Origin: Peptostreptococcus russellii
Lineage (GTDB): Bacteria; Bacillota; Clostridia; Peptostreptococcales; Peptostreptococcaceae
DNA: 64,000 nt
NCBI RefSeq assembly: GCF_003012055.1
Contig: NZ_JYGE01000004.1
Span: 1-64,000, forward strand
Direction of reading: 5' to 3'
The translations under genes and the position numbers were made by a program. Positions 1-64,000 of the stretch are shown here, piece by piece (position 1 is the first letter of the stretch; every line of letters begins with the position of its first letter). The notes under the pieces are model-generated. The model made no database searches. It had not been told where the DNA came from and saw only the letters and a list, made by a program, of their open reading frames with translations.

Positions 1-608
1 ACGAAAAAGAAAAACAACTTAAAAATCAACTATTAAAAAAAGATACAGATGTAGAACCTTCTATTAATTTAACTTCACATGAATCAAATAATAATTTTTA
101 TAATTTTAAAAAAGTTCTCAAATATGAAGAAAAAAAACCGAATTTTAATATTCACAAATGTCATAAAGTAAAAATTATAGTTGCAGGTACTTCATTTAGA
201 CAAAAAGAAATTAAACGTCTTTTAAGAAACTTTGACTACTATGAAAAATATGATGGTTTATCTACACGTGATATTAAAGAGAATTATTACGAGGGAGATA
301 AAATTTATGAAATACCTTTATCAGCAATACACTACGGAAATTGTGAGCTTATACCTGAGCCAAGTAACAAATATGATAAAAATGCTATTAAAGTTATTAT
401 TGATAAAATACACGTTGGCTATATACCTTGTAAAGACTGCACCTTTATTAATGGCATATTAAATGATATTAAGGACATAGATATTGAAGTATATGGTGGT
501 AAATATAAAGAAATTTATTTTGATGAAGAAGATTATAAAGAAAAAGTTAAAATAAATGAAAAAAACTTAGGAATATTACTTTATATTTCTTATTTAGATA
601 GAGGTTAG
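1..608 (+). CDS. HIRAN-domain protein, 5'-partial
   Basis: Open from the window edge (codons begin at base 3) to TAG at 606-608, giving 201 visible residues with the start outside the window. The second half carries the HIRAN signature: a Glu-Pro-x-Asn-x-Tyr-Asp-x-Asn-Ala-Ile stretch followed by Val-Gly-Tyr-Ile-Pro. HIRAN domains bind DNA ends and occur in phage and mobile-element proteins as well as helicases; no helicase motifs are visible here. The stop codon lies inside sequence that belongs to the following integrase remnant, so the natural C-terminus has probably been lost by deletion. Arg codons include CGT, which is rare in the core genes of this window. The precise role is unknown. 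Confidence 0.6.
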   Translation, partial: EKEKQLKNQLLKKDTDVEPSINLTSHESNNNFYNFKKVLKYEEKKPNFNIHKCHKVKIIVAGTSFRQKEIKRLLRNFDYYEKYDGLSTRDIKENYYEGDKIYEIPLSAIHYGNCELIPEPSNKYDKNAIKVIIDKIHVGYIPCKDCTFINGILNDIKDIDIEVYGGKYKEIYFDEEDYKEKVKINEKNLGILLYISYLDRG

Positions 609-721
609 GACATAAAAATATAACTACTACAGCTAAAGTTTATGCACATTTATATGAAGATCGATCTATTGAAGCCGTAGATGTATTAAATGAACTTACT
701 GGACATGATAAGAATGATTAA
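602..721 (+). pseudogene. tyrosine recombinase (integrase) 3' fragment
   Basis: A frame shifted relative to the HIRAN gene encodes 39 residues beginning Arg-Leu-Gly-His-Lys-Asn-Ile-Thr-Thr-Thr and continuing Ala-Lys-Val-Tyr-Ala-His-Leu. This is the C-terminal box of phage/ICE tyrosine integrases, with the LGH motif and the nucleophilic Tyr. A TAG at 599-601 closes the frame upstream and no other integrase parts are visible, so this is the tail of a deleted integrase gene. It indicates that an integrative element once ended here. Confidence 0.75.
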
Positions 722-736
722 ATAAAAAAAGTGCTA

Positions 737-761
737 CCAACTAGGTTTTAAACCTAGTTGG
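737..761 (-). terminator. probable terminator of the NADH oxidase gene
   Basis: Perfect 12-bp inverted repeat around a single central base. On the minus strand it is followed within a few bases by a run of seven T. It lies 18 bp beyond the stop codon of the minus-strand oxidase gene. It also closes the mobile-element remnant on the other side. Confidence 0.65.
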
Positions 762-778
762 ACACTTTGAAAACACTA

Positions 779-2116
779 TTACTTGGCACTTAATGCAGCC
801 ATTGTAATGTAGTTATATGGCTGGTTAAAGTGAGGAAGGAAGAATATATCCAACAGTGCCAATCTTTCTATTGTCACCTTTTCCTGTATAGCTAATGAGA
901 ACATATGTATACCCATTGACATATCATATTCTGATGCCATCTGAGCACCTAATACTTCTCTAGTCTTCTTGTCATATACTATTCTTATCTTAACGTCTGG
1001 GTTAGTAGTTTCTATAAATCCAGGCTTTTGAGTATCTTCAAAATCAGTGTATTCAACATCTAAACCTAACTTTTCAGCCTTAGCTACTGTAATACCTGTT
1101 GATACCATCTTTAGGTCATATATATTGATACCGTTAGATCCCTGTACACCTATAGATTCTAATTCAGTTCCACCAGCATTATGAGCTGCTACAATACCAC
1201 TTCTTACAGCATTAGTTGCTAAAGCAATGTAGTTTGTATTGTCTATTGAGTTATCGTATACTGTTGCACAGTCACCAATAGCATATACATCCTTAACACT
1301 AGTTTCTTGCTTCTTGTTTACTAGATATGATCCATTTCTGAATAATTCTAACTTATCTTTACCTAAAGCATTGTTTGGTCTAAATCCTATAGAAAGGATA
1401 ACCATATCTGCTTCTATTTCCTTCTTATCTGTTACTACTGAGCTTACCTTACCATTTGTACCCTTGATTTCCTTTACAGCCTGTCCAAACTCTAAGTTTA
1501 TACCATGGTCTGCTAGATTATTCTTCATTAATTCAGTAAATGGCTTATCATAGTAAGCTGGTAGGCAAGTATCTGCTATATCTACCATAGTAACGTTTTT
1601 ATGATGTCTTTCAAATGCTTCTGCAAGCTCAACACCTATATATCCAGCACCAACAACTACAACATTCTTGATTTCAGGATGCTGAAGCTTTTCTATTACT
1701 TCTTGAGCGTTTTGGAATAACTTAACCTGCTGAACATTTTCTAAATCCTTACCTGGTATATTTGGTACTATTGGAAGTGATCCTGTACCTAATATTAATT
1801 TATCATAAGTATCTTCTATTTCTGTTCCATCCTTTAATCTAACAAATACCTTCTTATTATCAAAGTCTATATCATGAACTTCAGCTTCCATATGAACCTT
1901 AGCTCCTTGCTTTTCAAATTCTTCCTTTGAAGCATAGAAAAGACCATCTGGCTTAGATATTTGATTACCTATCCATAGAGCCATCCCACATCCTAGGAAT
2001 GATATATTACTATTCTTGTCATATACCACTACCTCATCATTTGGATAGTTTGCTAATAATGTTCTTGTTGCTGCTGTTCCACCATGATTTGCACCTATTA
2101 CTATTATTTTACTCAT
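779..2116 (-). CDS. NADH oxidase / NADH peroxidase family flavoprotein
   Basis: 445-residue FAD-dependent pyridine nucleotide-disulfide oxidoreductase of the Nox/Npr/CoA-disulfide-reductase group. It has an N-terminal dinucleotide-binding motif (GANHGG, with the family His at 11), the redox-active Cys43 in a FLGCGMALW context, a second nucleotide-binding motif ([15 protein letters not shown]) and the FAD motif ending in AIGDCA. The single Cys is typical of enzymes that cycle through a sulfenic acid to reduce O2 or H2O2 to water with NADH. In an anaerobe this is an oxygen-defence role. Water-forming oxidase versus peroxidase cannot be settled from sequence alone. The start follows a GGAGG box. 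It is monocistronic, with its own terminator and a long upstream region. Confidence 0.85.
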
Positions 2117-2190
2117 TATTCTTCCTCCAGTTAAATATAAATTTATTAATTGTTTGTTAATTATTTTTTGTGTAATATTAAGAAAAGACC

Positions 2191-2250
2191 ATTTTTTTAT
2201 TACGTCTTATTTAATATTACCTTTTTTTATTACGTCTTATTTAATATTAC
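2191..2250. repeat. two-copy 30-bp tandem repeat upstream of the oxidase gene
   Basis: Two adjacent 30-bp units agree at 29 of 30 positions; only the first base differs (A in the first, C in the second). Both contain TTATTACGTCTTATTTAAT. They lie 75-134 bp upstream of the oxidase start, within reach of its promoter. They could be a doubled operator or a simple recent duplication. Confidence 0.8.
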
Positions 2251-2570
2251 CTTATAGTTTAATATTTACCCAAGAAATTGTTTTCTTAACATTTTTTTAA
2301 TATTTTTTTAACATTTTTTTATTATTATTTTTATGCTCATTTAAGTCTAAGCTTAAATGATTGATATTCCAAGCATTTGAAAGCTTTATATCTTCTGAAA
2401 TCTTTTTATTATTTTTCAAACTTTTTTTTGATTATTTCAATTAAAAAGCATTTATTAATATATTTTTTACTAGTTTTTAGATTAGATAATTATTTATCTT
2501 ACTATTTTTTTGAAGTAAAAGTATAGAATTTAATCCTTATAAATTATTTGTTTTCAAATATAAAAACAAA

Positions 2571-2598
2571 CCCCCCAACAGTTTAAACTGTTGGGGGG
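2571..2598 (-). terminator. glycine reductase operon terminator
   Basis: Perfect 14+14 palindrome with six C/G pairs at the base. On the minus strand it is followed by a T-rich tract (GTTTGTTTTTATA). It stands 50 bp after the grdD stop and is the strongest hairpin in this part of the window. Confidence 0.9.
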
Positions 2599-2647
2599 CT
2601 CATTGGTTGTTTTTCAATTTATTTAAAAGGCATTTCTAAAAGCATTT

Positions 2648-3790
2648 TTATTTTACAAAATCATTCTTTCTTAATACATCTATTGATTTATCAACATTTG
2701 CAACAGATACCATTACAACAGGACCAGTACATCCCATTCCACTCTCTGCATATATTGATTCTTTCCATAGTGACTTTACAGCATCTTCAAGATCTAGTAT
2801 ATCTACTCCTGTGATAGCTTCAGTAACAACTTCCTTTTCTGGAGCTTTTACTTCTTCAACAGCTTCCTTTGGTGCTTTCTTAGCCTTTAATTCTTCTATT
2901 TCTTTGTCTAGACCACACTTAATAGCCTTTTTGTATTCATCTCTAGCAACTACATTTACTTCACCCTTTACTATATCATATGCATACTTTAGGGCATTAG
3001 CAACTACTGGAGAACCACTTGCTCTTGATAAGATAAGAACTCTTCTATCATAGTCTTCACCTATTCCTGGTCCATATCCGTATCCTTGAGCTTCAAAATC
3101 TCCACCAGTATTAAATGAAGAGAATACCTTCATAAGTAAGTTACCAGTAAGAGTATCTGTTACCATTACATCTGGAACTCCTATTAATAGATCATTACCT
3201 CTCATAACAGCACCGCCATCAGCTCTCATAGATTCAGCAAAATCAAAGTCATATCCATTTTCCTTTAAATTTATAAGAATCTTTTCAACCTGTCTGGCAC
3301 CGTCAAGATTTAATATACCTACTGTAGGTTTTTTCTTTCCACAAGCTTTTGCAGTCGCTATACCATAAATTGCATTTCTTGTCATAGCTTCTACTCTATC
3401 AGTTGCAGATGTACCAGTAGTTGTTGCCAAAAACATCTCGCGACCTCTTCCTGGAGCTACTACTCTACCTACTGTTGATACACCTATTGGGAAATTATAA
3501 TGCATAGTAACACAAGCATCTATTTCTTTTGCATCTAATAATTCTTCCATTTTTTTATACATTTCATCTTCAGTTTCAACTTCATAAGACTTAAAGTCCT
3601 CGTCTCCCTTACCGATTAGAACTATTTCAAACATACCATTACTGGCAAGTCTAGCACCTTGAATTAAGTTTTCACTTCCATGCTCACTTCCAAGTGTAGT
3701 TAAACCTACCTTAATTTTCTTTCCAAAGTTGCCAGATTCTATAGCATCAGCAACTTCTAACAATGCATCAGATATTAATTTGTTAGACAT
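2648..3790 (-). CDS. grdD: glycine reductase component C, alpha subunit
   Basis: 380 residues with the PlsX-like phosphate acetyltransferase fold of GrdD. With GrdC it takes the carboxymethyl selenoether from component A, forms an acetyl thioester and releases acetyl phosphate by phosphorolysis. The C-terminal SGMGCTGPVVM motif carries Cys354, equivalent to the family's acetyl-carrying Cys. A charged Lys/Glu/Ala-rich linker at about residues 300-325 joins the body to this tail. The start has a GGGGGTG box. It follows grdC by 11 bp and is the last gene of the operon. Confidence 0.95.
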   Translation of the reverse strand: MSNKLISDALLEVADAIESGNFGKKIKVGLTTLGSEHGSENLIQGARLASNGMFEIVLIGKGDEDFKSYEVETEDEMYKKMEELLDAKEIDACVTMHYNFPIGVSTVGRVVAPGRGREMFLATTTGTSATDRVEAMTRNAIYGIATAKACGKKKPTVGILNLDGARQVEKILINLKENGYDFDFAESMRADGGAVMRGNDLLIGVPDVMVTDTLTGNLLMKVFSSFNTGGDFEAQGYGYGPGIGEDYDRRVLILSRASGSPVVANALKYAYDIVKGEVNVVARDEYKKAIKCGLDKEIEELKAKKAPKEAVEEVKAPEKEVVTEAITGVDILDLEDAVKSLWKESIYAESGMGCTGPVVMVSVANVDKSIDVLRKNDFVK

Positions 3791-3801
3791 ATCTACACCC
3801 C

Positions 3802-5334
3802 CTATTCTTCTATCATATCTAGGGCAATATTTCTCATTGATTCTGCAATTATCTTTCTTATTTCATCCTTAGATATTGAAGATGTTTCTTCTTCTACGCC
3901 TGGGTTTCTTTCAACTACAAAAGATATACCGTCAAATAAGTTTGTCATTCTTCCTAAGAATAAACTACCCTTACCAACTATCATAGCTCTATTTCTATCA
4001 CCTGTAGTTAAGTCGTCCATCATAAATCCTACATAAGGAACCCCTGAAGGTATATGTCCCTGAGTTGGAGCCCAACCTGGTAGACCATGTTCAGCTATAA
4101 AGCTCTTTAACTGTTTCTTTTCTATTTCGCCTCTAGTAGCTGCTAGAGCCCCTATCATTTTATAGTTTGCCTCTGGAACGTTACCTGCACCAGCTGGCTT
4201 TGTGATGTCTGGGTTTTGCATTTCTACTGAGTATACATCTATATCAGGAATCTTTAGACCCGCTTTATCTAATCCTTGAGTAATAAGAGATGTCATAACA
4301 GCCTGAGGAGCTGATCCAGTACCTACTGTATGCTTACCAACTAAGTCAGTTCTAATAATTGGATGAACACCATCGTTTTCTGAAACTAATACAGCAAATC
4401 CTCCTATAACATCTTCTAATACTGGAAGACCCTTCTTAAGATGATCTTTTGCATTCATTCCAAGCTTTGCAGATGCACCACCAGCAACTACCATAACATT
4501 CTTATGAACTCCTGATTTTACTAGAGCTGCTGCATTTATTAATGCATGAGCTGGAGCAGCACAAAATCCTCTTGTGTCTGATCCACTTGCATTAGTTAGA
4601 CCAACCATTTCAGCTATAGCCTTGGCAAAGTTTCCTCCACCTCTTTGATTCATATCTCCACAAGCCTCTTCAGAGCATTCTATTACATAGTCTATTTCTT
4701 CTCTATGAACGCCTGAACTTCTAAGTAATTCTAAAGCAGATACAACACCAGATGCCTTAACAACCAAGTTTTCAAGCATAGTATGGGCACTTAAATTTAC
4801 ATCTACATCATGAGCTCTTTTTACATAACCTACTAACTTATGTTCAAAGTATAATCCTTCTGCTACGTGGTTATCCAAAAGTTCCTGTGCATCAGATATA
4901 TCTTCACCCTTTAAATGGTTAAAGAAGCCTTCTAATTCTTTGTAGTTTTCTTCCATTACTGGTCTAATTCCATTTACAAATTCTTCTGATAATTTTACAA
5001 GCTCAAATGCATCACAAATCTGCATTAAAGCTAGAAATTCATCTTCTGGAACTATTTGGCCGAATTTACCATGTCTTTCACCTTCGTGCTCTATATTACA
5101 CCAAGGAAGCTTCTTGTCAGATAAGAACTCTGGTCTTACATTTCCTATATACACTTGGTTTGGAAGATAGTTTACTACCTCTTCATAACTTCTTATCTTG
5201 CTATCAATTTCTTTTAAAAACTCAGAATCTGGGTTAATTTCCTGTTCAACAGTACAAGTAGTACCGTTTTTGATTATCATGTCAGGAGTATGTACTAAAA
5301 CATATCCTGCTCCTCTGAATACTGGGAATGACAT
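3802..5334 (-). CDS. grdC: glycine reductase component C, beta subunit
   Basis: 510 residues with a thiolase/FabH-like fold. Recognisable parts are the MSFPVFRGAGYVLVHTPDMI start, ECSEEACGDMNQRGGGNF, a GFCAAPAHALINAAALV stretch around the acyl-binding Cys, and VVAGGASAKLGM. It works with GrdD to make acetyl phosphate. An upstream in-frame Met would add 24 residues, but a GGAGG box sits 8 bp before the Met used here, and the family starts at this residue. It is separated from grdB by 97 bp that hold a hairpin. Confidence 0.95.
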   Translation of the reverse strand: MSFPVFRGAGYVLVHTPDMIIKNGTTCTVEQEINPDSEFLKEIDSKIRSYEEVVNYLPNQVYIGNVRPEFLSDKKLPWCNIEHEGERHGKFGQIVPEDEFLALMQICDAFELVKLSEEFVNGIRPVMEENYKELEGFFNHLKGEDISDAQELLDNHVAEGLYFEHKLVGYVKRAHDVDVNLSAHTMLENLVVKASGVVSALELLRSSGVHREEIDYVIECSEEACGDMNQRGGGNFAKAIAEMVGLTNASGSDTRGFCAAPAHALINAAALVKSGVHKNVMVVAGGASAKLGMNAKDHLKKGLPVLEDVIGGFAVLVSENDGVHPIIRTDLVGKHTVGTGSAPQAVMTSLITQGLDKAGLKIPDIDVYSVEMQNPDITKPAGAGNVPEANYKMIGALAATRGEIEKKQLKSFIAEHGLPGWAPTQGHIPSGVPYVGFMMDDLTTGDRNRAMIVGKGSLFLGRMTNLFDGISFVVERNPGVEEETSSISKDEIRKIIAESMRNIALDMIEE

Positions 5335-5373
5335 AATGTTACCTCCAAATTTAATAATATATTCATATATTAA

Positions 5374-5408
5374 TATTGGTACACCTAGAAAAGCTAAGTG
5401 TACCAATA
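5374..5408 (-). promoter_or_regulatory. grdB-grdC intercistronic hairpin
   Basis: Perfect 11-bp inverted repeat (TATTGGTACAC and its complement) with a 13-base spacer. It lies between the grdB stop and the grdC ribosome binding site. There is no T-run after it in the direction of transcription, so an RNA-stability or processing element is more likely than a terminator. Confidence 0.5.
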
Positions 5409-5431
5409 CTATTAACAGCTATAATCTTTTA

Positions 5432-6742
5432 TTAATCTTCAAAAACAGTCTGTCCATCAACTTCTGTAGTCAATGCTTCAAGTGCTTTTTCAACTAATTT
5501 TCTTCTTAGAGCCTTTTCTTCTTCATGTTCTAAAGCAGGATTTCCAAGAGGATGAGGTATAGCTATTGTTGGAACTATTCTATTAGCACCAACTGTTAGT
5601 GAAATAGGAACAACTGTACACATATGTACTACAGGTAGTCCAGCTCTTTCTATTTCCTTTACCATCGTTGCACCGCAACGAGTACAAGTACCTCACGTAG
5701 AAGTTAATATAACTGCATCCACACCATCAGCTATTAACTTCTGTGCATATTCTGCTGCAAATGCCTTAGAAGATGCAACTGCAGTACCATTACCAACAGT
5801 TGTGTAGAACTTGTTGTATAACTTTCCTATTACGCCTTCTTTTTCAAGGTCTCTTAATACGTCCACAGGAAGAACTCTATCAGAGTCTTCATTTGCATAA
5901 GATGGGTCATATCCACCATGTGCAGTTTCCCAACCTTCTTCAGTTAAGTCTTCTACACCTGTAATATCATATTCACCATACTTAGTAGCATTTGATGATT
6001 CTATTCTATCAGGGTTACCCTTTGGAACTATACCACCTGATGTGCAAAGTGCTATTGTACACTTAGAAAGATCTTTAACCGCTGGGTTTGGATCTACTCT
6101 ATCGAAACTTGGCATTGGATATTCTGTTTTGAATTCTTCGCCATTTATTTTCTTTATTAGCATATCAACGGCTCTCTTAGATCCTCTATCTTCAGCAAAG
6201 TAGTTTACTCTTACACCCTTTTCGATGTATCCATCTTCTTCTGGAGAACCTATTTCTTCGCCCTTAGCAAGCTTTGCACCTAATTTTGCAATCTTTGGTA
6301 GAGCCTTTCTCATACCTGCTGCAGAATTTGAAGTTTCTACTATGTATATCTCTTTCTTATACATGTCTGCACCAGGATTTTCTATATACATACCTGTTAA
6401 GCAAGGTATGTTTAATTCATTCTTTACAACACTAGTGATAGTACCACAAGCAACTCCGTATCTACCTGCATTAAATGCTGGTCCAGCTATAAATAACTGT
6501 GGATCAAATCCCTTGATCATCTCTAATACTTCTTCACTTGCTTCATCTATATTTTCATTGAAGTAGCTATCTCCACAAACAACTGAAGCTACTATTTCAA
6601 AATCTTCGCCCAATTTTTTCTGTAATTGATTACTTACTGGAGGAAGTTCTTCCATAACCTTTGGTTCAACATCTGCCTTTTCTTCTCCACCTATTCCTGC
6701 AAAGAATTGGTTGATATAATGAACTACTCTAATCTTTGACAT
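5432..6742 (-). CDS. grdB: glycine reductase component B, gamma subunit (selenoprotein)
   Basis: 436 residues including selenocysteine at position 350, encoded by TGA at 5693-5695. Reading through gives Thr-Ser-Thr-Sec-Gly-Thr-Cys-Thr-Arg-Cys-Gly, the conserved GrdB active site with a CxxC after the Sec. GrdB binds glycine as a Schiff base on GrdE and passes it to GrdA as a Se-carboxymethyl group. The start used (MSKIRVVHYINQFFAG) matches the family. A Met five codons upstream contains the GGGAGGT box and is rejected. Without decoding the UGA, the gene looks like two ORFs. A short hairpin that fits a bacterial SECIS follows the UGA. Confidence 0.96.
5666..5680 (-). promoter_or_regulatory. bacterial SECIS hairpin in grdB
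   Basis: On the minus strand, 12 bases after the UGA, the sequence CGTTGC-GGT-GCAACG forms a perfect 6-bp stem with a GGU loop. Bacterial SECIS elements sit about this far from the UGA and expose a GGU-type loop to SelB. Identification rests on position, stem and loop; SelB recognition in this organism is inferred. Confidence 0.7.
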
Positions 6743-6765
6743 TATTTTACCTCCCATTTAGAATT

Positions 6766-7242
6766 CTATAAATACTTGCAGAATTCGTCTCTAATTTCTG
6801 ACATTTCTTCAGCTATTTCATCGCAATCTAGAACCATTTCCATCATGCCTATTTGTTCTTCATAAACATCTTCATTGAATTGTTCCTTCATAGCGTCTTC
6901 TACAACGTGGAATACGCTTAATCCTAGCTCAACACCTGCTAGTGGTCCAGCAAAAGTTGGATCTCCTGCTGTTACTGTTTCAGCTGCAAGACCTGCAGCT
7001 TCGGCTTCAGCGGCACCTAGTAAAACCACAACATTTTCGTTACCGAATTTTTCGGCAGCGTCTTTTACTCTGTTCTGATTTTCTAAGTCCATAGCCCCAG
7101 CAGCTGTTCAGACGAAGCATTCTGTAGATGAAAATACTACTTCTGCGCCGTCAACAGTTTTAACACATTCTTCGATAGCAGGACCTGGTATACCGTCTCT
7201 GTCACCGATTATTATAACTTTTTTATTCTGTAAAGTTGTCAT
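6766..7242 (-). CDS. grdA: glycine reductase component A (selenoprotein)
   Basis: 158 residues with selenocysteine at position 45 encoded by TGA (7108-7110), in the diagnostic Cys-Phe-Val-Sec-Thr-Ala-Ala-Gly-Ala-Met motif. GrdA is the small acidic selenoprotein that carries the carboxymethyl group from component B to component C and is re-reduced by thioredoxin. The reading frame starts at 7242 with AAAGGAG upstream. Only the part after the UGA appears as a plain ORF. Length matches the family exactly. No SECIS hairpin as clear as that of grdB is visible after this UGA. Confidence 0.96.
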
Positions 7243-7391
7243 AACGATTACTCCTTTGTAATTTAATTTATTTTTTTATTTTTTATGGATAATATATCCA
7301 TATCTTAATTTTTTGCTTTACTTAAATGGTATAAATTCTTCTTACTATATGTAAGAATGAATTATTGAGATTAATTAATATGTCATCTAAA

Positions 7392-8678
7392 TTAGAATGT
7401 CTTTGCAGATAGATAACCAAATCCTGTTTCATTAGTTGCTCCAGTTATAGTCTGAATTTCACACTCAATAGAACCATCTTCTCTTAATGAATGTTCATTA
7501 CCACCAGCAATGATGTTTACATATTCTACATGTCCTATTACTCTATCCATCTTAGGTAATACTACATATTCATTAGCATTTCCGCCTGTAACAACTGCAT
7601 CTGCCTTAGCGTCTGCATCTGCTAGTGACTGAGAAGCACCATCTCTACCTGCGTATTCATCTGTTACTATAACAGTTTTTATTCCTTGGTTTTCTATCTT
7701 CTTGCAGTTCATTATTAAGTCAGTATCTGGATTACCAAATCCTTCCTGAGATACAATAGCTGCATCTAATCCTAAGAACTTACAAAGCTTTGAAGACCAG
7801 TTAGAAGATCTTTCTTTATCAGCCAAATAAACATTTTCATTAGTTATTATTACACCCATGAAGTTTATTGACTTACCATGTTGAGCATATAACTCTTCTA
7901 TTACACCATTATTTAAATGTACATATGAAGGGTTCTTATCACAAGCAGAAACACAGTTTCCTGATACTATTGCACCGTCCATTATTTCTGTTGGGTATAA
8001 AATAGTAGGAACTATCTGCTTAGCGTCTACACCATATACATAAGTATCATGTAGAAGTCCCTGAGTCTGTAACATATAAACATATCCAACCTTTGGAAGT
8101 TCTGGATATTGAGCGATTTGCTCTAATAATGGCTTAGTTTCATAAGTATTTACTTCTTCAGCCTCTAAGTCTCTTGCTAATTCTCCAAGATATTGAGCAG
8201 CCTTAAATCCTAAGAATCTAACAGCCTTTTCATGTTCATGTTGCTTAACACCCTCAGCAGGTTCAGCTATTACCACTAGGTTTACTGTCTTAGAAAATGG
8301 AGTATACTTAGCTCCTAGTCCAGTCATATCTATAATACCTTCCTGGAAACCAACTATCTTACCAGTTGTTACAACTGCCATTCCCTTAAGTACGTGAGTT
8401 CTACCTTCACCAACAGTTTCTACCTTTGAAAGTATTCCTGGGAATATTCCACCCTTACCTTCAACCTTTACTCTTGGCTCGATTACATCCTTAACTGGTG
8501 TTATTCTTACACTTTCACCAGGTCTAGCGATATCTAGATCAACAGATGCAAGATGTTCATCATCCCATATTGCGTTGATCAATTCTTCCTTGTTTACAAA
8601 TAAAACACCTTTTTCTATCTTCGTAACATCTGAAAACTGGATGTCTTTAATGAAGATTTTGCCTATTTCAAGACGCAT
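7392..8678 (-). CDS. grdE: glycine reductase component B, alpha/beta proprotein
   Basis: 428 residues. GrdE is a proprotein cleaved at an internal Cys, which becomes the pyruvoyl group that binds glycine. Here that residue is Cys242 in SGNCVSACDKN, the expected position. The canonical start (MRLEIGKIFIKDI) follows an AGGAGGT box. It sits between trxA (188 bp) and grdA (149 bp). Both gaps carry small hairpins. Substrate could in principle be another amine (betaine or sarcosine) in related complexes, but the linkage to grdA/B/C/D and a glycine riboswitch supports glycine. Confidence 0.95.
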   Translation of the reverse strand: MRLEIGKIFIKDIQFSDVTKIEKGVLFVNKEELINAIWDDEHLASVDLDIARPGESVRITPVKDVIEPRVKVEGKGGIFPGILSKVETVGEGRTHVLKGMAVVTTGKIVGFQEGIIDMTGLGAKYTPFSKTVNLVVIAEPAEGVKQHEHEKAVRFLGFKAAQYLGELARDLEAEEVNTYETKPLLEQIAQYPELPKVGYVYMLQTQGLLHDTYVYGVDAKQIVPTILYPTEIMDGAIVSGNCVSACDKNPSYVHLNNGVIEELYAQHGKSINFMGVIITNENVYLADKERSSNWSSKLCKFLGLDAAIVSQEGFGNPDTDLIMNCKKIENQGIKTVIVTDEYAGRDGASQSLADADAKADAVVTGGNANEYVVLPKMDRVIGHVEYVNIIAGGNEHSLREDGSIECEIQTITGATNETGFGYLSAKTF

Positions 8679-8757
8679 AGGTTACCTCCTATAAAAAATA
8701 ATTTAATATAATAAACTTGATTAATATAAAATAAACAATTTATCTACTATTATTCTT

Positions 8758-8798
8758 GACTCAGCTCAAGGATTGATATCCAATCCTTGTCTGATGTC
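8758..8798 (-). promoter_or_regulatory. trxA-grdE intercistronic hairpin
   Basis: A 9-bp perfect stem (CAAGGATTG/CAATCCTTG, 5-base loop at 8776-8780) is extended outward by GAC-TCAG pairing with CTGA-TGTC. There is no T-tract on the transcribed side. It is a likely RNA stability or processing structure separating the thioredoxin genes from the highly expressed grd genes. Confidence 0.5.
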
Positions 8799-8866
8799 AA
8801 TTATTTAATAATCATTAAATAAGCAGATGCAATACCTATTTAACTAAGTGGATAAACTATTTAATT

Positions 8867-9184
8867 TTAGTAAAACTTCTTTATCATGGCTTCAATGTTT
8901 GCTATATTAGCATCATCTTTTGTTATTTCTTCAACCTTTTCGCCATCTTTATATATAGTCATTGTAGGTAGTCCAAGTACCTTCTGCTTGATTGCAAGTC
9001 TTCTAGCCTTTGTTATATCCATTGAACAGAATTTAATCTTATCACCATACTGTTCAGCTAATTTATGCACATCTGGCATTAATGCTTTGCAAGGTTCACA
9101 ACCCTCGCTCCAGAAGTCAACGAATATATATCCTTCGCCCTGTAATACTTCTTCTTCAAAGTTTGCCTTTGTTAATTCGATCAT
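8867..9184 (-). CDS. trxA: thioredoxin of the glycine reductase system
   Basis: 105 residues, thioredoxin fold, with the redox motif Gly-Cys29-Glu-Pro-Cys32 instead of the usual WCGPC. A GCxPC motif is characteristic of thioredoxins linked to glycine reductase in clostridia. It passes electrons from thioredoxin reductase to the selenoprotein GrdA after each turnover. The cis-proline region (GLPTMTIYKDG) is present. The start follows AGGAGGTT. It lies between trxB and grdE. Confidence 0.92.
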   Translation of the reverse strand: MIELTKANFEEEVLQGEGYIFVDFWSEGCEPCKALMPDVHKLAEQYGDKIKFCSMDITKARRLAIKQKVLGLPTMTIYKDGEKVEEITKDDANIANIEAMIKKFY

Positions 9185-9292
9185 TTCAACAACCTCCTAT
9201 TTTTATTTTAATTTATGTAAAGTTCCTTCAAATTGATGGAATCTTTCACTCTGATTATTTTTCTTACAATAATTGACCTTTTCCAAATTCAA

Positions 9293-10237
9293 TTAGTTGA
9301 ATTTTTCTGCTATATATCTTTCTGCCATTACTGCTGCAACTGCTCCATCGCTAGTAGCTGTAACTACCTGTCTTACTGGCTTTTCTCTACAATCACCTGC
9401 AACAAATACACCTGGTATATTAGTTTCTGTGCTTTCCTTTGCCATAAAGTATCCGGCATCATCACATTCTATTACATCTCTATAAAGATGAGTTTCTGGA
9501 ACATATCCTATAAATACGAAACATCCAAAAGTACCGTCTTCTTCATCAGCAAAATGCTCTGTTATTTCACCTGTGATCTTGTTCTTAAATACTATAGACT
9601 CAAGTATTCCATCACCCTTTACTTCTTCAACTACTGTATCTAGTAAAAAGTCTATCTTTGGATTTTCTTTTGCTCTGTCAAGTGCAGTAGGTGCACATCT
9701 AAATCCTTGTCTTCTATGTACTATAGTAACCTTTCTTGCAAACTTAGTTAGATACTGCGCTTCTTCTATTGCACTATCTCCACCACCTATAACGAATACT
9801 TCAAAGTCTTCAAAGAAGTCTGCGTCACAAGTTGCACAGTAAGAAACTCCCTTACCAATTAGTGAATCTTCACCTGGGCAATTCATCTTTCTTGGGTTAG
9901 CTCCAGTTGCAATAATTACTGATCTTGTCTTATATTCCTTGTCAGCTGTCTTTAAAATTTTTATATCACCATCAAAGTCAAAAGATGTAACATCTCCTCT
10001 TTCGATTTCACATCCAAAAGCCTTAGCTTGTTCTACCATTCTTGCTGTAAGTGATGGACCTGTTGCATTTTCAACTGATCCTGGATAGTTATCAACCTGA
10101 TGAGTGATTACTATCTGACCACCATTTTTTTGTTTTTCTAGGATAAGAGTTTTAAGTTTTCCTCTAGCACCATATAAACCTGCTGATAGGCCTGCTGGAC
10201 CCCCACCAATAATTATTAAATCATAAATATTTTCCAT
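9293..10237 (-). CDS. trxB: thioredoxin-disulfide reductase
   Basis: 314 residues with an FAD-binding GGGPAG motif, the active-site CATC in GVSYCATCDADFF, an NAD(P)-binding VIGGGDSAIEEAQYL and the C-terminal FAD motif GVFVAGDCR. It reduces the adjacent thioredoxin using a pyridine nucleotide. The Met at residue 5 of the longer ORF is chosen because GTGGAGGTAG immediately before it is the ribosome binding site. It is followed by trxA after 108 bp. Confidence 0.93.
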   Translation of the reverse strand: MENIYDLIIIGGGPAGLSAGLYGARGKLKTLILEKQKNGGQIVITHQVDNYPGSVENATGPSLTARMVEQAKAFGCEIERGDVTSFDFDGDIKILKTADKEYKTRSVIIATGANPRKMNCPGEDSLIGKGVSYCATCDADFFEDFEVFVIGGGDSAIEEAQYLTKFARKVTIVHRRQGFRCAPTALDRAKENPKIDFLLDTVVEEVKGDGILESIVFKNKITGEITEHFADEEDGTFGCFVFIGYVPETHLYRDVIECDDAGYFMAKESTETNIPGVFVAGDCREKPVRQVVTATSDGAVAAVMAERYIAEKFN

Positions 10238-10340
10238 TTCTACCTCCACACATTTTAATGTTAATTGATTAACTTAAGTCATTCCAAAAAGATAAGTAAT
10301 AATCGGCTAAATCTATTTTTCTTATCTTGAATATATTTTT

Positions 10341-10727
10341 CTAATTAAGTATTCTATAAATAGTTTTACTCATTAGATCATAGTCAATTACTCTAAAATC
10401 ATCTTTTACACTTTCTGTCCATAAAGGAGTGATTTTATTTTTTTTAAACTTATTTGCAGTTTCAATTGCGTCTTCAATTAAACTTAACGAATTAAAATCC
10501 AGTTCCTTGCCTGCTTTTAGAATCAAAGTTCTATATATTGTTTCATTAGGTTTAACACTTCCATACAATGGATGAGTAAGCAATTCATAGCCTTCGTGTA
10601 TTAAATTTCTCGAATATTCTAAAACACCTATATAATCTTTATTATCTAAAAATTTAAGCTCTATCTTGTTTGATGTTAGAAATTCTTCCGATTCAAGAAA
10701 TTTTTCATTATTAGTAATTAAAAGCAT
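10341..10727 (-). CDS. grdX: GrdX family protein
   Basis: 128-residue soluble protein with the TNN start and HPLYGSVKPNETIYRT block typical of GrdX, a small protein of unknown function encoded at the head of glycine (and related) reductase operons. No catalytic motif is recognised. It has an AAAGGTG box and is the first gene after the riboswitch leader. Its position suggests regulation or assembly, but that is not shown. Confidence 0.82.
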   Translation of the reverse strand: MLLITNNEKFLESEEFLTSNKIELKFLDNKDYIGVLEYSRNLIHEGYELLTHPLYGSVKPNETIYRTLILKAGKELDFNSLSLIEDAIETANKFKKNKITPLWTESVKDDFRVIDYDLMSKTIYRILN

Positions 10728-10746
10728 CTAAATCACCTTTCATATA

Positions 10747-10854
10747 TCAATTTTTGCGAGATAATAGTTCCTCTCCTTGGAATAAATGTTTTCCTGACCC
10801 ATCACGTATAACTTTAAATAGATCAACTTGTAGAGGAAATTCTATATTATGCAT
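10747..10854 (-). other. leader element / possible 35-codon ORF upstream of grdX
   Basis: Between the riboswitch terminator and grdX, an ATG frame of 35 codons ends in TGA 19 bp before the grdX start. No Shine-Dalgarno sequence precedes the ATG. Arg codons are CGT and CGC, unlike the AGA-dominated genes around it. The same stretch holds a 7-bp pairing (TTCCTCT with AGAGGAA) that encloses about 70 bases and a GGAA/TTCC hairpin. A structured RNA or a gene relic is therefore at least as likely as a translated peptide. Confidence 0.35.
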
Positions 10855-10890
10855 TTATAAACTGTTAGACATCCAACTAAATTTGAATAT

Positions 10891-10923
10891 AAAAAAGGGA
10901 AATAAAGTTGTCCTTTATTCCCC
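10891..10923 (-). terminator. riboswitch expression-platform terminator
   Basis: On the minus strand GGGAATAAAG, a short loop, CTTTATTTCCC and then TTTTTT: a classic intrinsic terminator, 32 bases after the glycine aptamer and before grdX. Glycine binding is expected to prevent it forming, turning on the operon. Confidence 0.85.
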
Positions 10924-10954
10924 TGTCATATTATTCACCTTCAGAGATACGTCC

Positions 10955-11043
10955 AATTCTACTTCCTTTACCTGAGAAATTCATAACATTCTTGACGGAA
11001 ATGTTACTTGTCCCTTCGGTGGCAATTGCTCTCTCATAGAATC
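10955..11043 (-). ncRNA. glycine riboswitch (single aptamer)
   Basis: The minus-strand RNA has P1 formed by GATTCTA and TAGAATT, the opening GAGAG paired with TCTCAGG, and the conserved core CCACCGAAGGGACAAG. The CTCAGGTAAAGGA block typical of glycine aptamers follows. One full aptamer is seen. The following GGACGTATCTCTGAAGG stretch resembles the linker or remnant second aptamer of singlet glycine riboswitches. It is followed by an intrinsic terminator and the grd operon, consistent with glycine-induced expression of glycine reductase. Confidence 0.85.
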
Positions 11044-11168
11044 TTCATCCGCATATTTAATTATTAGTTGTCTAACTTTTATACAATTAGCAAGTACATC
11101 TGTAAGATAATTGTACAACATCTTCTATCAAAAAATCAAGACTTATTTTTTAAAAGTTTTTTTAACTT

Positions 11169-12302
11169 TTATAGCATCAAATCCACTATTATTGAATTTG
11201 ATATTTCACGTCCAGATTGTGTAAGTTTTATCGTATTGTCCTTACACTTTTCAATATATCCCTTTTTCTGATAATTTTCAATACTTTTTATTATACATTT
11301 TTCTAACTCTTGATTATTGATTTTATCTATAAGTGATAAATTTATTCCAGAATTCATTCTCAATCCCAACATTATTTTTTCATTGAAATGTTCTTTGAAG
11401 TCCAACACCTCCTTAGATTCTATTGGGAAAACGTTGCTATTGGTAGCTTTAGAGTAGTCATTTAGTGTCTTTACATTTGTATATCTTTCATTATTTATAT
11501 ATCCTGAAGCTCCAACTCCAACTCCAAAATACTCATCGCAATTCCAGTATTTTATGTTGTGTTTACACTCGTATCCAACATTACAAAAATTCGATATCTC
11601 ATATTGATAAAATCCATACTTCTTTAATTTTTCAACAGTATACCTATACATATCTAAATATTTTTCTTCATCTATATCTTTTAACTCTCCTTTTTCATAC
11701 ATCTCAAAAAAATCTGTACCCTCTTCTATTATCAATGAGTATGCAGATATATGTTCTGGCTTTATTTCTGCTACATAATCTATGGTTTCCTTCCAATCTT
11801 CTAAGCTTTGAGTATCAAATGCAAATATTACATCTATATTTATATTATCAAAACCTACTTCTCTAGCATTATAGAAACTCTCTTCAAATTGCTTAAGGTT
11901 ATGAATTCTTCCCATAAATAATAAATGCTTGTCTTGAACCGCCTGAAGACCTATACTAAGCCTATTTACACCAGCATCTTTCATTATCTTTAGCTTTTCA
12001 ATTGATAATGTTCCAGGATTTGCTTCTATGCTGTATTCTTCAAGCTTTTTTAGATCAACATTATCTTCTATCATCTTAAATAATCTTTTTAACTGGGTCT
12101 TATTCAAAATAGTTGGAGTCCCACCTCCAATAAATATTGTACTTATTTCTTCCTGATTTAGCTTGTACATTTTTAATTCTTTTTCCAAAGAATCTAAATA
12201 TTTATCTTTTTCATTCCCATCTGCTACGTATGAAGTAAAATCGCAGTATTTACACTTTTGTACACAGAAAGGTATATGTATATATAGACCTTTACTTTCC
12301 AT
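11169..12302 (-). CDS. hemW: radical SAM heme chaperone HemW
   Basis: 377 residues, radical SAM enzyme of the HemN-like family. The iron-sulfur cluster Cys residues are at 13, 17 and 20 (CVQKCKYC), followed by FIGGGTPTIL for SAM binding. It lacks the N-terminal extension of true coproporphyrinogen oxidase HemN, so HemW, which binds and transfers heme, is the better name. The start has an AGGAGGT box. It is usually linked to lepA in Firmicutes; here lepA lies about 2.5 kb upstream. Confidence 0.88.
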   Translation of the reverse strand: MESKGLYIHIPFCVQKCKYCDFTSYVADGNEKDKYLDSLEKELKMYKLNQEEISTIFIGGGTPTILNKTQLKRLFKMIEDNVDLKKLEEYSIEANPGTLSIEKLKIMKDAGVNRLSIGLQAVQDKHLLFMGRIHNLKQFEESFYNAREVGFDNINIDVIFAFDTQSLEDWKETIDYVAEIKPEHISAYSLIIEEGTDFFEMYEKGELKDIDEEKYLDMYRYTVEKLKKYGFYQYEISNFCNVGYECKHNIKYWNCDEYFGVGVGASGYINNERYTNVKTLNDYSKATNSNVFPIESKEVLDFKEHFNEKIMLGLRMNSGINLSLIDKINNQELEKCIIKSIENYQKKGYIEKCKDNTIKLTQSGREISNSIIVDLML

Positions 12303-12393
12303 AATTTACCTCCTAATTTTATATCTCTATACCTTTTTATACCGTATTTAAGTAAAAATCAAGCATTAATGAAATATTTTTTAAAAAATATAT

Positions 12394-12427
12394 AGAGCTA
12401 TTGACAGAAATAACTATCAATAGCTCT
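12394..12427 (-). terminator. nitroreductase gene terminator (possibly bidirectional)
   Basis: 11-bp perfect stem AGAGCTATTGA/TCAATAGCTCT with a 12-base loop. On the minus strand it runs into TATATATTTTTT. It lies downstream of the nitroreductase gene and upstream of hemW. Confidence 0.6.
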
Positions 12428-12552
12428 ATTAGTATACTTGATTATTCACTTTTATTTATAAAAACTGTCTAAATAATTATAATATCTTTAGATATTATAA
12501 AATAAATATATCTTCAAAACAATAAATTATTCTTTATTATTCTGATTTCTTA

Positions 12553-13419
12553 TTATATATTACAGTATCCTACTACCTTATAGTTAGATGGTATGCCATA
12601 GTCATTATCTAAGTTGTCAAATCCCCACTTAGAATCAAACATAGTTATGTCTAAAATAACACCAAAGTATAACATTATTATACCAGCATCTATTTTATTT
12701 AAATAACTACCACTATAGTTTTCATTGTCTATCGCTAATATTACACGACCTCCATCAACTATAAATCTCCATGGTTGCTTATTAAGAGCTGAAGGAGCCA
12801 TTCTTGCATATGAGAATGCATCTAATAGAGCTCTTTCTTCTAGTATTTCAGATGTAGCAGAATTTCCCCACTTATCTATATATACCATTTCTTCTAAAGA
12901 GATTCTCTCAGAGTTTGATCCCATTTTTTTAACAGACATTTCTGCCTGAGAATAGTTATCTCCTGTTTTTGCTATTCCTTCAACCTTCTTAGTTGAACTA
13001 GCATATCCTAGAGCTATAAGAGCTACTACTTCCATATCAGTGTCAAGATTTAAAACTGTCTTTACCATATCTCTATCTGAATATGATATCCAACAGCTAT
13101 CTAATCCTAAATCTCTAGCCTTTAATATTGCTCTTTCGCCTACATACCCTGCGTTTTCAAGATGTTGTGGCTTATCTTCAGAAAGTAGTACTAGGTAGTT
13201 AGGAGCTTCTATCATCACTCCCTGATAACCAGCTATTCCGTATAATCTCTTGTAAGTATCATCTCCAGCAAAGAATTTTGCTTCAATTGCTATAGATGGC
13301 ACTAACTTCTTACAATCAGCTATAAAAGCTTGAAGCTCTGATATCTTAGCTGCATCAACTGCTGTTTCTTTAAAATGTCTTACTGATCTTCCATTCACAA
13401 TTAATGACTTATAGTCCAT
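12553..13419 (-). CDS. nitroreductase family protein
   Basis: 288-residue protein of the nitroreductase/FMN-binding fold. It opens with the flavin-contacting Arg-Ser-Val-Arg-His-Phe (about residues 11-16). A second half contains APSALNKQPWRF, the Ser/Asn/Gln/Pro FMN motif. The length and two-part layout resemble the single-chain TM1586-type nitroreductases rather than the short dimeric ones. It likely reduces an unknown substrate with NAD(P)H. The start follows TTGGAGGT. It ends about 27 bp after the cca gene and may be cotranscribed with it. Confidence 0.75.
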   Translation of the reverse strand: MDYKSLIVNGRSVRHFKETAVDAAKISELQAFIADCKKLVPSIAIEAKFFAGDDTYKRLYGIAGYQGVMIEAPNYLVLLSEDKPQHLENAGYVGERAILKARDLGLDSCWISYSDRDMVKTVLNLDTDMEVVALIALGYASSTKKVEGIAKTGDNYSQAEMSVKKMGSNSERISLEEMVYIDKWGNSATSEILEERALLDAFSYARMAPSALNKQPWRFIVDGGRVILAIDNENYSGSYLNKIDAGIIMLYFGVILDITMFDSKWGFDNLDNDYGIPSNYKVVGYCNI

Positions 13420-13445
13420 AAATTTACCTCCAAATTTTCGTAATT

Positions 13446-14744
13446 CTATGCTTTTCTGGCCAAACTCAAAAGCTTGTCCTTCTCATTGTCACCCGGATTG
13501 TGTATCACATGCTCAAGTAGCCCACTAAGTATTTTTCCTACTTGGGCTCCACTTGCAATATCATTTTTTATAATATCTCTTCCGTTTAACTTCAATTGAG
13601 AAATAGAAAAACATTCTCCTGATTCTATTATATCATTAAATAGACTAAAACAGATAGAAGGATTTGCATTTTTTTCAATAAACTTTGAATATATTGCATA
13701 CTTTACAAGATATATATTCTTTAAATCACGCAAAATGTACTTTAATAATAGTTTTTTATGACTATAATCCTTGCTATTCTCAGTTAATAATTCATATTTT
13801 TCGTCCTTTAGTATAGAATGTATTGCTATAGTATACTCTATTTCTTTTTTTGAATACCTTAAACTTCTCATTATTTTACTTAATTCTTCTTTAGATCTAT
13901 CTTCAAATATAAGAGCTCTTTTTAAGGCTTGTTTATATTTTTTTTCTTCATTATCACTATCTAGATACTTACAAGTTTTTTCTTTATTGATAAAACTTTC
14001 TACATTATATGCATTTTCAATATTATTCATCTCTAAGGACTTTCCTCCAAATAAATAATCCGAAAGATTTATCATATTAAAATTTTCTAGCTTTAAAGGA
14101 TTGTATTCTATAATTTCTTCTAATTCTCTATTAATTCTTTCAACAGAAATATTTTCTATATTTTTGGAGTTTTTCAAGATAGAATTAAAAGTTTTCTCTT
14201 CAATTTCAAATCCCAATTTTGCAGAAAATCTGATTGCCCTAACCATTCTTAGAGCATCTTCATTGAATCTTTGATCAGGGTCACCAACACAACGAATAAG
14301 CTTTTTTTCTATATCTTTAATACCATCGAAACTGTCTATTAGCCCTGATTTTTGATTATATGCCATAGCATTTATAGTAAAATCTCTTCTGGAGAGATCG
14401 TCTATTATATTCTTACTAAACTTCACTTCTTCTGGATGTCTCATATCCAGATACTGACCATCAATTCTATATGTAGTAGCTTCATATGCTACATTATTTT
14501 CAATTATAGTTACAGTACCATGCTCTACTCCAGTTGGAATGGTTTTTTTAAAGATTTTCATCATATCTTTTGGCCTTGCATTTGTAGTAATATCCCAATC
14601 GTTCGGTTTTCTTTTCATTATAGAATCTCTCACACAACCACCCACTATAAAAGCTTCAAATCCATGATTTTCTAGTGCTTCTATTATAAGGCTTGCTCCA
14701 GAATCAATTTCCAGAGCAAGTTCTTTTTTATCTATATAGTTCAA
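13446..14744 (-). CDS. cca: CCA tRNA nucleotidyltransferase / poly(A) polymerase family
   Basis: 432 residues. The N-terminal nucleotidyltransferase motif is VGGCVRDSIMKRKPNDWDIT with the metal-binding DxD. The middle RRDFTINAMAY and RMVRAIRFSAKLGFEI blocks are the class II tRNA nucleotidyltransferase motifs. It adds or repairs the CCA end of tRNAs. The C-terminal helical part is divergent. It starts at a TTG codon preceded by GAAGGTG and follows lepA by 13 bp, so the two are probably cotranscribed. Confidence 0.9.
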   Translation of the reverse strand: MNYIDKKELALEIDSGASLIIEALENHGFEAFIVGGCVRDSIMKRKPNDWDITTNARPKDMMKIFKKTIPTGVEHGTVTIIENNVAYEATTYRIDGQYLDMRHPEEVKFSKNIIDDLSRRDFTINAMAYNQKSGLIDSFDGIKDIEKKLIRCVGDPDQRFNEDALRMVRAIRFSAKLGFEIEEKTFNSILKNSKNIENISVERINRELEEIIEYNPLKLENFNMINLSDYLFGGKSLEMNNIENAYNVESFINKEKTCKYLDSDNEEKKYKQALKRALIFEDRSKEELSKIMRSLRYSKKEIEYTIAIHSILKDEKYELLTENSKDYSHKKLLLKYILRDLKNIYLVKYAIYSKFIEKNANPSICFSLFNDIIESGECFSISQLKLNGRDIIKNDIASGAQVGKILSGLLEHVIHNPGDNEKDKLLSLARKA

Positions 14745-14757
14745 TTAAACACCTTCT

Positions 14758-16563
14758 TTAGTCATCCAACTTAAGAACTGACATGAATGCTTTCTGTGGT
14801 ACTTCAACATTACCAATCTGACGCATTCTCTTCTTACCTTCCTTCTGCTTTTCAAGAAGCTTTCTCTTTCTTGAAATATCTCCACCATAACATTTTGCAA
14901 GAACGTCTTTTCTATAAGCTGCAACAGTTTCTCTTGCAATTATCTTGTTTCCAACAGCAGCCTGAATAGGTACTGGGAACTGATGTCTAGGTATTTCTTC
15001 TTTCAATTTTTCACACATTGCCTTACCTCTTACATAAGCTCTGCTTTCATGTATTATAAAGCTAAGTGCATCGACCTGCTCTTTATTTATTAGTATATCC
15101 ATTTTTACTAAATCAGATACTGTATAACCCTTTATTTCGTAGTCTATAGAGCCATAACCTCTTGTTCTAGACTTTAGAGCATCAAAGAAATCATATATTA
15201 CTTCATTTAGAGGAAGCTCATAGTGTAGCATTACTCTAGTATCATCCATATATTCCATATTCTTCATATTTCCACGTCTTTCCTGACATAGCTCCATTAC
15301 AACACCAACATAGTCCTTTGGAACAATAATATCACTGTTGACTATAGGCTCTTCTATTGTAAGTATCTCAGTTGGATCAGGTAGATTGGCTGGATTTTGT
15401 ATCATTACTTTTTCACCATCTAATTTTGTTACCTTGTATATAACTGATGGTGCTGTTGTAATTATATTTAAATCAAACTCTCTTTCAAGTCTTTCCTGAA
15501 TAATTTCCATATGAAGAAGACCTAAGAATCCACATCTAAAACCAAAACCTAGGGCAGCAGAAGATTCAGATTCAAACTCTAGAGCAGCATCATTTATCTG
15601 AAGCTTTTCTAGTGCATCTCTAACATTTTCATACTTTTCCCCTTCTCCTGGATATATACCACAATAAACCATTGGTGTGGCTTTTTTATAGCCTGGAAGA
15701 GCTGAATCTGTTCTATTCTCAGCATCTGTAATAGTATCTCCCACTCTACAACTTCTAATGTCTTTTATACTTGCTGCAATATATCCAACATCGCCTGCTG
15801 TAAGATCGTCAAGAACTGTTGGATTCGGCGCCATAACACCCACTTCAGTTACTTCAAACTGCTTCTTACTGTTCATCATTTCTATTATCATACCCTTTTT
15901 AACAGTACCTTCAAATACTCTAACATAAGCTACAACACCCTTATAGGCATCATAGTAAGAGTCAAATATCAAAGCCTTTAATGGTCCACTAGAATCCCCT
16001 GTTGGTGCTGGTACATTCTTTACAATATCTTCTAATACAGCTTCAATATTTATTCCATTTTTAGCTGAAATCATAGGCGCTTCAGCACTATCTATTCCTA
16101 TAAGATCTTCTATTTCATTTTTTACAAAGTCTGGTCTTGCACTAGGCAAGTCGATTTTGTTTATTACTGGTAAAATTTCTAAATCTTGTTCAAGGGCTAG
16201 ATATACATTTGCCAGTGTCTGTGCCTCTACTCCCTGAGCAGCATCTACAACTAGTAAAGCTCCCTCACAGGCAGCCAAACTTCTAGATACCTCATAGTTA
16301 AAGTCAACATGACCTGGTGTATCTATTAGATTTAAATTGTACACCTCACCATCTTTTGCCTTATAATGTAATCTTACATTTTGCAACTTTATCGTGATGC
16401 CTCTTTCTCTCTCCAGATCCATATTATCTAATAGCTGTGATTTCATATCTCTATCAGCTACTAATCCAGTATTCTGAATCAATCTATCAGCAAGAGTCGA
16501 TTTACCATGATCTATATGAGCAATAATACTAAAATTCCTAGTTTTACTTTGTCTATTTCCCAT
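14758..16563 (-). CDS. lepA: elongation factor 4 (LepA)
   Basis: 601 residues, the full length of LepA. The GTPase P-loop [17 protein letters not shown] and NKID motifs are in the first 150 residues. The LepA-specific C-terminal domain ends in a basic tail ([26 protein letters not shown]). It acts on the ribosome as a translational GTPase. The start has AAGGAG upstream. It is divergent from rpsT. Confidence 0.97.
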
Positions 16564-16682
16564 TTTAACTACTCCTTTTCAAATTTACATAAGTATTCAA
16601 TATATATTCTACTTTAAAACTCCGTCAACGTAAATAATAGAAATACAATTATTAATTTTTTTATTAAAAATTGTTTTTTTCC

Positions 16683-16711
16683 TTGATTTTTACTTTTAGT
16701 TCTGTTAAAAT
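16683..16711 (+). promoter_or_regulatory. rpsT promoter
   Basis: TTGATT and TAAAAT with exactly 17 bp between them, about 50 bp before the rpsT start, in the lepA-rpsT divergent gap. Confidence 0.7.
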
Positions 16712-16759
16712 TATGTATGTTGATTATGAATTTAGATTTACGACAGGGAGGTGAATTAC

Positions 16760-17026
16760 GTGGCAAATATTAAATCTGCAAAGAAAAGAATCGGTGTTAT
16801 TGAAAAGAAGACTGCTTTAAATAGAGTTAGAAAATCTCAGATAAAGACTGCTATAAGAAGATTTGATGAGGCCGTAGCTTCTGGAAATAAGGATGAAGCT
16901 TTAGCTAACTTCAGAGCAGCTCAGAAGAGAATCTATCAGGTTGCATCTAAGGGAACTATGCATAAGAATGCTGCTGATAGAAAGGTATCTAAGCTTGCTA
17001 ATAAGCTTAACTCTATGAACGCTTAA
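16760..17026 (+). CDS. rpsT: 30S ribosomal protein S20
   Basis: 88 residues, beginning MANIKSAKKRI as in nearly all S20 proteins; basic throughout, binds 16S rRNA. Translation starts at GTG 16760. A GTG nine bases earlier lies inside the GGGAGGTG ribosome binding site and is rejected. It is one of the few plus-strand genes in this area and has its own promoter and terminator. Confidence 0.97.
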   Translation: MANIKSAKKRIGVIEKKTALNRVRKSQIKTAIRRFDEAVASGNKDEALANFRAAQKRIYQVASKGTMHKNAADRKVSKLANKLNSMNA

Positions 17027-17128
17027 TTATGCGGGACAATTTGATATCGACGGGTATCATTTATAATTGTGACTACGCAATATATAGATTATATCTTGTG
17101 TGTCAAACGTTTGAAAATACTAGATAAA

Positions 17129-17164
17129 AGATGAGCTTTCCAGTGGGAAGGCTTATCTTTTTTA
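17129..17164 (+). terminator. rpsT terminator
   Basis: 13-bp stem (AGATGAGCTTTCC with GGAAGGCTTATCT, including G-T pairs), 4-base loop and a TTTTTT tail. Confidence 0.88.
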
Positions 17165-17520
17165 GTTTTCAAAAGTATAAAACTCAATCTAAACATACTA
17201 TCTAAAACCTAATTCTTTTATTTAATTTTCAATAATTTACTATTCTCTAATAACTTTCCCTGAAAATATAAAAGTATATACTTCAATATTTTTATATTTA
17301 AGCATCCAAATAAACCATCATTAGTTACAAGATCCTTCACCATTCTTATAAAAAATCTATAAACTTTTCACTTTTATTTATAAATATACACTTTTATATT
17401 AAATCTAAAACCATAATTTATTCTAAATTAATAAGAAATTACGGTAATTTACAAGACAGATATAAAATTTCATAAGCTGAACATAATAATTGTCTAATTA
17501 ATTTATTTTTATCTACAAAT

Positions 17521-17573
17521 AAAACTACCTAACTTAAACATAAATTATCTTTTATGAAAAATTGGGTAGTTTT
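17521..17573. terminator. possible holA terminator
   Basis: 9-bp inverted repeat AAAACTACC/GGTAGTTTT with a 35-base AT-rich loop, just beyond the holA stop. T-rich runs on both sides allow either direction; the long loop weakens the call. Confidence 0.4.
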
Positions 17574-17598
17574 TTGTAAAATATTCATTTTTTATCAC

Positions 17599-18630
17599 TT
17601 ATCTGCAATATTTTGCTATCAATATTTCCGCTGCCAAATGGTCTTCCATCAATCCTTGCTTTATTTTGTAATCAGAATCTGATATATAGTTCAAGATACT
17701 TACAATTCCGTTTTCATCATAATTTTTTGCCTGTCTCACAACCTTATTAAAGGTGTAAGGATGCATTTTTAAAGTATCTTTAATCACTGCCTGAGGCATT
17801 TTATCCTCTTGTAGATACTTTACCTGTATTATGTGGTTGAACTGCCTAGAGAGCATCGCAAATACGCCGAGAATTGACTCTCCGCTATCTATCATATCAT
17901 TTAATATCTTAAAGGATCTTTTCGCATTTTTATTTCCTATCATATCAATAAGTTGGAATATATCATTTTCAACTCTAGAATTCATTAAGTTTCTAATAAT
18001 ATCTTTTGTTATCGCTTCATCATTATCAACATAAGAACATAGCTTTATAATTTCCTGTTCAACATCTCCAAGGGTCATTTCAGATGTTCTATCCCTATAG
18101 CCAGTTGCCTCTATAAAGTAGGTGATATCTGAGTTACTTATACTTACATTTCTATTTGAAAATTGAAGCTTGCACCAATTTAAAAGCGACATATCATCTA
18201 GCTTTTTCATTTCACAAACTACACCACGTTTATTGATTGACTTATATATGGCTTTTCTTTTATCTACTTCTCCATGTGTTATAAAAACAAGTACTGTTGT
18301 ATCAGATATATTTTCCAAAATCTTCACCAATTCTTTTTCATCAGAATCATTAAAGTTTTTCTTTTTACCTTTTAAAAGTTCAAAATCCTTTACAATTATA
18401 TATCTTTTTTCATCCATAAATGGAAGTGTTTCTACAGAAGATCTAAATTCTTCAAGATTTGTTTCCTTACCATCTAGGACACTAAGATTAAAATCCATCA
18501 TAGCTTCATCTACTAATGTTTTAAATTTTTCCTGTATTTCCTCTATAAGGAAGCTTTCCTTCCCATATATCAAATAAATCTGCTCAATATTTCTATTTTC
18601 AAGATTTGACAGCAATTTTTTTCTTTCCAT
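17599..18630 (-). CDS. holA: DNA polymerase III delta subunit
   Basis: 343 residues, the usual length of the clamp-loader delta subunit. The N-terminal IYLIYGKESFLIEE and the LPFMDEKRYIIVKDFE block are typical of HolA. It opens the sliding clamp ring during DNA replication. The start follows TATGGAGGAA. It is isolated by AT-rich gaps on both sides. holA is often next to comEC and rpsT in Firmicutes, as here. Confidence 0.9.
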   Translation of the reverse strand: MERKKLLSNLENRNIEQIYLIYGKESFLIEEIQEKFKTLVDEAMMDFNLSVLDGKETNLEEFRSSVETLPFMDEKRYIIVKDFELLKGKKKNFNDSDEKELVKILENISDTTVLVFITHGEVDKRKAIYKSINKRGVVCEMKKLDDMSLLNWCKLQFSNRNVSISNSDITYFIEATGYRDRTSEMTLGDVEQEIIKLCSYVDNDEAITKDIIRNLMNSRVENDIFQLIDMIGNKNAKRSFKILNDMIDSGESILGVFAMLSRQFNHIIQVKYLQEDKMPQAVIKDTLKMHPYTFNKVVRQAKNYDENGIVSILNYISDSDYKIKQGLMEDHLAAEILIAKYCR

Positions 18631-19034
18631 AATATTCCTCCATATTTAGAGTTTCCCTATTATTATATCATAGATTAACTGTCTTTTTATAAAAAATACA
18701 ATGAAAAGCTTCTCATAGGTAAAAAGTTTAAAGATTAGGAATTAACTATCTTTTTTTTATATAATAATACATTTATATTACTTGATTTTTTATTTTTCTA
18801 TAATTCTCTTTTTCCTTTATCTTAATTTTGCTTCTTAGAAGATTTTTATACTTTATAACTACTTTTACTTTTTTAAGATTTTTATCGTTTATATTGCTTT
18901 TCTTTTTAGAAGACTTTTATAGTTTACAATTACTTTGATCTTTGCAAGATTTTTATTGCTTTATTTTTGGAAACTATTTTTTAGTTTATAGTTACTTTAA
19001 TTTTTAAAAACCTTTTTATCCTTTACAATTATTT
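18631..19034. other. 404-bp AT-rich gap with degenerate repeats
   Basis: Between holA and the comEC-like gene. From about 18835 onward it consists of degenerate copies of a motif like A-AGA-TTTTTAT-CTTTA-AATTACTTT, spaced roughly 65-70 bp with half-unit echoes. No ORF or RNA gene is recognised. Confidence 0.5.
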
Positions 19035-20279
19035 TTATATTTTATTTTTCCTTATCATATAAATTTCTAAAAGAATCGAAAACAAAAATATAAATACATA
19101 ATACAAGCATATCTGCTTCAATGTTATATTTTTAAATATAATATTATTTACGCCGAAGTTAGCAATTTTTTTCAATAGAAATAGAACTGCTTCTATTATT
19201 GATGAATTTAAAAAAGCAAGCATCAATCCCAATGGACTAAATATAAAGTAAAATAATACCGATAAAAAATCTAAAAATATTATTATTCCAATAAATGGTA
19301 TTACTGCAATATTTCCAATTATAGATACTGTAGAAACTTCTTTGAACAAATAAGCTACTATGGGCAGAGTTAGTATATTTGAAGATATTGTTACTGAAAG
19401 AATATTTAAGTATACATATTTCTTTATATACTTATTAAATATAAAAATTGATAAAACTGCTAAAAAGCTTAATTCAAATGATGGGTTATATATAATATAT
19501 GGATTTTCTATTATCATTAAGCTCGCAATAATACTTATTAGATTAATAACATCTACTCTTTCATCAATCAAAAATGCCATCATAGATAGTATGCTTAATT
19601 CTATTGCCCTATATATAGAAGCTCCTCCTCCTAGCAATAAACTATATAGAAAAAGTATCCCAGCTATTATTAAAATAGTTTTAATATTTCTTATGCTTCC
19701 AAATAAAAATATAAGCATAGAAAGTATAATTGATATATGAAGTCCTGAAATCGCCATTATATGGCTACTGCCTGAATCAGAAAATATATCTCTTATATCC
19801 TTACTTAAATTATCTTTTACACCTATTGTTATGGCATTTAAAAAGTCTGCATTTTCTTTATAGAGGTAATTATTTGTTTGTAAAAATCCTTCTTTAAATG
19901 CTCCCAAAACACTATATAGCCTATCTTTTCCTATAATCTCTATTTTTTCTACTTTTATGTTGTGACTTATCCCCTTGCTTTTTAAGTGAAGACCATAATT
20001 GAAGTCTCCTATATAAAAATTATCTAGATCATTTAATTTCCCAAATACCCTTACTTTGTCACCAATCATAATATTTCTATCTTTAGATGACATATCACTC
20101 GCCAAATAACTTCCCATATAGTACTGTTTGCATTTCTTTGATCTTGTTATGTTACTTACCCTCCCCTCAATTACACAAGGCTTAGAATTGATTTGAGGAC
20201 TTTTTTCTGTATTGATCTTATATACACTCCATATCAAGGAAAATAATAAAACTACTATTCCTGCTCTTCTAAATTTCAT
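19035..20279 (-). CDS. comEC: ComEC/Rec2-type membrane channel protein lacking the hydrolase domain
   Basis: 414 residues. An N-terminal membrane segment and a small OB-like region (about residues 30-110) precede the competence domain, with a SGSSHIMAISGLHISII block and then about six to seven hydrophobic helices (DUF4131 plus Competence pattern). ComEC forms the pore for single-stranded DNA entry in natural transformation. Typical ComEC is 700 or more residues with a C-terminal metallo-beta-lactamase-like domain. Here the protein stops after the membrane domain, with no trace of that domain in the 400 bp beyond. A matching free-standing hydrolase is encoded at 23131-23970. Confidence 0.8.
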   Translation of the reverse strand: MKFRRAGIVVLLFSLIWSVYKINTEKSPQINSKPCVIEGRVSNITRSKKCKQYYMGSYLASDMSSKDRNIMIGDKVRVFGKLNDLDNFYIGDFNYGLHLKSKGISHNIKVEKIEIIGKDRLYSVLGAFKEGFLQTNNYLYKENADFLNAITIGVKDNLSKDIRDIFSDSGSSHIMAISGLHISIILSMLIFLFGSIRNIKTILIIAGILFLYSLLLGGGASIYRAIELSILSMMAFLIDERVDVINLISIIASLMIIENPYIIYNPSFELSFLAVLSIFIFNKYIKKYVYLNILSVTISSNILTLPIVAYLFKEVSTVSIIGNIAVIPFIGIIIFLDFLSVLFYFIFSPLGLMLAFLNSSIIEAVLFLLKKIANFGVNNIIFKNITLKQICLYYVFIFLFSILLEIYMIRKNKI

Positions 20280-20366
20280 CTTATTTCACCATACAATCTT
20301 AATAAATAATCCTTTCAACTGTTAGACATAATAAATTAATTCTTTACTATAATATAGTCAAAAAAT

Positions 20367-20397
20367 AAAATAAGTGCAGATTATCTGCACTTATTTT
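20367..20397 (-). terminator. terminator after the GNAT gene
   Basis: 14-bp perfect stem AAAATAAGTGCAGA/TCTGCACTTATTTT with a 3-base loop. On the minus strand it is followed by ATTTTTTGAC. It separates the GNAT gene from the comEC-like gene. Confidence 0.8.
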
Positions 20398-20402
20398 TAT
20401 AT

Positions 20403-21596
20403 TTAAACATATTCATTTATATGGTTTATACAAAGATCATTTTTTATATTAGAGAAAATATCTCTAATAGCAATTATATTGTTTAGCTTTTCTTCCCTAA
20501 TATGGTCTATTTCATCTATACTATGATAAGAAAAACATATACTAGTAAGTTCATTTATTGTAAAAACATCTAAATCATCTGTTTTATCCTTTAATTCAGA
20601 GATTTTTTCTGCCTTTAACTTCCTATCTTTCGCATATAATTTAAATACGCCATCATTTTCTTCTATTTGTCCATCTTTTATAGCTATCAGTATTTCCTCG
20701 CCATCTTCAAGTTCTGAATCAAGCATTGTAATGTCTAATTCATCTATTAATTTCGAAAAATTAATTATTCTAGCCATCATAAATGGTTTTATTTCAAATG
20801 ATGACTCTCTAGGATTATCAAGCATAAATCTCAATGGATCATCCATTGCTGAGTTAATTATTACATTCTTACACTGTGTATTGTGATTAAATATAAACTT
20901 AAGCATAGATTTATAAGAAATTATATCCTTATAATAACACTCTCTCACTATAAAGTCTTCTCCTTCAATTGAATAAACTATATATCCAACAGGAACCTTC
21001 TCTCTATAATTTATATATATATATCCTGCCTCTGCAATCATTTCTTTTATATACTCTTCAAAGTACTTCTCATCTCTTATTGCATATCCATTATATCTAG
21101 ACACCGCATAACTATAAACTTCTTTTAAATCGCTTGGACTTTCTGCCCTTTTAAATTCTCCATCTGTCTTAAATTTTTTTAGATCATATATGCTCAACTT
21201 TTGCAGCAACATATCATAACAATTTTCATAACCATATTTTGTATATAGTCTAAAATCAATTGGCATAAGTATTGATACTGATTGATTTAAGTTGTACATA
21301 TGTCTAAGTGAGCTATTCATAAGCTCATTCATCTTACCAATTCCCCTAGCTTCTGGAAGAGTTGATACTCCCACTACATATGAAGCTTCATATTCTCTAA
21401 AATTTAAATTTATCTTGTGTTGATTGAGATGAAGAGAGGATATTACACTAGCTTCATCTTCCAGAACGATTGTATTTTGGGGATTAAACTTATACTTAAA
21501 GTAAAAATCTACATACTCATCACTATCATTAAAACAGTATTTCCAAATATCTTTTACTTGATTAGTTTCATTTTTATTACACAATCTAATATTCAT
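20403..21596 (-). CDS. Eis-like GNAT N-acetyltransferase
   Basis: 397 residues. The first 150 residues form a GNAT domain with the acetyl-CoA motif VGVSTLPEARGIGKMNELM (Arg/Gln-x-x-Gly pattern). This is followed by a second acetyltransferase-like domain and a C-terminal sterol-carrier-like part (DGVFKLYAKDRK), the three-part layout of the Eis family. Related enzymes acetylate amines, including aminoglycosides, but the substrate here is unknown. It follows the DUF2156 gene by 23 bp on the same strand, so the two acyltransferase-fold genes are probably one unit. Confidence 0.75.
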   Translation of the reverse strand: MNIRLCNKNETNQVKDIWKYCFNDSDEYVDFYFKYKFNPQNTIVLEDEASVISSLHLNQHKINLNFREYEASYVVGVSTLPEARGIGKMNELMNSSLRHMYNLNQSVSILMPIDFRLYTKYGYENCYDMLLQKLSIYDLKKFKTDGEFKRAESPSDLKEVYSYAVSRYNGYAIRDEKYFEEYIKEMIAEAGYIYINYREKVPVGYIVYSIEGEDFIVRECYYKDIISYKSMLKFIFNHNTQCKNVIINSAMDDPLRFMLDNPRESSFEIKPFMMARIINFSKLIDELDITMLDSELEDGEEILIAIKDGQIEENDGVFKLYAKDRKLKAEKISELKDKTDDLDVFTINELTSICFSYHSIDEIDHIREEKLNNIIAIRDIFSNIKNDLCINHINEYV

Positions 21597-21619
21597 AGTA
21601 TCAACCTCTTTTTCTGATT

Positions 21620-22525
21620 TTATACTTCTCTTACTGTGTATTTTTCGACAAATCTCTCTGGATAGTAAGAAAGTTTGGCCTTTCTTAAACCTTCTACTCC
21701 CATATCTTCTTCTCTATTAACCCATTCTACATCTGGGAATTCATCTACTAAGAACATTTTATTTATATATGGATAAAGACCTCTTATATCAGCATTTGCC
21801 TTTTCTATATGTATAAGAGCCATATTATCATTTATTTTCTCACCCATACTAAAAGCTTCCAACTTGCCATCTATAAATACACCATAAATCTTTAATTTGT
21901 CGCTTATAACATCATAATTATCAAAAAGCTTTTTCATTCCAATAAATTCTTCGTCTATGCTCTCTTCATATTCATCATCACCACTCTTTGTTTTGTTCCA
22001 ACTTCTTAGAAGTTCAAAACACTCGGGAAAATCTTTCTTTGTCAATAAACGTCTTTCTACTCTTCCTTCATATTCTTTGGCAAAATGATTAAGATGATTT
22101 CTCTTTCCACTTAATTTTCTACCTCTAACAGTTCTCATCTTCTCAGCATCATATACATAGTCAAATATATCTCTTTCTGCTGTATATTCAAATCTTCCAG
22201 GGTGTAACTCCTTTAACATTTCTACGACATCTTTATCTATACCTCTAAAATAGATCTTGTGCTTGTCTGTATCAAACCAGTTAAGTGCATAATCTATTGC
22301 TTCTGGTATTTTTTCCTTTGGTGCTAATGGAAGTATAGAGAATACTTCACCGTTATGTTCACCAACTAATACAGCAAAGCCATCACCTATATGATAACAC
22401 GTTTTATACGAATGCTGCCACATAAAAAGTGTATTAAAACAATATTCACACGCTTCATAATCAACTATGTCAAAATACTTGTCTAATACCTCTTTTGCTT
22501 CTATATTTATTTCCTTAAATTCCAT
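21620..22525 (-). CDS. DUF2156 domain protein (phosphatidylglycerol lysyltransferase C-terminal-like)
   Basis: 301 residues matching the DUF2156 acyltransferase-like fold found at the C-terminus of MprF and as stand-alone proteins in Firmicutes. Features include [12 protein letters not shown], the [19 protein letters not shown] basic block and [22 protein letters not shown]-like ending. No membrane segments are present, so it is cytosolic. It may transfer an aminoacyl group, but no substrate is known. The ATG at 22525 is chosen over an upstream TTG because AAGGAG lies 9 bp before it. Confidence 0.75.
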   Translation of the reverse strand: [301 protein letters not shown]

Positions 22526-23130
22526 AAAAAACAACTCCTTATATCTACTCTAATACTATATTTATAATATCTATTCTAAATACTATATTTACATTTTATA
22601 TCTTTAAATAATACTCTACACTCTTAAACTAATATTTTACATGAATCCATTAACCTTTCATAAATATATCAAATTATGTCTTCAAAAAACTAATAACTAT
22701 CAATTCAAAATACCTGTGTGTAATTTTATAAAGTTTTTATAAATCACCTGAATCAAAAACTTTTAATTTTATATTTTTATCAATAGAAAAAAATTTCTAT
22801 TGACTATCTTAGTTTATACCCTATAAGGTTAAGTGTAAACCCCAAAATTACTGATTGACTCTTTTTTTTGCGTTTTTTTCGATATAATTATTGAAATCGC
22901 GTATGAAATCGTTTCTTTTTTTAATAGTCCTATTTTCTTTTATCCATTTTTTCTTGAATTTCATTCTAAATATAGTAGTAAATCGACTATTACTTTTTTA
23001 AAAATACTATTTTAAATATTTATTTATATATAAATCCCAGCTCTACAAAGTAAAAAAGTTTTATAAATTATTATATTAGCCTATATATATATAGGCTAAT
23101 ATAATAATTTAAAGAAGGGATACTATCTAA
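22526..23130. other. 605-bp divergent intergenic region
   Basis: Between the minus-strand DUF2156 gene and the plus-strand hydrolase gene. It includes a perfect -10 (TATAAT, 22883-22888) with TTGACT at 22855-22860; the 22-bp spacing is too long for a standard promoter. A 46-bp perfect palindrome lies at 23065-23110. The rest is AT-rich with no ORF. Confidence 0.5.
23065..23110. repeat. 46-bp perfect palindrome before the hydrolase gene
   Basis: Two 23-base arms with no spacer, centred on TATATATATA, with TAGCC/GGCTA in the arms. It ends 20 bp before the ATG, immediately upstream of the GAAGGG ribosome binding site, so the RNA would form a long hairpin next to the start. There is no T-run after it. 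It may be an operator, a translation-affecting hairpin or a cruciform. Confidence 0.85.
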
Positions 23131-23970
23131 ATGAAAATAAACTCTATTAAAAGATTTCTAAAAAATATACTTTGTCTTCTATCTTGTTTTATTTTGATTT
23201 CATGTTCAAGTCCAAAAGAAGAGTTGGAGATAGATCTTATTGATGTAGGTCAGGGAGATTCTATTTTAGTAAAAACATCCGACAATAAAAGTCTTTTGAT
23301 AGACTCAGGAGATGAAGATTTTGCTAGAAATGTAATAAGAGATTTGAAAATCAATAAAATCAAAAAGTTAGACTATATACTTCTCACTCATTCGGATAGT
23401 GACCATTCAGGTGGAGCATCAAAACTATTGGATGAAATAAATGCAGAAACAATATTACTTTCCAGAGAAGAAAAGTCAAATCCAATCATTGAAAATATCT
23501 TAAAAAAATCGATTGATTATAATATTAAAATAAAGTATTTGAAAGCTGATGATTCTTTTAATCTTGGTGAATTTACAAGTATCTATATACTCTCACCATC
23601 AAGTATATCTTCAGATCCAAATCAAAACTCTCTTGTATTTCTTATGAAATATGACAACTATTCATTTTTATTTACAGGAGATGCTGATTCTAGCATTGAG
23701 AAAAATATTTTGAGTAAATATAATCTAGAACACTGTAATTTTTTAAAGGTAGCCCACCACGGAAGCAAAACCTCATCATCTGAAGAATTTATATCTACTA
23801 TTAGTCCTGATATCTCAGTCATATCTTGTGGATATAAAAATAAATATGGCCATCCAAATGAAGAGACTATTGCAAGCTTAGAAAAGTATAACTCTAAAAT
23901 TTACAGAACTGATCTCGATGGTGATATAAAATTTTATTTTAATAAAGAAGGTATTTTTCTATCAAAATAG
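23131..23970 (+). CDS. ComEC-type metallo-beta-lactamase-fold lipoprotein
   Basis: 279 residues. A signal peptide ends in a lipobox (LISC, Cys25), so the protein should be a membrane-anchored lipoprotein outside the cell. The mature part has the metal-binding THSDSDHSGG (HxDxDH) motif, FTGDAD and HHGSKTS, in the order found in the C-terminal hydrolase domain of ComEC/Rec2. The opening DLIDVGQGDSILVKT block is also ComEC-like. It probably degrades or processes DNA (or a phosphodiester) at the cell surface. The ComEC membrane part is encoded separately at 19035-20279 on the other strand. Confidence 0.85.
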   Translation: MKINSIKRFLKNILCLLSCFILISCSSPKEELEIDLIDVGQGDSILVKTSDNKSLLIDSGDEDFARNVIRDLKINKIKKLDYILLTHSDSDHSGGASKLLDEINAETILLSREEKSNPIIENILKKSIDYNIKIKYLKADDSFNLGEFTSIYILSPSSISSDPNQNSLVFLMKYDNYSFLFTGDADSSIEKNILSKYNLEHCNFLKVAHHGSKTSSSEEFISTISPDISVISCGYKNKYGHPNEETIASLEKYNSKIYRTDLDGDIKFYFNKEGIFLSK

Positions 23971-23993
23971 AGCAGCTTTATAACTGCTCTATT
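23966..23993. terminator. possible bidirectional terminator
   Basis: 10-bp stem AATAGAGCAG/CTGCTCTATT with an 8-base loop, overlapping the hydrolase stop codon and 40 bp from the convergent tcdA stop. T-tracts are short on both sides. Confidence 0.5.
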
Positions 23994-24032
23994 GAAAATC
24001 TATTTTTATAAGTGATATTTTTATTTTGCTTT

Positions 24033-24758
24033 TTAAATTTTCTGTATCTGCTTAGATATTATATCTCTTACAATATAAGAAGCTATAGTAAGCCCTGCCA
24101 CAGGTGGAACAAAAGATGTACTACCATTGACTCTTTTCATCACACCGTCTTCTAATAGCTCTGCAGTCTCTTTTGGTTTCTCTTTTGAAAATACTACTTT
24201 TAGTTTTTTAATTCCTCTTTTCTTTAGCTCTCTACGCATAACTTTTGCAAGAGGACACATTTCTGTTTTATACAAATCCGTTATTTCTATCATTGTTGGA
24301 TCTAGCTTATTCCCCATTCCCATAGAACTTATAATATTTAAATTCTTATTATATGAGCTTTCTATAAGATGTATCTTTGATTTAACCATGTCTATGGCAT
24401 CTACAACATAATCATAATTTCCATTCAATAACTCCTCTGAGTTAGATTCATCAAATAAAGCTTGATGTTTTATAAGATTTATATCTGGATTAATATCTTT
24501 TATTCTTTTCTCCAATACATCCACCTTATATTGGCCTATAGTTGAGTAAAGTGCGGGTATTTGTCTGTTTATGTTAGTTTCGTCTACTGTATCAAAGTCA
24601 ACTATTGTTAAATTTCCTATTCCAGCCCTTACAAGCCCCTCCACAACATAACTACCTACACCACCCAGTCCAAAGACTATAACATTTGCATCCCTTAATC
24701 TATCTATACCTTCTTGCCCTATAACTATCTTTGTTCTCTCTTTAAATTTTTCTGACAT
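24033..24758 (-). CDS. tcdA: tRNA threonylcarbamoyladenosine dehydratase
   Basis: 241 residues, ThiF/E1-like fold. The nucleotide-binding motif VFGLGGVGSYVVEGLVRAG is near residue 30, DFDTVDETNINRQ follows, and a VNGSTSFVPPVAG block lies near the C-terminus. TcdA cyclises t6A in tRNAs that read ANN codons, using ATP. The length and C-terminus fit TcdA better than MoeB/ThiF, and no sulfur-carrier partner is nearby. The start has AAGGTGG upstream. Confidence 0.9.
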   Translation of the reverse strand: MSEKFKERTKIVIGQEGIDRLRDANVIVFGLGGVGSYVVEGLVRAGIGNLTIVDFDTVDETNINRQIPALYSTIGQYKVDVLEKRIKDINPDINLIKHQALFDESNSEELLNGNYDYVVDAIDMVKSKIHLIESSYNKNLNIISSMGMGNKLDPTMIEITDLYKTEMCPLAKVMRRELKKRGIKKLKVVFSKEKPKETAELLEDGVMKRVNGSTSFVPPVAGLTIASYIVRDIISKQIQKI

Positions 24759-25284
24759 CTATTTACCACCTTATTTATATATTATATTTTTTATATTTTA
24801 ATCGTATATAATATTATAATTGTGCTACAAGCTTATTGTCAATCTTATCAAACTTTTCTTAGTTTAGCATTAAATCAACTATTATTTAACAAGGCATACT
24901 CTTTACAAGATATACTCTCTTTGGCAAAACACACTCTTTCTTATCTTTTTAGATTTATCTTTATATTTTTGACGTAAAATCCTCTACACTATATTTACTA
25001 TATGAAATCAACATAACAATACATCTTATACTTAATATCTGAAAGAAATTCAAGTTTACTTTTAAGCTTATTTTTTATGATTTTTCTACTTTTTTATGTT
25101 TTTTTATACAAATATGACAATAATTATTTTTAAATTCGAAAATAATATTATCTTTTTAAATTAATTTAATATTCAAAAATAAATATCTCATTTTAAATTG
25201 AAAATAAAGAATATATTATGTATAATTAAGTTATGATATTATCAAAAATATTTAAAAATTAAAGGAAAACTGGAGGGAATTAAT
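24759..25284. other. 526-bp AT-rich intergenic region
   Basis: Divergent gap between tcdA and the SH3-domain gene. Apart from the promoter at 25198-25226 nothing is recognised; there is no ORF, RNA motif or clear repeat. Confidence 0.6.
25198..25226 (+). promoter_or_regulatory. promoter of the SH3-domain gene
   Basis: TTGAAA and TATAAT separated by exactly 17 bp, 59 bp before the TTG start codon. Confidence 0.75.
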
Positions 25285-26193
25285 TTGAGAAAAAAAGGTA
25301 ATAACTTTAATCCTGATGAAAATTTTGATGATTATAATAATTCATCAGATGATTTTGAACAAACATATGACTCTAATGGCAATAAAAAGAAGATAATCAT
25401 TACAGTTATTGCTGTCATCGCAGTAATCGCTATCATTTTTGTAGGCTTCTTTTTAAAGAACAAATACGAAATCTCTTCTATGGAAAAAAAGGCAGAGAAC
25501 TTTATAGAAATAGAAGATTATGATGAAGCTCTAAAGTTATACTCTGAACTATATTCTAAAACAGGAAATATAGAGTATAAATCTCTAAAAAATCAGCTTG
25601 AAATAAAAAAAGAAATCTCTGATACAATAAAGGAAGCTGATGATCAGGAAAAAAGAGGAGAACTAATAAAAGCATTAACCTTGTACAAAATGATTCCTAG
25701 AGAAGATGAAAAATCTTATAAAATAGCCTCAACTGAGATTGAATCTATACAAAAAGATATAATTAGTAAAGCTAATTCTTTTATAGAATCTGGAAATAAC
25801 TCTGAAGCTTCTTCTTTATTATCAGAGTATATATCAATTATGCCTGATGATAAGAAGGGTGTTGAACTCTATAAAAAATCTTCTGGTAAAACAGACTCCC
25901 AAGTAAAAGAAATCATTGTAAATAAAGAAGTTCCAGTAGCTGTAGAAAGTACAAATAACTCTAACTCTGGAAACAGTGTTGCGGATGCTATCAAGGGTAC
26001 ATACCAGTACATAACTTCTGGAGAAGCAAATGTAAGATCTTCACCAAGTAAGGGTTCATCAGTTACAGGCACAGTCTCAAGAGGTGATGAAGTCTATATA
26101 TATGATACATACGTTGAATCAGCTAGCAGAATCTGGTGTAGAACTGATTTAGGCTGGATATCATACAATACTATGAACAATACGATAAGATAG
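25285..26193 (+). CDS. single-pass membrane protein with helical repeat and SH3b domains
   Basis: 302 residues. A charged cytosolic N-terminus (about 36 residues, Asp/Asn-rich) precedes one transmembrane helix (about 37-57). An extracellular helical region follows (60-200) that resembles tetratricopeptide-type repeats (pattern DYDEALKLYSEL, GELIKALTLYKMI, NSEASSLLSEYI). A C-terminal bacterial SH3 domain (about 235-300) has the typical EANVRSSPSKGSSVTGTV start and WCRTDLGWIS end. SH3b domains usually bind cell wall. Specific function is unknown. Starts at TTG with GGAGGG upstream; monocistronic with its own promoter and terminator. Confidence 0.72.
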   Translation: MRKKGNNFNPDENFDDYNNSSDDFEQTYDSNGNKKKIIITVIAVIAVIAIIFVGFFLKNKYEISSMEKKAENFIEIEDYDEALKLYSELYSKTGNIEYKSLKNQLEIKKEISDTIKEADDQEKRGELIKALTLYKMIPREDEKSYKIASTEIESIQKDIISKANSFIESGNNSEASSLLSEYISIMPDDKKGVELYKKSSGKTDSQVKEIIVNKEVPVAVESTNNSNSGNSVADAIKGTYQYITSGEANVRSSPSKGSSVTGTVSRGDEVYIYDTYVESASRIWCRTDLGWISYNTMNNTIR

Positions 26194-26224
26194 TTATATA
26201 AAACTATATCTTACTTATTAACTT

Positions 26225-26255
26225 AAAAAGGCTATCTCTTAGAGATAGCCTTTTT
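26225..26255. terminator. bidirectional terminator
   Basis: Near-perfect palindrome AAAAAGGCTATCTCT/AGAGATAGCCTTTTT between the convergent SH3-domain and activator genes, with A/T runs on both sides serving both strands. Confidence 0.88.
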
Positions 26256-26299
26256 AATATTTCAATATAAAACACTGCTTTTTATATTTTTTAATTCTC

Positions 26300-27079
26300 T
26301 TACTTCTTTTTTGACTTTAGGTATTTGTCCTCTGCAATTAAAGATACTCCTAAAGCACCTGCATACCTACCATATTCAGAGGTATGAACAGGAAGTTTAA
26401 TTTTTTTAGACAAAGAATCTGCAAAAAATTCACTGTGACTAAGACCACCAGTTAAAACAACATATTCAGAGTTTGCAAACTTGCTAAATAATTGAGCTAC
26501 TTTACCTGCAACAGAATCTACTACGCCTGCTGCGATATCTGATCTTTTTCTTCCTTCACCGATATAGTTTATTATTTCTGATTCAGCAAATACAGTACAC
26601 AATGAGCTTATTGGAAGAATTTCTCCTTCTTGAGCAAGCTTAAATAAATCATTTATATCAACACCTAATCTATTAGCCATAACTTCAATAAACTTACCTG
26701 TACCAGCGGAGCACTTATCATTCATCAGAAAATCTGAAACGAAAGAATCTTCTATCTTGATGATTTTCGTATCCTGACCTCCGATATCTATGATAGTACA
26801 GTTTCCTCCCACCATTTCATGGCCGCCTCTTCCATGGCAAGTAATCTCTGTGACTACATAGTCTGCAAAGTCAACAGCAACCCTTCCATATCCAGTGGCT
26901 CCCACTACTACTTCATCGCTATTTACATCAATATCATTTTCTTTTAATTTATCAACTATTGCCGATGCAGTTTCTTTACTGCTCCAGCCAGTAGGTATAA
27001 CAAACTCATACCTTTTATCTTCTTTTCTAGCCACGACTTTTGATGCAGTAGAGCCTATGTCTATTCCTACATAAATCAT
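26300..27079 (-). CDS. ATP-dependent activator of a double-cubane / 2-hydroxyacyl-CoA dehydratase-type enzyme
   Basis: 259 residues of the BcrAD/BadFG (HgdC-like) ASKHA ATPase family. It has the phosphate-binding YVGIDIGSTASKVV, DIGGQDTKII, NDKCSAGTGKFIE (Cys of the bridging [4Fe-4S] cluster) and a second Cys in ISSLCTVFAESE. The dimer holds one cluster and drives an electron into its partner by ATP hydrolysis. The partner is evidently the cluster protein two genes upstream. It follows the DUF3343 gene by 14 bp. Confidence 0.9.
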   Translation of the reverse strand: MIYVGIDIGSTASKVVARKEDKRYEFVIPTGWSSKETASAIVDKLKENDIDVNSDEVVVGATGYGRVAVDFADYVVTEITCHGRGGHEMVGGNCTIIDIGGQDTKIIKIEDSFVSDFLMNDKCSAGTGKFIEVMANRLGVDINDLFKLAQEGEILPISSLCTVFAESEIINYIGEGRKRSDIAAGVVDSVAGKVAQLFSKFANSEYVVLTGGLSHSEFFADSLSKKIKLPVHTSEYGRYAGALGVSLIAEDKYLKSKKK

Positions 27080-27093
27080 ACTTCACATCCTCA

Positions 27094-27351
27094 CTAACAA
27101 TACACATCTCTATTAGGATTTATGTCCCTTTCAAGAGATTCTATTGCTATTATCTCTATATCATTTTCCTTAACCACTCTTTTTACATCTTCAAGTTCAT
27201 CTTCCTCAACTATCAGTGATATACCGCAGCACTTACTAAGTGACCTTGGAGTTGGAGATATGGTTGACTTTAAAGAATTCTCCTTTAAAAGAGAGTTTAA
27301 TTTCAAACCATTTTCGTGGTTATTAAATAATACATAAAAAATTTTTTCCAT
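27094..27351 (-). CDS. DUF3343 protein, putative Se/S carrier-like
   Basis: 85 residues. The DUF3343 family is described as a putative selenium/sulfur carrier because of its conserved Cys and its linkage to selenium genes. Here a Cys41-Cys42 pair lies in SLSKCCGISLIV, the conserved centre. The Met at 27351 is preferred over an in-frame start five codons upstream because GAGGAG lies just before it. It sits between the cluster protein (16 bp) and its activator (14 bp), so all three are one operon. Confidence 0.8.
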   Translation of the reverse strand: MEKIFYVLFNNHENGLKLNSLLKENSLKSTISPTPRSLSKCCGISLIVEEDELEDVKRVVKENDIEIIAIESLERDINPNRDVYC

Positions 27352-27367
27352 TAAAACACTCCTCAAA

Positions 27368-28645
27368 CTATCTGTCTAACATTTCTATAAATGCACCAAC
27401 TCTAGTTCTTAACTGCTGTACATCAGAATCAGTGTAGTCAGTTTCTATACCCAGTACTGGTATCCCAGCCTTCTTTAATTCTCTTTCTACTAGGAATCCT
27501 TCTGTGTCATATAGATTACAGAATTTAAGATTTACATCTATTACACCATCTACATCATATTCCTTACATAGTCTTATTATATCGTCTATTCTAGCATTGT
27601 TTGGAGTAAAGCAAGCACAGTTTATTCCCATATATCTCTCAGCTAGTGCATCAATTTGTCCTTCTAAAGTAGTTTGAGTCTCGTCTACTGGTCTTTCAAA
27701 GTATCTAGTACCTGTACACATTTCTTCACATACTACTGCACCACCAGAAGTTTCAACTATATTATGTATCTTCCAGTTTGGTATTGCAAGTGGAGTACCT
27801 GCAAGAAGTATTCTCTTTGTTCCAGATTCGAATACACTTACACCTTCTTCTACTCTCTTGTCTAGTTCATCACAAATCTTATTAGTCATCTCAGTGAATC
27901 TTGTTGGGTCATCATAAAATGCTATCTGAGATATTAATAAACTATCTTTTCCTGAAATAGGAATATTTTTATTCTTTCTAGCAGAGTAAAGTCTTTCAAG
28001 AGCACGTCTCTTGTCATTTATCATCTTTATAGAAGCTGCTAGATTTTCTTCAGTTACCTTGTTTCCTGTAAATTCTTCAACCTTTTCCTTGAACTCTACT
28101 ATTTCTTCAGACCAAGCCTTATAGTCTTTTCTTCTCTTCATCTGAGGTAGGTCCATAATGTGCATAGGAACTTCTTCACCTAATATTTCCCAAGCTTTTT
28201 TCTTACCATCACAAGTAGTTTCTCCTACATACATATCTGCTATTTTAAAGAAAGGACATGTTCCATCAAGTCTTGCTCCTACAGATGCCTTTATAAGTGG
28301 ACAGGTATTAGTTGGAAGAACCTTTTCTCCTCCTGGAACCCAAAACTGTGATCCACCACATAGACCTGTGGCAATACCACCTGCTGCAAATATTACTTCA
28401 TCTGGAACGTAAACACAGAATGTACCAAACACCTTTGTTCCATTTTCTTTTTGAGCCTTAACTAATTCAGCTGGTCTAACTCCATGTATTTCAGACACAA
28501 CAAAATCAAAATATCCCATATTTTCTGGTCTATTTTTTTGAGATAGATATACATCTGTAAATGCCATCGGTAGAACTTCACATAATTGATCATGAGTTTC
28601 TACATCCATCCCCAATTCTTTCCACATTTCTCTGTAATCAGCCAT
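27368..28645 (-). CDS. double-cubane-cluster-containing anaerobic reductase
   Basis: 425 residues of the 2-hydroxyacyl-CoA dehydratase (HgdB/FldB-like) superfamily, in the single-chain group called double-cubane cluster proteins. It has many Cys in characteristic places: FCVYVPDEVIFAAG, GLCGGSQF, NTCPLIKAS, GTCPFFK, ETTCDGKKK, VCEEMCTG, INCACF and KFCNLYD. Members use the ATPase activator to reach very low potentials and reduce small inert molecules; the natural substrate is unknown. The start has GGGGAGG. It heads a three-gene operon with DUF3343 and the activator. Confidence 0.88.
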   Translation of the reverse strand: MADYREMWKELGMDVETHDQLCEVLPMAFTDVYLSQKNRPENMGYFDFVVSEIHGVRPAELVKAQKENGTKVFGTFCVYVPDEVIFAAGGIATGLCGGSQFWVPGGEKVLPTNTCPLIKASVGARLDGTCPFFKIADMYVGETTCDGKKKAWEILGEEVPMHIMDLPQMKRRKDYKAWSEEIVEFKEKVEEFTGNKVTEENLAASIKMINDKRRALERLYSARKNKNIPISGKDSLLISQIAFYDDPTRFTEMTNKICDELDKRVEEGVSVFESGTKRILLAGTPLAIPNWKIHNIVETSGGAVVCEEMCTGTRYFERPVDETQTTLEGQIDALAERYMGINCACFTPNNARIDDIIRLCKEYDVDGVIDVNLKFCNLYDTEGFLVERELKKAGIPVLGIETDYTDSDVQQLRTRVGAFIEMLDR

Positions 28646-28963
28646 TAATATTTCCTCCCCTAATTATTATTTATTAAAATTTTTAATTAAAAATCTAACC
28701 TAAACTTAAAAAATAAATTCAATCAGACCTCAGTCTCAATATTATCACAATAAGAAGTAAACTTAAATATACTTGAACCTTCATTCATTTTTTTAATAGT
28801 TTAACATTCTGATATCGATTTCCTCTATAGCTTTTAAGTTGTTTTTAGTTCTTTAAATTCTTATATATTAGAAGTATCTATATTAGGCTTTTATACTATA
28901 AAATATTAATAATTCTCTTTTAAATATTACCTTAATAATTTTTCACAATAAAATATTTCATTT
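28646..28963. other. 318-bp gap between the fusion gene and the reductase operon
   Basis: AT-rich. A possible minus-strand promoter (TTTAAG, 17 bp, TAATAT) lies near the middle but is weak. No terminator hairpin with T-run is apparent after the fusion gene, so read-through into the reductase operon is possible. Confidence 0.4.
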
Positions 28964-30805
28964 TTAAAAGCTGCTCTCTATATACTTTATTGCATCAATT
29001 ATCTCAGCTACATCATATTCATTATTAAAGTAGCCAAGTGTGAATCTAATACTTCCATTTGGGAAACTTCCTTCTACCATATGCGTGCATGGAGAACACT
29101 GTATTCCTACTCTAGTCATTATTTTCCTGCTGGCATCTATGTTGAATGCTACCATAGCATCATCCTGATTTTTCATGGATAGTGAACAAAAAGAACCGTG
29201 TCCTGAAACAATTGTTCCATCAATATCTTTAAGACCCGCTCTTAATTTTTTCCCTAAACTATGTTTCTTACCTATTATATTCCTAAGCCCTACGCTTTCT
29301 ATATAATCAATAGCTGCTCCCATAGCCATTATCATAGGAGTTGACATAGTTCCAGCCTCTAACTTATCTGGCAGACTTTCAGGCATATTGGGACTATTTG
29401 ATTGACTTCCTGTTCCACCATAAATCAATGCATCTATATTCTTTGCCATATCTTCTTTTATTACTGATGCTGCTATTCCCTCAGGTCCCATAAGACCGAT
29501 ATGCCCACTCAAAATAAAAGCATCTGCCTTTAATTTCTCTATGTTTATTTCTCTTTCACATATACTTTGAACGCCATCTATTACATAATAAATATTCTTT
29601 TCTTCACAGATTCTTCCAATTTCTTCTGCCTCCTCTAGATAATGTCCCGTAATATTATCTGTTAAAGTAATAAATACTAACTTGGTTTTCTCTGTTATTA
29701 AATTTTTTAACTCACTAATATCATATTTTTTATTTTCTTCTTCTAAATTTTCACTTTCATAGAGCGGCTTATCATTCAAGCTAGAATGTTTTTCAATGTC
29801 TATACTTTCTTTTTTACTATCTGATCTCAGTCCAAAGCTTGAGCTTTTTTCTCCATTCTTTTCAGACCAAATTTTAACAGATACATCCTTATTTTTTAGA
29901 TATTCAACCGTTCTCCAAGAAGAATTGTGCATACGCTCATCTACTATTATCTCATCTCCCTTGGATAAGTAGCCTCTTAAATTCATATTGATAGCTTCTG
30001 TTGCTGAAGGTGAAAATATGGTTACATAATCTTTTGGAGCGTGTAAAAATTTTGCAATCTTATCTCTTACATCTATTACCTTAGAAGATAGGTTATATGC
30101 CTTCATATATGTTCCCCTGTTAATGCTAAAGGACTCATTGTCTATAAACTCAGACACTCTTGTGCTTACACCTGGTGCCTTTGGATAGCAAGTAGATGCA
30201 TTATCTACATATATCTCTGCTCCCAATACTTTTCTTATAGAATATGGGTCAACTACTGTATGGTATTCACCGTTTTCTCCACAAACATCTACACCTTCTA
30301 TTTTTTTTATGCTCTCTATAAATTCTCTATCAAAATCTCTTCCTAGCATATCTTTTGCTAATTTATTTTCATCTAACTTCTTTATTTTTGCTTTCAAATC
30401 ACTATTTAAAAAATCCTCTACTATTTCCGATCTATTTTTAAACATTAAAGGGTGTATACATTCAATACAAACATTATCACATCTTCTCTTATTCCAAGAT
30501 AAATGTTGCAATATATCTATATCCCCAAATACACAGGCTCTGGCACCTAATTTTTTAGATTTTTCTAAAGCAGCTTCAAACTCCTTTTCATAATTATCTA
30601 TATCCGTGTCCGTAAATATTACTTCGCATCTCAAAATATCTGCTACTTTTTTATAATATTCCTTGTCGAGACCGTGTGTCCATGAAGTCTTCATATCTTC
30701 TCTCGTTGAAACTATTATTGCAACTAAACGTCCCCCTCTTTCCAAAGTTTGTTTGATTGCCATAAGAGAATCTTTTCCACCACTAAAAGACGCTACAAAT
30801 TCCAC
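28964..30805 (-). CDS. fusion: Dph6-type ATP pyrophosphatase + cysteine desulfurase-like domain without PLP lysine
   Basis: 613 residues in two domains. Residues 1-190 match the Dph6/diphthine-ammonia-ligase ATP pyrophosphatase family: PP-loop SGGKDS (8-13), a Cys-rich CDNVCIEC (109-116), LGRDFD and the hallmark GENGEYHT (176-183). Residues 198-613 match the class V aminotransferase/cysteine desulfurase family (EF2568 type): DNASTCYPK, SATEAINMNLRG, MHNS, DGVQS, YGGTGS, and a C-terminal GIQCSPCTH with Cys570/573 where desulfurases have the catalytic Cys. The position of the PLP lysine (SGHK in the family) reads SGHI, Ile436 (ATC, 29498-29500). A polar insertion of about 45 residues lies in the middle. 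GTG start after GGGGGG. tRNA-Sec lies just upstream. Function unknown; S/Se or ammonia transfer to an adenylated substrate is inferred. Confidence 0.8.
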   Translation of the reverse strand: MEFVASFSGGKDSLMAIKQTLERGGRLVAIIVSTREDMKTSWTHGLDKEYYKKVADILRCEVIFTDTDIDNYEKEFEAALEKSKKLGARACVFGDIDILQHLSWNKRRCDNVCIECIHPLMFKNRSEIVEDFLNSDLKAKIKKLDENKLAKDMLGRDFDREFIESIKKIEGVDVCGENGEYHTVVDPYSIRKVLGAEIYVDNASTCYPKAPGVSTRVSEFIDNESFSINRGTYMKAYNLSSKVIDVRDKIAKFLHAPKDYVTIFSPSATEAINMNLRGYLSKGDEIIVDERMHNSSWRTVEYLKNKDVSVKIWSEKNGEKSSSFGLRSDSKKESIDIEKHSSLNDKPLYESENLEEENKKYDISELKNLITEKTKLVFITLTDNITGHYLEEAEEIGRICEEKNIYYVIDGVQSICEREINIEKLKADAFILSGHIGLMGPEGIAASVIKEDMAKNIDALIYGGTGSQSNSPNMPESLPDKLEAGTMSTPMIMAMGAAIDYIESVGLRNIIGKKHSLGKKLRAGLKDIDGTIVSGHGSFCSLSMKNQDDAMVAFNIDASRKIMTRVGIQCSPCTHMVEGSFPNGSIRFTLGYFNNEYDVAEIIDAIKYIESSF

Positions 30806-30842
30806 AATATACCCCCCTAATTATTATTTTTTACAATAAAAA

Positions 30843-30877
30843 ACTACTATTTTAAGTATAACACAAAAAATAGTAGT
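30843..30877 (-). terminator. selC terminator
   Basis: 11-bp perfect stem ACTACTATTTT/AAAATAGTAGT followed on the minus strand by TTTTTTATT. It ends tRNA-Sec transcription before the fusion gene, though some read-through is possible. Confidence 0.8.
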
Positions 30878-30890
30878 AAATATACAATAT

Positions 30891-30987
30891 TGGCGGGAGT
30901 GTGTGAGAATCGAACTCACCCAAGAAGCTACTAACCCCTCATACTAGTTTTGAAGACTAGAGAGCACACCAGCACTCATTCACCCCC
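30891..30987 (-). tRNA. selC: tRNA-Sec (anticodon TCA)
   Basis: 97 nt including an encoded CCA. The anticodon arm CTAGT-CTTCAAA-ACTAG places TCA in the centre of the loop, which reads UGA. There is a long variable arm, a T-arm GTGAG-TTCGATT-CTCAC, a long acceptor stem starting GGGGGTGA, and a D-arm of the tRNA-Sec type (GAGTGC-TGGTGT-GCTCTC). The eighth acceptor pair (A-A) and one D-stem pair (T-T) are mismatches. It supplies selenocysteine for grdA and grdB in this window. Confidence 0.95.
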
Positions 30988-30999
30988 GAATACCTTATA

Positions 31000-31028
31000 A
31001 TAGTACCACAAAAAAACCTTCAATGCAA
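31000..31028 (-). promoter_or_regulatory. selC promoter
   Basis: On the minus strand, TTGCAT, 17 bp, TACTAT, with the -10 ending 13 bp before the mature tRNA 5' end. Confidence 0.65.
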
Positions 31029-31056
31029 TAGTTTTCATAAAAAGAATTATTTGATT

Positions 31057-31731
31057 TTATATATTCTCTATCTGCCAATCAATTTTTTCTTTTCCTATTG
31101 ATTCTAAAATTTCATTTATTTTTAAAAAATGGCCACAATCAAAAAATCCTCTATATGCTGAAAGTGGACTTGGATGAGGAGCTTCTAATATATAGTGTCT
31201 GCTCCTATCTATTAACTTTTTTTTACTCCTTGCATTTGCACCCCACAAAACAAATATAACAGCCTCTTCTCTATCACTCAATTTTTTTATTATATTATCT
31301 GTGAAAATTTCCCAGCCCATCCCCTTATGAGAATTTGCCTGATGAGCTCTCACTGTCAAGGCTGTATTTAAAAGAAGAACACCTTGTCTAGCCCACTTTA
31401 CCAAATATCCATTGTTAGGTATATATAGGCCCATCTCCTCATTTAACTCTTTATAAATATTTAAAAGTGATGGAGGAGTCTTTATTCCCTTTTTTACTGA
31501 AAAGGCTAAACCGTGGGCCTGCCCATTATTATGATATGGATCTTGTCCTAGTATTATTACTTTTGTGTCCTTGTAGGATGTATACTTTAGAGCATTAAAA
31601 ATTTCATACATATCAGGAAAAATCTCTTTAGTTGAATATTCTTCCTTTAAAAATTCTCTTAATTTTTTATAATAATCTTTTTCAAACTCATCTTTTAATA
31701 CATCATCCCAATCATTACCTATGTTTACCAT
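31057..31731 (-). CDS. ung: uracil-DNA glycosylase
   Basis: 224 residues, family 1 UDG. The catalytic [18 protein letters not shown] block and the C-terminal [10 protein letters not shown] loop are intact. It removes uracil from DNA. The ATG at 31731 is chosen; an upstream TTG would put the AAGGAG ribosome binding site inside the gene. Confidence 0.96.
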
Positions 31732-31888
31732 CTCAAACTCCTTAATCAACTTTATTTGCTATATATCAATTAGCCTATAATCTTTCATTAGAAATACAAT
31801 TGTAAGCAGCTATACTTTCACTAGCAAGTTACTTATTTAAATTGTCTAGATACTCAAAGTAAGTAATTATATTAACTTCTTAAAAATG

Positions 31889-32260
31889 CTATTGTGTTGA
31901 TACATCTAATTCTTTTTTGGACTTATCATCTGTCACTATCTTTATATTTATCTTATGAGGCAAGCATACAATACTTTGCCCAGGCTTATTTATAAATCCA
32001 GTATCTACACATACTCCATCAGGGCAATCTGCCTCTAGCATCTCAACACCATTATCGTGTATGTATACTACGTTTTTTTCATTACCATTTTTAATCGTAA
32101 TTTTTTCATTTGCATCTATAGGATATTCCTTGTAAAGCTTGTTATTTACATATATTTCTATCCTATCACTCTGACCTGAATTTATAGCCTTATTCGCAAA
32201 AAATGCTATAACTATTGCAAGTAATATTACTGCTATTAAAATAAAATCTTTCTTCTTCAT
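31889..32260 (-). CDS. NusG domain II-containing membrane-anchored protein
   Basis: 123 residues: one N-terminal transmembrane helix (about 6-25), then a small beta domain of the NusG_II family. This domain carries a conserved CPDGVCVDTGFINKPGQSIVCLPHK block with three Cys. It is predicted to lie outside the membrane. The family is often encoded beside apbE and quinone or flavin-related export genes, as here (divergent, 79 bp to the apbE start). Function is not established. Confidence 0.8.
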   Translation of the reverse strand: MKKKDFILIAVILLAIVIAFFANKAINSGQSDRIEIYVNNKLYKEYPIDANEKITIKNGNEKNVVYIHDNGVEMLEADCPDGVCVDTGFINKPGQSIVCLPHKINIKIVTDDKSKKELDVSTQ

Positions 32261-32339
32261 TATGTCTCTCCATTTATGATATAATAGTTTGTGTGATTAT
32301 TTCACATAAATGATTATAACACATTTCTCGGAGGAAAAT

Positions 32340-33386
32340 ATGAAAAAAAACACTAAAATTATAGCATCGATAATAACTCTTATTGTCATAACGGCTATAT
32401 TTGCATTTAATCAATTTGATAAAAAAGGGACTTATTCTACTACTAACTATTATTTAGATACTGTAAACGAAATTTCCTTGATTAATATCAGAAAAAGCAA
32501 GGCTGATAAAGTTTTACCTGGAGTAGATAAAGTAATACTGGATATAAATAATTCAATGAGTGCACACCTACCTTCAAGTGAAATTTCAGCAATAAATAAT
32601 AATGCTGGAATAAAAGCTGTTAAAGTTGGAAATGATACTTTTGAAGTCATAAAAAAATCCATTGCCTATTCAAAGATTACAAATGGTAAGTTTGATATTA
32701 CTATAGGGCCCCTTACTTCAATGTGGAATATAGGAAATGAAGATGCAAGAGTTCCAGAAAAAACAGAAATTGAAAATGTATTAAAACTTATTAATTCAGA
32801 GGATATTTTATTAGATGAAGCTAATAAAACAGTTTATTTAAAGAAAAAAGCCATGAAATTAGACTTGGGTGGTATAGCTAAGGGATATTGTGCTGATAAA
32901 GTTGCCGAATATCTAAAAGAAAACGGAGTCAAGGATGCAATCGTAAATCTTGGTGGAAATATATATGTTATGGGTAAAAATGAATCTAAAAAAGATTTTG
33001 TAGTTGGAATTCAAAATCCACGTTTAAAATCTAGTGATTCTATGGCTAGTGTAAGTTTATCTGATAAATCTATTGTTACATCTGGAATCTATGAAAGATA
33101 TCTAGAGAAAAACGGCAAAATTTATCATCATATGTTAGATCCTGATACAGGATATCCATTTGATAATGAGCTTAGCAGTGTAACTATTTTTTCAGATAAA
33201 TCTGTAGACGGAGATGCACTTTCTACATCTATATATGGACTTGGTCTTAAAGATGGAATGAAAAAAGTAAAATCTATGAATGAAATTGACGCTATTTTTA
33301 TTACAAAAGATAATAAGGTATATATTACAGATGGAATAAAAAAAGATTTTAAAATTTTAGATAAAAAGTATACTTTAGTAAACTAA
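32340..33386 (+). CDS. apbE: FAD:protein FMN transferase
   Basis: 348 residues, ApbE family. An N-terminal membrane anchor (about 6-25; no lipobox Cys) places the enzyme outside the membrane. Motifs: DLGGIAKGYCADKVAEYL, NLGGNIYVMG and HHMLDPDTGYPFDN. It attaches FMN to Thr of proteins such as Rnf subunits using Mg2+. The start at 32340 follows CGGAGGAAA; an upstream Met is rejected. Divergent from the NusG_II gene. Confidence 0.93.
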   Translation: MKKNTKIIASIITLIVITAIFAFNQFDKKGTYSTTNYYLDTVNEISLINIRKSKADKVLPGVDKVILDINNSMSAHLPSSEISAINNNAGIKAVKVGNDTFEVIKKSIAYSKITNGKFDITIGPLTSMWNIGNEDARVPEKTEIENVLKLINSEDILLDEANKTVYLKKKAMKLDLGGIAKGYCADKVAEYLKENGVKDAIVNLGGNIYVMGKNESKKDFVVGIQNPRLKSSDSMASVSLSDKSIVTSGIYERYLEKNGKIYHHMLDPDTGYPFDNELSSVTIFSDKSVDGDALSTSIYGLGLKDGMKKVKSMNEIDAIFITKDNKVYITDGIKKDFKILDKKYTLVN

Positions 33387-33541
33387 GTTAAAGATAAAAT
33401 ATTTGATGTTTCTTTTCCATAAAGCTTTAAATAATAGACTGTATAGATATTATATGGAAATACAAATTCTCTATTTATGGAAAATTTCAAAATATAATTA
33501 ATATATTATAGCTTTACTATAAATTTTTTATATTTAAATAG

Positions 33542-33572
33542 AAAAAGAACTGTAAAATTTACAGTTCTTTTT
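33542..33572. terminator. bidirectional terminator between apbE and nusB
   Basis: 15-bp perfect stem (AAAAAGAACTGTAAA and complement) with a single-base centre and T-runs on both strands, between the convergent apbE and nusB genes. Confidence 0.88.
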
Positions 33573-33589
33573 TAATATCTGTCTTTTTA

Positions 33590-34090
33590 TTATTTACCGA
33601 TTACGCTTCCAAGTATACCATTTATATACTTATAAGCATTCTCATCACAATATTTTTTAGCCAAATTGACAGCCTGATCACACGCAACCCCATTTGGAAC
33701 TATAAATGAATACTTTATCTCAGCAACTGCAACTCTTAATATTGCCACGTCTACTGCTGGTAAAGTTTCTATACTCCAGTTTCTAGCATATTTATTGATA
33801 TATTCATCTATCTCTGTTATATGTTCTTCTATCGCACTTGACATATCCATAAGATAGGCACTATCAAACAAGGAATCTCTATATGTTTCCAAAGTATCAA
33901 GCTCTTTTCCGCCATTGACATTATGTATTTCCATTGCATCTTCTTCTACTGAATCTAAAAAGTTATTAAGATCTTCATATATGTTTGTCCATTCTTCTCC
34001 CATAAGAGCCTTCTGGTACATATATTTCATAAAAACTTCTCTTGATACGATTCTTCTTATTAGTAAATCTTTAGTTGGATTATTTTTCAT
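33590..34090 (-). CDS. nusB: transcription antitermination protein NusB
   Basis: 166 residues, all-helical NusB fold. Features include SREVFMKYMYQKAL near the N-terminus and a C-terminal LPAVDVAILRVAVAEI and YINGILGSV block. It joins NusE on rRNA boxA to prevent early termination. It overlaps the preceding Asp23 gene by 11 bp, giving translational coupling. An insertion of about 25 residues in the middle makes it slightly longer than average. Confidence 0.92.
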   Translation of the reverse strand: MKNNPTKDLLIRRIVSREVFMKYMYQKALMGEEWTNIYEDLNNFLDSVEEDAMEIHNVNGGKELDTLETYRDSLFDSAYLMDMSSAIEEHITEIDEYINKYARNWSIETLPAVDVAILRVAVAEIKYSFIVPNGVACDQAVNLAKKYCDENAYKYINGILGSVIGK

Positions 34091-34421
34091 TATCTTTTTT
34101 TTCTCTTTCTTTCTTTACTTCTACACTAGCAACATGAACATTAACCTGAGCAACCTTTAGTCCTGCCATAGTTTCTACTGCATTGATTATATTTTCTTGT
34201 ACCTTGTAACATATTTCGGGTATTACTTCTCCATACATTACAGATAGATTAACATCTATTACGGCCTTATCACTATCTATCTTGACCTCTATACCGTGAT
34301 TTCCTAATAATTTATCCGTAAAAGATGTAGTTTTGTCTATTCCTTCAATTTCCATAGCCGCAAATCCAGCTATTGTCTGAATAACGTCATTTGATATCTT
34401 TATCTGACCTAAATTCTCCAT
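34080..34421 (-). CDS. Asp23/Gls24 family envelope stress protein
   Basis: 113 residues with the Asp23 pattern (GQIKISNDVIQTIAGFAAMEIEGI, then VIDVNLSVMYGEVIPEICYKVQENI). It ends in a charged Lys/Glu tail. This is the YqhY-type paralog that normally precedes nusB and is linked to control of lipid synthesis. The start at 34421 follows GGAGGTG; the longer ORF start is rejected. Confidence 0.88.
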   Translation of the reverse strand: MENLGQIKISNDVIQTIAGFAAMEIEGIDKTTSFTDKLLGNHGIEVKIDSDKAVIDVNLSVMYGEVIPEICYKVQENIINAVETMAGLKVAQVNVHVASVEVKKEREKKDNEK

Positions 34422-34579
34422 TGTACACCTCCATAAAATACTTATAATATTATAACATATTTTTAAGCTATTCGCCATTGTACTACTTCTAAAAGTATAA
34501 TGTTTTTATGATTTTTTTATAGTATAATAAATTTTTTCTATATTTAGCATAATAAAGTAGAAGTTTATCTTAAAATTAT

Positions 34580-34622
34580 ATACTTTAATATAAATTTAAT
34601 ACTTTAATATAAATTTAATACT
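34580..34622. repeat. 19-bp tandem repeat
   Basis: Two perfect copies of ATACTTTAATATAAATTTA plus the first five bases of a third, in the gap between the fbp stop and the Asp23 start. Probably slippage-derived. Confidence 0.8.
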
Positions 34623-34644
34623 ATATTCTAATAAGTACTAGTCC

Positions 34645-36621
34645 TTATTTTTCTTTTATTAATCCACTTCTGTATGCTGCCAATAGAGTCTTTAAATCCT
34701 CTACTTTTTCAGATAGTTGTTGACCATCATTTGTATTGGCAATCATTCTTCTCTTAGACTTATGCTCCACCAAAACAGTTGAAGATATAATATCTCTTTC
34801 ATTTTCAACAGCATCTTCTTTAGATGTAAATGGTTCATGAGCTACTAATTGCAGAGTTCTAGAGTTATATATAAGAGTATATCCTGCCATACCTGTCTTG
34901 CACTGGTATGCCTTTGAGAAGCCTCCATCTATCACAAATACTTTTCCATTTGCCTTTACTGGGCTTTCTCCTCTTTTAAACTTCACTGGTACATGACCAT
35001 TTATAATATGGTCTTCCTCAAAATCCATATCAAATTCTTCAAAAATATCTTTTAAAACATCCATATTTTCTCTCAAAATATAGTATGGATTTTTATTTTC
35101 TTCATGAGTTTCTTTTTCTTCTATAAAATATCTTTCAAAAGTTGTCATTTCATCTTTGCCAAATAAAGATGAGCACTTTCCTGTCCAAAGATACCAGAAT
35201 AAATCTAGACCATATAATCTTTTTTCTTCATTGCTTTCATAATAGCCTTCTCTTACAAGCTTCTCCATCCTATCTAAGAGTGCTTTTCCTTTATACTTTG
35301 TCCCCTTTAATTTCATTTCCATAAAGCTTCCATCTTCGTTTAGAGGAACTCCACCATGTATCAAAAGGTTTCCATTGTACTTTAGATATATACTTCCCTT
35401 TATAAACAAGAAATTTACGTGTTTTTGTAATTTGTCACTCATTCTAAAAGATCTTACTAACTTGTCCACAATATCACTTTCTTCTTCTGTAAGTGTATAT
35501 GGCGACTCTGGATCTATCGTAGGGAAATTGTTGTCCTTCAAAGTATATTCCTTGCCATCTAGTTTTATAGTTCCCTTATCATAGTCAATTTTGTCTAGAA
35601 GTAACCTATGCTCCATTTCATACTCAGGTCTTCTGCTAATTATATCTCCTTCTAGCTTAAACTGTATTATACTTATAGCTTTATGCATTTTTGCTACAAG
35701 CGGGACTTCTTGAGTGTTAAACTCAGCATTTTCTGTCTTTGGCATAAACTCCTTGCATGGATCATCCTTATATGTAGACATCGAAAATGTTGCTAGTGGT
35801 AATAAATTTATTCCATATACATCCTCTATCACATCAAGATTTGCGTATCTAGATGATATTCTAAGAGCATTAGCTATACAAGTCTTTTCACCTGCAGCTG
35901 CCCCCATCCAAAGTATGTCATGATTTCCCCACTGTATATCAACACAATGGTGATCCATCAATCTATCTACTATAATGTCTGGTCTAGGTCCTCTATCATA
36001 GATATCACCTACTATATGCAACCTATCAACCACCAATCTTTGTATAGTAGTACATATTGCTACTATAAAATCCTCTGATTGACCAAGTTCTATAATAGAC
36101 TCTACTATGGATCTATAATATTCTTCTTTATGCTCACTCTTTCTGTGTTCATGAAGTAATTCTTCTATTACATAACCATATTCTTCTGGTAAAAGCTTTC
36201 TGACTTTAGATCTAGTATACTTACTTGAGCAATACTTACAAAGCTCTACTAATCTATATATACTAATTCTATAGAAATCCTCTATATTTTGATCTGTTTT
36301 TTTAATTAAATCTAGCTTGCTATGAGGATAATATACCAAAGTAGCCAGTGTTTTTTTCTCTGACTCCCTCATAGTATCTGTAAAAAGTTCTTCAATTTTT
36401 CTTCTAACTGCACCTGAACCATTTTTTAATACATGGATAAAAGCCTCATACTCTCCATGTAAATCGGATAGAAAATGTTCAGTTCCCTTTGGAAGATTTA
36501 GTATTGCTTCCAAATTAATTATTTCAGTACTAGCCTTTGATATTGTAGGATACTGATTTGCTAAAAGTTTTAAATACTTCATCTTAGATTTAAGCTCCTG
36601 ATATGAGTATTTTTCTTTCAT
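34645..36621 (-). CDS. fbp: fructose-1,6-bisphosphatase class III
   Basis: 658 residues, the expected size for the Firmicute class III enzyme. Metallophosphatase motifs include [38 protein letters not shown] and INGHVPVKF. It hydrolyses fructose-1,6-bisphosphate in gluconeogenesis, which fits growth on amino acids. The start has GGAGGT. Followed after about 220 bp by the Asp23-nusB unit. Confidence 0.96.
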
Positions 36622-36642
36622 AATATAATACCTCCAAAAAAA

Positions 36643-37644
36643 CTATTTTGCCTTTTCTTCTACGTATTTCTTTATTTCCTCAACTACCTTGCCTTCATGG
36701 AATTTAATTCCTTGATTTATAGCATTTTTAAATGACTTTGCATTAGAACTTCCATGTGCTTTAATCACACCACCGTCTACCCCCAAGAATGGAGCTCCAC
36801 CATATGATGTGTAATCAAGTAAATCTTTTATTTCTTTAAGCTCACTCTTCATAAGAAGTGCTCCTAACTTTGACTTTGTAGATGACATCATTACTTCTTT
36901 TAATTTTTTAAATAGTGATAATACTGAACCCTCCATAGTCTTTAAAACTATATTTCCAACAAAACCATCACAGATTACTATATCACACACGCCATTTAAG
37001 ATATCTCTTGTTTCCATGTTTCCAATAAAATTAATGCCATTTTCTTCTTTTAATAATTCATAACTTTTCTTTACAAGATCATTTCCCTTGCCTTCTTCAG
37101 AGCCTATATTTGCAAGTGCAACCCTTGGATTTTTTTCATTCAAAACTTTTTTTGCATATATATCTGTCATAAAAGCAAAATCCATCAAATTTTGAGTGTC
37201 ACAATCTACATTTGCACCAGTATCAGCTAGCATAGTAGCACCCCCATTAATTGTAGGTAGAGTTGCACATATGCAAGGTCTAGATATTCCCTTTATTCTC
37301 TTTATTATAAAAACCCCACCACTCAAAAGAGCTCCGGTGCTTCCTGCAGAAATCACTAAATCAGCCTTTTTATCTTTAACCATATTTAGTGCCACTACCA
37401 TAGAGCTATCCTTTTTCTTTCTTATCGCCTGAACTGGTTTTTCTTCATTTTCTATGATTTCTGTTGTATGAACTACTGATATTTTGTTTTTATCATAGTT
37501 ATGTTTCTTTAGTTCACTGTTGATTATTTCTTCATCACCAGTGATAATTATCTCTACACCGTATTCATTTACGGCCATGCAAGCACCTTCGACAGTAGCT
37601 TGTGGAGCGTTATCTCCGCCCATTCCATCTATTACAATCTTCAT
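36643..37644 (-). CDS. plsX: phosphate acyltransferase PlsX
   Basis: 333 residues, starting MKIVIDGMGGDNAP. Further blocks are SAGSTGALL, ATLPTINGGATMLADTGAN and GFVGNIVLKTMEG. It makes acyl-phosphate from acyl-ACP for phospholipid synthesis. The start follows TGGAGG. GrdD in this window has the same fold. Followed by fbp after 21 bp; rpmF and yceD lie upstream but across a terminator. Confidence 0.96.
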   Translation of the reverse strand: MKIVIDGMGGDNAPQATVEGACMAVNEYGVEIIITGDEEIINSELKKHNYDKNKISVVHTTEIIENEEKPVQAIRKKKDSSMVVALNMVKDKKADLVISAGSTGALLSGGVFIIKRIKGISRPCICATLPTINGGATMLADTGANVDCDTQNLMDFAFMTDIYAKKVLNEKNPRVALANIGSEEGKGNDLVKKSYELLKEENGINFIGNMETRDILNGVCDIVICDGFVGNIVLKTMEGSVLSLFKKLKEVMMSSTKSKLGALLMKSELKEIKDLLDYTSYGGAPFLGVDGGVIKAHGSSNAKSFKNAINQGIKFHEGKVVEEIKKYVEEKAK

Positions 37645-37838
37645 ATAAATCCTCCATAAGATATATACTCTTATATCTATATAATAGTCCGCTTTATATT
37701 TCTAAAAATAACATTTATATTTAGATAACTTTATTAACAATTACATTTAATAAACACTTTATGATAGAAATATAATTTAAAAGACTATTTAAATAAGCAT
37801 ACATTCCTAATATTATTATATCACAAAAAAGCATAAAA

Positions 37839-37870
37839 AATGTGAATGAGACAATAATCTCATTCACATT
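37839..37870 (-). terminator. rpmF terminator
   Basis: Perfect 13-bp stem (AATGTGAATGAGA and complement), 6-base loop, followed on the minus strand by TTTTTTATGC. It lies between rpmF and plsX and so splits the yceD-rpmF unit from plsX. Confidence 0.85.
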
Positions 37871-37901
37871 ATTAACAAATTTACATTTTTCTAAAATCTA
37901 A

Positions 37902-38081
37902 TTAGTCAACAGAAACAACTTCTTTTCCATTGTAGCTTCCACAAGTCTGACATACTCTATGTGGTAACTTTGGTTCGTGGCACTGAGAGCACTCTACGAA
38001 ACCAGTTGGAACCATCTTTGAGTTAGCTGCTCTTCTCATATTCTTTTTAGATTTAGATGTTCTACGCTTTGGTACTGCCAT
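37902..38081 (-). CDS. rpmF: 50S ribosomal protein L32
   Basis: 59 residues, starting [18 protein letters not shown]. It keeps the zinc-ribbon Cys pairs (CSQC and CQTC), so it is the zinc-binding (C+) form. The gene is shorter than common ORF cut-offs. The start follows AAGGAGGTG. It lies 17 bp after yceD, the standard yceD-rpmF arrangement. Confidence 0.96.
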
Positions 38082-38098
38082 GAAGACACCTCCTTACT

Positions 38099-38617
38099 CT
38101 ATTTTAACAATTCTTTTAGTTTAGCAAATCTAGGATCAACATCATCGACATCTATGGAGTCTTCACACTTACAGTTTTCAGTATTTAAATCTACCCCACA
38201 GCCCGAACATATTCCTTTACAATATTCGCTACAAAGAAGACGTTGAGGCATATTAAAGCTCAATGTGGAATTAATAATACTCATCAAATCAACATCTGAT
38301 GAATCTATTTTAAACACATCAATATCTTCAAATTCACTCTCGTCGTAATCTTCTTTCATTAGATAAGCATCAATATTATATTTCACTGGAACTTCAATAT
38401 CCGCAAGACATCTACCACAACTGGTTTTAAAAGCAAATTCTACTTCAGCTTCCAATAAACAATTGCGCCCTGCTTTTGAAACTTCTCCAGCTAGATGAAT
38501 TGGTGATATTAAATTATACTCTACTCCTGAAAATTCAATGCTTGATACATCTTCGCTTAAATCGAAGTCTATACTTTTAATTTCCTTCCCATATAGAGAA
38601 TCAATATTTAGCTTCAT
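38099..38617 (-). CDS. yceD: DUF177 (YceD) family protein
   Basis: 172 residues of the YceD/DUF177 family, which is nearly always cotranscribed with rpmF and is implicated in 23S rRNA maturation. Cys pairs typical of the family are present: CGRCL and then CSEYCKGICSGCGVDLN. An acidic middle (EEDYDESEFEDIDVF) is usual. The start follows AGAGGTG. Confidence 0.9.
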   Translation of the reverse strand: MKLNIDSLYGKEIKSIDFDLSEDVSSIEFSGVEYNLISPIHLAGEVSKAGRNCLLEAEVEFAFKTSCGRCLADIEVPVKYNIDAYLMKEDYDESEFEDIDVFKIDSSDVDLMSIINSTLSFNMPQRLLCSEYCKGICSGCGVDLNTENCKCEDSIDVDDVDPRFAKLKELLK

Positions 38618-38801
38618 ACTATTATCACCTCTAAAACATTACTTGTCTATTATACATATTCAAAATTTATTTGTCAAGCATTTTTGCCTTATACTTATAT
38701 ATTTTGTATATTTTGTATATTTTTTATTTTATTCACTTAATTAGTGATTAAATATTAATATTTACCCTATTTTTTGCTTAAATATATTATTTGAAATTTT
38801 A

Positions 38802-39998
38802 TTATTTTGCAAGTCTTAGTGTATCTCTTGCTATCATTAATTCTTCATTAGTTGGTATTAATAATACCTTAACCTTAGAATCATCAGTAGATATTACTCT
38901 ATCTTTTCCTCTTACATCATTCTTTTCAGCATCTAGGCTTACTCCTAGGTATTCCATATCCTTACAGATATCAGCTCTCATACCTATACCATTTTCACCT
39001 AATCCTGCTGTAAATACTATTGCATCTACACCATTCATTTCAGCTGCATAAGCACCTATGTACTTTTTAACTCTCTGAACATACGCGTCTAAAGCATTTA
39101 TAGCAAGCTTGTTACCTTCCTTAGCTGCATCTTCTATATCTCTAAAGTCAGAAGATATACCAGTCATTCCATAAACACCTGACTGCTTGTTCATTAGCTT
39201 ATCAACACCATCTGCATCTAAACCTTCCTTATTCATTATGAAAGGTATTATAGCTGGATCTATATCACCACATCTTGTTCCCATTATTAGACCTTCAAGT
39301 GGAGTAAGTCCCATACTTGTATCTAAACACTTACCATGGTCTACAGCAGCTATAGAAGCTCCGTTACCTAAGTGGCAAGTAATTATCTTTAAATCTTCTG
39401 GAGCCTTTCCTAGCATTTCTGCAGCTCTCTGAGTTACATACATATGGCTTGTTCCGTGGAAACCATATCTTCTTATTCCATACTTTGTATATAATTCGTG
39501 TGGAAGACCGTATAAAAATGTTTTTTCTGGCATAGTCTGGTGGAATGCAGTATCAAATACTCCAACCTGTACTACACCTGGTAGTATTGTTTGACAAGCT
39601 TCTACACCCATTAAGTTTGCTGGGTTGTGAAGAGGAGCTAAAGCTGAACAATCTTCTATAGCCTTTATAACTTCATCAGTTAATACTGCTGAAGAAGCGA
39701 ACTTTTCTCCACCGTGTACAATTCTATGACCAACAGCGTCTATTTCCTTCATATCCTTTACAGCTCCGACCTTTGCGTCTGCTACTGCATTTAGTACATG
39801 CTTTATAGCATCCTTATGATCATTCATAGCCTCTTCTACTATGTGCTTTCCTTCTAGACCTGGCTTTTCATGCTTAAGAATAGAACCTTCGATTCCAATT
39901 CTTTCCACTAATCCCTTGCATAGCACTTCTTCATTATTCATATCTATTAACTGATACTTTAATGATGAACTTCCACAGTTTAATACTAAAACCTTCAT
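38802..39998 (-). CDS. ackA: acetate kinase
   Basis: 398 residues, [17 protein letters not shown] at the start and [20 protein letters not shown] and [11 protein letters not shown] motifs. It converts acetyl phosphate plus ADP to acetate and ATP. Acetyl phosphate is the direct product of the glycine reductase encoded at 2.6-8.7 kb, so this enzyme likely collects its energy. Start at 39998 follows GGAGGT; an 18-codon upstream extension is rejected. Confidence 0.97.
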
Positions 39999-40329
39999 TA
40001 TATCGTTTACCTCCATAAATTTATTATTAATAATCCAATGATAATATAACACTTTTTAATATAAATGTACATATTTTTAATAGAAATAATCTATCTAGTT
40101 TTTAAAATATCAATAATATTATACATTTATATGTATATGTGATATAAAAAGCTATTATGACAATAAAAAAGTGAGTTTATTATGGAATAAAAATACACGA
40201 CTATTTCTTAATAGTTAATGAATAATAAACCAAAATAACTCAAATAATTTCAATATAACTTTTATTAATTTTCCTATAACTTACACATAAATTAAAGATT
40301 GATTTTTATTAAAAATATTAATTTATTAT
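39999..40329. other. 331-bp upstream region of ackA
   Basis: AT-rich. It holds the likely ackA promoter at 40043-40071; nothing else is recognised. Confidence 0.5.
40043..40071 (-). promoter_or_regulatory. candidate ackA promoter
   Basis: On the minus strand, TGTACA, 17 bp, TATATT, 45 bp before the ackA start. Confidence 0.45.
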
Positions 40330-41685
40330 TTACAAAAATGAACACTGAGCAATAAAGTCAGGCTCACCTTTTGATAAAAGCTCCCTATTATTTTTATAAT
40401 AGTTTTGATAATAGATATTAGAAGAAAGTATATCAAAATCAAACATTTTTTTAAAAATAGGATTTTCGCTATATTCCTTAATTTTCCTAGTTTTTGCTGG
40501 AGAATTAATCAAAATAGAATTGGATTTATTTTTAATCTCTTTTAAAATTTCTGTACCCTTTTTATTGAATGCAAGCACTCTTATATATGGAATTGATTTT
40601 ATTTCTTTAATCTCATCCATATCTTCTTTCTTTATTCCTAATAAAATATTAAAAATACTCCTTCTTATTTTAGAAGAGCTATAATTTTTACTAGTAAGAT
40701 TTGAGATTAGTTCCTCAAATCCCGAAGACAAAATTGCTTGTTTTCTTATAGAGTACTCCAAGCCATTTTGCACTTCAAAATATTTATCTAAACAATTTTC
40801 TTCCCTCAGTATACTATAACAGATTTCCCCATAGAAATCTGCACCATCAACAGGAATCAAATTTTTTTTTATATTATCTATTATTTTATTGCAAGAAAAT
40901 ACTGGAAGATACTTTTCTACACTATCAATCATATCAGTAATTATATGATTGTAATTATCATTAATATCTTCATCTATACTTAAATATTTTGTTAAAGATT
41001 TCTTCTTATTTATTAATTCTAAGTAGTCTTTATAATAAATAATAGAACTTCTAATAGAGCTAGCTGAGCTAAAATCCCCTTTTGCCACAGTGCTTCTGTG
41101 ATCAACAGCAACTCTTTTTATAGTCACTGCCTCCATAGATGAATCTAATCTTATTAGCTCCTTAAGATATTCTATCCCTAATATATTATTTGACAACTTT
41201 AAGAAATCGTTTTTATCAGCAATCTCCAAAGCTAAGTTTTTTTTAATTGCTTTTTCTCTAGCTATAGGAAATGCAAGTTTCTCAGCTAAAAATATTGATA
41301 AATCCTTTTCATAATTCCCTTTAACACCAGATAGTATCTTTGCTACTTCTTTTAATCTTTTAGTAGATCCCTCTTCTGAACCAAAGCATATTGAGTCCAG
41401 ACACTTTAGTGAATCCAGACTCAATATTGCTCCTCTTGCATACAATTCAGCCGTTTGGGTAGAAAAGTATGCTGGAATTTCTATTACTAAATCGGCTCCA
41501 TTTCTTATAGCCATTTCTGCTCTAGAGAATTTATCAACTATAGCAGGTCCACCTCTTTGAACAAAGTTTCCACTCATGGCTACCACGATATGAGAAATGC
41601 CTTCATCTTCTTTATATTTATCTATTTGGTACTTATGACCATTATGAAAGGGATTGTATTCGGCAATAATTCCTCCTATTTTCAT
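40330..41685 (-). CDS. tmcAL: tRNA(Met) cytidine acetate ligase
   Basis: 451 residues, YlbM/TmcAL family. The nucleotidyltransferase motif is IIAEYNPFHNGHKYQI at the N-terminus. SGNFVQRGGPAIVDKFSRAEMA and GADLVIEIP follow. It activates acetate with ATP and makes N4-acetylcytidine at the wobble base of elongator tRNA-Met. It lies just upstream of ackA, an acetate-producing enzyme. Start has GAGG. Confidence 0.92.
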   Translation of the reverse strand: MKIGGIIAEYNPFHNGHKYQIDKYKEDEGISHIVVAMSGNFVQRGGPAIVDKFSRAEMAIRNGADLVIEIPAYFSTQTAELYARGAILSLDSLKCLDSICFGSEEGSTKRLKEVAKILSGVKGNYEKDLSIFLAEKLAFPIAREKAIKKNLALEIADKNDFLKLSNNILGIEYLKELIRLDSSMEAVTIKRVAVDHRSTVAKGDFSSASSIRSSIIYYKDYLELINKKKSLTKYLSIDEDINDNYNHIITDMIDSVEKYLPVFSCNKIIDNIKKNLIPVDGADFYGEICYSILREENCLDKYFEVQNGLEYSIRKQAILSSGFEELISNLTSKNYSSSKIRRSIFNILLGIKKEDMDEIKEIKSIPYIRVLAFNKKGTEILKEIKNKSNSILINSPAKTRKIKEYSENPIFKKMFDFDILSSNIYYQNYYKNNRELLSKGEPDFIAQCSFL

Positions 41686-41697
41686 ATCGGCCTCTAT

Positions 41698-42243
41698 TTA
41701 AAGCTGTGTCTTATTGTTTCTAACTTCTGCCAACATAGCAGCAAGAGTTGCTTCGACACTCTCTAATTGATCTATAGAATAACCTCTAGCACCTTCTCTA
41801 ATACTTCTAGAATATTCTTGAGCCTCTCTTATCAACTTTTCAGCTTTTGCCTTTGCATCTTTGGTAATTTTACTATCTCCAACCAATTCCTGAGCTCTTA
41901 TTGTAGCTTCTCTCATCATATTTTCTATTTCAGAATCAACTTGCTTATTTTTTATTATAATTTCATCGTTACAAGCCTTTATCTGTTGTTCTCTCTCTCT
42001 CTTTGCATCCTCTAATATAAAGTTTGCATCATTTCTAGCTGACTCAAGGATTGTATCTTGTTCTTTTATAATCTTAATAGCAGTGTCTAGCTCATATGGA
42101 AGAGCTTCTTTTAATTCATCAATAAGGTCAAGCATATCATCTCTGTCTACGCCTACCTTCTTAGATAGTGGAAAACCACTAGCTTCATTTAATATATTTT
42201 CCATATCACTTAATATTTCCATAATTTTAATATCTTCGCTCAT
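41698..42243 (-). CDS. coiled-coil protein of unknown function
   Basis: 181 residues, highly charged and almost wholly helical. The middle (about residues 60-135) reads like a coiled coil (SARNDANFILEDAKREREQQIKA, then MMREATIRAQELV). No membrane segment or catalytic motif is visible. Similar proteins in Clostridia sit between tmcAL and coaD and are often loosely named ATPases, but no P-loop is present. The start is MSEDIKIMEI after GGAGGT; it ends 12 bp before tmcAL. Confidence 0.7.
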   Translation of the reverse strand: MSEDIKIMEILSDMENILNEASGFPLSKKVGVDRDDMLDLIDELKEALPYELDTAIKIIKEQDTILESARNDANFILEDAKREREQQIKACNDEIIIKNKQVDSEIENMMREATIRAQELVGDSKITKDAKAKAEKLIREAQEYSRSIREGARGYSIDQLESVEATLAAMLAEVRNNKTQL

Positions 42244-42364
42244 AATGACCTCCATCAAAAATAACTTTCATAAGCCATAAAATAAACTTTATAATCTTAC
42301 ATAGTACAAATACCTAAGATATAAACTATATTTTCACTATACTAGTATAGCTTAATAACTCCTA

Positions 42365-42859
42365 TTAAAGGGTACTTCTTTTCTTTTTTAACTCCTCTAA
42401 AACACATTTTGGAACTAAATTGTCTATATTTGCATCAAAGTTAAGAACTTCCTTAATCAGTGAAGAACTTATAAAAGAATATTTTGTATTAGTTGGTAAA
42501 ATTACAGTTTCTATACTTTCCTCCAACTCTTTGTTCATATGGGCCATTTGTAACTCATAAGAAACATCTGCAGAGGATCTTACACCCCTAACTAATACTT
42601 TTATATCATTTTTTTTACAATAATCTATCAACAGTCCTTCAAAAAAAATAACCTCGACATTATCTATATGTTCAGTAGACTTTTTAATTAAATTCAATCT
42701 CTCTTCAATAGTAAAAAGAGTTTTCTTATTTGGATTTATTAAAATACCAATCTGTAACTCTCCAAATAACTTCGAAGCTCTCTCTATTATATCTACATGC
42801 CCATTTGTAATAGGATCAAATGTTCCTGCAAAGATTGCTTTTATAGGTTTATTATTCAT
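42365..42859 (-). CDS. coaD: phosphopantetheine adenylyltransferase
   Basis: 164 residues. The nucleotidyltransferase motif AGTFDPITNGHVDII is at the N-terminus and ISSSLIKE near the C-terminus (family ISSSxVRE). It makes dephospho-CoA from 4'-phosphopantetheine and ATP. The start at 42859 follows GGAGGGAG; a 14-codon upstream extension is rejected because it lies in rsmD. Overlaps rsmD by 8 bp. Confidence 0.96.
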   Translation of the reverse strand: MNNKPIKAIFAGTFDPITNGHVDIIERASKLFGELQIGILINPNKKTLFTIEERLNLIKKSTEHIDNVEVIFFEGLLIDYCKKNDIKVLVRGVRSSADVSYELQMAHMNKELEESIETVILPTNTKYSFISSSLIKEVLNFDANIDNLVPKCVLEELKKKRSTL

Positions 42860-43412
42860 CTTCTCCCTCCAAAGCATAAAATGACAATGTTGTAATTCCA
42901 TACTTTTTCTCTCTATAATTAGATAGATTCCCTACATTATTTATTTTAATCTTACTATCATGCTCTACAATGATAATTCCATCTTCAGACAACAATTTAT
43001 ATTCCTCTATCATACTTAAAACATCTTCAAATAAGGATTCATAGTATGGTGGATCTACAAATATAATATCGAACTTCTTTTTCTGAGATGAAAGTTTTTT
43101 AATAGCTGATTTATAATCGTCTTTTATTATAAAACTCCTATCACTAAACTTTGTCTTATCTATATTACTTTTTAAAACTTTTATACTTTCACTGCTTTTG
43201 TCACAAAAATATGCTTCTTTAGCACCTCTTGATAGACTCTCTATTCCCAAGGCACCACTACCTGAGAAAAGGTCTAATACAACGCTATCATAAACATGCA
43301 TAGATATAATATTAAACATTGACTCCTTGACCCTATCAGTAGTGGGTCTTATATCGTCATTTATTGGTGCGTTTAATTTAAGTCCTCTTGCACTGCCAGA
43401 TATTACTCTCAT
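42852..43412 (-). CDS. rsmD: 16S rRNA (guanine966-N2)-methyltransferase
   Basis: 186 residues. SAM-binding LDLFSGSGALGIESLSRGA and the catalytic VDPPYYE motif are present. It methylates G966 of 16S rRNA. It starts MRVISGSARGLKL after AGGGGGTC, and its end overlaps the coaD start. Confidence 0.95.
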   Translation of the reverse strand: MRVISGSARGLKLNAPINDDIRPTTDRVKESMFNIISMHVYDSVVLDLFSGSGALGIESLSRGAKEAYFCDKSSESIKVLKSNIDKTKFSDRSFIIKDDYKSAIKKLSSQKKKFDIIFVDPPYYESLFEDVLSMIEEYKLLSEDGIIIVEHDSKIKINNVGNLSNYREKKYGITTLSFYALEGEDE

Positions 43413-43532
43413 TGTCGACCCCCTTTTTTTACATTACTATTTATATTTTATCATACAATAGGTATTTTAACTAGAGTTAAGTTCTCATATAACTTCTATT
43501 TTTTTAAGTATTTCCTATAAAAAATAAATAAA

Positions 43533-45590
43533 CTAAAGAGAAATATTTCCGCCTATATTTCTAAACATATGCTCTACCTTTTGCCTTATACCTTGATTAT
43601 CTAAAGCTTTTAGTGATGGATCCTTAGAGTATATATCTCTTGCCTCCTTTTGAGCCATCCTTAATATCTTCATATGTTTGAACAAATTTGCCACTCTTAG
43701 CTCAGGAAGTCCGTGCTGTCTAGTTCCAAAGAAATCTCCTGGCCCTCTTATCTCTAAATCTTTTTCTGATATCTTAAATCCATCATTACTTTCTTCCATA
43801 ATATTCATTCTTTTTTTACAGACATCTGACTTTGAATCATAAATCAAGGTACAATAGGATTTGTCACTACCTCTTCCCACACGTCCTCTTAACTGATGTA
43901 ACTGTGATAGACCAAACCTTTCTGCATTTTCAATTATCATATAAGTTGCATTGGGAACATTTACACCTACTTCTATCACAGTAGTTGCAACTAGTATGTC
44001 CAATTTATGACTCTTAAAATCCTCCATTACTTTATCTTTTTCCTTGCTTTTCATCCTACCATGTAGAAGGCCAACTCTTAAATCCTTGAAAAAATAATGC
44101 TGTAGTTCTTCATATACCTCAGTTGCAGACTTAAGATCTAACTGTTCACTTTCTTCTACCAATGGACAAACCACATATGCCTGTCTTCCCTTTTCTATCT
44201 CACTTCTTAGATTTGAAAGATAAAACCTTTCTCTCTTATTTTTTTCAATAGCTATAGTCTCTACTGCTTTTCTTCCTGGTGGCAATTCATCTATAATAGA
44301 TATATCAAGGTCTCCATAAAGTATCAATGCCAATGTTCTTGGAATTGGAGTCGCTGTCATTACCATTACATCTGGATTACTAGATTTAGAAGATAGTTTT
44401 GATCTTTGTCTAACTCCAAACCTATGTTGTTCATCAGTTATAACAAGACCTAACTTCTCAAACTCTATCTTATCTTCTAGGAGTGCGTGTGTTCCTATTA
44501 TAATATCTATTTGTCCATCTTTTAATTCTTCTAGTATTCTATTTGACTCTTTTTTACTGCTACTTCCAGTTAAGACTTCAACCTTTATATCCGTATTTTT
44601 AAAGAAATCACTAAAACTTTCAAAGTGTTGCTTAGCCAATATCTCTGTAGGAGCCATATAGGCACCTTGATATCCATTGAGTGCACAGTTGGCAAGCGCT
44701 AATTGTGCTACTACTGTCTTACCACTTCCTACATCTCCTTGAACTAATCTATTCATCACTTTATTTGAGCCCATATCTTCTAAAATATCATTATATGCTC
44801 TTTTTTGTGCCTTAGTTAAACTAAATGGTAGAGATTTTTCTATTTTTTCTAATTCATCATTTTTTTTAAAAACTATACCCTCAGATACGCTACTTCCACC
44901 TTTTATTGAAAATAAGCCTAGCTGCATAAATAAAAATTCTTCAAATATCAATCTAAACATTGCTATTTTTATACTATCTCTTGTAAGAGGAAAATGCATA
45001 CTCTTGATTGCAAAATTTACATCACACATACCATACTTATCAAGAAGATACTTCGGAATATACTCTTTAACTTTGATGTCTGATGTCTCAAATATATTTC
45101 TTATCACTCCCATTATATCTTTATTGCTAACTCCATAGCTAAGTGGATATACAGGAACTATAATACCTATATTTTTATCAAGCTTATCATATTCAATTTC
45201 ACAATTATGCATTTCTACATTCCCAAGATTATCTAGCTTTACAGTTCCAAATACCTTGACTATATCCCCTACTCTAAATGTATTTCTTAGATATGACTTA
45301 TTAAAAAATACTAATTTTGCTGCAGCAGTTTCATCGCTCACAAAAAACTCAGTTATTTCAATTTTTTTAAGCCTGACACTTGAAATCCTATTTATTTTTA
45401 CTTTTACAGTTATTTTTTCTGAATCTTCAAGTTGAAAAATTTTTTTCTCCCTGCTTCTATCTTCAAACTGCCTAGGAAAATAATACAAAGCATCATTTAT
45501 TGTATAAATACCAAGCTTTGCCATTTTATCAGCTTTTTTAGGACCTACCCCTTTAATATATTGTATATTTTCATTCAATACACTGTACAT
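43533..45590 (-). CDS. recG: ATP-dependent DNA helicase RecG
   Basis: 685 residues. An N-terminal wedge domain (YIKGVGPKKADKMAKLGI) is followed by helicase motifs VQGDVGSGKTVVAQLA, APTEILAKQH, ITDEQHRFGVRQR, VMTATPIPRTLAL and QLRGRVGRG. It remodels stalled replication forks. The start at 45590 has GGGTGA five to six bases upstream; a Met five codons earlier has no ribosome binding site. Confidence 0.96.
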   Translation of the reverse strand: MYSVLNENIQYIKGVGPKKADKMAKLGIYTINDALYYFPRQFEDRSREKKIFQLEDSEKITVKVKINRISSVRLKKIEITEFFVSDETAAAKLVFFNKSYLRNTFRVGDIVKVFGTVKLDNLGNVEMHNCEIEYDKLDKNIGIIVPVYPLSYGVSNKDIMGVIRNIFETSDIKVKEYIPKYLLDKYGMCDVNFAIKSMHFPLTRDSIKIAMFRLIFEEFLFMQLGLFSIKGGSSVSEGIVFKKNDELEKIEKSLPFSLTKAQKRAYNDILEDMGSNKVMNRLVQGDVGSGKTVVAQLALANCALNGYQGAYMAPTEILAKQHFESFSDFFKNTDIKVEVLTGSSSKKESNRILEELKDGQIDIIIGTHALLEDKIEFEKLGLVITDEQHRFGVRQRSKLSSKSSNPDVMVMTATPIPRTLALILYGDLDISIIDELPPGRKAVETIAIEKNKRERFYLSNLRSEIEKGRQAYVVCPLVEESEQLDLKSATEVYEELQHYFFKDLRVGLLHGRMKSKEKDKVMEDFKSHKLDILVATTVIEVGVNVPNATYMIIENAERFGLSQLHQLRGRVGRGSDKSYCTLIYDSKSDVCKKRMNIMEESNDGFKISEKDLEIRGPGDFFGTRQHGLPELRVANLFKHMKILRMAQKEARDIYSKDPSLKALDNQGIRQKVEHMFRNIGGNISL

Positions 45591-45624
45591 TTTTTTCACC
45601 CACATTTATAAATTTATCAGAAAA

Positions 45625-45650
45625 GGAGAAGATTAAATTTCACCTTCTCC
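45625..45650 (-). terminator. possible terminator between fakA and recG
   Basis: 7-bp stem GGAGAAG/CTTCTCC with a 12-base loop and a short T-run on the minus strand. Weak; partial attenuation is as likely as full termination. Confidence 0.45.
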
Positions 45651-45736
45651 CCTTTATATCAATTATTAAATATTAATTATCCACATCAATAATAACAGGC
45701 AACTAAGTGCCCTATAAAACAATCTTTATCTATAAT

Positions 45737-47437
45737 CTATTCAACAGATACTAAGTAGTAGTATAGAGGCTGTCCACCATAATATAATTCTACATCAACA
45801 TCTTCAAATTTTTCCTGAATTAACTCTGCAAATTCTCTTGCACTATCTTCTTCCACGCTCTCACCATAGTATAAAGTTACTATATCTGAGTCGTCATCTA
45901 TCATATCAGCTATAACATTTTTAGTAACGTCTTCTACACTCTTACCAGATGATATAAGCTTCTTTCCTGTGATGCCTATTACATCTCCTTCTTTGACTTC
46001 TATTCCATCCATAATAGTATCTCTTACAGCGTATGTAATTTCACCTGACTTTATATTTTCTAAAGTTTCTGTAAAATTATCCATATTTTGATCTGCTTCT
46101 GAATCTGGATCAAATCCTATCAAACATCCTATCCCCTGAGGAATATTTTTTGTAGGAACTACATATATATTCTTTTCAGAAATTTCTTTTGCTTGATTTG
46201 CAGCCATAATTACATTTCCATTGTTTGGAAGGATAAATATATTCTCTGCATTAATCATATCTATTGCATTCATAAAATCTTCTGTAGATGGATTCATTGT
46301 CTGTCCACCTTCTATTACTATATCTACTCCTAGTTCTTCAAATATTTCTGCTAGACCTCTTCCCATAGTAGTTGTGATAAATCCATATTTCTTCTTATCT
46401 TCATTTAGTACGAAACCTTCACTTTTATTTACTAATTCAGTATCAGTTTTCTTTTCTTTTTTCTCAATTTCTTCCTGCTCATCATCAGGTATTATCTGAT
46501 TTTCGTGCTGAAGTCTCATATTTTCTATTTTGATAGTCAATAACTGACCATATTTAAGTGCTTCTTGAAGTGCATCTCCTGGGTTGTTTGTATGTACGTG
46601 AACCTTTACTACTCCATCATATCCTACAACTACTAAGCTATCTCCATACTTAAGCATTAAGTCTCTCATAGTATCTGAGTCGATTTTATCTGACTCCAAT
46701 ATAAATTCTGTACAGTATCCAAACTCTATATCTACACATCTAGCACTTTCGCTTGCAGTCCCAACTCTTTGAACTTCTTTTACTTTTGCTTTTTCTTCCT
46801 TGTGTCCTTCTAATTTAATTGGCTGTCCCTTGATAGCCTCAAGCATACCTTCATACAGGCATACTAATCCCTTACCACCAGAGTCTACAACTCCAGCATC
46901 TCTTAAGTTTACTAATAAGTCAGGAGTTCTTTCTAAAGATGCATTTGATTCCTTAACTACTAACTCGAAAAATTCTATTATATCCTTGTGCTTCTTTGCA
47001 TTTTTAACTGCAAAATCACCTGATTCTCTTACAACTGTCAAAACAGTACCTTCAATTGGCTTTATAACGGCCTTATAAGCTGTATCTGATCCTGCCTTTA
47101 ATGCTTTCGAAAAAGCAATTACATCCAATTCTTTTTTTCCTTCTACTGATTGTGCAATACCTCTTATTATCTGGGACAGTATAACACCTGAGTTTCCTCT
47201 AGCCCCCATCAAAGAGCCCTTTGACAGAGCCTTACCTATCTCTTCAATATTATCCTTCTCTAGCTTATCAAGCTCTCTAATTGCAGATGCTATTGTAAGA
47301 GACATATTAGTTCCTGTGTCTCCATCAGGAACAGGGAATACATTTAATCTGTCTATCAAATCCTTGTTGTTTTGAAGATGATTAGCACCAGATATAAACA
47401 TCTCTCTAAATATTTTACCGTCTATAGTTTGTTTCAT
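45737..47437 (-). CDS. fakA: fatty acid kinase, ATP-binding subunit (DAK2 domain)
   Basis: 566 residues. The N-terminal DAK2 domain has the metal-binding FPVPDGDTGTNM and MGARGNSGVILSQI motifs. A C-terminal DegV-like domain (about 310-560) has GRGLAEIFEELGVD and FILPNNGNVIMAANQA. It phosphorylates fatty acids bound to a FakB protein for entry into phospholipids. No fakB is in this window. Pairs with the Asp23 gene 15 bp upstream (yloU-yloV order). Confidence 0.92.
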   Translation of the reverse strand: MKQTIDGKIFREMFISGANHLQNNKDLIDRLNVFPVPDGDTGTNMSLTIASAIRELDKLEKDNIEEIGKALSKGSLMGARGNSGVILSQIIRGIAQSVEGKKELDVIAFSKALKAGSDTAYKAVIKPIEGTVLTVVRESGDFAVKNAKKHKDIIEFFELVVKESNASLERTPDLLVNLRDAGVVDSGGKGLVCLYEGMLEAIKGQPIKLEGHKEEKAKVKEVQRVGTASESARCVDIEFGYCTEFILESDKIDSDTMRDLMLKYGDSLVVVGYDGVVKVHVHTNNPGDALQEALKYGQLLTIKIENMRLQHENQIIPDDEQEEIEKKEKKTDTELVNKSEGFVLNEDKKKYGFITTTMGRGLAEIFEELGVDIVIEGGQTMNPSTEDFMNAIDMINAENIFILPNNGNVIMAANQAKEISEKNIYVVPTKNIPQGIGCLIGFDPDSEADQNMDNFTETLENIKSGEITYAVRDTIMDGIEVKEGDVIGITGKKLISSGKSVEDVTKNVIADMIDDDSDIVTLYYGESVEEDSAREFAELIQEKFEDVDVELYYGGQPLYYYLVSVE

Positions 47438-47452
47438 TCCTTCTCCTCCTGA

Positions 47453-47803
47453 TTATTTGACTCTTATTCCTTGAACACTTACAATAACTTGGTTAACCTT
47501 TATACCAGAATAAGTTTCAACTGTGTATTTAATTCTTTCAATAATATTGTTTGCTACAGTAGTTATATTAGTACCGTACTGTAGTATAACAAAGATTTCT
47601 ATATCTACTTCTTTATCATTCAATTCTACAATATTTACACCCTTAGTTGCATTTTCTCCCTTTAAAAGTTCTACAATACCCTTTGACTTAGATGAGAACC
47701 CAACTAAACCGTAGCTTTCAGTAGCTGCTTTATAAGTTAACTGAGCAAGTACATGCTTGTTTATTTCTATCTGTCCTAAATTATTGCTGATTACTGAGCT
47801 CAT
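47453..47803 (-). CDS. Asp23/Gls24 family protein (YloU-type)
   Basis: 116 residues of the Asp23 fold (GQIEINKHVLAQLTYKAATESYGLVGF and DVEIFVILQYGTNITTVANN). It is the second Asp23 paralog in the window; this one is coupled to fakA. It probably binds the membrane or lipid enzymes, but that is inference from linkage. Start after AGGAGGT; divergent from rpmB. Confidence 0.9.
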   Translation of the reverse strand: MSSVISNNLGQIEINKHVLAQLTYKAATESYGLVGFSSKSKGIVELLKGENATKGVNIVELNDKEVDIEIFVILQYGTNITTVANNIIERIKYTVETYSGIKVNQVIVSVQGIRVK

Positions 47804-47938
47804 AAACTACCTCCTAATTCATATATAAAATTTAATATCTAAAAGAGATTATCCTTAATCCTTTTAGAACGAATTTTCCACTATTAAATCCTGTACTTTA
47901 TATTATACAAAAAAATCCGCATTAATGCAATTTTTTAC

Positions 47939-47967
47939 TTGATTTTTTGATTTTACTATGATATGAT
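47939..47967 (+). promoter_or_regulatory. rpmB promoter
   Basis: TTGATT, exactly 17 bp, TATGAT, about 50 bp before the rpmB start. Confidence 0.7.
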
Positions 47968-48015
47968 TAATTATGTTTTTAGGCTTAATATTTTAGTATT
48001 AAGGAGGTGTACATA

Positions 48016-48204
48016 GTGTCAAGAATATGTAGCGTGTGCGGTAAAGGTAAGGTATCTGGAAATAAGGTATCACACTCAAATAAGCATAATAGAAGAACTT
48101 GGTCAGCAAACTTAAGAAACGTAAGAGTTGTTGAAGAAGGAACTGCAAAGAGAGTTTCTGTTTGTACAAGATGTTTACGTTCAGGAAAAGTTGAAAGAGC
48201 ATAG
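48016..48204 (+). CDS. rpmB: 50S ribosomal protein L28
   Basis: 62 residues, MSRICSVCGKGKVSGNKVSH at the start, with two zinc-type Cys pairs (CSVC and CTRC). Translation begins at GTG 48016; an in-frame GTG at 48007 overlaps the AAGGAGGTG ribosome binding site. Own promoter and terminator. Confidence 0.96.
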   Translation: MSRICSVCGKGKVSGNKVSHSNKHNRRTWSANLRNVRVVEEGTAKRVSVCTRCLRSGKVERA

Positions 48205-48217
48205 TAATTATTAAATA

Positions 48218-48247
48218 GGCTGTGGGATTTATTCCACAGCCCTTTTT
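48218..48247 (+). terminator. rpmB terminator
   Basis: 8-bp GC-rich stem GGCTGTGG/CCACAGCC with an 8-base loop and a CTTTTT tail. It also lies just beyond the stop of the convergent histidine kinase gene. Confidence 0.85.
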
Positions 48248-48252
48248 ATGCT

Positions 48253-50505
48253 TTATTTTCTGAAAGTAATAACCGCCTTAAACAAATCTCCATCCAGATA
48301 CAAGTCCAAGCTTCCGCCCTGAGCCTCTACATATCCCTTTGCTATAGATAGACCCAGTCCAGATCCTTCAGTGTTTCTAGACTTATCTCCACGTTTAAAT
48401 CTTTCTAAAATATCATCTACCTCATAATCTATTTCAGTTGCTGAGATATTTTTAAATACTATTTCTACCTGTTTGTTCTCTATATTATTTATTTCGATGT
48501 ATGCCCTAGTGTTTTCCATTGCATACTTAGAAATATTCACCAATAAATTTTCAAATATCCTATAAGTTTTTTCTCCGTCTAAGTTTAATATAACTTTTTC
48601 TTCCGGGAAATCTGTTTTTATGGTGATATTTTTATTTTTCATTCTATCGCCTAGCTCAAATATACTCTGTTTCATCAACTCAACTACATCAATATCATTC
48701 ATATCTAAACTGATATTTCCCGTTTGTGCCTTAGAAATCTCAAACATATCATCTATTAAAACCTTTAATCTTTCTGATTTTTTATATATAGTGTCTATAT
48801 ACTTTTGTGATTCTTCACTAGTTTCTACTGTTTTCAAGAGATCAGTATAGGTAAGAATTGATGTAAGTGGAGTCTTTAAATCATGGGAAACATTTGATAT
48901 AAGCTCACTTTTCATCTTCTGACTCTTAATCTCTTCATCAACAGACTTCTTATATGCCTTTTGTATACTTACTAATTGTCTTTTTACCTCTTCGTATACA
49001 CCTACATTTTTTCCTGTTATATCTTTTTCAAGATTTCCATTTGCTATCTCCTTAGTTAAGTCCAAAAGATTTACATAGTCCTTAGAACCTTGCCTAATTT
49101 CACAAGCAACTACTTTAGCAAATATTATAAATACTATTAGGTATACAATCAAAATTACTATCCAAATAGATGGGTCTAGGACAAACACAGACACAACGGA
49201 TAGAAATCCTAGAGCAACTATAATTATCCCAATTAAAAATAATCTATTGTACCTTTTTTCAAAATCAGTATTTATAAGACTTCGAAAAACTCTTGCTATC
49301 TCGCTAAACAAACTAGTAAATAATCTCACAATTAAACTCTTTTGAGACATATACTTTAGTATACCCATTTTAAAAGCCATTTTAACCAAAGATGTACAAA
49401 TAAATGCCATCAAAAACACTAAAAACCAATATCCTATATTCATTAAATTGACTACTTGCTTTGCTATACCGAGCTTTACACCATTTGCTATAATCAATTT
49501 TAATAAATTACCAGTTATCGTTTCTCTTACAATCTTTATCGGAACACTATCGCTTAGTAATGATGAGTATAAAAATACAAATATTGTGAAAATAATTTCA
49601 AAAGGAAGCTTATTAAATCTATTTAAGCCTCTAAACCACTTTAGCTTTTCCGTTGGTATTAAAAGTGTAATTACAGCAATAATAAATATCAACACCCTGG
49701 CTATAGTTTCTATCATTTTATATGAATTTCTTTCACTTTTATTTATATAGTTACTTACTGAGTCATAACTCGTATAGAAGTTGGCATTAATACTTCTCGG
49801 AACTGCATATACAAACTTCATATTTTTAATAGATTCTATTTTGTAGTTAGAAAAATCACTTGAAGGATCTCCATTTATAAAAGACATTTCTCCAATATTT
49901 TTATTAGACTCCAAATCTAGAAAATAATTATTCATAGAGTCTTTATTTATTCCATAACACGCCAGCATCTTACCATGCCCTTTGTTATCATATTCAATAA
50001 CAACATAGTTCATAAAAACTTTTTTAAGTGATTCTATATCAAAATTTTTAAAGTCATAATTGGCTAAGTTATAGCCAGTCTCGGTATTTTCACAATAGTA
50101 TTTTATATTTCCATAAGAATTTAATAGGAAATCATTTAAGTCATCAAAGCTATTATTAAAAGCATTTTTTATACTATAGCTATCCATTTCACTGGAATAA
50201 TAATCAACGTTTACATTGTCTACCATAGATTTTATTGTTTCTTCTGATAGAAATAAATCCGATGGTTTTATTAATTTATTTTTTTCTGCCTGATAACTTT
50301 TATAATATAGGTAATAATTAGTATTATACAAATCCGATGCATACTCTTCTGATTCAAATGGATTTGATTTATTCTTTTGTACTTTTACTTCGACATAATG
50401 ATATCTATAAATCATAGTAAATGAAAGTATCAACATCACTACTAGCACAATGAATGTAAATATATTTCTTTTTTTATTTTTAGATTTTATCGACTTTATA
50501 TCCAA
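48253..50505 (-). CDS. multi-pass sensor histidine kinase
   Basis: 750 residues. One transmembrane helix (about 14-33), a large outer domain (35-270), then about six more hydrophobic segments (273-465). A cytosolic linker precedes the HisKA box (SNVSHDLKTPLTSILTYTDLL, about residue 545), and the HATPase domain follows (GDKSRNTEGSGLGLSIAKGYVEAQGG near the end). The signal is unknown; the large outer domain and several helices suggest an envelope or membrane stimulus. Probable TTG start overlapping the end of the response regulator gene by 26 bp, so the two are translationally coupled. Confidence 0.85.
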   Translation of the reverse strand: MDIKSIKSKNKKRNIFTFIVLVVMLILSFTMIYRYHYVEVKVQKNKSNPFESEEYASDLYNTNYYLYYKSYQAEKNKLIKPSDLFLSEETIKSMVDNVNVDYYSSEMDSYSIKNAFNNSFDDLNDFLLNSYGNIKYYCENTETGYNLANYDFKNFDIESLKKVFMNYVVIEYDNKGHGKMLACYGINKDSMNNYFLDLESNKNIGEMSFINGDPSSDFSNYKIESIKNMKFVYAVPRSINANFYTSYDSVSNYINKSERNSYKMIETIARVLIFIIAVITLLIPTEKLKWFRGLNRFNKLPFEIIFTIFVFLYSSLLSDSVPIKIVRETITGNLLKLIIANGVKLGIAKQVVNLMNIGYWFLVFLMAFICTSLVKMAFKMGILKYMSQKSLIVRLFTSLFSEIARVFRSLINTDFEKRYNRLFLIGIIIVALGFLSVVSVFVLDPSIWIVILIVYLIVFIIFAKVVACEIRQGSKDYVNLLDLTKEIANGNLEKDITGKNVGVYEEVKRQLVSIQKAYKKSVDEEIKSQKMKSELISNVSHDLKTPLTSILTYTDLLKTVETSEESQKYIDTIYKKSERLKVLIDDMFEISKAQTGNISLDMNDIDVVELMKQSIFELGDRMKNKNITIKTDFPEEKVILNLDGEKTYRIFENLLVNISKYAMENTRAYIEINNIENKQVEIVFKNISATEIDYEVDDILERFKRGDKSRNTEGSGLGLSIAKGYVEAQGGSLDLYLDGDLFKAVITFRK

Positions 50506-51193
50506 CGCCCCACACCACCTTTAGATACTTCGGGTTTTTGGAGTCAAGTTCTATTTTTTCTCTTATATTTCTTATATGAACCATCACTGTATCTGTATTA
50601 ATAGCACTTTCATTCCATACCTTTTCATAGATTTCTTCTGAAGAAAATACCCTTCCTGGATTTTTCATCAATAGATTTAGTATTTTAAACTCTATCGGAG
50701 TTAACTTTACTGGATTGCCATCTATAGATACTAGTTTTGTATTTTCATTTAACTCCAATCCACCTATTACGTAAAGTCCTTCAGTCATTTCATCTTCTTC
50801 ATTGCTGTCAATTAGATTAAGATATTTCGTATATCTTCTAAGTTGTGAGTTTACCCTAGCTAATAGCTCTAGTGGCTTAAATGGTTTATTTACAAAGTCA
50901 TCTGCACCTATATTAAGACCCATTATCTTATCCACCTCTTCAGATTTTGCTGAAAGTATAATTACTGGGAAATCATGCTTTTCTCTTAACTTCATTATCA
51001 TAGTAACGCCATCCATAACTGGCATCATAATATCTACTATTGCAAGATGTATCTCATTTTTTTCTATAATCTTTAGACCTTCTAATCCATTATATGCCTT
51101 GTATACCTCATAGCCTTGATTTAATAAGTATATCTCAATGGCATCTGCTATTTCTTTTTCATCCTCTACAACCAATATACTATAAGAATTCAT
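50480..51193 (-). CDS. OmpR-family response regulator
   Basis: 237 residues. Receiver domain with acidic pair VVEDEKE, phospho-acceptor Asp54 (VDIMMPVMDG) and the VNKPFKP Lys. A winged-helix DNA-binding domain follows (LTPIEFKILNLLMKNPGRVFS, VMVHIRNIREKIE, VVWGVGYKVDK). Paired with the histidine kinase directly downstream. Targets are unknown. Confidence 0.92.
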   Translation of the reverse strand: MNSYSILVVEDEKEIADAIEIYLLNQGYEVYKAYNGLEGLKIIEKNEIHLAIVDIMMPVMDGVTMIMKLREKHDFPVIILSAKSEEVDKIMGLNIGADDFVNKPFKPLELLARVNSQLRRYTKYLNLIDSNEEDEMTEGLYVIGGLELNENTKLVSIDGNPVKLTPIEFKILNLLMKNPGRVFSSEEIYEKVWNESAINTDTVMVHIRNIREKIELDSKNPKYLKVVWGVGYKVDKI

Positions 51194-51306
51194 ATATGCC
51201 TCCCTTCTAAGTTCATAAACACATTTAAATTATAATATTAAAGAATATACATAGTAATCCAAAGATCCACCACATATATTCTTTATTATCTTCTATCTAT
51301 AATCAG

Positions 51307-51957
51307 CTACTTTATTTTGACTACCAAAACGCAGCCGTCTCGAACATCTATATGGCAAATATTATCCAACATTACATTCGATATACCTCTAGGGACAGAG
51401 TACTCCATATCAAATTCATCTAATGGATACTCTAGATTTCTTAGAGTAACCCCCTTAGCATCCCCCCTAAAAGGTATTACTGATACTAAGTCACCAGGCT
51501 TTCCTTCAAGTGTAAGCTCATCATTTTCAAGAATATATACTTCTTCTTTTTCACTTATTATTCTAGGGTAAGCCCCTCTTTTTAATATATAGTGCAAAAG
51601 TCCTATATTGCTGATCTCATGATCTATTCTACCACCTAATGCTGCAAATATATCTATGCACATATTTCCACGTTCAATCGCTAAAAGAATGCCTAACTCT
51701 GAGTCAGTTTCATTTTTTTTCGATGGGTATTTTGTAAATTCTACTTCTTTACTCTCATAGTAACTTAAAGTCTCTTTGTCTATAGAGTCCAAATCACCAA
51801 CTATATTGTTGGGTACAATTCCCATTTTATATAGATGATTTGCCCCACCGTCTACGGCTATTATAGTGCTATAATGCTTTGACTCTATTATTTTTTTTAA
51901 TATATCATAATCTTCAACTTCTCCATTTAAAATCAAACAGGCTCTGTTTGAAGACAT
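51307..51957 (-). CDS. thiN: thiamine diphosphokinase
   Basis: 216 residues. Motifs are VDGGANHLYKMGI, GDLDSI and AALGGRIDHEISNI. It makes thiamine diphosphate from thiamine and ATP. Start at 51957 has CGGAGAG just upstream; an upstream TTG would contain that site. Follows rpe by 24 bp in the usual rsgA-rpe-thiN order. Confidence 0.92.
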   Translation of the reverse strand: MSSNRACLILNGEVEDYDILKKIIESKHYSTIIAVDGGANHLYKMGIVPNNIVGDLDSIDKETLSYYESKEVEFTKYPSKKNETDSELGILLAIERGNMCIDIFAALGGRIDHEISNIGLLHYILKRGAYPRIISEKEEVYILENDELTLEGKPGDLVSVIPFRGDAKGVTLRNLEYPLDEFDMEYSVPRGISNVMLDNICHIDVRDGCVLVVKIK

Positions 51958-51981
51958 AAACTCTCCGTACAATTATATCAA

Positions 51982-52638
51982 CTACTTTCCTTGAGCAGCT
52001 TCTCTTAAATCTCTCACTGCCTTATTTATATCATCGTGTCCAAATATAGCTGATCCAGCAACTAAAACATCTGCTCCTGCATCTACTATCTCTTTAATAT
52101 TTGAAGATTTAACTCCACCATCTATTTCTATTAAAACATCTGGATTTTTTTCTTCTATAAGTGCCTTTAACTCTTTTGTTTTTTCTATAATTTCAGGTAT
52201 AAACTTCTGTCCACCAAAACCAGGATTTACTGACATAAGAAGAACCATATCAATATCTTTAATTACATGCTTTATAGTAGATATCGGTGTAGCAGGATTA
52301 AGAACTACTCCTGCCTTCATTCCATGTGATTTTATATTTTGAATCGTTCTATGAAGATGTGTACATGTTTCTTGATGAACAGTTATAACATCACACCCAA
52401 CATCTGCTAGAGCTTCTATATAGTCATCTGGATCAGTTATCATAAGGTGAGCATCAAATACCATATCTATATCTTTTCTTATGCTCTTTATAATTGCAGG
52501 TCCAAAAGTAATATTTGGCACAAAATGTCCATCCATTACGTCTAAGTGTAAGTACTCACAACCTGCTGCTTCTACCTTTTTACAGTCTTCTAATAAATTG
52601 GCAAAGTTTGCCGATAATATCGATGGTGCTAATTTCAT
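51982..52638 (-). CDS. rpe: ribulose-phosphate 3-epimerase
   Basis: 218 residues, TIM barrel. Starts MKLAPSILSANFANL, with HLDVMDGHFVPNITFG, VNPGFGGQKFIP and IEIDGGVKSSNI. It interconverts ribulose and xylulose 5-phosphates. Start after AGGAGG. Confidence 0.96.
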   Translation of the reverse strand: MKLAPSILSANFANLLEDCKKVEAAGCEYLHLDVMDGHFVPNITFGPAIIKSIRKDIDMVFDAHLMITDPDDYIEALADVGCDVITVHQETCTHLHRTIQNIKSHGMKAGVVLNPATPISTIKHVIKDIDMVLLMSVNPGFGGQKFIPEIIEKTKELKALIEEKNPDVLIEIDGGVKSSNIKEIVDAGADVLVAGSAIFGHDDINKAVRDLREAAQGK

Positions 52639-52669
52639 AATAATTCCTCCTAATAAAACCTATTTTGGC

Positions 52670-53566
52670 TTATAACTTTCTTTTAAATTTTCCTTTTAAA
52701 TTATTTATTTCATCCAAGATATGAAGATAGCTTTCGTACCTTCTCTTAGAAATATTTCCTTCTTCAACAGCTTCTTTTACTCCACATCCAGGCTCATTTT
52801 TATGAATACACTTAGATCCAAATCTGCAATCTGCATACTGTCCAAACTCAACAAAATACTCTTGCAACTCTTCTATTTCGATGTTATTTAATTCAAGTGA
52901 ACTAAACCCTGGTGTATCGGCAATAATAGCATTTTTTCCTATCTTATAAAGTTCTGCATGTCTAGTAGTATGCTTACCTCTGCCTAGCTTTTTTGATATT
53001 TCAGCTGTTTCAAGCTTAAAACTAGGATCTATTGCATTTAATATACTTGACTTTCCTACACCAGACTGACCAGCAAATACAGATATAGAGTCTTCCAACT
53101 CTTCTATTATCTTATCTATATTTTCGCCTGTAACAGTACTTACAGTAATCACTTTATATCCTATTTTTTCAAATTCTTCTTTTATTGATCTTGTTATTTC
53201 ACCATCTTTATCTAGGTCAATTTTTGATAGTACTATTACAATCTCTAAATTTTCCTTTTCTGAAAAAATGATAAATTTATCTAATAAGGACATATTTGGA
53301 CTAGGTTCTTTAATTGAAAATGTAATAATAACTTTTTCAACATTTGCAATCGGTGGTCTAACTAGCTCGGACACTCTTTTATGAATATCTTCTATAACAC
53401 CCTTCTTTTCATCCTCATCTACTACACTTATAGATACTCTATCTCCTACTAAAGGTGTTATATTCTTTTTTCTAAATAGCCCTCTAGCCTTACATTCGTA
53501 TAACTGATCTCCTACTTCTACATAGTAAAAACCACTTATGCCTTTTATTATTATCCCTTTCAGCAT
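52670..53566 (-). CDS. rsgA: ribosome small subunit GTPase RsgA
   Basis: 298 residues. N-terminal OB domain, circularly permuted GTPase with VLSKIDLD before GQSGVGKSSILN and DTPGF, and a C-terminal zinc knuckle (CRFGSKCIHKNEPGC). It checks 30S maturation. Start at 53566 follows TGGAGG; 38 upstream codons in the longer ORF are rejected. Confidence 0.95.
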   Translation of the reverse strand: MLKGIIIKGISGFYYVEVGDQLYECKARGLFRKKNITPLVGDRVSISVVDEDEKKGVIEDIHKRVSELVRPPIANVEKVIITFSIKEPSPNMSLLDKFIIFSEKENLEIVIVLSKIDLDKDGEITRSIKEEFEKIGYKVITVSTVTGENIDKIIEELEDSISVFAGQSGVGKSSILNAIDPSFKLETAEISKKLGRGKHTTRHAELYKIGKNAIIADTPGFSSLELNNIEIEELQEYFVEFGQYADCRFGSKCIHKNEPGCGVKEAVEEGNISKRRYESYLHILDEINNLKGKFKRKL

Positions 53567-53725
53567 TATTCCTCCATTTTCTACTAATAATCGTATTTGC
53601 ATATTTACATATACGCTATTCACATCTATACTACATAATAACATATTAAAGAATTCAATAAAAGATTTAATCTGATACAAATCAAATTTATTTAAATAAT
53701 ACTCTAGACTTAATCTCTAGTATTT

Positions 53726-54460
53726 TTATATAACAAATCCACCATTTATTCCTATTATTTGACCAGTTATAAAGTCAGCCTTTTCTGATGCCAAAAATAA
53801 TACCATAGCTGCAACATCTTCTGGATAACCTAACTTCATCAAAGGTGTATCTTCCTTTAGTGCATTTACATCATCTTCTGAAAAAGAACTCATCATATCT
53901 GTCATAATAACACCAGGTGCCACAGCATTTACGCTGACTCCTGATGGTCCAACTTCCTTGGCTAGAGCCTTTGTAAATCCTATAACACCTGCCTTTGATG
54001 CTGAGTATGCTACCTCACAGCTTCCACCTGTAACACCCCACATAGATGCCAAATTTATTATTTTTCCACTATGATTTGATAACATTACCTTCAAAGCCTC
54101 TTTAGAACAAAGAAAAACAGATTTTAAATTTGTGTTTATAAGATCATCCCACTCTTCCTCGCTCATATCTGTTATCAAACCTTCTATACTTACTCCTGCA
54201 TTATTAACCAGTAAATCTAAATTTCCATATCTCTGTATGCAATAATCAATTAATCCCTTTACCTCATCTCCATTTGAAACATTAGCAGGGTATGTGTCTA
54301 CCTCACATCCTTCTTCTTCAAGCATTTCTTTTAGTTCTAGGGCACATTTTTCAGACTTATTATAGTTTATTATCACTTTATAATTATTTTTTGCAAGATC
54401 TATACATATTTGTCTTCCTATACCTCTAGAACCACCTGTTACTATTGCTATTTTTTTCAA
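53726..54460 (-). CDS. SDR-family reductase, FabG-like
   Basis: 244 residues. NAD(P)-binding TGGSRGIG, NNAGVS, catalytic Ser in NLASMWG and YSASK pair, and the FabG-type GVIMTDM and FITGQIIGINGGFVI ending. Close to 3-oxoacyl-ACP reductase, but no fatty-acid genes adjoin it, so it may be a different dehydrogenase. The TTG at 54460 is preferred (AAAGGATG 7 bp upstream) over one seven codons earlier. It interrupts the usual prkC-rsgA neighbour pair and is bounded by a terminator on its upstream side. Confidence 0.78.
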   Translation of the reverse strand: MKKIAIVTGGSRGIGRQICIDLAKNNYKVIINYNKSEKCALELKEMLEEEGCEVDTYPANVSNGDEVKGLIDYCIQRYGNLDLLVNNAGVSIEGLITDMSEEEWDDLINTNLKSVFLCSKEALKVMLSNHSGKIINLASMWGVTGGSCEVAYSASKAGVIGFTKALAKEVGPSGVSVNAVAPGVIMTDMMSSFSEDDVNALKEDTPLMKLGYPEDVAAMVLFLASEKADFITGQIIGINGGFVI

Positions 54461-54483
54461 TTTATTTACATCCTTTCGCAATC

Positions 54484-54515
54484 AAAAAGAGTTATCTTTA
54501 AAGATAACTCTTTTT
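54484..54515 (-). terminator. prkC terminator
   Basis: Perfect 32-bp palindrome (AAAAAGAGTTATCTTT and complement) with T-runs on both ends, between the prkC stop and the reductase start. Confidence 0.85.
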
Positions 54516-54525
54516 AGTTTTTTAT

Positions 54526-56460
54526 TTAGTTTGTGCTTCCAGAATCTCCACCAGTACTTCCACCAGTGTTTCCACCGTCTGTGTTCCCGTCAGTATTTCC
54601 ACCTGTGTTTCCACCGTCTGTGTTCCCACCAGTATTTCCACCTGTGTTTCCACCGTCTGTGTTTCCGCCAGTATTTCCACCTGCGTTTCCACCGTCTGTG
54701 TTTCCGCCGGTATTTCCACCTGTGTTTCCACCGTCTGTGTTTCCGCCAGTATTTCCATCTGTGTTTCCACCAGTATTAGAATTATCTGTATCAGGTATAT
54801 CAGTGCTTGGAGCATCTTCAACTATGCTTGGACTTTCTTTCTTTGGTCTTTTTCCCTTACTTACTACCAAAGATACTTTTTGTCCTTCATCATTGGATCC
54901 ACCAATTAAACTTTGACTTAGCACTGTGCCTTCTTCTGCACTATTATATTCATATTTTATATTTCCTAACAAAAGCCCATTGTCGTTAAGTAATTTTTCG
55001 GCCTGAGTTAGTTTTAGACCTACTACATTAGGGACTGGTACCTTTGAATTACCCTTACTTACAACAACACCAACTGAGTCTCCCTTTTTAAGCTTTGCAC
55101 CTGGGCTAGGAGTTTGTGTTATTATTTTGCCCTCACTTACTTGACTACTATACTCTTGTGATTTGACAACTATATTGAGCCCAGTTCCATTGACCGCATT
55201 TTGTGCTTGCTCTATAGTCATATTAACTACACTTGGAACTGTAATATCTTCTCCACTTTTACCAGAAAAAGGACTAAATCCAAAATATTTGGCTGCTATA
55301 ACGCCATAACCTATCAATATCATTATAAGTATAGCTGCTATTATTTTTAATCTCTTTCTTGATTTTGGCGATTCTTTTTTGCTTGCTTTTTTTCTTTCTT
55401 TCCTTAACTCTCTTCTTGACTTAGTTGTTTCTTCTTCATCATCATAGTAATCTTCGTCATCATAATAATCTTCATCATCATCGTCATAATAATCTTCATC
55501 ATCATAATAACCTTCATCAGCATATGAATCTTCTGGACCACCATACATAGCTGGTCTTCTTCCATTAAATAAACTTGGGTCTCTCCTATTCATATCTGTT
55601 GTAGCAAAGTTATCATAATCTTTGACATATGGTAAGTCTATATTTTTTTCTACAAACTCTATATCTTCTATTAATTCTTCAGCTGTTTGGTATCTATTTA
55701 CAGGTTCTTTTTCTGTTAACTTACCTATAATAGTCCTAACACTCTTTGGAATCCTCACTATCTCTTCTTCAGAAAAAGTAACTTCCTCATTAATATGCTT
55801 TAAGGCTATTGAAATTGGACTGTCTCCAACAAATGGAACTCTTCCAACTACCATTTCATACATCACTATTCCAAGAGAATAAAGGTCCGCATTACTAGTT
55901 AAATGCTTGCCTTTTGCTTGTTCAGGTGAAATATAATGAACAGAGCCTATTACACTCCCCATATTTGTCATAGTAGAGCTAGTTACAGCCTTTGCTATAC
56001 CAAAGTCAGCAACTTTAACAAGCCTACCATCTTTTGATATCAAAATATTATGTGGCTTTATATCTCTATGAATAATACCACTTCTATGTGCAGCTCCCAA
56101 GGCTTGAGCAATCTGCTTAGCTATATCTAAAGCTGTATACTCTTCCAAAGAACCTTCATTTTGTATTATTTCTTTAAGATTTTGACCGTCTACATACTCC
56201 ATTACTATATAGTGAACCTTGCCATCTTCACCAACATCATAAACATTTACTATATTTGGATGAGATAGACTTGCTACGGCCTCTGCCTCTCTTTTAAACT
56301 TCACTAAAAACTCTTGATCGTCTACGTATTCTGGTCTTAATACCTTTACTGCTACTATTCTATTTAACAACTTATCCCTAGCTTGATATACAAAGGCCAT
56401 TCCACCATCGCCTATTTTTCTAAGGATTTCATATCTATTTCCTAATACTGTCGCTCCCAT
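54526..56460 (-). CDS. prkC: PASTA-domain serine/threonine protein kinase
   Basis: 644 residues. Kinase domain (about 10-270) with VAVKVLRPE, HRDIKPHNILIS and DFGIAKA. An acidic Tyr/Asp-rich juxtamembrane stretch follows (about 315-350), then one transmembrane helix (about 370-390). Two outer PASTA domains (about 400-535) bind muropeptides. The C-terminus is an 85-residue Gly/Asn/Thr/Asp repeat tail. It signals cell-wall state to the cytosol. Encoded directly after its phosphatase (12 bp). Confidence 0.94.
   Translation of the reverse strand: MGATVLGNRYEILRKIGDGGMAFVYQARDKLLNRIVAVKVLRPEYVDDQEFLVKFKREAEAVASLSHPNIVNVYDVGEDGKVHYIVMEYVDGQNLKEIIQNEGSLEEYTALDIAKQIAQALGAAHRSGIIHRDIKPHNILISKDGRLVKVADFGIAKAVTSSTMTNMGSVIGSVHYISPEQAKGKHLTSNADLYSLGIVMYEMVVGRVPFVGDSPISIALKHINEEVTFSEEEIVRIPKSVRTIIGKLTEKEPVNRYQTAEELIEDIEFVEKNIDLPYVKDYDNFATTDMNRRDPSLFNGRRPAMYGGPEDSYADEGYYDDEDYYDDDDEDYYDDEDYYDDEEETTKSRRELRKERKKASKKESPKSRKRLKIIAAILIMILIGYGVIAAKYFGFSPFSGKSGEDITVPSVVNMTIEQAQNAVNGTGLNIVVKSQEYSSQVSEGKIITQTPSPGAKLKKGDSVGVVVSKGNSKVPVPNVVGLKLTQAEKLLNDNGLLLGNIKYEYNSAEEGTVLSQSLIGGSNDEGQKVSLVVSKGKRPKKESPSIVEDAPSTDIPDTDNSNTGGNTDGNTGGNTDGGNTGGNTGGNTDGGNAGGNTGGNTDGGNTGGNTGGNTDGGNTGGNTDGNTDGGNTGGSTGGDSGSTN
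54553..54775 (-). repeat. 39-bp tandem repeats in the prkC tail
   Basis: Several near-identical 39-bp units encode a 13-residue pattern of NTGG, NTGG and NTDGG. Individual units are shortened or varied (for example NAGG, NTDG). Repeats of this kind change length easily by slippage. Confidence 0.85.
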
Positions 56461-56472
56461 AATAACACCACC

Positions 56473-57225
56473 TTACGCCATAACTATTATTACAGTAACA
56501 TTGTCTTTACCTGAAGAACTATTAGATAAATCTATTAGATCATCGGCTAGAGTGTTGGCATCTTCATCTTTTTCAAATACCTTTTCAATGTCTCTTCTAT
56601 CCACAGCTCCAGTTAAGCCATCAGTGGCTAATAATAGTCTTTCACCTTCTTCTAACTCTCTGGTAAATATATCCACAACTACTACTGGCTCTGTTCCTAC
56701 AGCTCTAGTTATCTTATTTCTGTCAGGATGTACTCTTGCTTCTTCTTCTGTAATAATATTGGCCTTTACATATTCTTCTACTATAGAGTGATCTGAAGTT
56801 ATCTTTTCTAGCTTACCTTCTTTGTTCACCAAATAGCATCTACTATCCCCTACATTTGCTATATATGCTGTTCCCTGATAAAGCACAGCAAGTGTAAGAG
56901 TTGTGCCCATTCCTTCATAGGATATGTCTTCCTTAGATTTTTCATATATCATTGAATTCACAGTATTGTATGATTGCTTTATTATATCATCAATATATTC
57001 AATCTTTATAGTATCATTTTGTATTAGCTTATCATTAAATAGCTCTATAATATTTTCAACAGCTAGCTGACTAGCTACCTCACCTTTATTATGGCCACCC
57101 ATTCCATCAGCTATAGCAAAAATACCTACTTCACTATCCTCTCCAACTTCCACAATTTCTCCCTTGCAATAGTCTTCATTATTTTTTCTGACCATTCCTA
57201 TGTGAGAAGTACATACAAAATCCAT
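56473..57225 (-). CDS. prpC: PP2C-family protein phosphatase
   Basis: 250 residues with the PP2C metal motifs RKNNEDYC, AIADGMGGHNKGEVAS, GDSRCYLV and LLATDGLTG plus SSGKDNVTVI. It removes phosphates placed by PrkC. Lies between rlmN (19 bp) and prkC. Confidence 0.95.
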   Translation of the reverse strand: MDFVCTSHIGMVRKNNEDYCKGEIVEVGEDSEVGIFAIADGMGGHNKGEVASQLAVENIIELFNDKLIQNDTIKIEYIDDIIKQSYNTVNSMIYEKSKEDISYEGMGTTLTLAVLYQGTAYIANVGDSRCYLVNKEGKLEKITSDHSIVEEYVKANIITEEEARVHPDRNKITRAVGTEPVVVVDIFTRELEEGERLLLATDGLTGAVDRRDIEKVFEKDEDANTLADDLIDLSNSSSGKDNVTVIIVMA

Positions 57226-57244
57226 AATCTTCCTCCTTCAACTG

Positions 57245-58276
57245 TTACTTGAACTTTCTTCTTAACTGACCACAGGCACCGCTTATATCTGAGCCCATAG
57301 AATTTCTTATAGTAACAGGTATATTCTTTTTATCTAGATAATTTTTAAACCTATTAATATACTCCATATCCGGCTTTTCAAAGTCTCTTTCTTCTATTGG
57401 ATTGATTGGAATCAAATTGACATGACAAAGCATACCTCTCAATAGTTCTACCAATCTCTTTGCTTCTTTTTCCGAATCATTAGTATCTTTTATTAATGAA
57501 TATTCAAATGTAACTCTTCTATTTGTCTTTGAAATATAATAATTACATGCATCTATAATTTCTTCTATTGAATATTTATTAGCAACTGGCATTATTTTCT
57601 GTCTCTCATCATCAAATGGAGAGTGTAGAGAAATGGCAATATTAATCGGCAACTCAAGATCTGCTAAGTCCATCATCTTATCTACAAGACCGCAAGTGGA
57701 TAATGTTATATGTCTATAACCTATGTTTAGACCACTCTCTTCATTTACAAGCTTTAAAAATCTCTTTGTGTTTTCAAAGTTATCTAAAGGTTCTCCACTT
57801 CCCATCATTACGATATTTGATACTCTTTTTCCTAGATCTTCTTGAACTTTCATTATCTGATCTAGTATTTCCCAAGCTTCCAAGTTTCTTTCCAAACCAT
57901 CTATTGTTGATGCACAAAATCTACATCCCATTCTACATCCTACTTGATTAGAAACACATACTGTAATTCTGTCTTCATATTCCATAGCCACTGTTTCTAT
58001 AATATTTCCATCATTTAATAAAAATAAATACTTTTTTGTTTTATCTATTTTTGAATCAAGTCTAAGATCTATATCTATATTTCCTATAATTGACTTTTCT
58101 CTTAACTTATCTCTTAATGACTTTGGAATGTTTTTCATCTCATCAAAATCTCTTACATTTTTATATATCCAAGAAAAAATTTGCTTTGCTCTAAACTTTT
58201 TTTCTCCAATACTTAGAATAAATTCCTTCATTTCTTCTTCTGTGAGATTTTTTAACACTATCTTCCCTTTATACAT
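57245..58276 (-). CDS. rlmN: dual-specificity rRNA/tRNA adenine-C2 methyltransferase RlmN
   Basis: 343 residues, radical SAM. Cluster Cys at 114, 118 and 121 (CRMGCRFC), MMGSGEPLDNFEN, and the methyl-carrying Cys near the C-terminus (GACGQL). It methylates A2503 of 23S rRNA and A37 of some tRNAs. Start after AGAGGTG. Confidence 0.95.
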   Translation of the reverse strand: MYKGKIVLKNLTEEEMKEFILSIGEKKFRAKQIFSWIYKNVRDFDEMKNIPKSLRDKLREKSIIGNIDIDLRLDSKIDKTKKYLFLLNDGNIIETVAMEYEDRITVCVSNQVGCRMGCRFCASTIDGLERNLEAWEILDQIMKVQEDLGKRVSNIVMMGSGEPLDNFENTKRFLKLVNEESGLNIGYRHITLSTCGLVDKMMDLADLELPINIAISLHSPFDDERQKIMPVANKYSIEEIIDACNYYISKTNRRVTFEYSLIKDTNDSEKEAKRLVELLRGMLCHVNLIPINPIEERDFEKPDMEYINRFKNYLDKKNIPVTIRNSMGSDISGACGQLRRKFK

Positions 58277-58298
58277 TATATCACACCTCTAATACTTT

Positions 58299-59642
58299 TT
58301 AAATTTTTTTCATCTTACAAATAAAGAATCCATCCATATTGTTCTCGTAAGGATATATATTAATGTATCCCTCATCTAATGTTTCCTTATTTATGTCTAT
58401 ATTTTGAATAGATTCTAGTGTGAAGTTTTTATTTTCTTCTAAAAAATTTTTGATTACATCAATATTTTCTTCTTTAAATATTGTGCAAGTAGAGTATATC
58501 AAAGTTCCACCGCTTTTTACATAGCTAGATGCATTTTTAAGTATATTCATCTGTATATCTGGCAGATTATTTACATCTTCCTCGCTTTTGTATTTTATTT
58601 CTGGTTTTCTTCTTACTATACCAATACCAGAGCAAGGAACATCGCTTAAAACGTAATCAAACTTTTCTACATAATCTTCATTCAAAACTGTAGCATCTGA
58701 TTTTTCAGATCTAATATTTTTTAGTCCCAATCTCTTGGCATAGCCGTCTATAAGCTTTATTTTATGATCATAAATATCCTGAGATACTACTTCTCCTGTA
58801 TTGTTCATTATTTCTGCAATATGAGTACTTTTGCCACCTGGAGCTGCACACACATCCAATACCTTTGAACCTTCTTTAGGGTTTAAAACTTTGGCTACCA
58901 ACATTGAGCTAATATCTTGTATGCTTATATAGCCTTTTCTAAACATAATATTTTTTTCTATATTTTTAAAGTTTTCAACTTCTAGAGCTTCATCAAAGCC
59001 ATCAACCTTTTTTGCTACTATCTGATCAGCACTTAGATTGCTTATTATAAATTCTAACATATCTTCATAACTTTCGTGTCTATATGCCTTACTTTTATTT
59101 ATCCTTATATACAGTTTAGGCTTTTCATCTAGCGCCTTTATAATTTTCTTTGTCTTTTCTTTTCCGTGCTCCTCTATCAGTCTATCCACTATCCATTTTT
59201 CATATGAGTACTTTATTGCTATATTATCAGATGTATCTTCTTTTATTTTAAATATTTCTTCCTTTTGTCTAGATACATTTCTAAGAATAGCATTTACAAA
59301 GCTAGAAGACTTTTTATCTATTTTCTTCATCATATTAACAGACTCATTGATAGCCGCATAGTCAGCAACTCTATCAAGGAAAACTATTTGATATACACCC
59401 ATTCTTAATATAGTTTTTACTGAATGTTGCATTTTTCTAACCTTTATTTTTGATAGCTTATTAATCATATAGTCAATATATCTTTTATTTTCTATAACAC
59501 CATACACTAGTTCAGTGACCAAACCTCTATCTCTATCATCTATCTTTTCCTTATCCAAATGGGAATTTAAAGATATATTGGAATAATTTTTATTTATTTC
59601 TATATCCATCAATACCTTGTACGCGATTTTTCTTGCCGACAT
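58299..59642 (-). CDS. rsmB: 16S rRNA (cytosine967-C5)-methyltransferase
   Basis: 447 residues. N-terminal NusB-like RNA-binding domain (about 1-140), then a SAM methyltransferase domain with VLDVCAAPGGKSTHIAE, the catalytic SDVPCSGIG and STCTIFKEEN. Start at 59642 follows GGAAGGAG; 18 upstream codons are rejected. Followed by rlmN, prpC and prkC. Confidence 0.94.
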   Translation of the reverse strand: MSARKIAYKVLMDIEINKNYSNISLNSHLDKEKIDDRDRGLVTELVYGVIENKRYIDYMINKLSKIKVRKMQHSVKTILRMGVYQIVFLDRVADYAAINESVNMMKKIDKKSSSFVNAILRNVSRQKEEIFKIKEDTSDNIAIKYSYEKWIVDRLIEEHGKEKTKKIIKALDEKPKLYIRINKSKAYRHESYEDMLEFIISNLSADQIVAKKVDGFDEALEVENFKNIEKNIMFRKGYISIQDISSMLVAKVLNPKEGSKVLDVCAAPGGKSTHIAEIMNNTGEVVSQDIYDHKIKLIDGYAKRLGLKNIRSEKSDATVLNEDYVEKFDYVLSDVPCSGIGIVRRKPEIKYKSEEDVNNLPDIQMNILKNASSYVKSGGTLIYSTCTIFKEENIDVIKNFLEENKNFTLESIQNIDINKETLDEGYINIYPYENNMDGFFICKMKKI

Positions 59643-60022
59643 ATAATCTCCTTCCAAGATTTTCATATCTTTCTTATTATCTATTCTGTTTTTCAATCTT
59701 GCTGTTGCCTACATATGAGTATTTTAATAACTATATATAAGCCAGTATTATCTATTATAACCTATCATTCATATTAAATAATATAAATAGTGAAATTTTC
59801 CAAGTCATTTTATGTTTTTTTTATTTAAAGACTTTTATTTATAATTTTATAATTAATTTCCCAGAGTTATATTCCTAATTTTATACAATATATTTTATTT
59901 TTTTTATATTAATCTATGTTATTAGCTCTTTTATTTAATTTATTAAAGTATGAAAACAGGCTATCGTTACAACAAACAATATGACTATGTGCATAGCACA
60001 TAGTCATATTTAATATTTCTTA
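59643..60022. other. 380-bp AT-rich intergenic region upstream of rsmB
   Basis: Contains the yugP terminator at 59979-60009 and, by position, the promoter of the rsmB-rlmN-prpC-prkC unit. No gene is seen. Confidence 0.6.
59979..60009 (-). terminator. yugP terminator
   Basis: 13-bp perfect stem ATATGACTATGTG/CACATAGTCATAT with a 5-base loop. The T-tract on the minus strand is interrupted (TTGTTTGTTG). Confidence 0.65.
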
Positions 60023-60712
60023 TTAATCATTATTTCTCGCTATCACAACTAATCTAAGTAATTGTAAAATAGCAGAAAGCGCCGCTGCTACATATGTCAA
60101 TGCCGCTGCCTTCAATACTTTCTTACTTTGATACTTTTCTTCTTGTCCAACAATCCCCAAAGAGTCTAATTGGATTAAAGCTCTTCTTGAAGCATTAAAT
60201 TCTACAGGAAGAGTTACTAATTGAAACAATACTGTTGCAGAAAATAATACTATTCCTATCCACAGTAAGTTTTTATTTACAAAAAATCCCATTAAAATTA
60301 TTATCCAAGATGCTGATGATGCAAAGTTTACTGCTGGAACAATCGCACTTCTAATAACTAAAGGAACATAAGATTCCTTGTGTTGAATTGCATGGCCACA
60401 CTCATGTGCTGCAACTGAAATTGAAGTTATAGAAGTTCCATAATAAACATCTTCAGAGAGATTGATTTTTCTACTCCTTGGATCATAGTGATCCGATAAA
60501 GTTCCTCTTACTGGATATATTGCTACAGATGAAAGTCCATTAGAGTCTAGTATTCTCCTTGCAACTTGTTCACCCGTCATTCCCCTTGCAGATCTTACTT
60601 TAAAGTATCTACTAGTTACAGAATTGACCTTAAAAGATGCATATGCTGATAATATAATAGCTGGTAATAATATTATCATCGTACTATCCCAATAAAATCC
60701 AAATGGATACAT
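60023..60712 (-). CDS. yugP: zinc metallopeptidase, YugP family
   Basis: 229 residues. Membrane segments at the N-terminus and in the C-terminal half flank the zinc site HECGHAIQH (HExxH). Members are membrane-bound neutral metallopeptidases of unknown substrate, usually encoded between fmt and rsmB as here. ATG at 60712 is chosen since AAGGAG overlaps an upstream GTG. Confidence 0.88.
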   Translation of the reverse strand: MYPFGFYWDSTMIILLPAIILSAYASFKVNSVTSRYFKVRSARGMTGEQVARRILDSNGLSSVAIYPVRGTLSDHYDPRSRKINLSEDVYYGTSITSISVAAHECGHAIQHKESYVPLVIRSAIVPAVNFASSASWIIILMGFFVNKNLLWIGIVLFSATVLFQLVTLPVEFNASRRALIQLDSLGIVGQEEKYQSKKVLKAAALTYVAAALSAILQLLRLVVIARNND

Positions 60713-60737
60713 AAAATTCACTCCTTATCTAAAAATA

Positions 60738-61667
60738 CTACTTTAAAATTGTTCCCTTCTCAATAGTATTTCCCTTTATATATTCTGACACAGGCATTCT
60801 TTTCTTATTTGGCATTTGTAAGTCAATTATTAAAAGTGATTTGCTTCCACAAGAAACTTCTAAACCATCCTTACTAACCCCAATAACTGTACCCGCTAAT
60901 TCTTTGCTCTCTTTATCTATTACTTTTGTCTTCCAAATTTTCATCTTTCCATAGTCTGAATTACACCAAGCTCCTGGCCAAGGAATTGTTCCTCTAACAA
61001 GATTATGTATATCAATTGCATCTTTTGAAAAATCTATATGACCTAAATTTTTATCCATCATAGGTGCATATGTAGACAATGAATCGTCTTGTTTTGTTCT
61101 AGTATAGCTGTTATCCTCTATTGACTTGATTGTTTCGCTAAGTACTTTTGCACCTTCTTGCATCATCCAATCATGAAGTTCACCTGCTGTTATTTCATCA
61201 TCAAGTTCAAACTCCTTTGTCATTATAATATCTCCAGTGTCAAGACCTTCATCCATAAACATAGTTGTGACACCAGTTTTGACATCTCCGTTTATTATCG
61301 ACCAATTGATCGGAGCTGCCCCTCTTAATTTTGGTAAAAGGGATACATGTACATTTACACATCCATACTTAGGTATTTCTAATAACTCTTTTTTCAAAAT
61401 TTGTCCATAAGCTATTACGACTATAAGTTCTGGTTCTAGACTTTTTAACTCTTCTATAAACTCTGAGTCTGATGCTTTTTGAGGTTGCATTACTTTTAAA
61501 CCGTGCTTCAGTGCCACTTCCTTAACTGGTGACATTGCTAACTTTTTACCTCTACCCTTGGGTCTATCTGGCTGTGTAACTACAGCACATACATCATGAC
61601 CATCAGCTATTATTCTCTCTAGAGAATCTACAGAAATATCTGGTGTTCCCATAAAAATAATACGCAT
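60738..61667 (-). CDS. fmt: methionyl-tRNA formyltransferase
   Basis: 309 residues. MRIIFMGTPDIS start, HVSLLPKLRGAAPINW with the catalytic residues, and the C-terminal tRNA-binding domain. Formylates initiator Met-tRNA. The start at 61667 follows GGGTGA; an upstream GTG is rejected. Follows def by 21 bp. Confidence 0.96.
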   Translation of the reverse strand: MRIIFMGTPDISVDSLERIIADGHDVCAVVTQPDRPKGRGKKLAMSPVKEVALKHGLKVMQPQKASDSEFIEELKSLEPELIVVIAYGQILKKELLEIPKYGCVNVHVSLLPKLRGAAPINWSIINGDVKTGVTTMFMDEGLDTGDIIMTKEFELDDEITAGELHDWMMQEGAKVLSETIKSIEDNSYTRTKQDDSLSTYAPMMDKNLGHIDFSKDAIDIHNLVRGTIPWPGAWCNSDYGKMKIWKTKVIDKESKELAGTVIGVSKDGLEVSCGSKSLLIIDLQMPNKKRMPVSEYIKGNTIEKGTILK

Positions 61668-61688
61668 ACTACTCACCCTTTTCTTATT

Positions 61689-62153
61689 TTAATTTATTGT
61701 ATCTTCTTCTTTTTCTTCATTAACTTTTTCTACAAATAAAACACCTTCTAGGTGGTCTAATTCATGACAAAATGCTCTTGCTAAAAAGCCTTCTCCCTCT
61801 AATTCAATTTCTTCTCCAAATCTATTTTGAGCCTTAAGCTTTACATAGTTTGGTCTAGTCACATCACCTATAAAATTTTCTACACTCAAGCAACCTTCAG
61901 GATCAGTTTGTTCGCCTGATGATTCAACTATTTCTGGATTGATTAGTTCTATTAGACCTTCTCCAACATCCACTACAACTGCTCTTCTAATAATACCTAC
62001 CTGAGGTGCTGCAAGTCCTACACCATCATTTTCATACATAGTATCTGCCATATCATCTAGTAAAGTATGTAATCTTTCATTAAAATCTATCACCTTTTTA
62101 CACTTTTTATTTAAAATTGGATCTCCCATTTTTACTACATTTCTAATTGCCAT
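61689..62153 (-). CDS. def: peptide deformylase
   Basis: 154 residues with all three motifs: [17 protein letters not shown] and HELDHLEG. Removes N-formyl from new proteins using iron or zinc. Start [14 protein letters not shown] after AAGGAGG; a TTG seven codons upstream contains that box. priA precedes it. Confidence 0.96.
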
Positions 62154-62261
62154 TTTATCCTCCTTGTTTTTCAATTAATTCAATTATATATTACTACTAT
62201 ATAACTATATTAACATTATTTCTTATATTTTTTAATATTTTTTACAAAATTTATTGTTGCT

Positions 62262-64000
62262 TTATATAAAGCTATTTGGATTTTGCTCAATACTGATAAT
62301 AATATCTTCATCAAATATTTCATCAAATTTATTTATGCAAATGTATTTTATCATAGACTTTAATTTTTTTACGTCTATAAAACTATCTTTGACAATAACT
62401 TGCCATCTATATTTATCATTTATCTTATTTATAGAACACTCATTTGGCCCTAATATTGAATTTTGAGCCATAATTTCTTGTGATTCCATAAGATACTCGA
62501 GTGTCATAAAAAACTTATGGGCATTATCTCGCACCTTTGAATAGTTGACTCCTGAAAAAACAACTCTAATAATATTATTAAATGGTTCATATCCAAATAT
62601 CTCTCTTATTTTTATCTCATCACTATAAAATCCCTCATAGTCATGTTCTACAGCTCTTTGTATAGCATAGTGTTCTGTGTTATAAGTTTGAAGAATTACA
62701 TGTCCTTCTTTATCCGCTCTTCCAGCTCTTCCTGATACTTGAGTAATCAATTGAAATGTTGATTCAAAGGCTCTGTAATCTGGATAGTTAAGCATCATAT
62801 CTGCAGATACAATCCCCACAAGAGTGACGTCCTTAAAGTCATGTCCTTTACTAAGTATCTGTGTGCCTATCAAAATATCGGCTTGATTGGAATTAAATTT
62901 ATTCAATATATTTTCCAATTCTCCTTTTTTTGATGTAGTATCCTTATCCACTCTTAATATTCTATAATCTGGAAATTCTTCCTTCAAAACTTCTTCAATT
63001 TTCTCTGTACCTAAGCCTAGAGAGCTTATATGATTTTTGCCACACTCTGGACAAGTACTTGGAATATCTTTTTCCACTCCACAGTAGTGGCATACTCCCT
63101 TATTATTATATTTGTGGTAAGTAAGTGATATATCACACCTGTTACATTTAAATATATACCCACAATCCTTGCAGGTAACAAAATTTGAGTAACCTCTTCT
63201 ATTTAAAAACAATATTACTTGATTTTTATCTTCAACTGTTCTTTTGACTTCATCTAGTAACCTTTTGCTTAAATCAGACTTATTTCCACTGTGTAGCTCA
63301 TCTCTCATATCCACCAATTCTATATCTGGTAGCTTCATTTGATTAGCTCTTTTTTCTAGTTTCAGTAATTGATAATCTCCTTTTTTAGCTCTATAATAGT
63401 CAGATATAGATGGTGTTGCTGAACCCAACACTACAGATACATTCTGCTTATATGCCATATATCTTGCTACTTCTATAGAGTCATACTTTGGTGTCATCTC
63501 TGATTTATAGCTTAGTTCGTGAGCTTCATCAATTACTATTAAGCCTAGCGTTTGAAATGGAAGAAAAAGTGCTGATCTTGTACCTATTACAACCCTTATA
63601 TTTCCATCTTTTATCTCTCTAAATACATCGTGCTTTTCACCTTCTGATAGCATACTATGAAATACTCCAACTATGCCACCAAATCTATTTCTTACTCTAG
63701 CAATTGTCTGTGGAGTAAGAGCAATTTCAGGTACTAAAAATATACTGTCCAAACCTTGATCCAAAGTATACTGAATAAGTTCCAAGTATACTTCTGTTTT
63801 ACCACTACCAGTCACACCATGAATCAAAAATGGTTTTTTGCTTCCATCTTTTATAGACTCTTTTATATTTTTTAAAACACTTTCTTGTTCTATATTGAGG
63901 CTAATCTCTTTATTTTCATAATTTAATTTTGTTTCTATTTTTCTATAATACTTTACTTCATCTACCTTAATTAGTCCTTTAGATTTCAAACTTTTTATAG
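62262..64000 (-). CDS. priA: primosomal protein N' (PriA helicase), 5'-partial
   Basis: C-terminal 579 codons; the frame stays open to the window edge, so the N-terminal DNA-binding region lies outside. Motifs: HGVTGSGKTEVYLELI, VIDEAHELSYK, LGSATPS, two zinc-binding Cys clusters (CKDCGYIFKCNRC and CHYCG...CPEC), and QVSGRAGRADKEG. Restarts stalled replication forks. Followed by def after 108 bp. Confidence 0.95.
   Translation of the reverse strand, partial: IKSLKSKGLIKVDEVKYYRKIETKLNYENKEISLNIEQESVLKNIKESIKDGSKKPFLIHGVTGSGKTEVYLELIQYTLDQGLDSIFLVPEIALTPQTIARVRNRFGGIVGVFHSMLSEGEKHDVFREIKDGNIRVVIGTRSALFLPFQTLGLIVIDEAHELSYKSEMTPKYDSIEVARYMAYKQNVSVVLGSATPSISDYYRAKKGDYQLLKLEKRANQMKLPDIELVDMRDELHSGNKSDLSKRLLDEVKRTVEDKNQVILFLNRRGYSNFVTCKDCGYIFKCNRCDISLTYHKYNNKGVCHYCGVEKDIPSTCPECGKNHISSLGLGTEKIEEVLKEEFPDYRILRVDKDTTSKKGELENILNKFNSNQADILIGTQILSKGHDFKDVTLVGIVSADMMLNYPDYRAFESTFQLITQVSGRAGRADKEGHVILQTYNTEHYAIQRAVEHDYEGFYSDEIKIREIFGYEPFNNIIRVVFSGVNYSKVRDNAHKFFMTLEYLMESQEIMAQNSILGPNECSINKINDKYRWQVIVKDSFIDVKKLKSMIKYICINKFDEIFDEDIIISIEQNPNSFI

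Follow-up and report, generated by a model that had tools for sequence, protein, structure and literature searches.

The whole stretch of Peptostreptococcus DNA analysed here (the window; 64,000 nucleotides) contains a gene in which a PP-loop ATPase domain is joined to a class V desulfurase-like domain that has lost the PLP Schiff-base lysine of its family. Judged from sequence comparison, the Lys-less domain is best read as a derived pseudo-desulfurase of selenium metabolism, found in all sampled selenocysteine (Sec)-using Peptostreptococcus.

Architecture of the Fusion Gene

The gene, which starts with GTG, lies between a tRNA-Sec and genes for a double-cubane-cluster reductase and its activase:

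26300..27079, minus strand: reductase activase gene (TIGR00241, 221.3 bits; cut-off 125.4)
27368..28645, minus strand: double-cubane-cluster anaerobic reductase gene (NF040772, 506.7 bits; cut-off 350)
28964..30805, minus strand: fusion gene, 613 aa, PP-loop plus Lys-less desulfurase-like domain (open reading frame; PF01902 and PF00266 over cut-off)
28970..30217, minus strand: class V desulfurase-like domain, residues 197–612 (PF00266, 197.4 bits; TIGR01977, 286 of 377 bits; SufS-type fold)
30251..30796, minus strand: Dph6-like PP-loop ATPase domain, residues 4–185 (PF01902, 83.5 bits; SGGKDS read)
30891..30987, minus strand: tRNA-Sec, 85 bases upstream of the start codon (ARAGORN; RF01852, 64.5 bits)

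The PP-loop domain shows the SGGKDS and G-E-x-G-E-[YF]-H-T motifs and exceeds the PF01902 cut-off, and its score against TIGR03679 (70.5 bits) is below the 197.3-bit cut-off for Dph6 diphthine-ammonia ligases. The C-terminal domain is placed among the class V aminotransferases by its PF00266 score (gathering threshold 21.5 bits) together with its SufS-type fold. It stays under the curated TIGR01977 cut-off of 377 bits and scores 196.5 bits against NF040779 (SclA), for which the cut-off is 525 bits. The best solved fold matches are SufS-type desulfurases, with TM scores by target of 0.81–0.87 among the 50 matches listed; a second structure comparison gave Z-scores of 43–46, an rmsd of 2.0–2.7 over 370–386 aligned residues and 21–27% identity, also among the 50 matches listed. 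The AlphaFold2 model of the whole fusion protein has a mean pLDDT of 91 and a pTM of 0.89. Within the desulfurase-like domain lies a low-confidence insert rich in Ser, Lys and Glu (residues 318–357, window 29735–29854); among the eight aligned copies, an insert at this position is otherwise present in the P. russellii copy only.

Replacement of the Schiff-Base Lysine by Isoleucine

The position of the PLP lysine is occupied as follows:

29498..29500, minus strand: codon ATC, Ile436 (Ile in all eight Lys-less rows; all 103 Lys-type rows have Lys)

Residues 433–436 of the window protein read S-G-H-I, as had been reported in a preliminary description of the locus. That description counted three changes between ATC and AAA; the codon in fact differs from AAA or AAG at two positions. 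Its view that a read error is not involved holds, because all eight copies of the domain in the genus carry Ile by way of three different codons (ATT, ATA or ATC in the other Peptostreptococcus species), which also rules out a single-strain oddity. The genus sample comprised nine Peptostreptococcus genomes, that of the window included, the named species being russellii, porci, anaerobius, faecalis, canis, and sp. D1. The desulfurase-like domain is present in eight of these genomes and reads His-Ile-Gly in every copy, so that the Schiff-base lysine of TIGR01977 (S/T-G-H-K) is absent throughout.

Outside Peptostreptococcus the lysine is present in every relative inspected. It is found in 74 of 74 relatives (the best 80 of 128 matches to two peptide patterns, minus six from the genus), and in a further 26 of 26 inspected top matches (26 of 32 rows, six having no locus), two sets that may overlap in species. 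Four homologues from other genera of the family (G016, G030, G036, and G069), encoded next to the same reductase gene, likewise all have it. A codon pattern for H-I-G-x-M-x-x-E-G had matches in eight of the nine genus genomes, the ninth being without the domain, and a single match, in an unrelated open reading frame (L204), in 384 other genomes of the order. None of the 74 and 26 inspected relatives showed an independent loss of the lysine; the codon pattern detects the same H-I-G signature only. A scan of the genome contigs with the window protein as single query returned no relative.

The preliminary description had proposed aligning the fused homologues and asking whether the lysine is absent in all of them. 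Ile is present in seven of seven fused copies as well as in the unfused one, and no close fused homologue with SGHK was encountered. Fusion is nevertheless not what accompanies the loss, because the P. faecalis (G006) copy is Lys-less and unfused, and a search of that genome for a PP-loop relative at E 0.001 found none. Conversely, one genome (G004) has a PP-loop gene and no desulfurase-like domain, and a rule tying the loss to fusion is rejected.

Conservation of the PLP Pocket

Conservation was gauged against the 103 Lys-type rows, in which 46 positions reach 95% conservation or more. Thirty-one of the 46 are unchanged in all eight Lys-less rows, among them the following residues:

29045..29047, minus strand: Arg587, substrate-carboxylate Arg equivalent, invariant
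29096..29098, minus strand: Cys570, catalytic persulfide Cys equivalent, invariant (8 of 8)
29501..29503, minus strand: His435 of the S-G-H-x motif, invariant
29567..29578, minus strand: Asp410 to Gln413, PLP ring contacts, D410 and Q413 invariant
29927..29929, minus strand: His293, PLP-stacking His equivalent, invariant
29999..30001, minus strand: Thr269, PLP-phosphate Thr equivalent, invariant

We take the roles of the equivalents of T269, H293, D410, Q413, C570, and R587 (PLP phosphate and ring, persulfide Cys, substrate carboxylate) to be those assigned by SufS biochemistry. The retention of the neighbouring motifs and of the C-terminal Cys, noted earlier from the window, is borne out by this comparison. 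The remaining 15 positions are not fully kept; they include S206, E292, G440, T465, and P572. Position 206 (window 30203-30190 region) is Ser in 99% of the Lys-type rows and Cys in six of the eight Lys-less rows, and this second Cys could pair with Cys570.

The domain might still be an ordinary PLP enzyme if another lysine formed the aldimine. Four lysines occur in at least seven of the eight Lys-less rows, K209 and K513 being invariant and K481 and K514 being Lys in seven. K209 is no replacement, because the Lys-type rows conserve it just as strongly; roughly half of those rows also have Lys at position 481, and K513 and K514 sit on helix 507–526 of the AlphaFold2 model. Conservation thus singles out no clear candidate for a newly conserved replacement, and we regard this explanation as highly improbable. 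With the Schiff-base lysine lost in all eight copies and no clear compensating lysine, the usual internal aldimine would be unable to form at the site, as the preliminary description had supposed.

Although the protein evolves fast, the residues that contact the phosphate and ring of PLP do not vary, which suggests that the domain still binds PLP, PMP, or a PLP adduct. It has the marks of a pseudoenzyme, in that an essential catalytic residue is lost, the fold is kept and the sequence is under purifying selection; on the side of activity, the assignment is a prediction.

Phylogeny and Rate of Change

In a maximum-likelihood tree of 49 rows, the eight Lys-less rows form one clade (support 100/100, stem 0.92), which has no settled branch point among the Lys-type rows. 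A single loss of the lysine, in or before the ancestor of Peptostreptococcus, would explain the distribution.

The domain has changed faster than its neighbours. Its identity within the genus is 39–59%, compared with 84–99% for the neighbouring reductase; in a Lys-type pair from other genera (G030 and G016), the desulfurases are 63% and the reductases 81% identical. Between the window and the P. russellii copy, dN/dS (NG86) is 0.18 for the domain and 0.05–0.07 for three neighbouring genes, and across two pairs it is about 0.18–0.20 compared with 0.03–0.07, values that are rough because synonymous sites are near saturation. Between P. porci (L041) and sp. D1 (L045), dS is 0.21 for the reductase, 0.20 for the activase, 0.50 for ung, and 2.3 for the fusion gene. 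So high a value amid low-dS neighbours suggests that recombination replaced the fusion allele or its flanks.

This acceleration is what would be expected of a relaxed or decaying domain, made redundant once the paralogues had taken over and surviving as the tail of a PP-loop protein. Against such decay, all eight frames are open, dN/dS is far below 1, the pocket residues are invariant, and P. faecalis retains the domain without the PP-loop part. Fast change combined with an invariant pocket argues for function under altered constraint over decay, which we consider decidedly unlikely.

The Selenium Locus in Peptostreptococcus

In all eight genomes that carry the Lys-less gene, tRNA-Sec lies upstream, and the reductase and activase genes lie downstream. 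In P. porci, a 566-aa open reading frame with CWB2 and C39-peptidase-like domains (L041:5880-7577) separates tRNA-Sec from the fusion gene. The genes selB, selA, and selD are found ~60–65 kb from the fusion gene on the same contig. The selD gene (L158:10461-11513, on contig 5 of the window's genome, G000) has one in-frame TGA near its start, as it does in all eight Sec-using genomes of the genus, so SelD is likely a selenoprotein itself in these genomes. The window also contains a SECIS_4 element (5655–5692) and a glycine riboswitch (10950–11048), both identified with Rfam, and the genes around them presumably form a glycine reductase operon, which they resemble. A promoter and terminator scan of 26000–31900 gave counts like those of shuffled sequence (30 vs 26.8, sd 5.2, and 2 vs 1.9, respectively).

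The genome of the window encodes two Lys-type TIGR01977 proteins over the cut-off, both on other contigs. One gene stands directly before yedE (TIGR04112, 457 bits) and the other ~1.5 kb from yedF (TIGR03527, 230 bits); their products are only ~28–35% identical to the Lys-less domain. Ordinary lyase chemistry therefore has other candidates in the cell.

G004, the genome without the domain, is also the only one of the nine with no SelA match at E 1e-40. Its best SelD match reaches 19.9 of 125 bits, its best tRNA-Sec match 34.9 of 47 bits (gathering), and its best double-cubane match 145.6 bits against a cut-off of 350. In the 6.9 kb examined at the corresponding locus, it has ung and a lone PP-loop gene, with no desulfurase-like match and no tRNA-Sec. 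For comparison, 67 of the 71 family genomes have a SelA above the cut-off. The desulfurase-like gene is thus co-located with, and co-occurs with, the Sec machinery, the co-occurrence resting on one loss event. The PP-loop tree places G004 as sister to the fused group (91/86), so it either split off before the fusion or lost the domain. Under either history its lack of the domain would be one event; its position with respect to the fusion is uncertain, the genus-level species tree being unrooted and weakly supported around it (69).

The Gene Trio in Other Clostridia

The best match outside the genus, among the matches listed, is from a rumen Eubacterium (L083, 36%), in which the genes for a Lys-type desulfurase, the reductase, and the activase are followed by tRNA-Sec on the other strand, selA, and selB. 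This desulfurase (440.9 bits) and that of L190 (435.9 bits) are of the Lys type and exceed the TIGR01977 cut-off. Two open reading frames split by a stop precede the desulfurase gene in L083; we take them to be a formate dehydrogenase gene interrupted by the stop.

The 291 sampled genomes of the class yielded 36 double-cubane regions outside the genus (37 matches). Eight of the 36 have selA, selB, selD, yedE, yedF, or tRNA-Sec within ~6.5 kb, several contigs ending early; three more have a desulfurase-like gene only, and 25 have neither selenium genes nor a desulfurase. The reductase and activase genes stand beside selenium genes in L083, L254, L258, L259, L260, L266, L267, L268, and L276, as they do in the window (26300–28645). 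The desulfurases of the L258, L260, L268, and L273 regions keep the lysine, that of L243 is of another type by motif, and that of L244 is unassigned. In 15 reductase regions from other genera of the same family, no tRNA-Sec, selA, selB, or selD was found within ~5 kb (0 of 15), and a Lys-type desulfurase adjoins the reductase in four. In a weak control, none of the selenium genes searched for occurred in 12 shorter regions surrounding lone PP-loop genes, whose products in the family are 37–42% identical.

The recurrence of reductase and activase genes beside selenium genes in Clostridia suggests that the double-cubane reductase has a role in selenium metabolism. Five of the nine Peptostreptococcus genomes carry a second double-cubane gene elsewhere, so the family has other uses as well, and the locus suggests that handling selenium is among the functions of these reductases.

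Possible Roles of the Lys-less Domain

SufS uses a Schiff-base lysine, and the standard cycle consists of internal aldimine formation, transaldimination, and proton transfer. Because that cycle cannot run as known without the lysine, our preferred reading is that the domain would help to supply selenium as a carrier or scaffold, Cys570 being the acceptor and the reductase the partner, a tentative proposal that we would put just short of an even prospect. The ancestor would have been a Lys-bearing, SclA-like selenocysteine lyase/desulfurase, a type that elsewhere can belong to a selenium module, in which desulfurase, double-cubane reductase, and activase genes lie near tRNA-Sec, selA, selB, or selD. 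After the one loss of its lysine, in or before the genus ancestor, and the joining of a PP-loop domain at the N-terminus in most species, the domain would no longer turn over Cys or Sec by itself and would take part in supplying selenium, either as a carrier or as a docking subunit. Cys570 would accept the selenium (or sulfur) that a Lys-bearing paralogue sets free, and the domain would work beside the ATP-driven double-cubane reductase and pass selenium towards SelD; PLP or a PLP-amino-acid adduct may remain in its pocket, held non-covalently. Of the roles suggested in the preliminary description, that of scaffold or of selenium or sulfur carrier has gained support, because the gene sits in a tRNA-Sec context that was no part of that finding, and a PLP-independent enzyme is less supported, the residues of the PLP pocket being invariant.

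The Lys-less chain could instead be a regulatory or structural subunit whose partner is a Lys-bearing TIGR01977 paralogue, which it would tune or dock in the way that SPTLC1, itself Lys-less, acts within serine palmitoyltransferase. Fold type I enzymes work as dimers whose two chains share the active sites, the genome offers two such paralogues near selenium genes, and the fold and pocket of the domain are conserved. The paralogues are, however, encoded on other contigs and are distant in sequence, and we judge such pairing unlikely. The invariant pocket is the feature that a bare carrier explains least well, and it may point to PLP-based chemistry or sensing. Also weighing against the carrier reading are the single event behind the Sec-less genome, the 15 reductase regions of the family without tRNA-Sec or selA, selB, or selD, the 25 of 36 class-wide regions with neither kind of gene, the second double-cubane genes of five Peptostreptococcus genomes, and the presence of Cys206 in six of eight copies only. 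A Lys-free protein could hold PLP non-covalently and form a stable external aldimine with Cys or Sec, acting as a sensor, or could perform PMP chemistry, which the Lys-less sugar dehydratases are known to run. Invariance of the PLP-ring and phosphate residues, the substrate Arg, and the Cys in a domain otherwise so divergent within the genus speaks for this possibility; Ile, however, is no acid-base stand-in for Lys, and a substitute base is not evident, which leaves it rather unlikely. A more elaborate proposal would join these elements into an unrecognised reductive module that delivers selenium to SelD. In it, a Lys-free PLP protein would trap Sec or Cys in a stable external aldimine, or bear selenium on Cys570, and pass the selenium to the double-cubane reductase, and in most species the PP-loop domain would be the module's activating ATPase. 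P. faecalis lacks the PP-loop part and G004 retains it without having selenium genes, and we hold the proposal as a whole to be quite improbable.

On the favoured carrier or scaffold reading as on its rivals, a natural Lys-to-Ile desulfurase with most of its pocket in place offers a test of chemistry versus a carrier Cys in selenium delivery.

Comparison with Known Systems

A 2026 review describes the route of selenium to SelD in the cell as incompletely elucidated (PMC13188914); that review and one from 2022 (PMC9312934) treat Sec lyase, SclA, and the delivery of selenium as a question still open. Haft and Self (2008) consider EF_2568 of TIGR01977 to be probably a selenocysteine lyase (PMC2276186), and a 2016 survey in ISME J notes a desulfurase-like gene near an orphan selD (PMC5029168). 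In PMC10418091, double-cubane appears in the reference list only. Literature searches, mostly covering non-subscription journals, returned no paper linking double-cubane proteins with selenium or selenocysteine among the matches listed. No paper was returned for Peptostreptococcus and selenocysteine lyase; a natural Lys-less cysteine desulfurase was absent from the titles and abstract openings among the matches listed, and the best 10 of 755 matches on Lys-less fold type I proteins held nothing useful.

The Lys-less domain is homologous over its whole length to the TIGR01977 (EF2568 family)/SclA proteins and shares their invariant pocket residues and Cys, and the neighbourhood of selenium genes is likewise a feature of EF2568 (PMC2276186). 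Unlike those proteins, it has Ile for the PLP lysine, scores under both cut-offs and is fused to a PP-loop domain in seven of eight copies. It resembles SufS/CsdB in predicted fold by both structure comparisons, and differs from them in its low identity and in lacking the Lys that SufS uses.

SPTLC1 is a Lys-less fold type I pseudo-subunit of serine palmitoyltransferase, and there, as here, the aldimine lysine is gone and the fold is retained; it belongs to a different family, whereas the window gene stands in a selenium context and keeps most pocket residues. The PP-loop domain is like Dph6/ATP_bind_4 in its PF01902 score and its two motifs, and unlike it in being fused and in scoring under the TIGR03679 cut-off. 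A double-cubane-cluster reductase was reportedly the subject of work by Jeoung and Dobbek in 2018. The neighbouring gene belongs to this family by its NF040772 score, with the difference that its partner at the window locus is a selenium-linked desulfurase-like protein.
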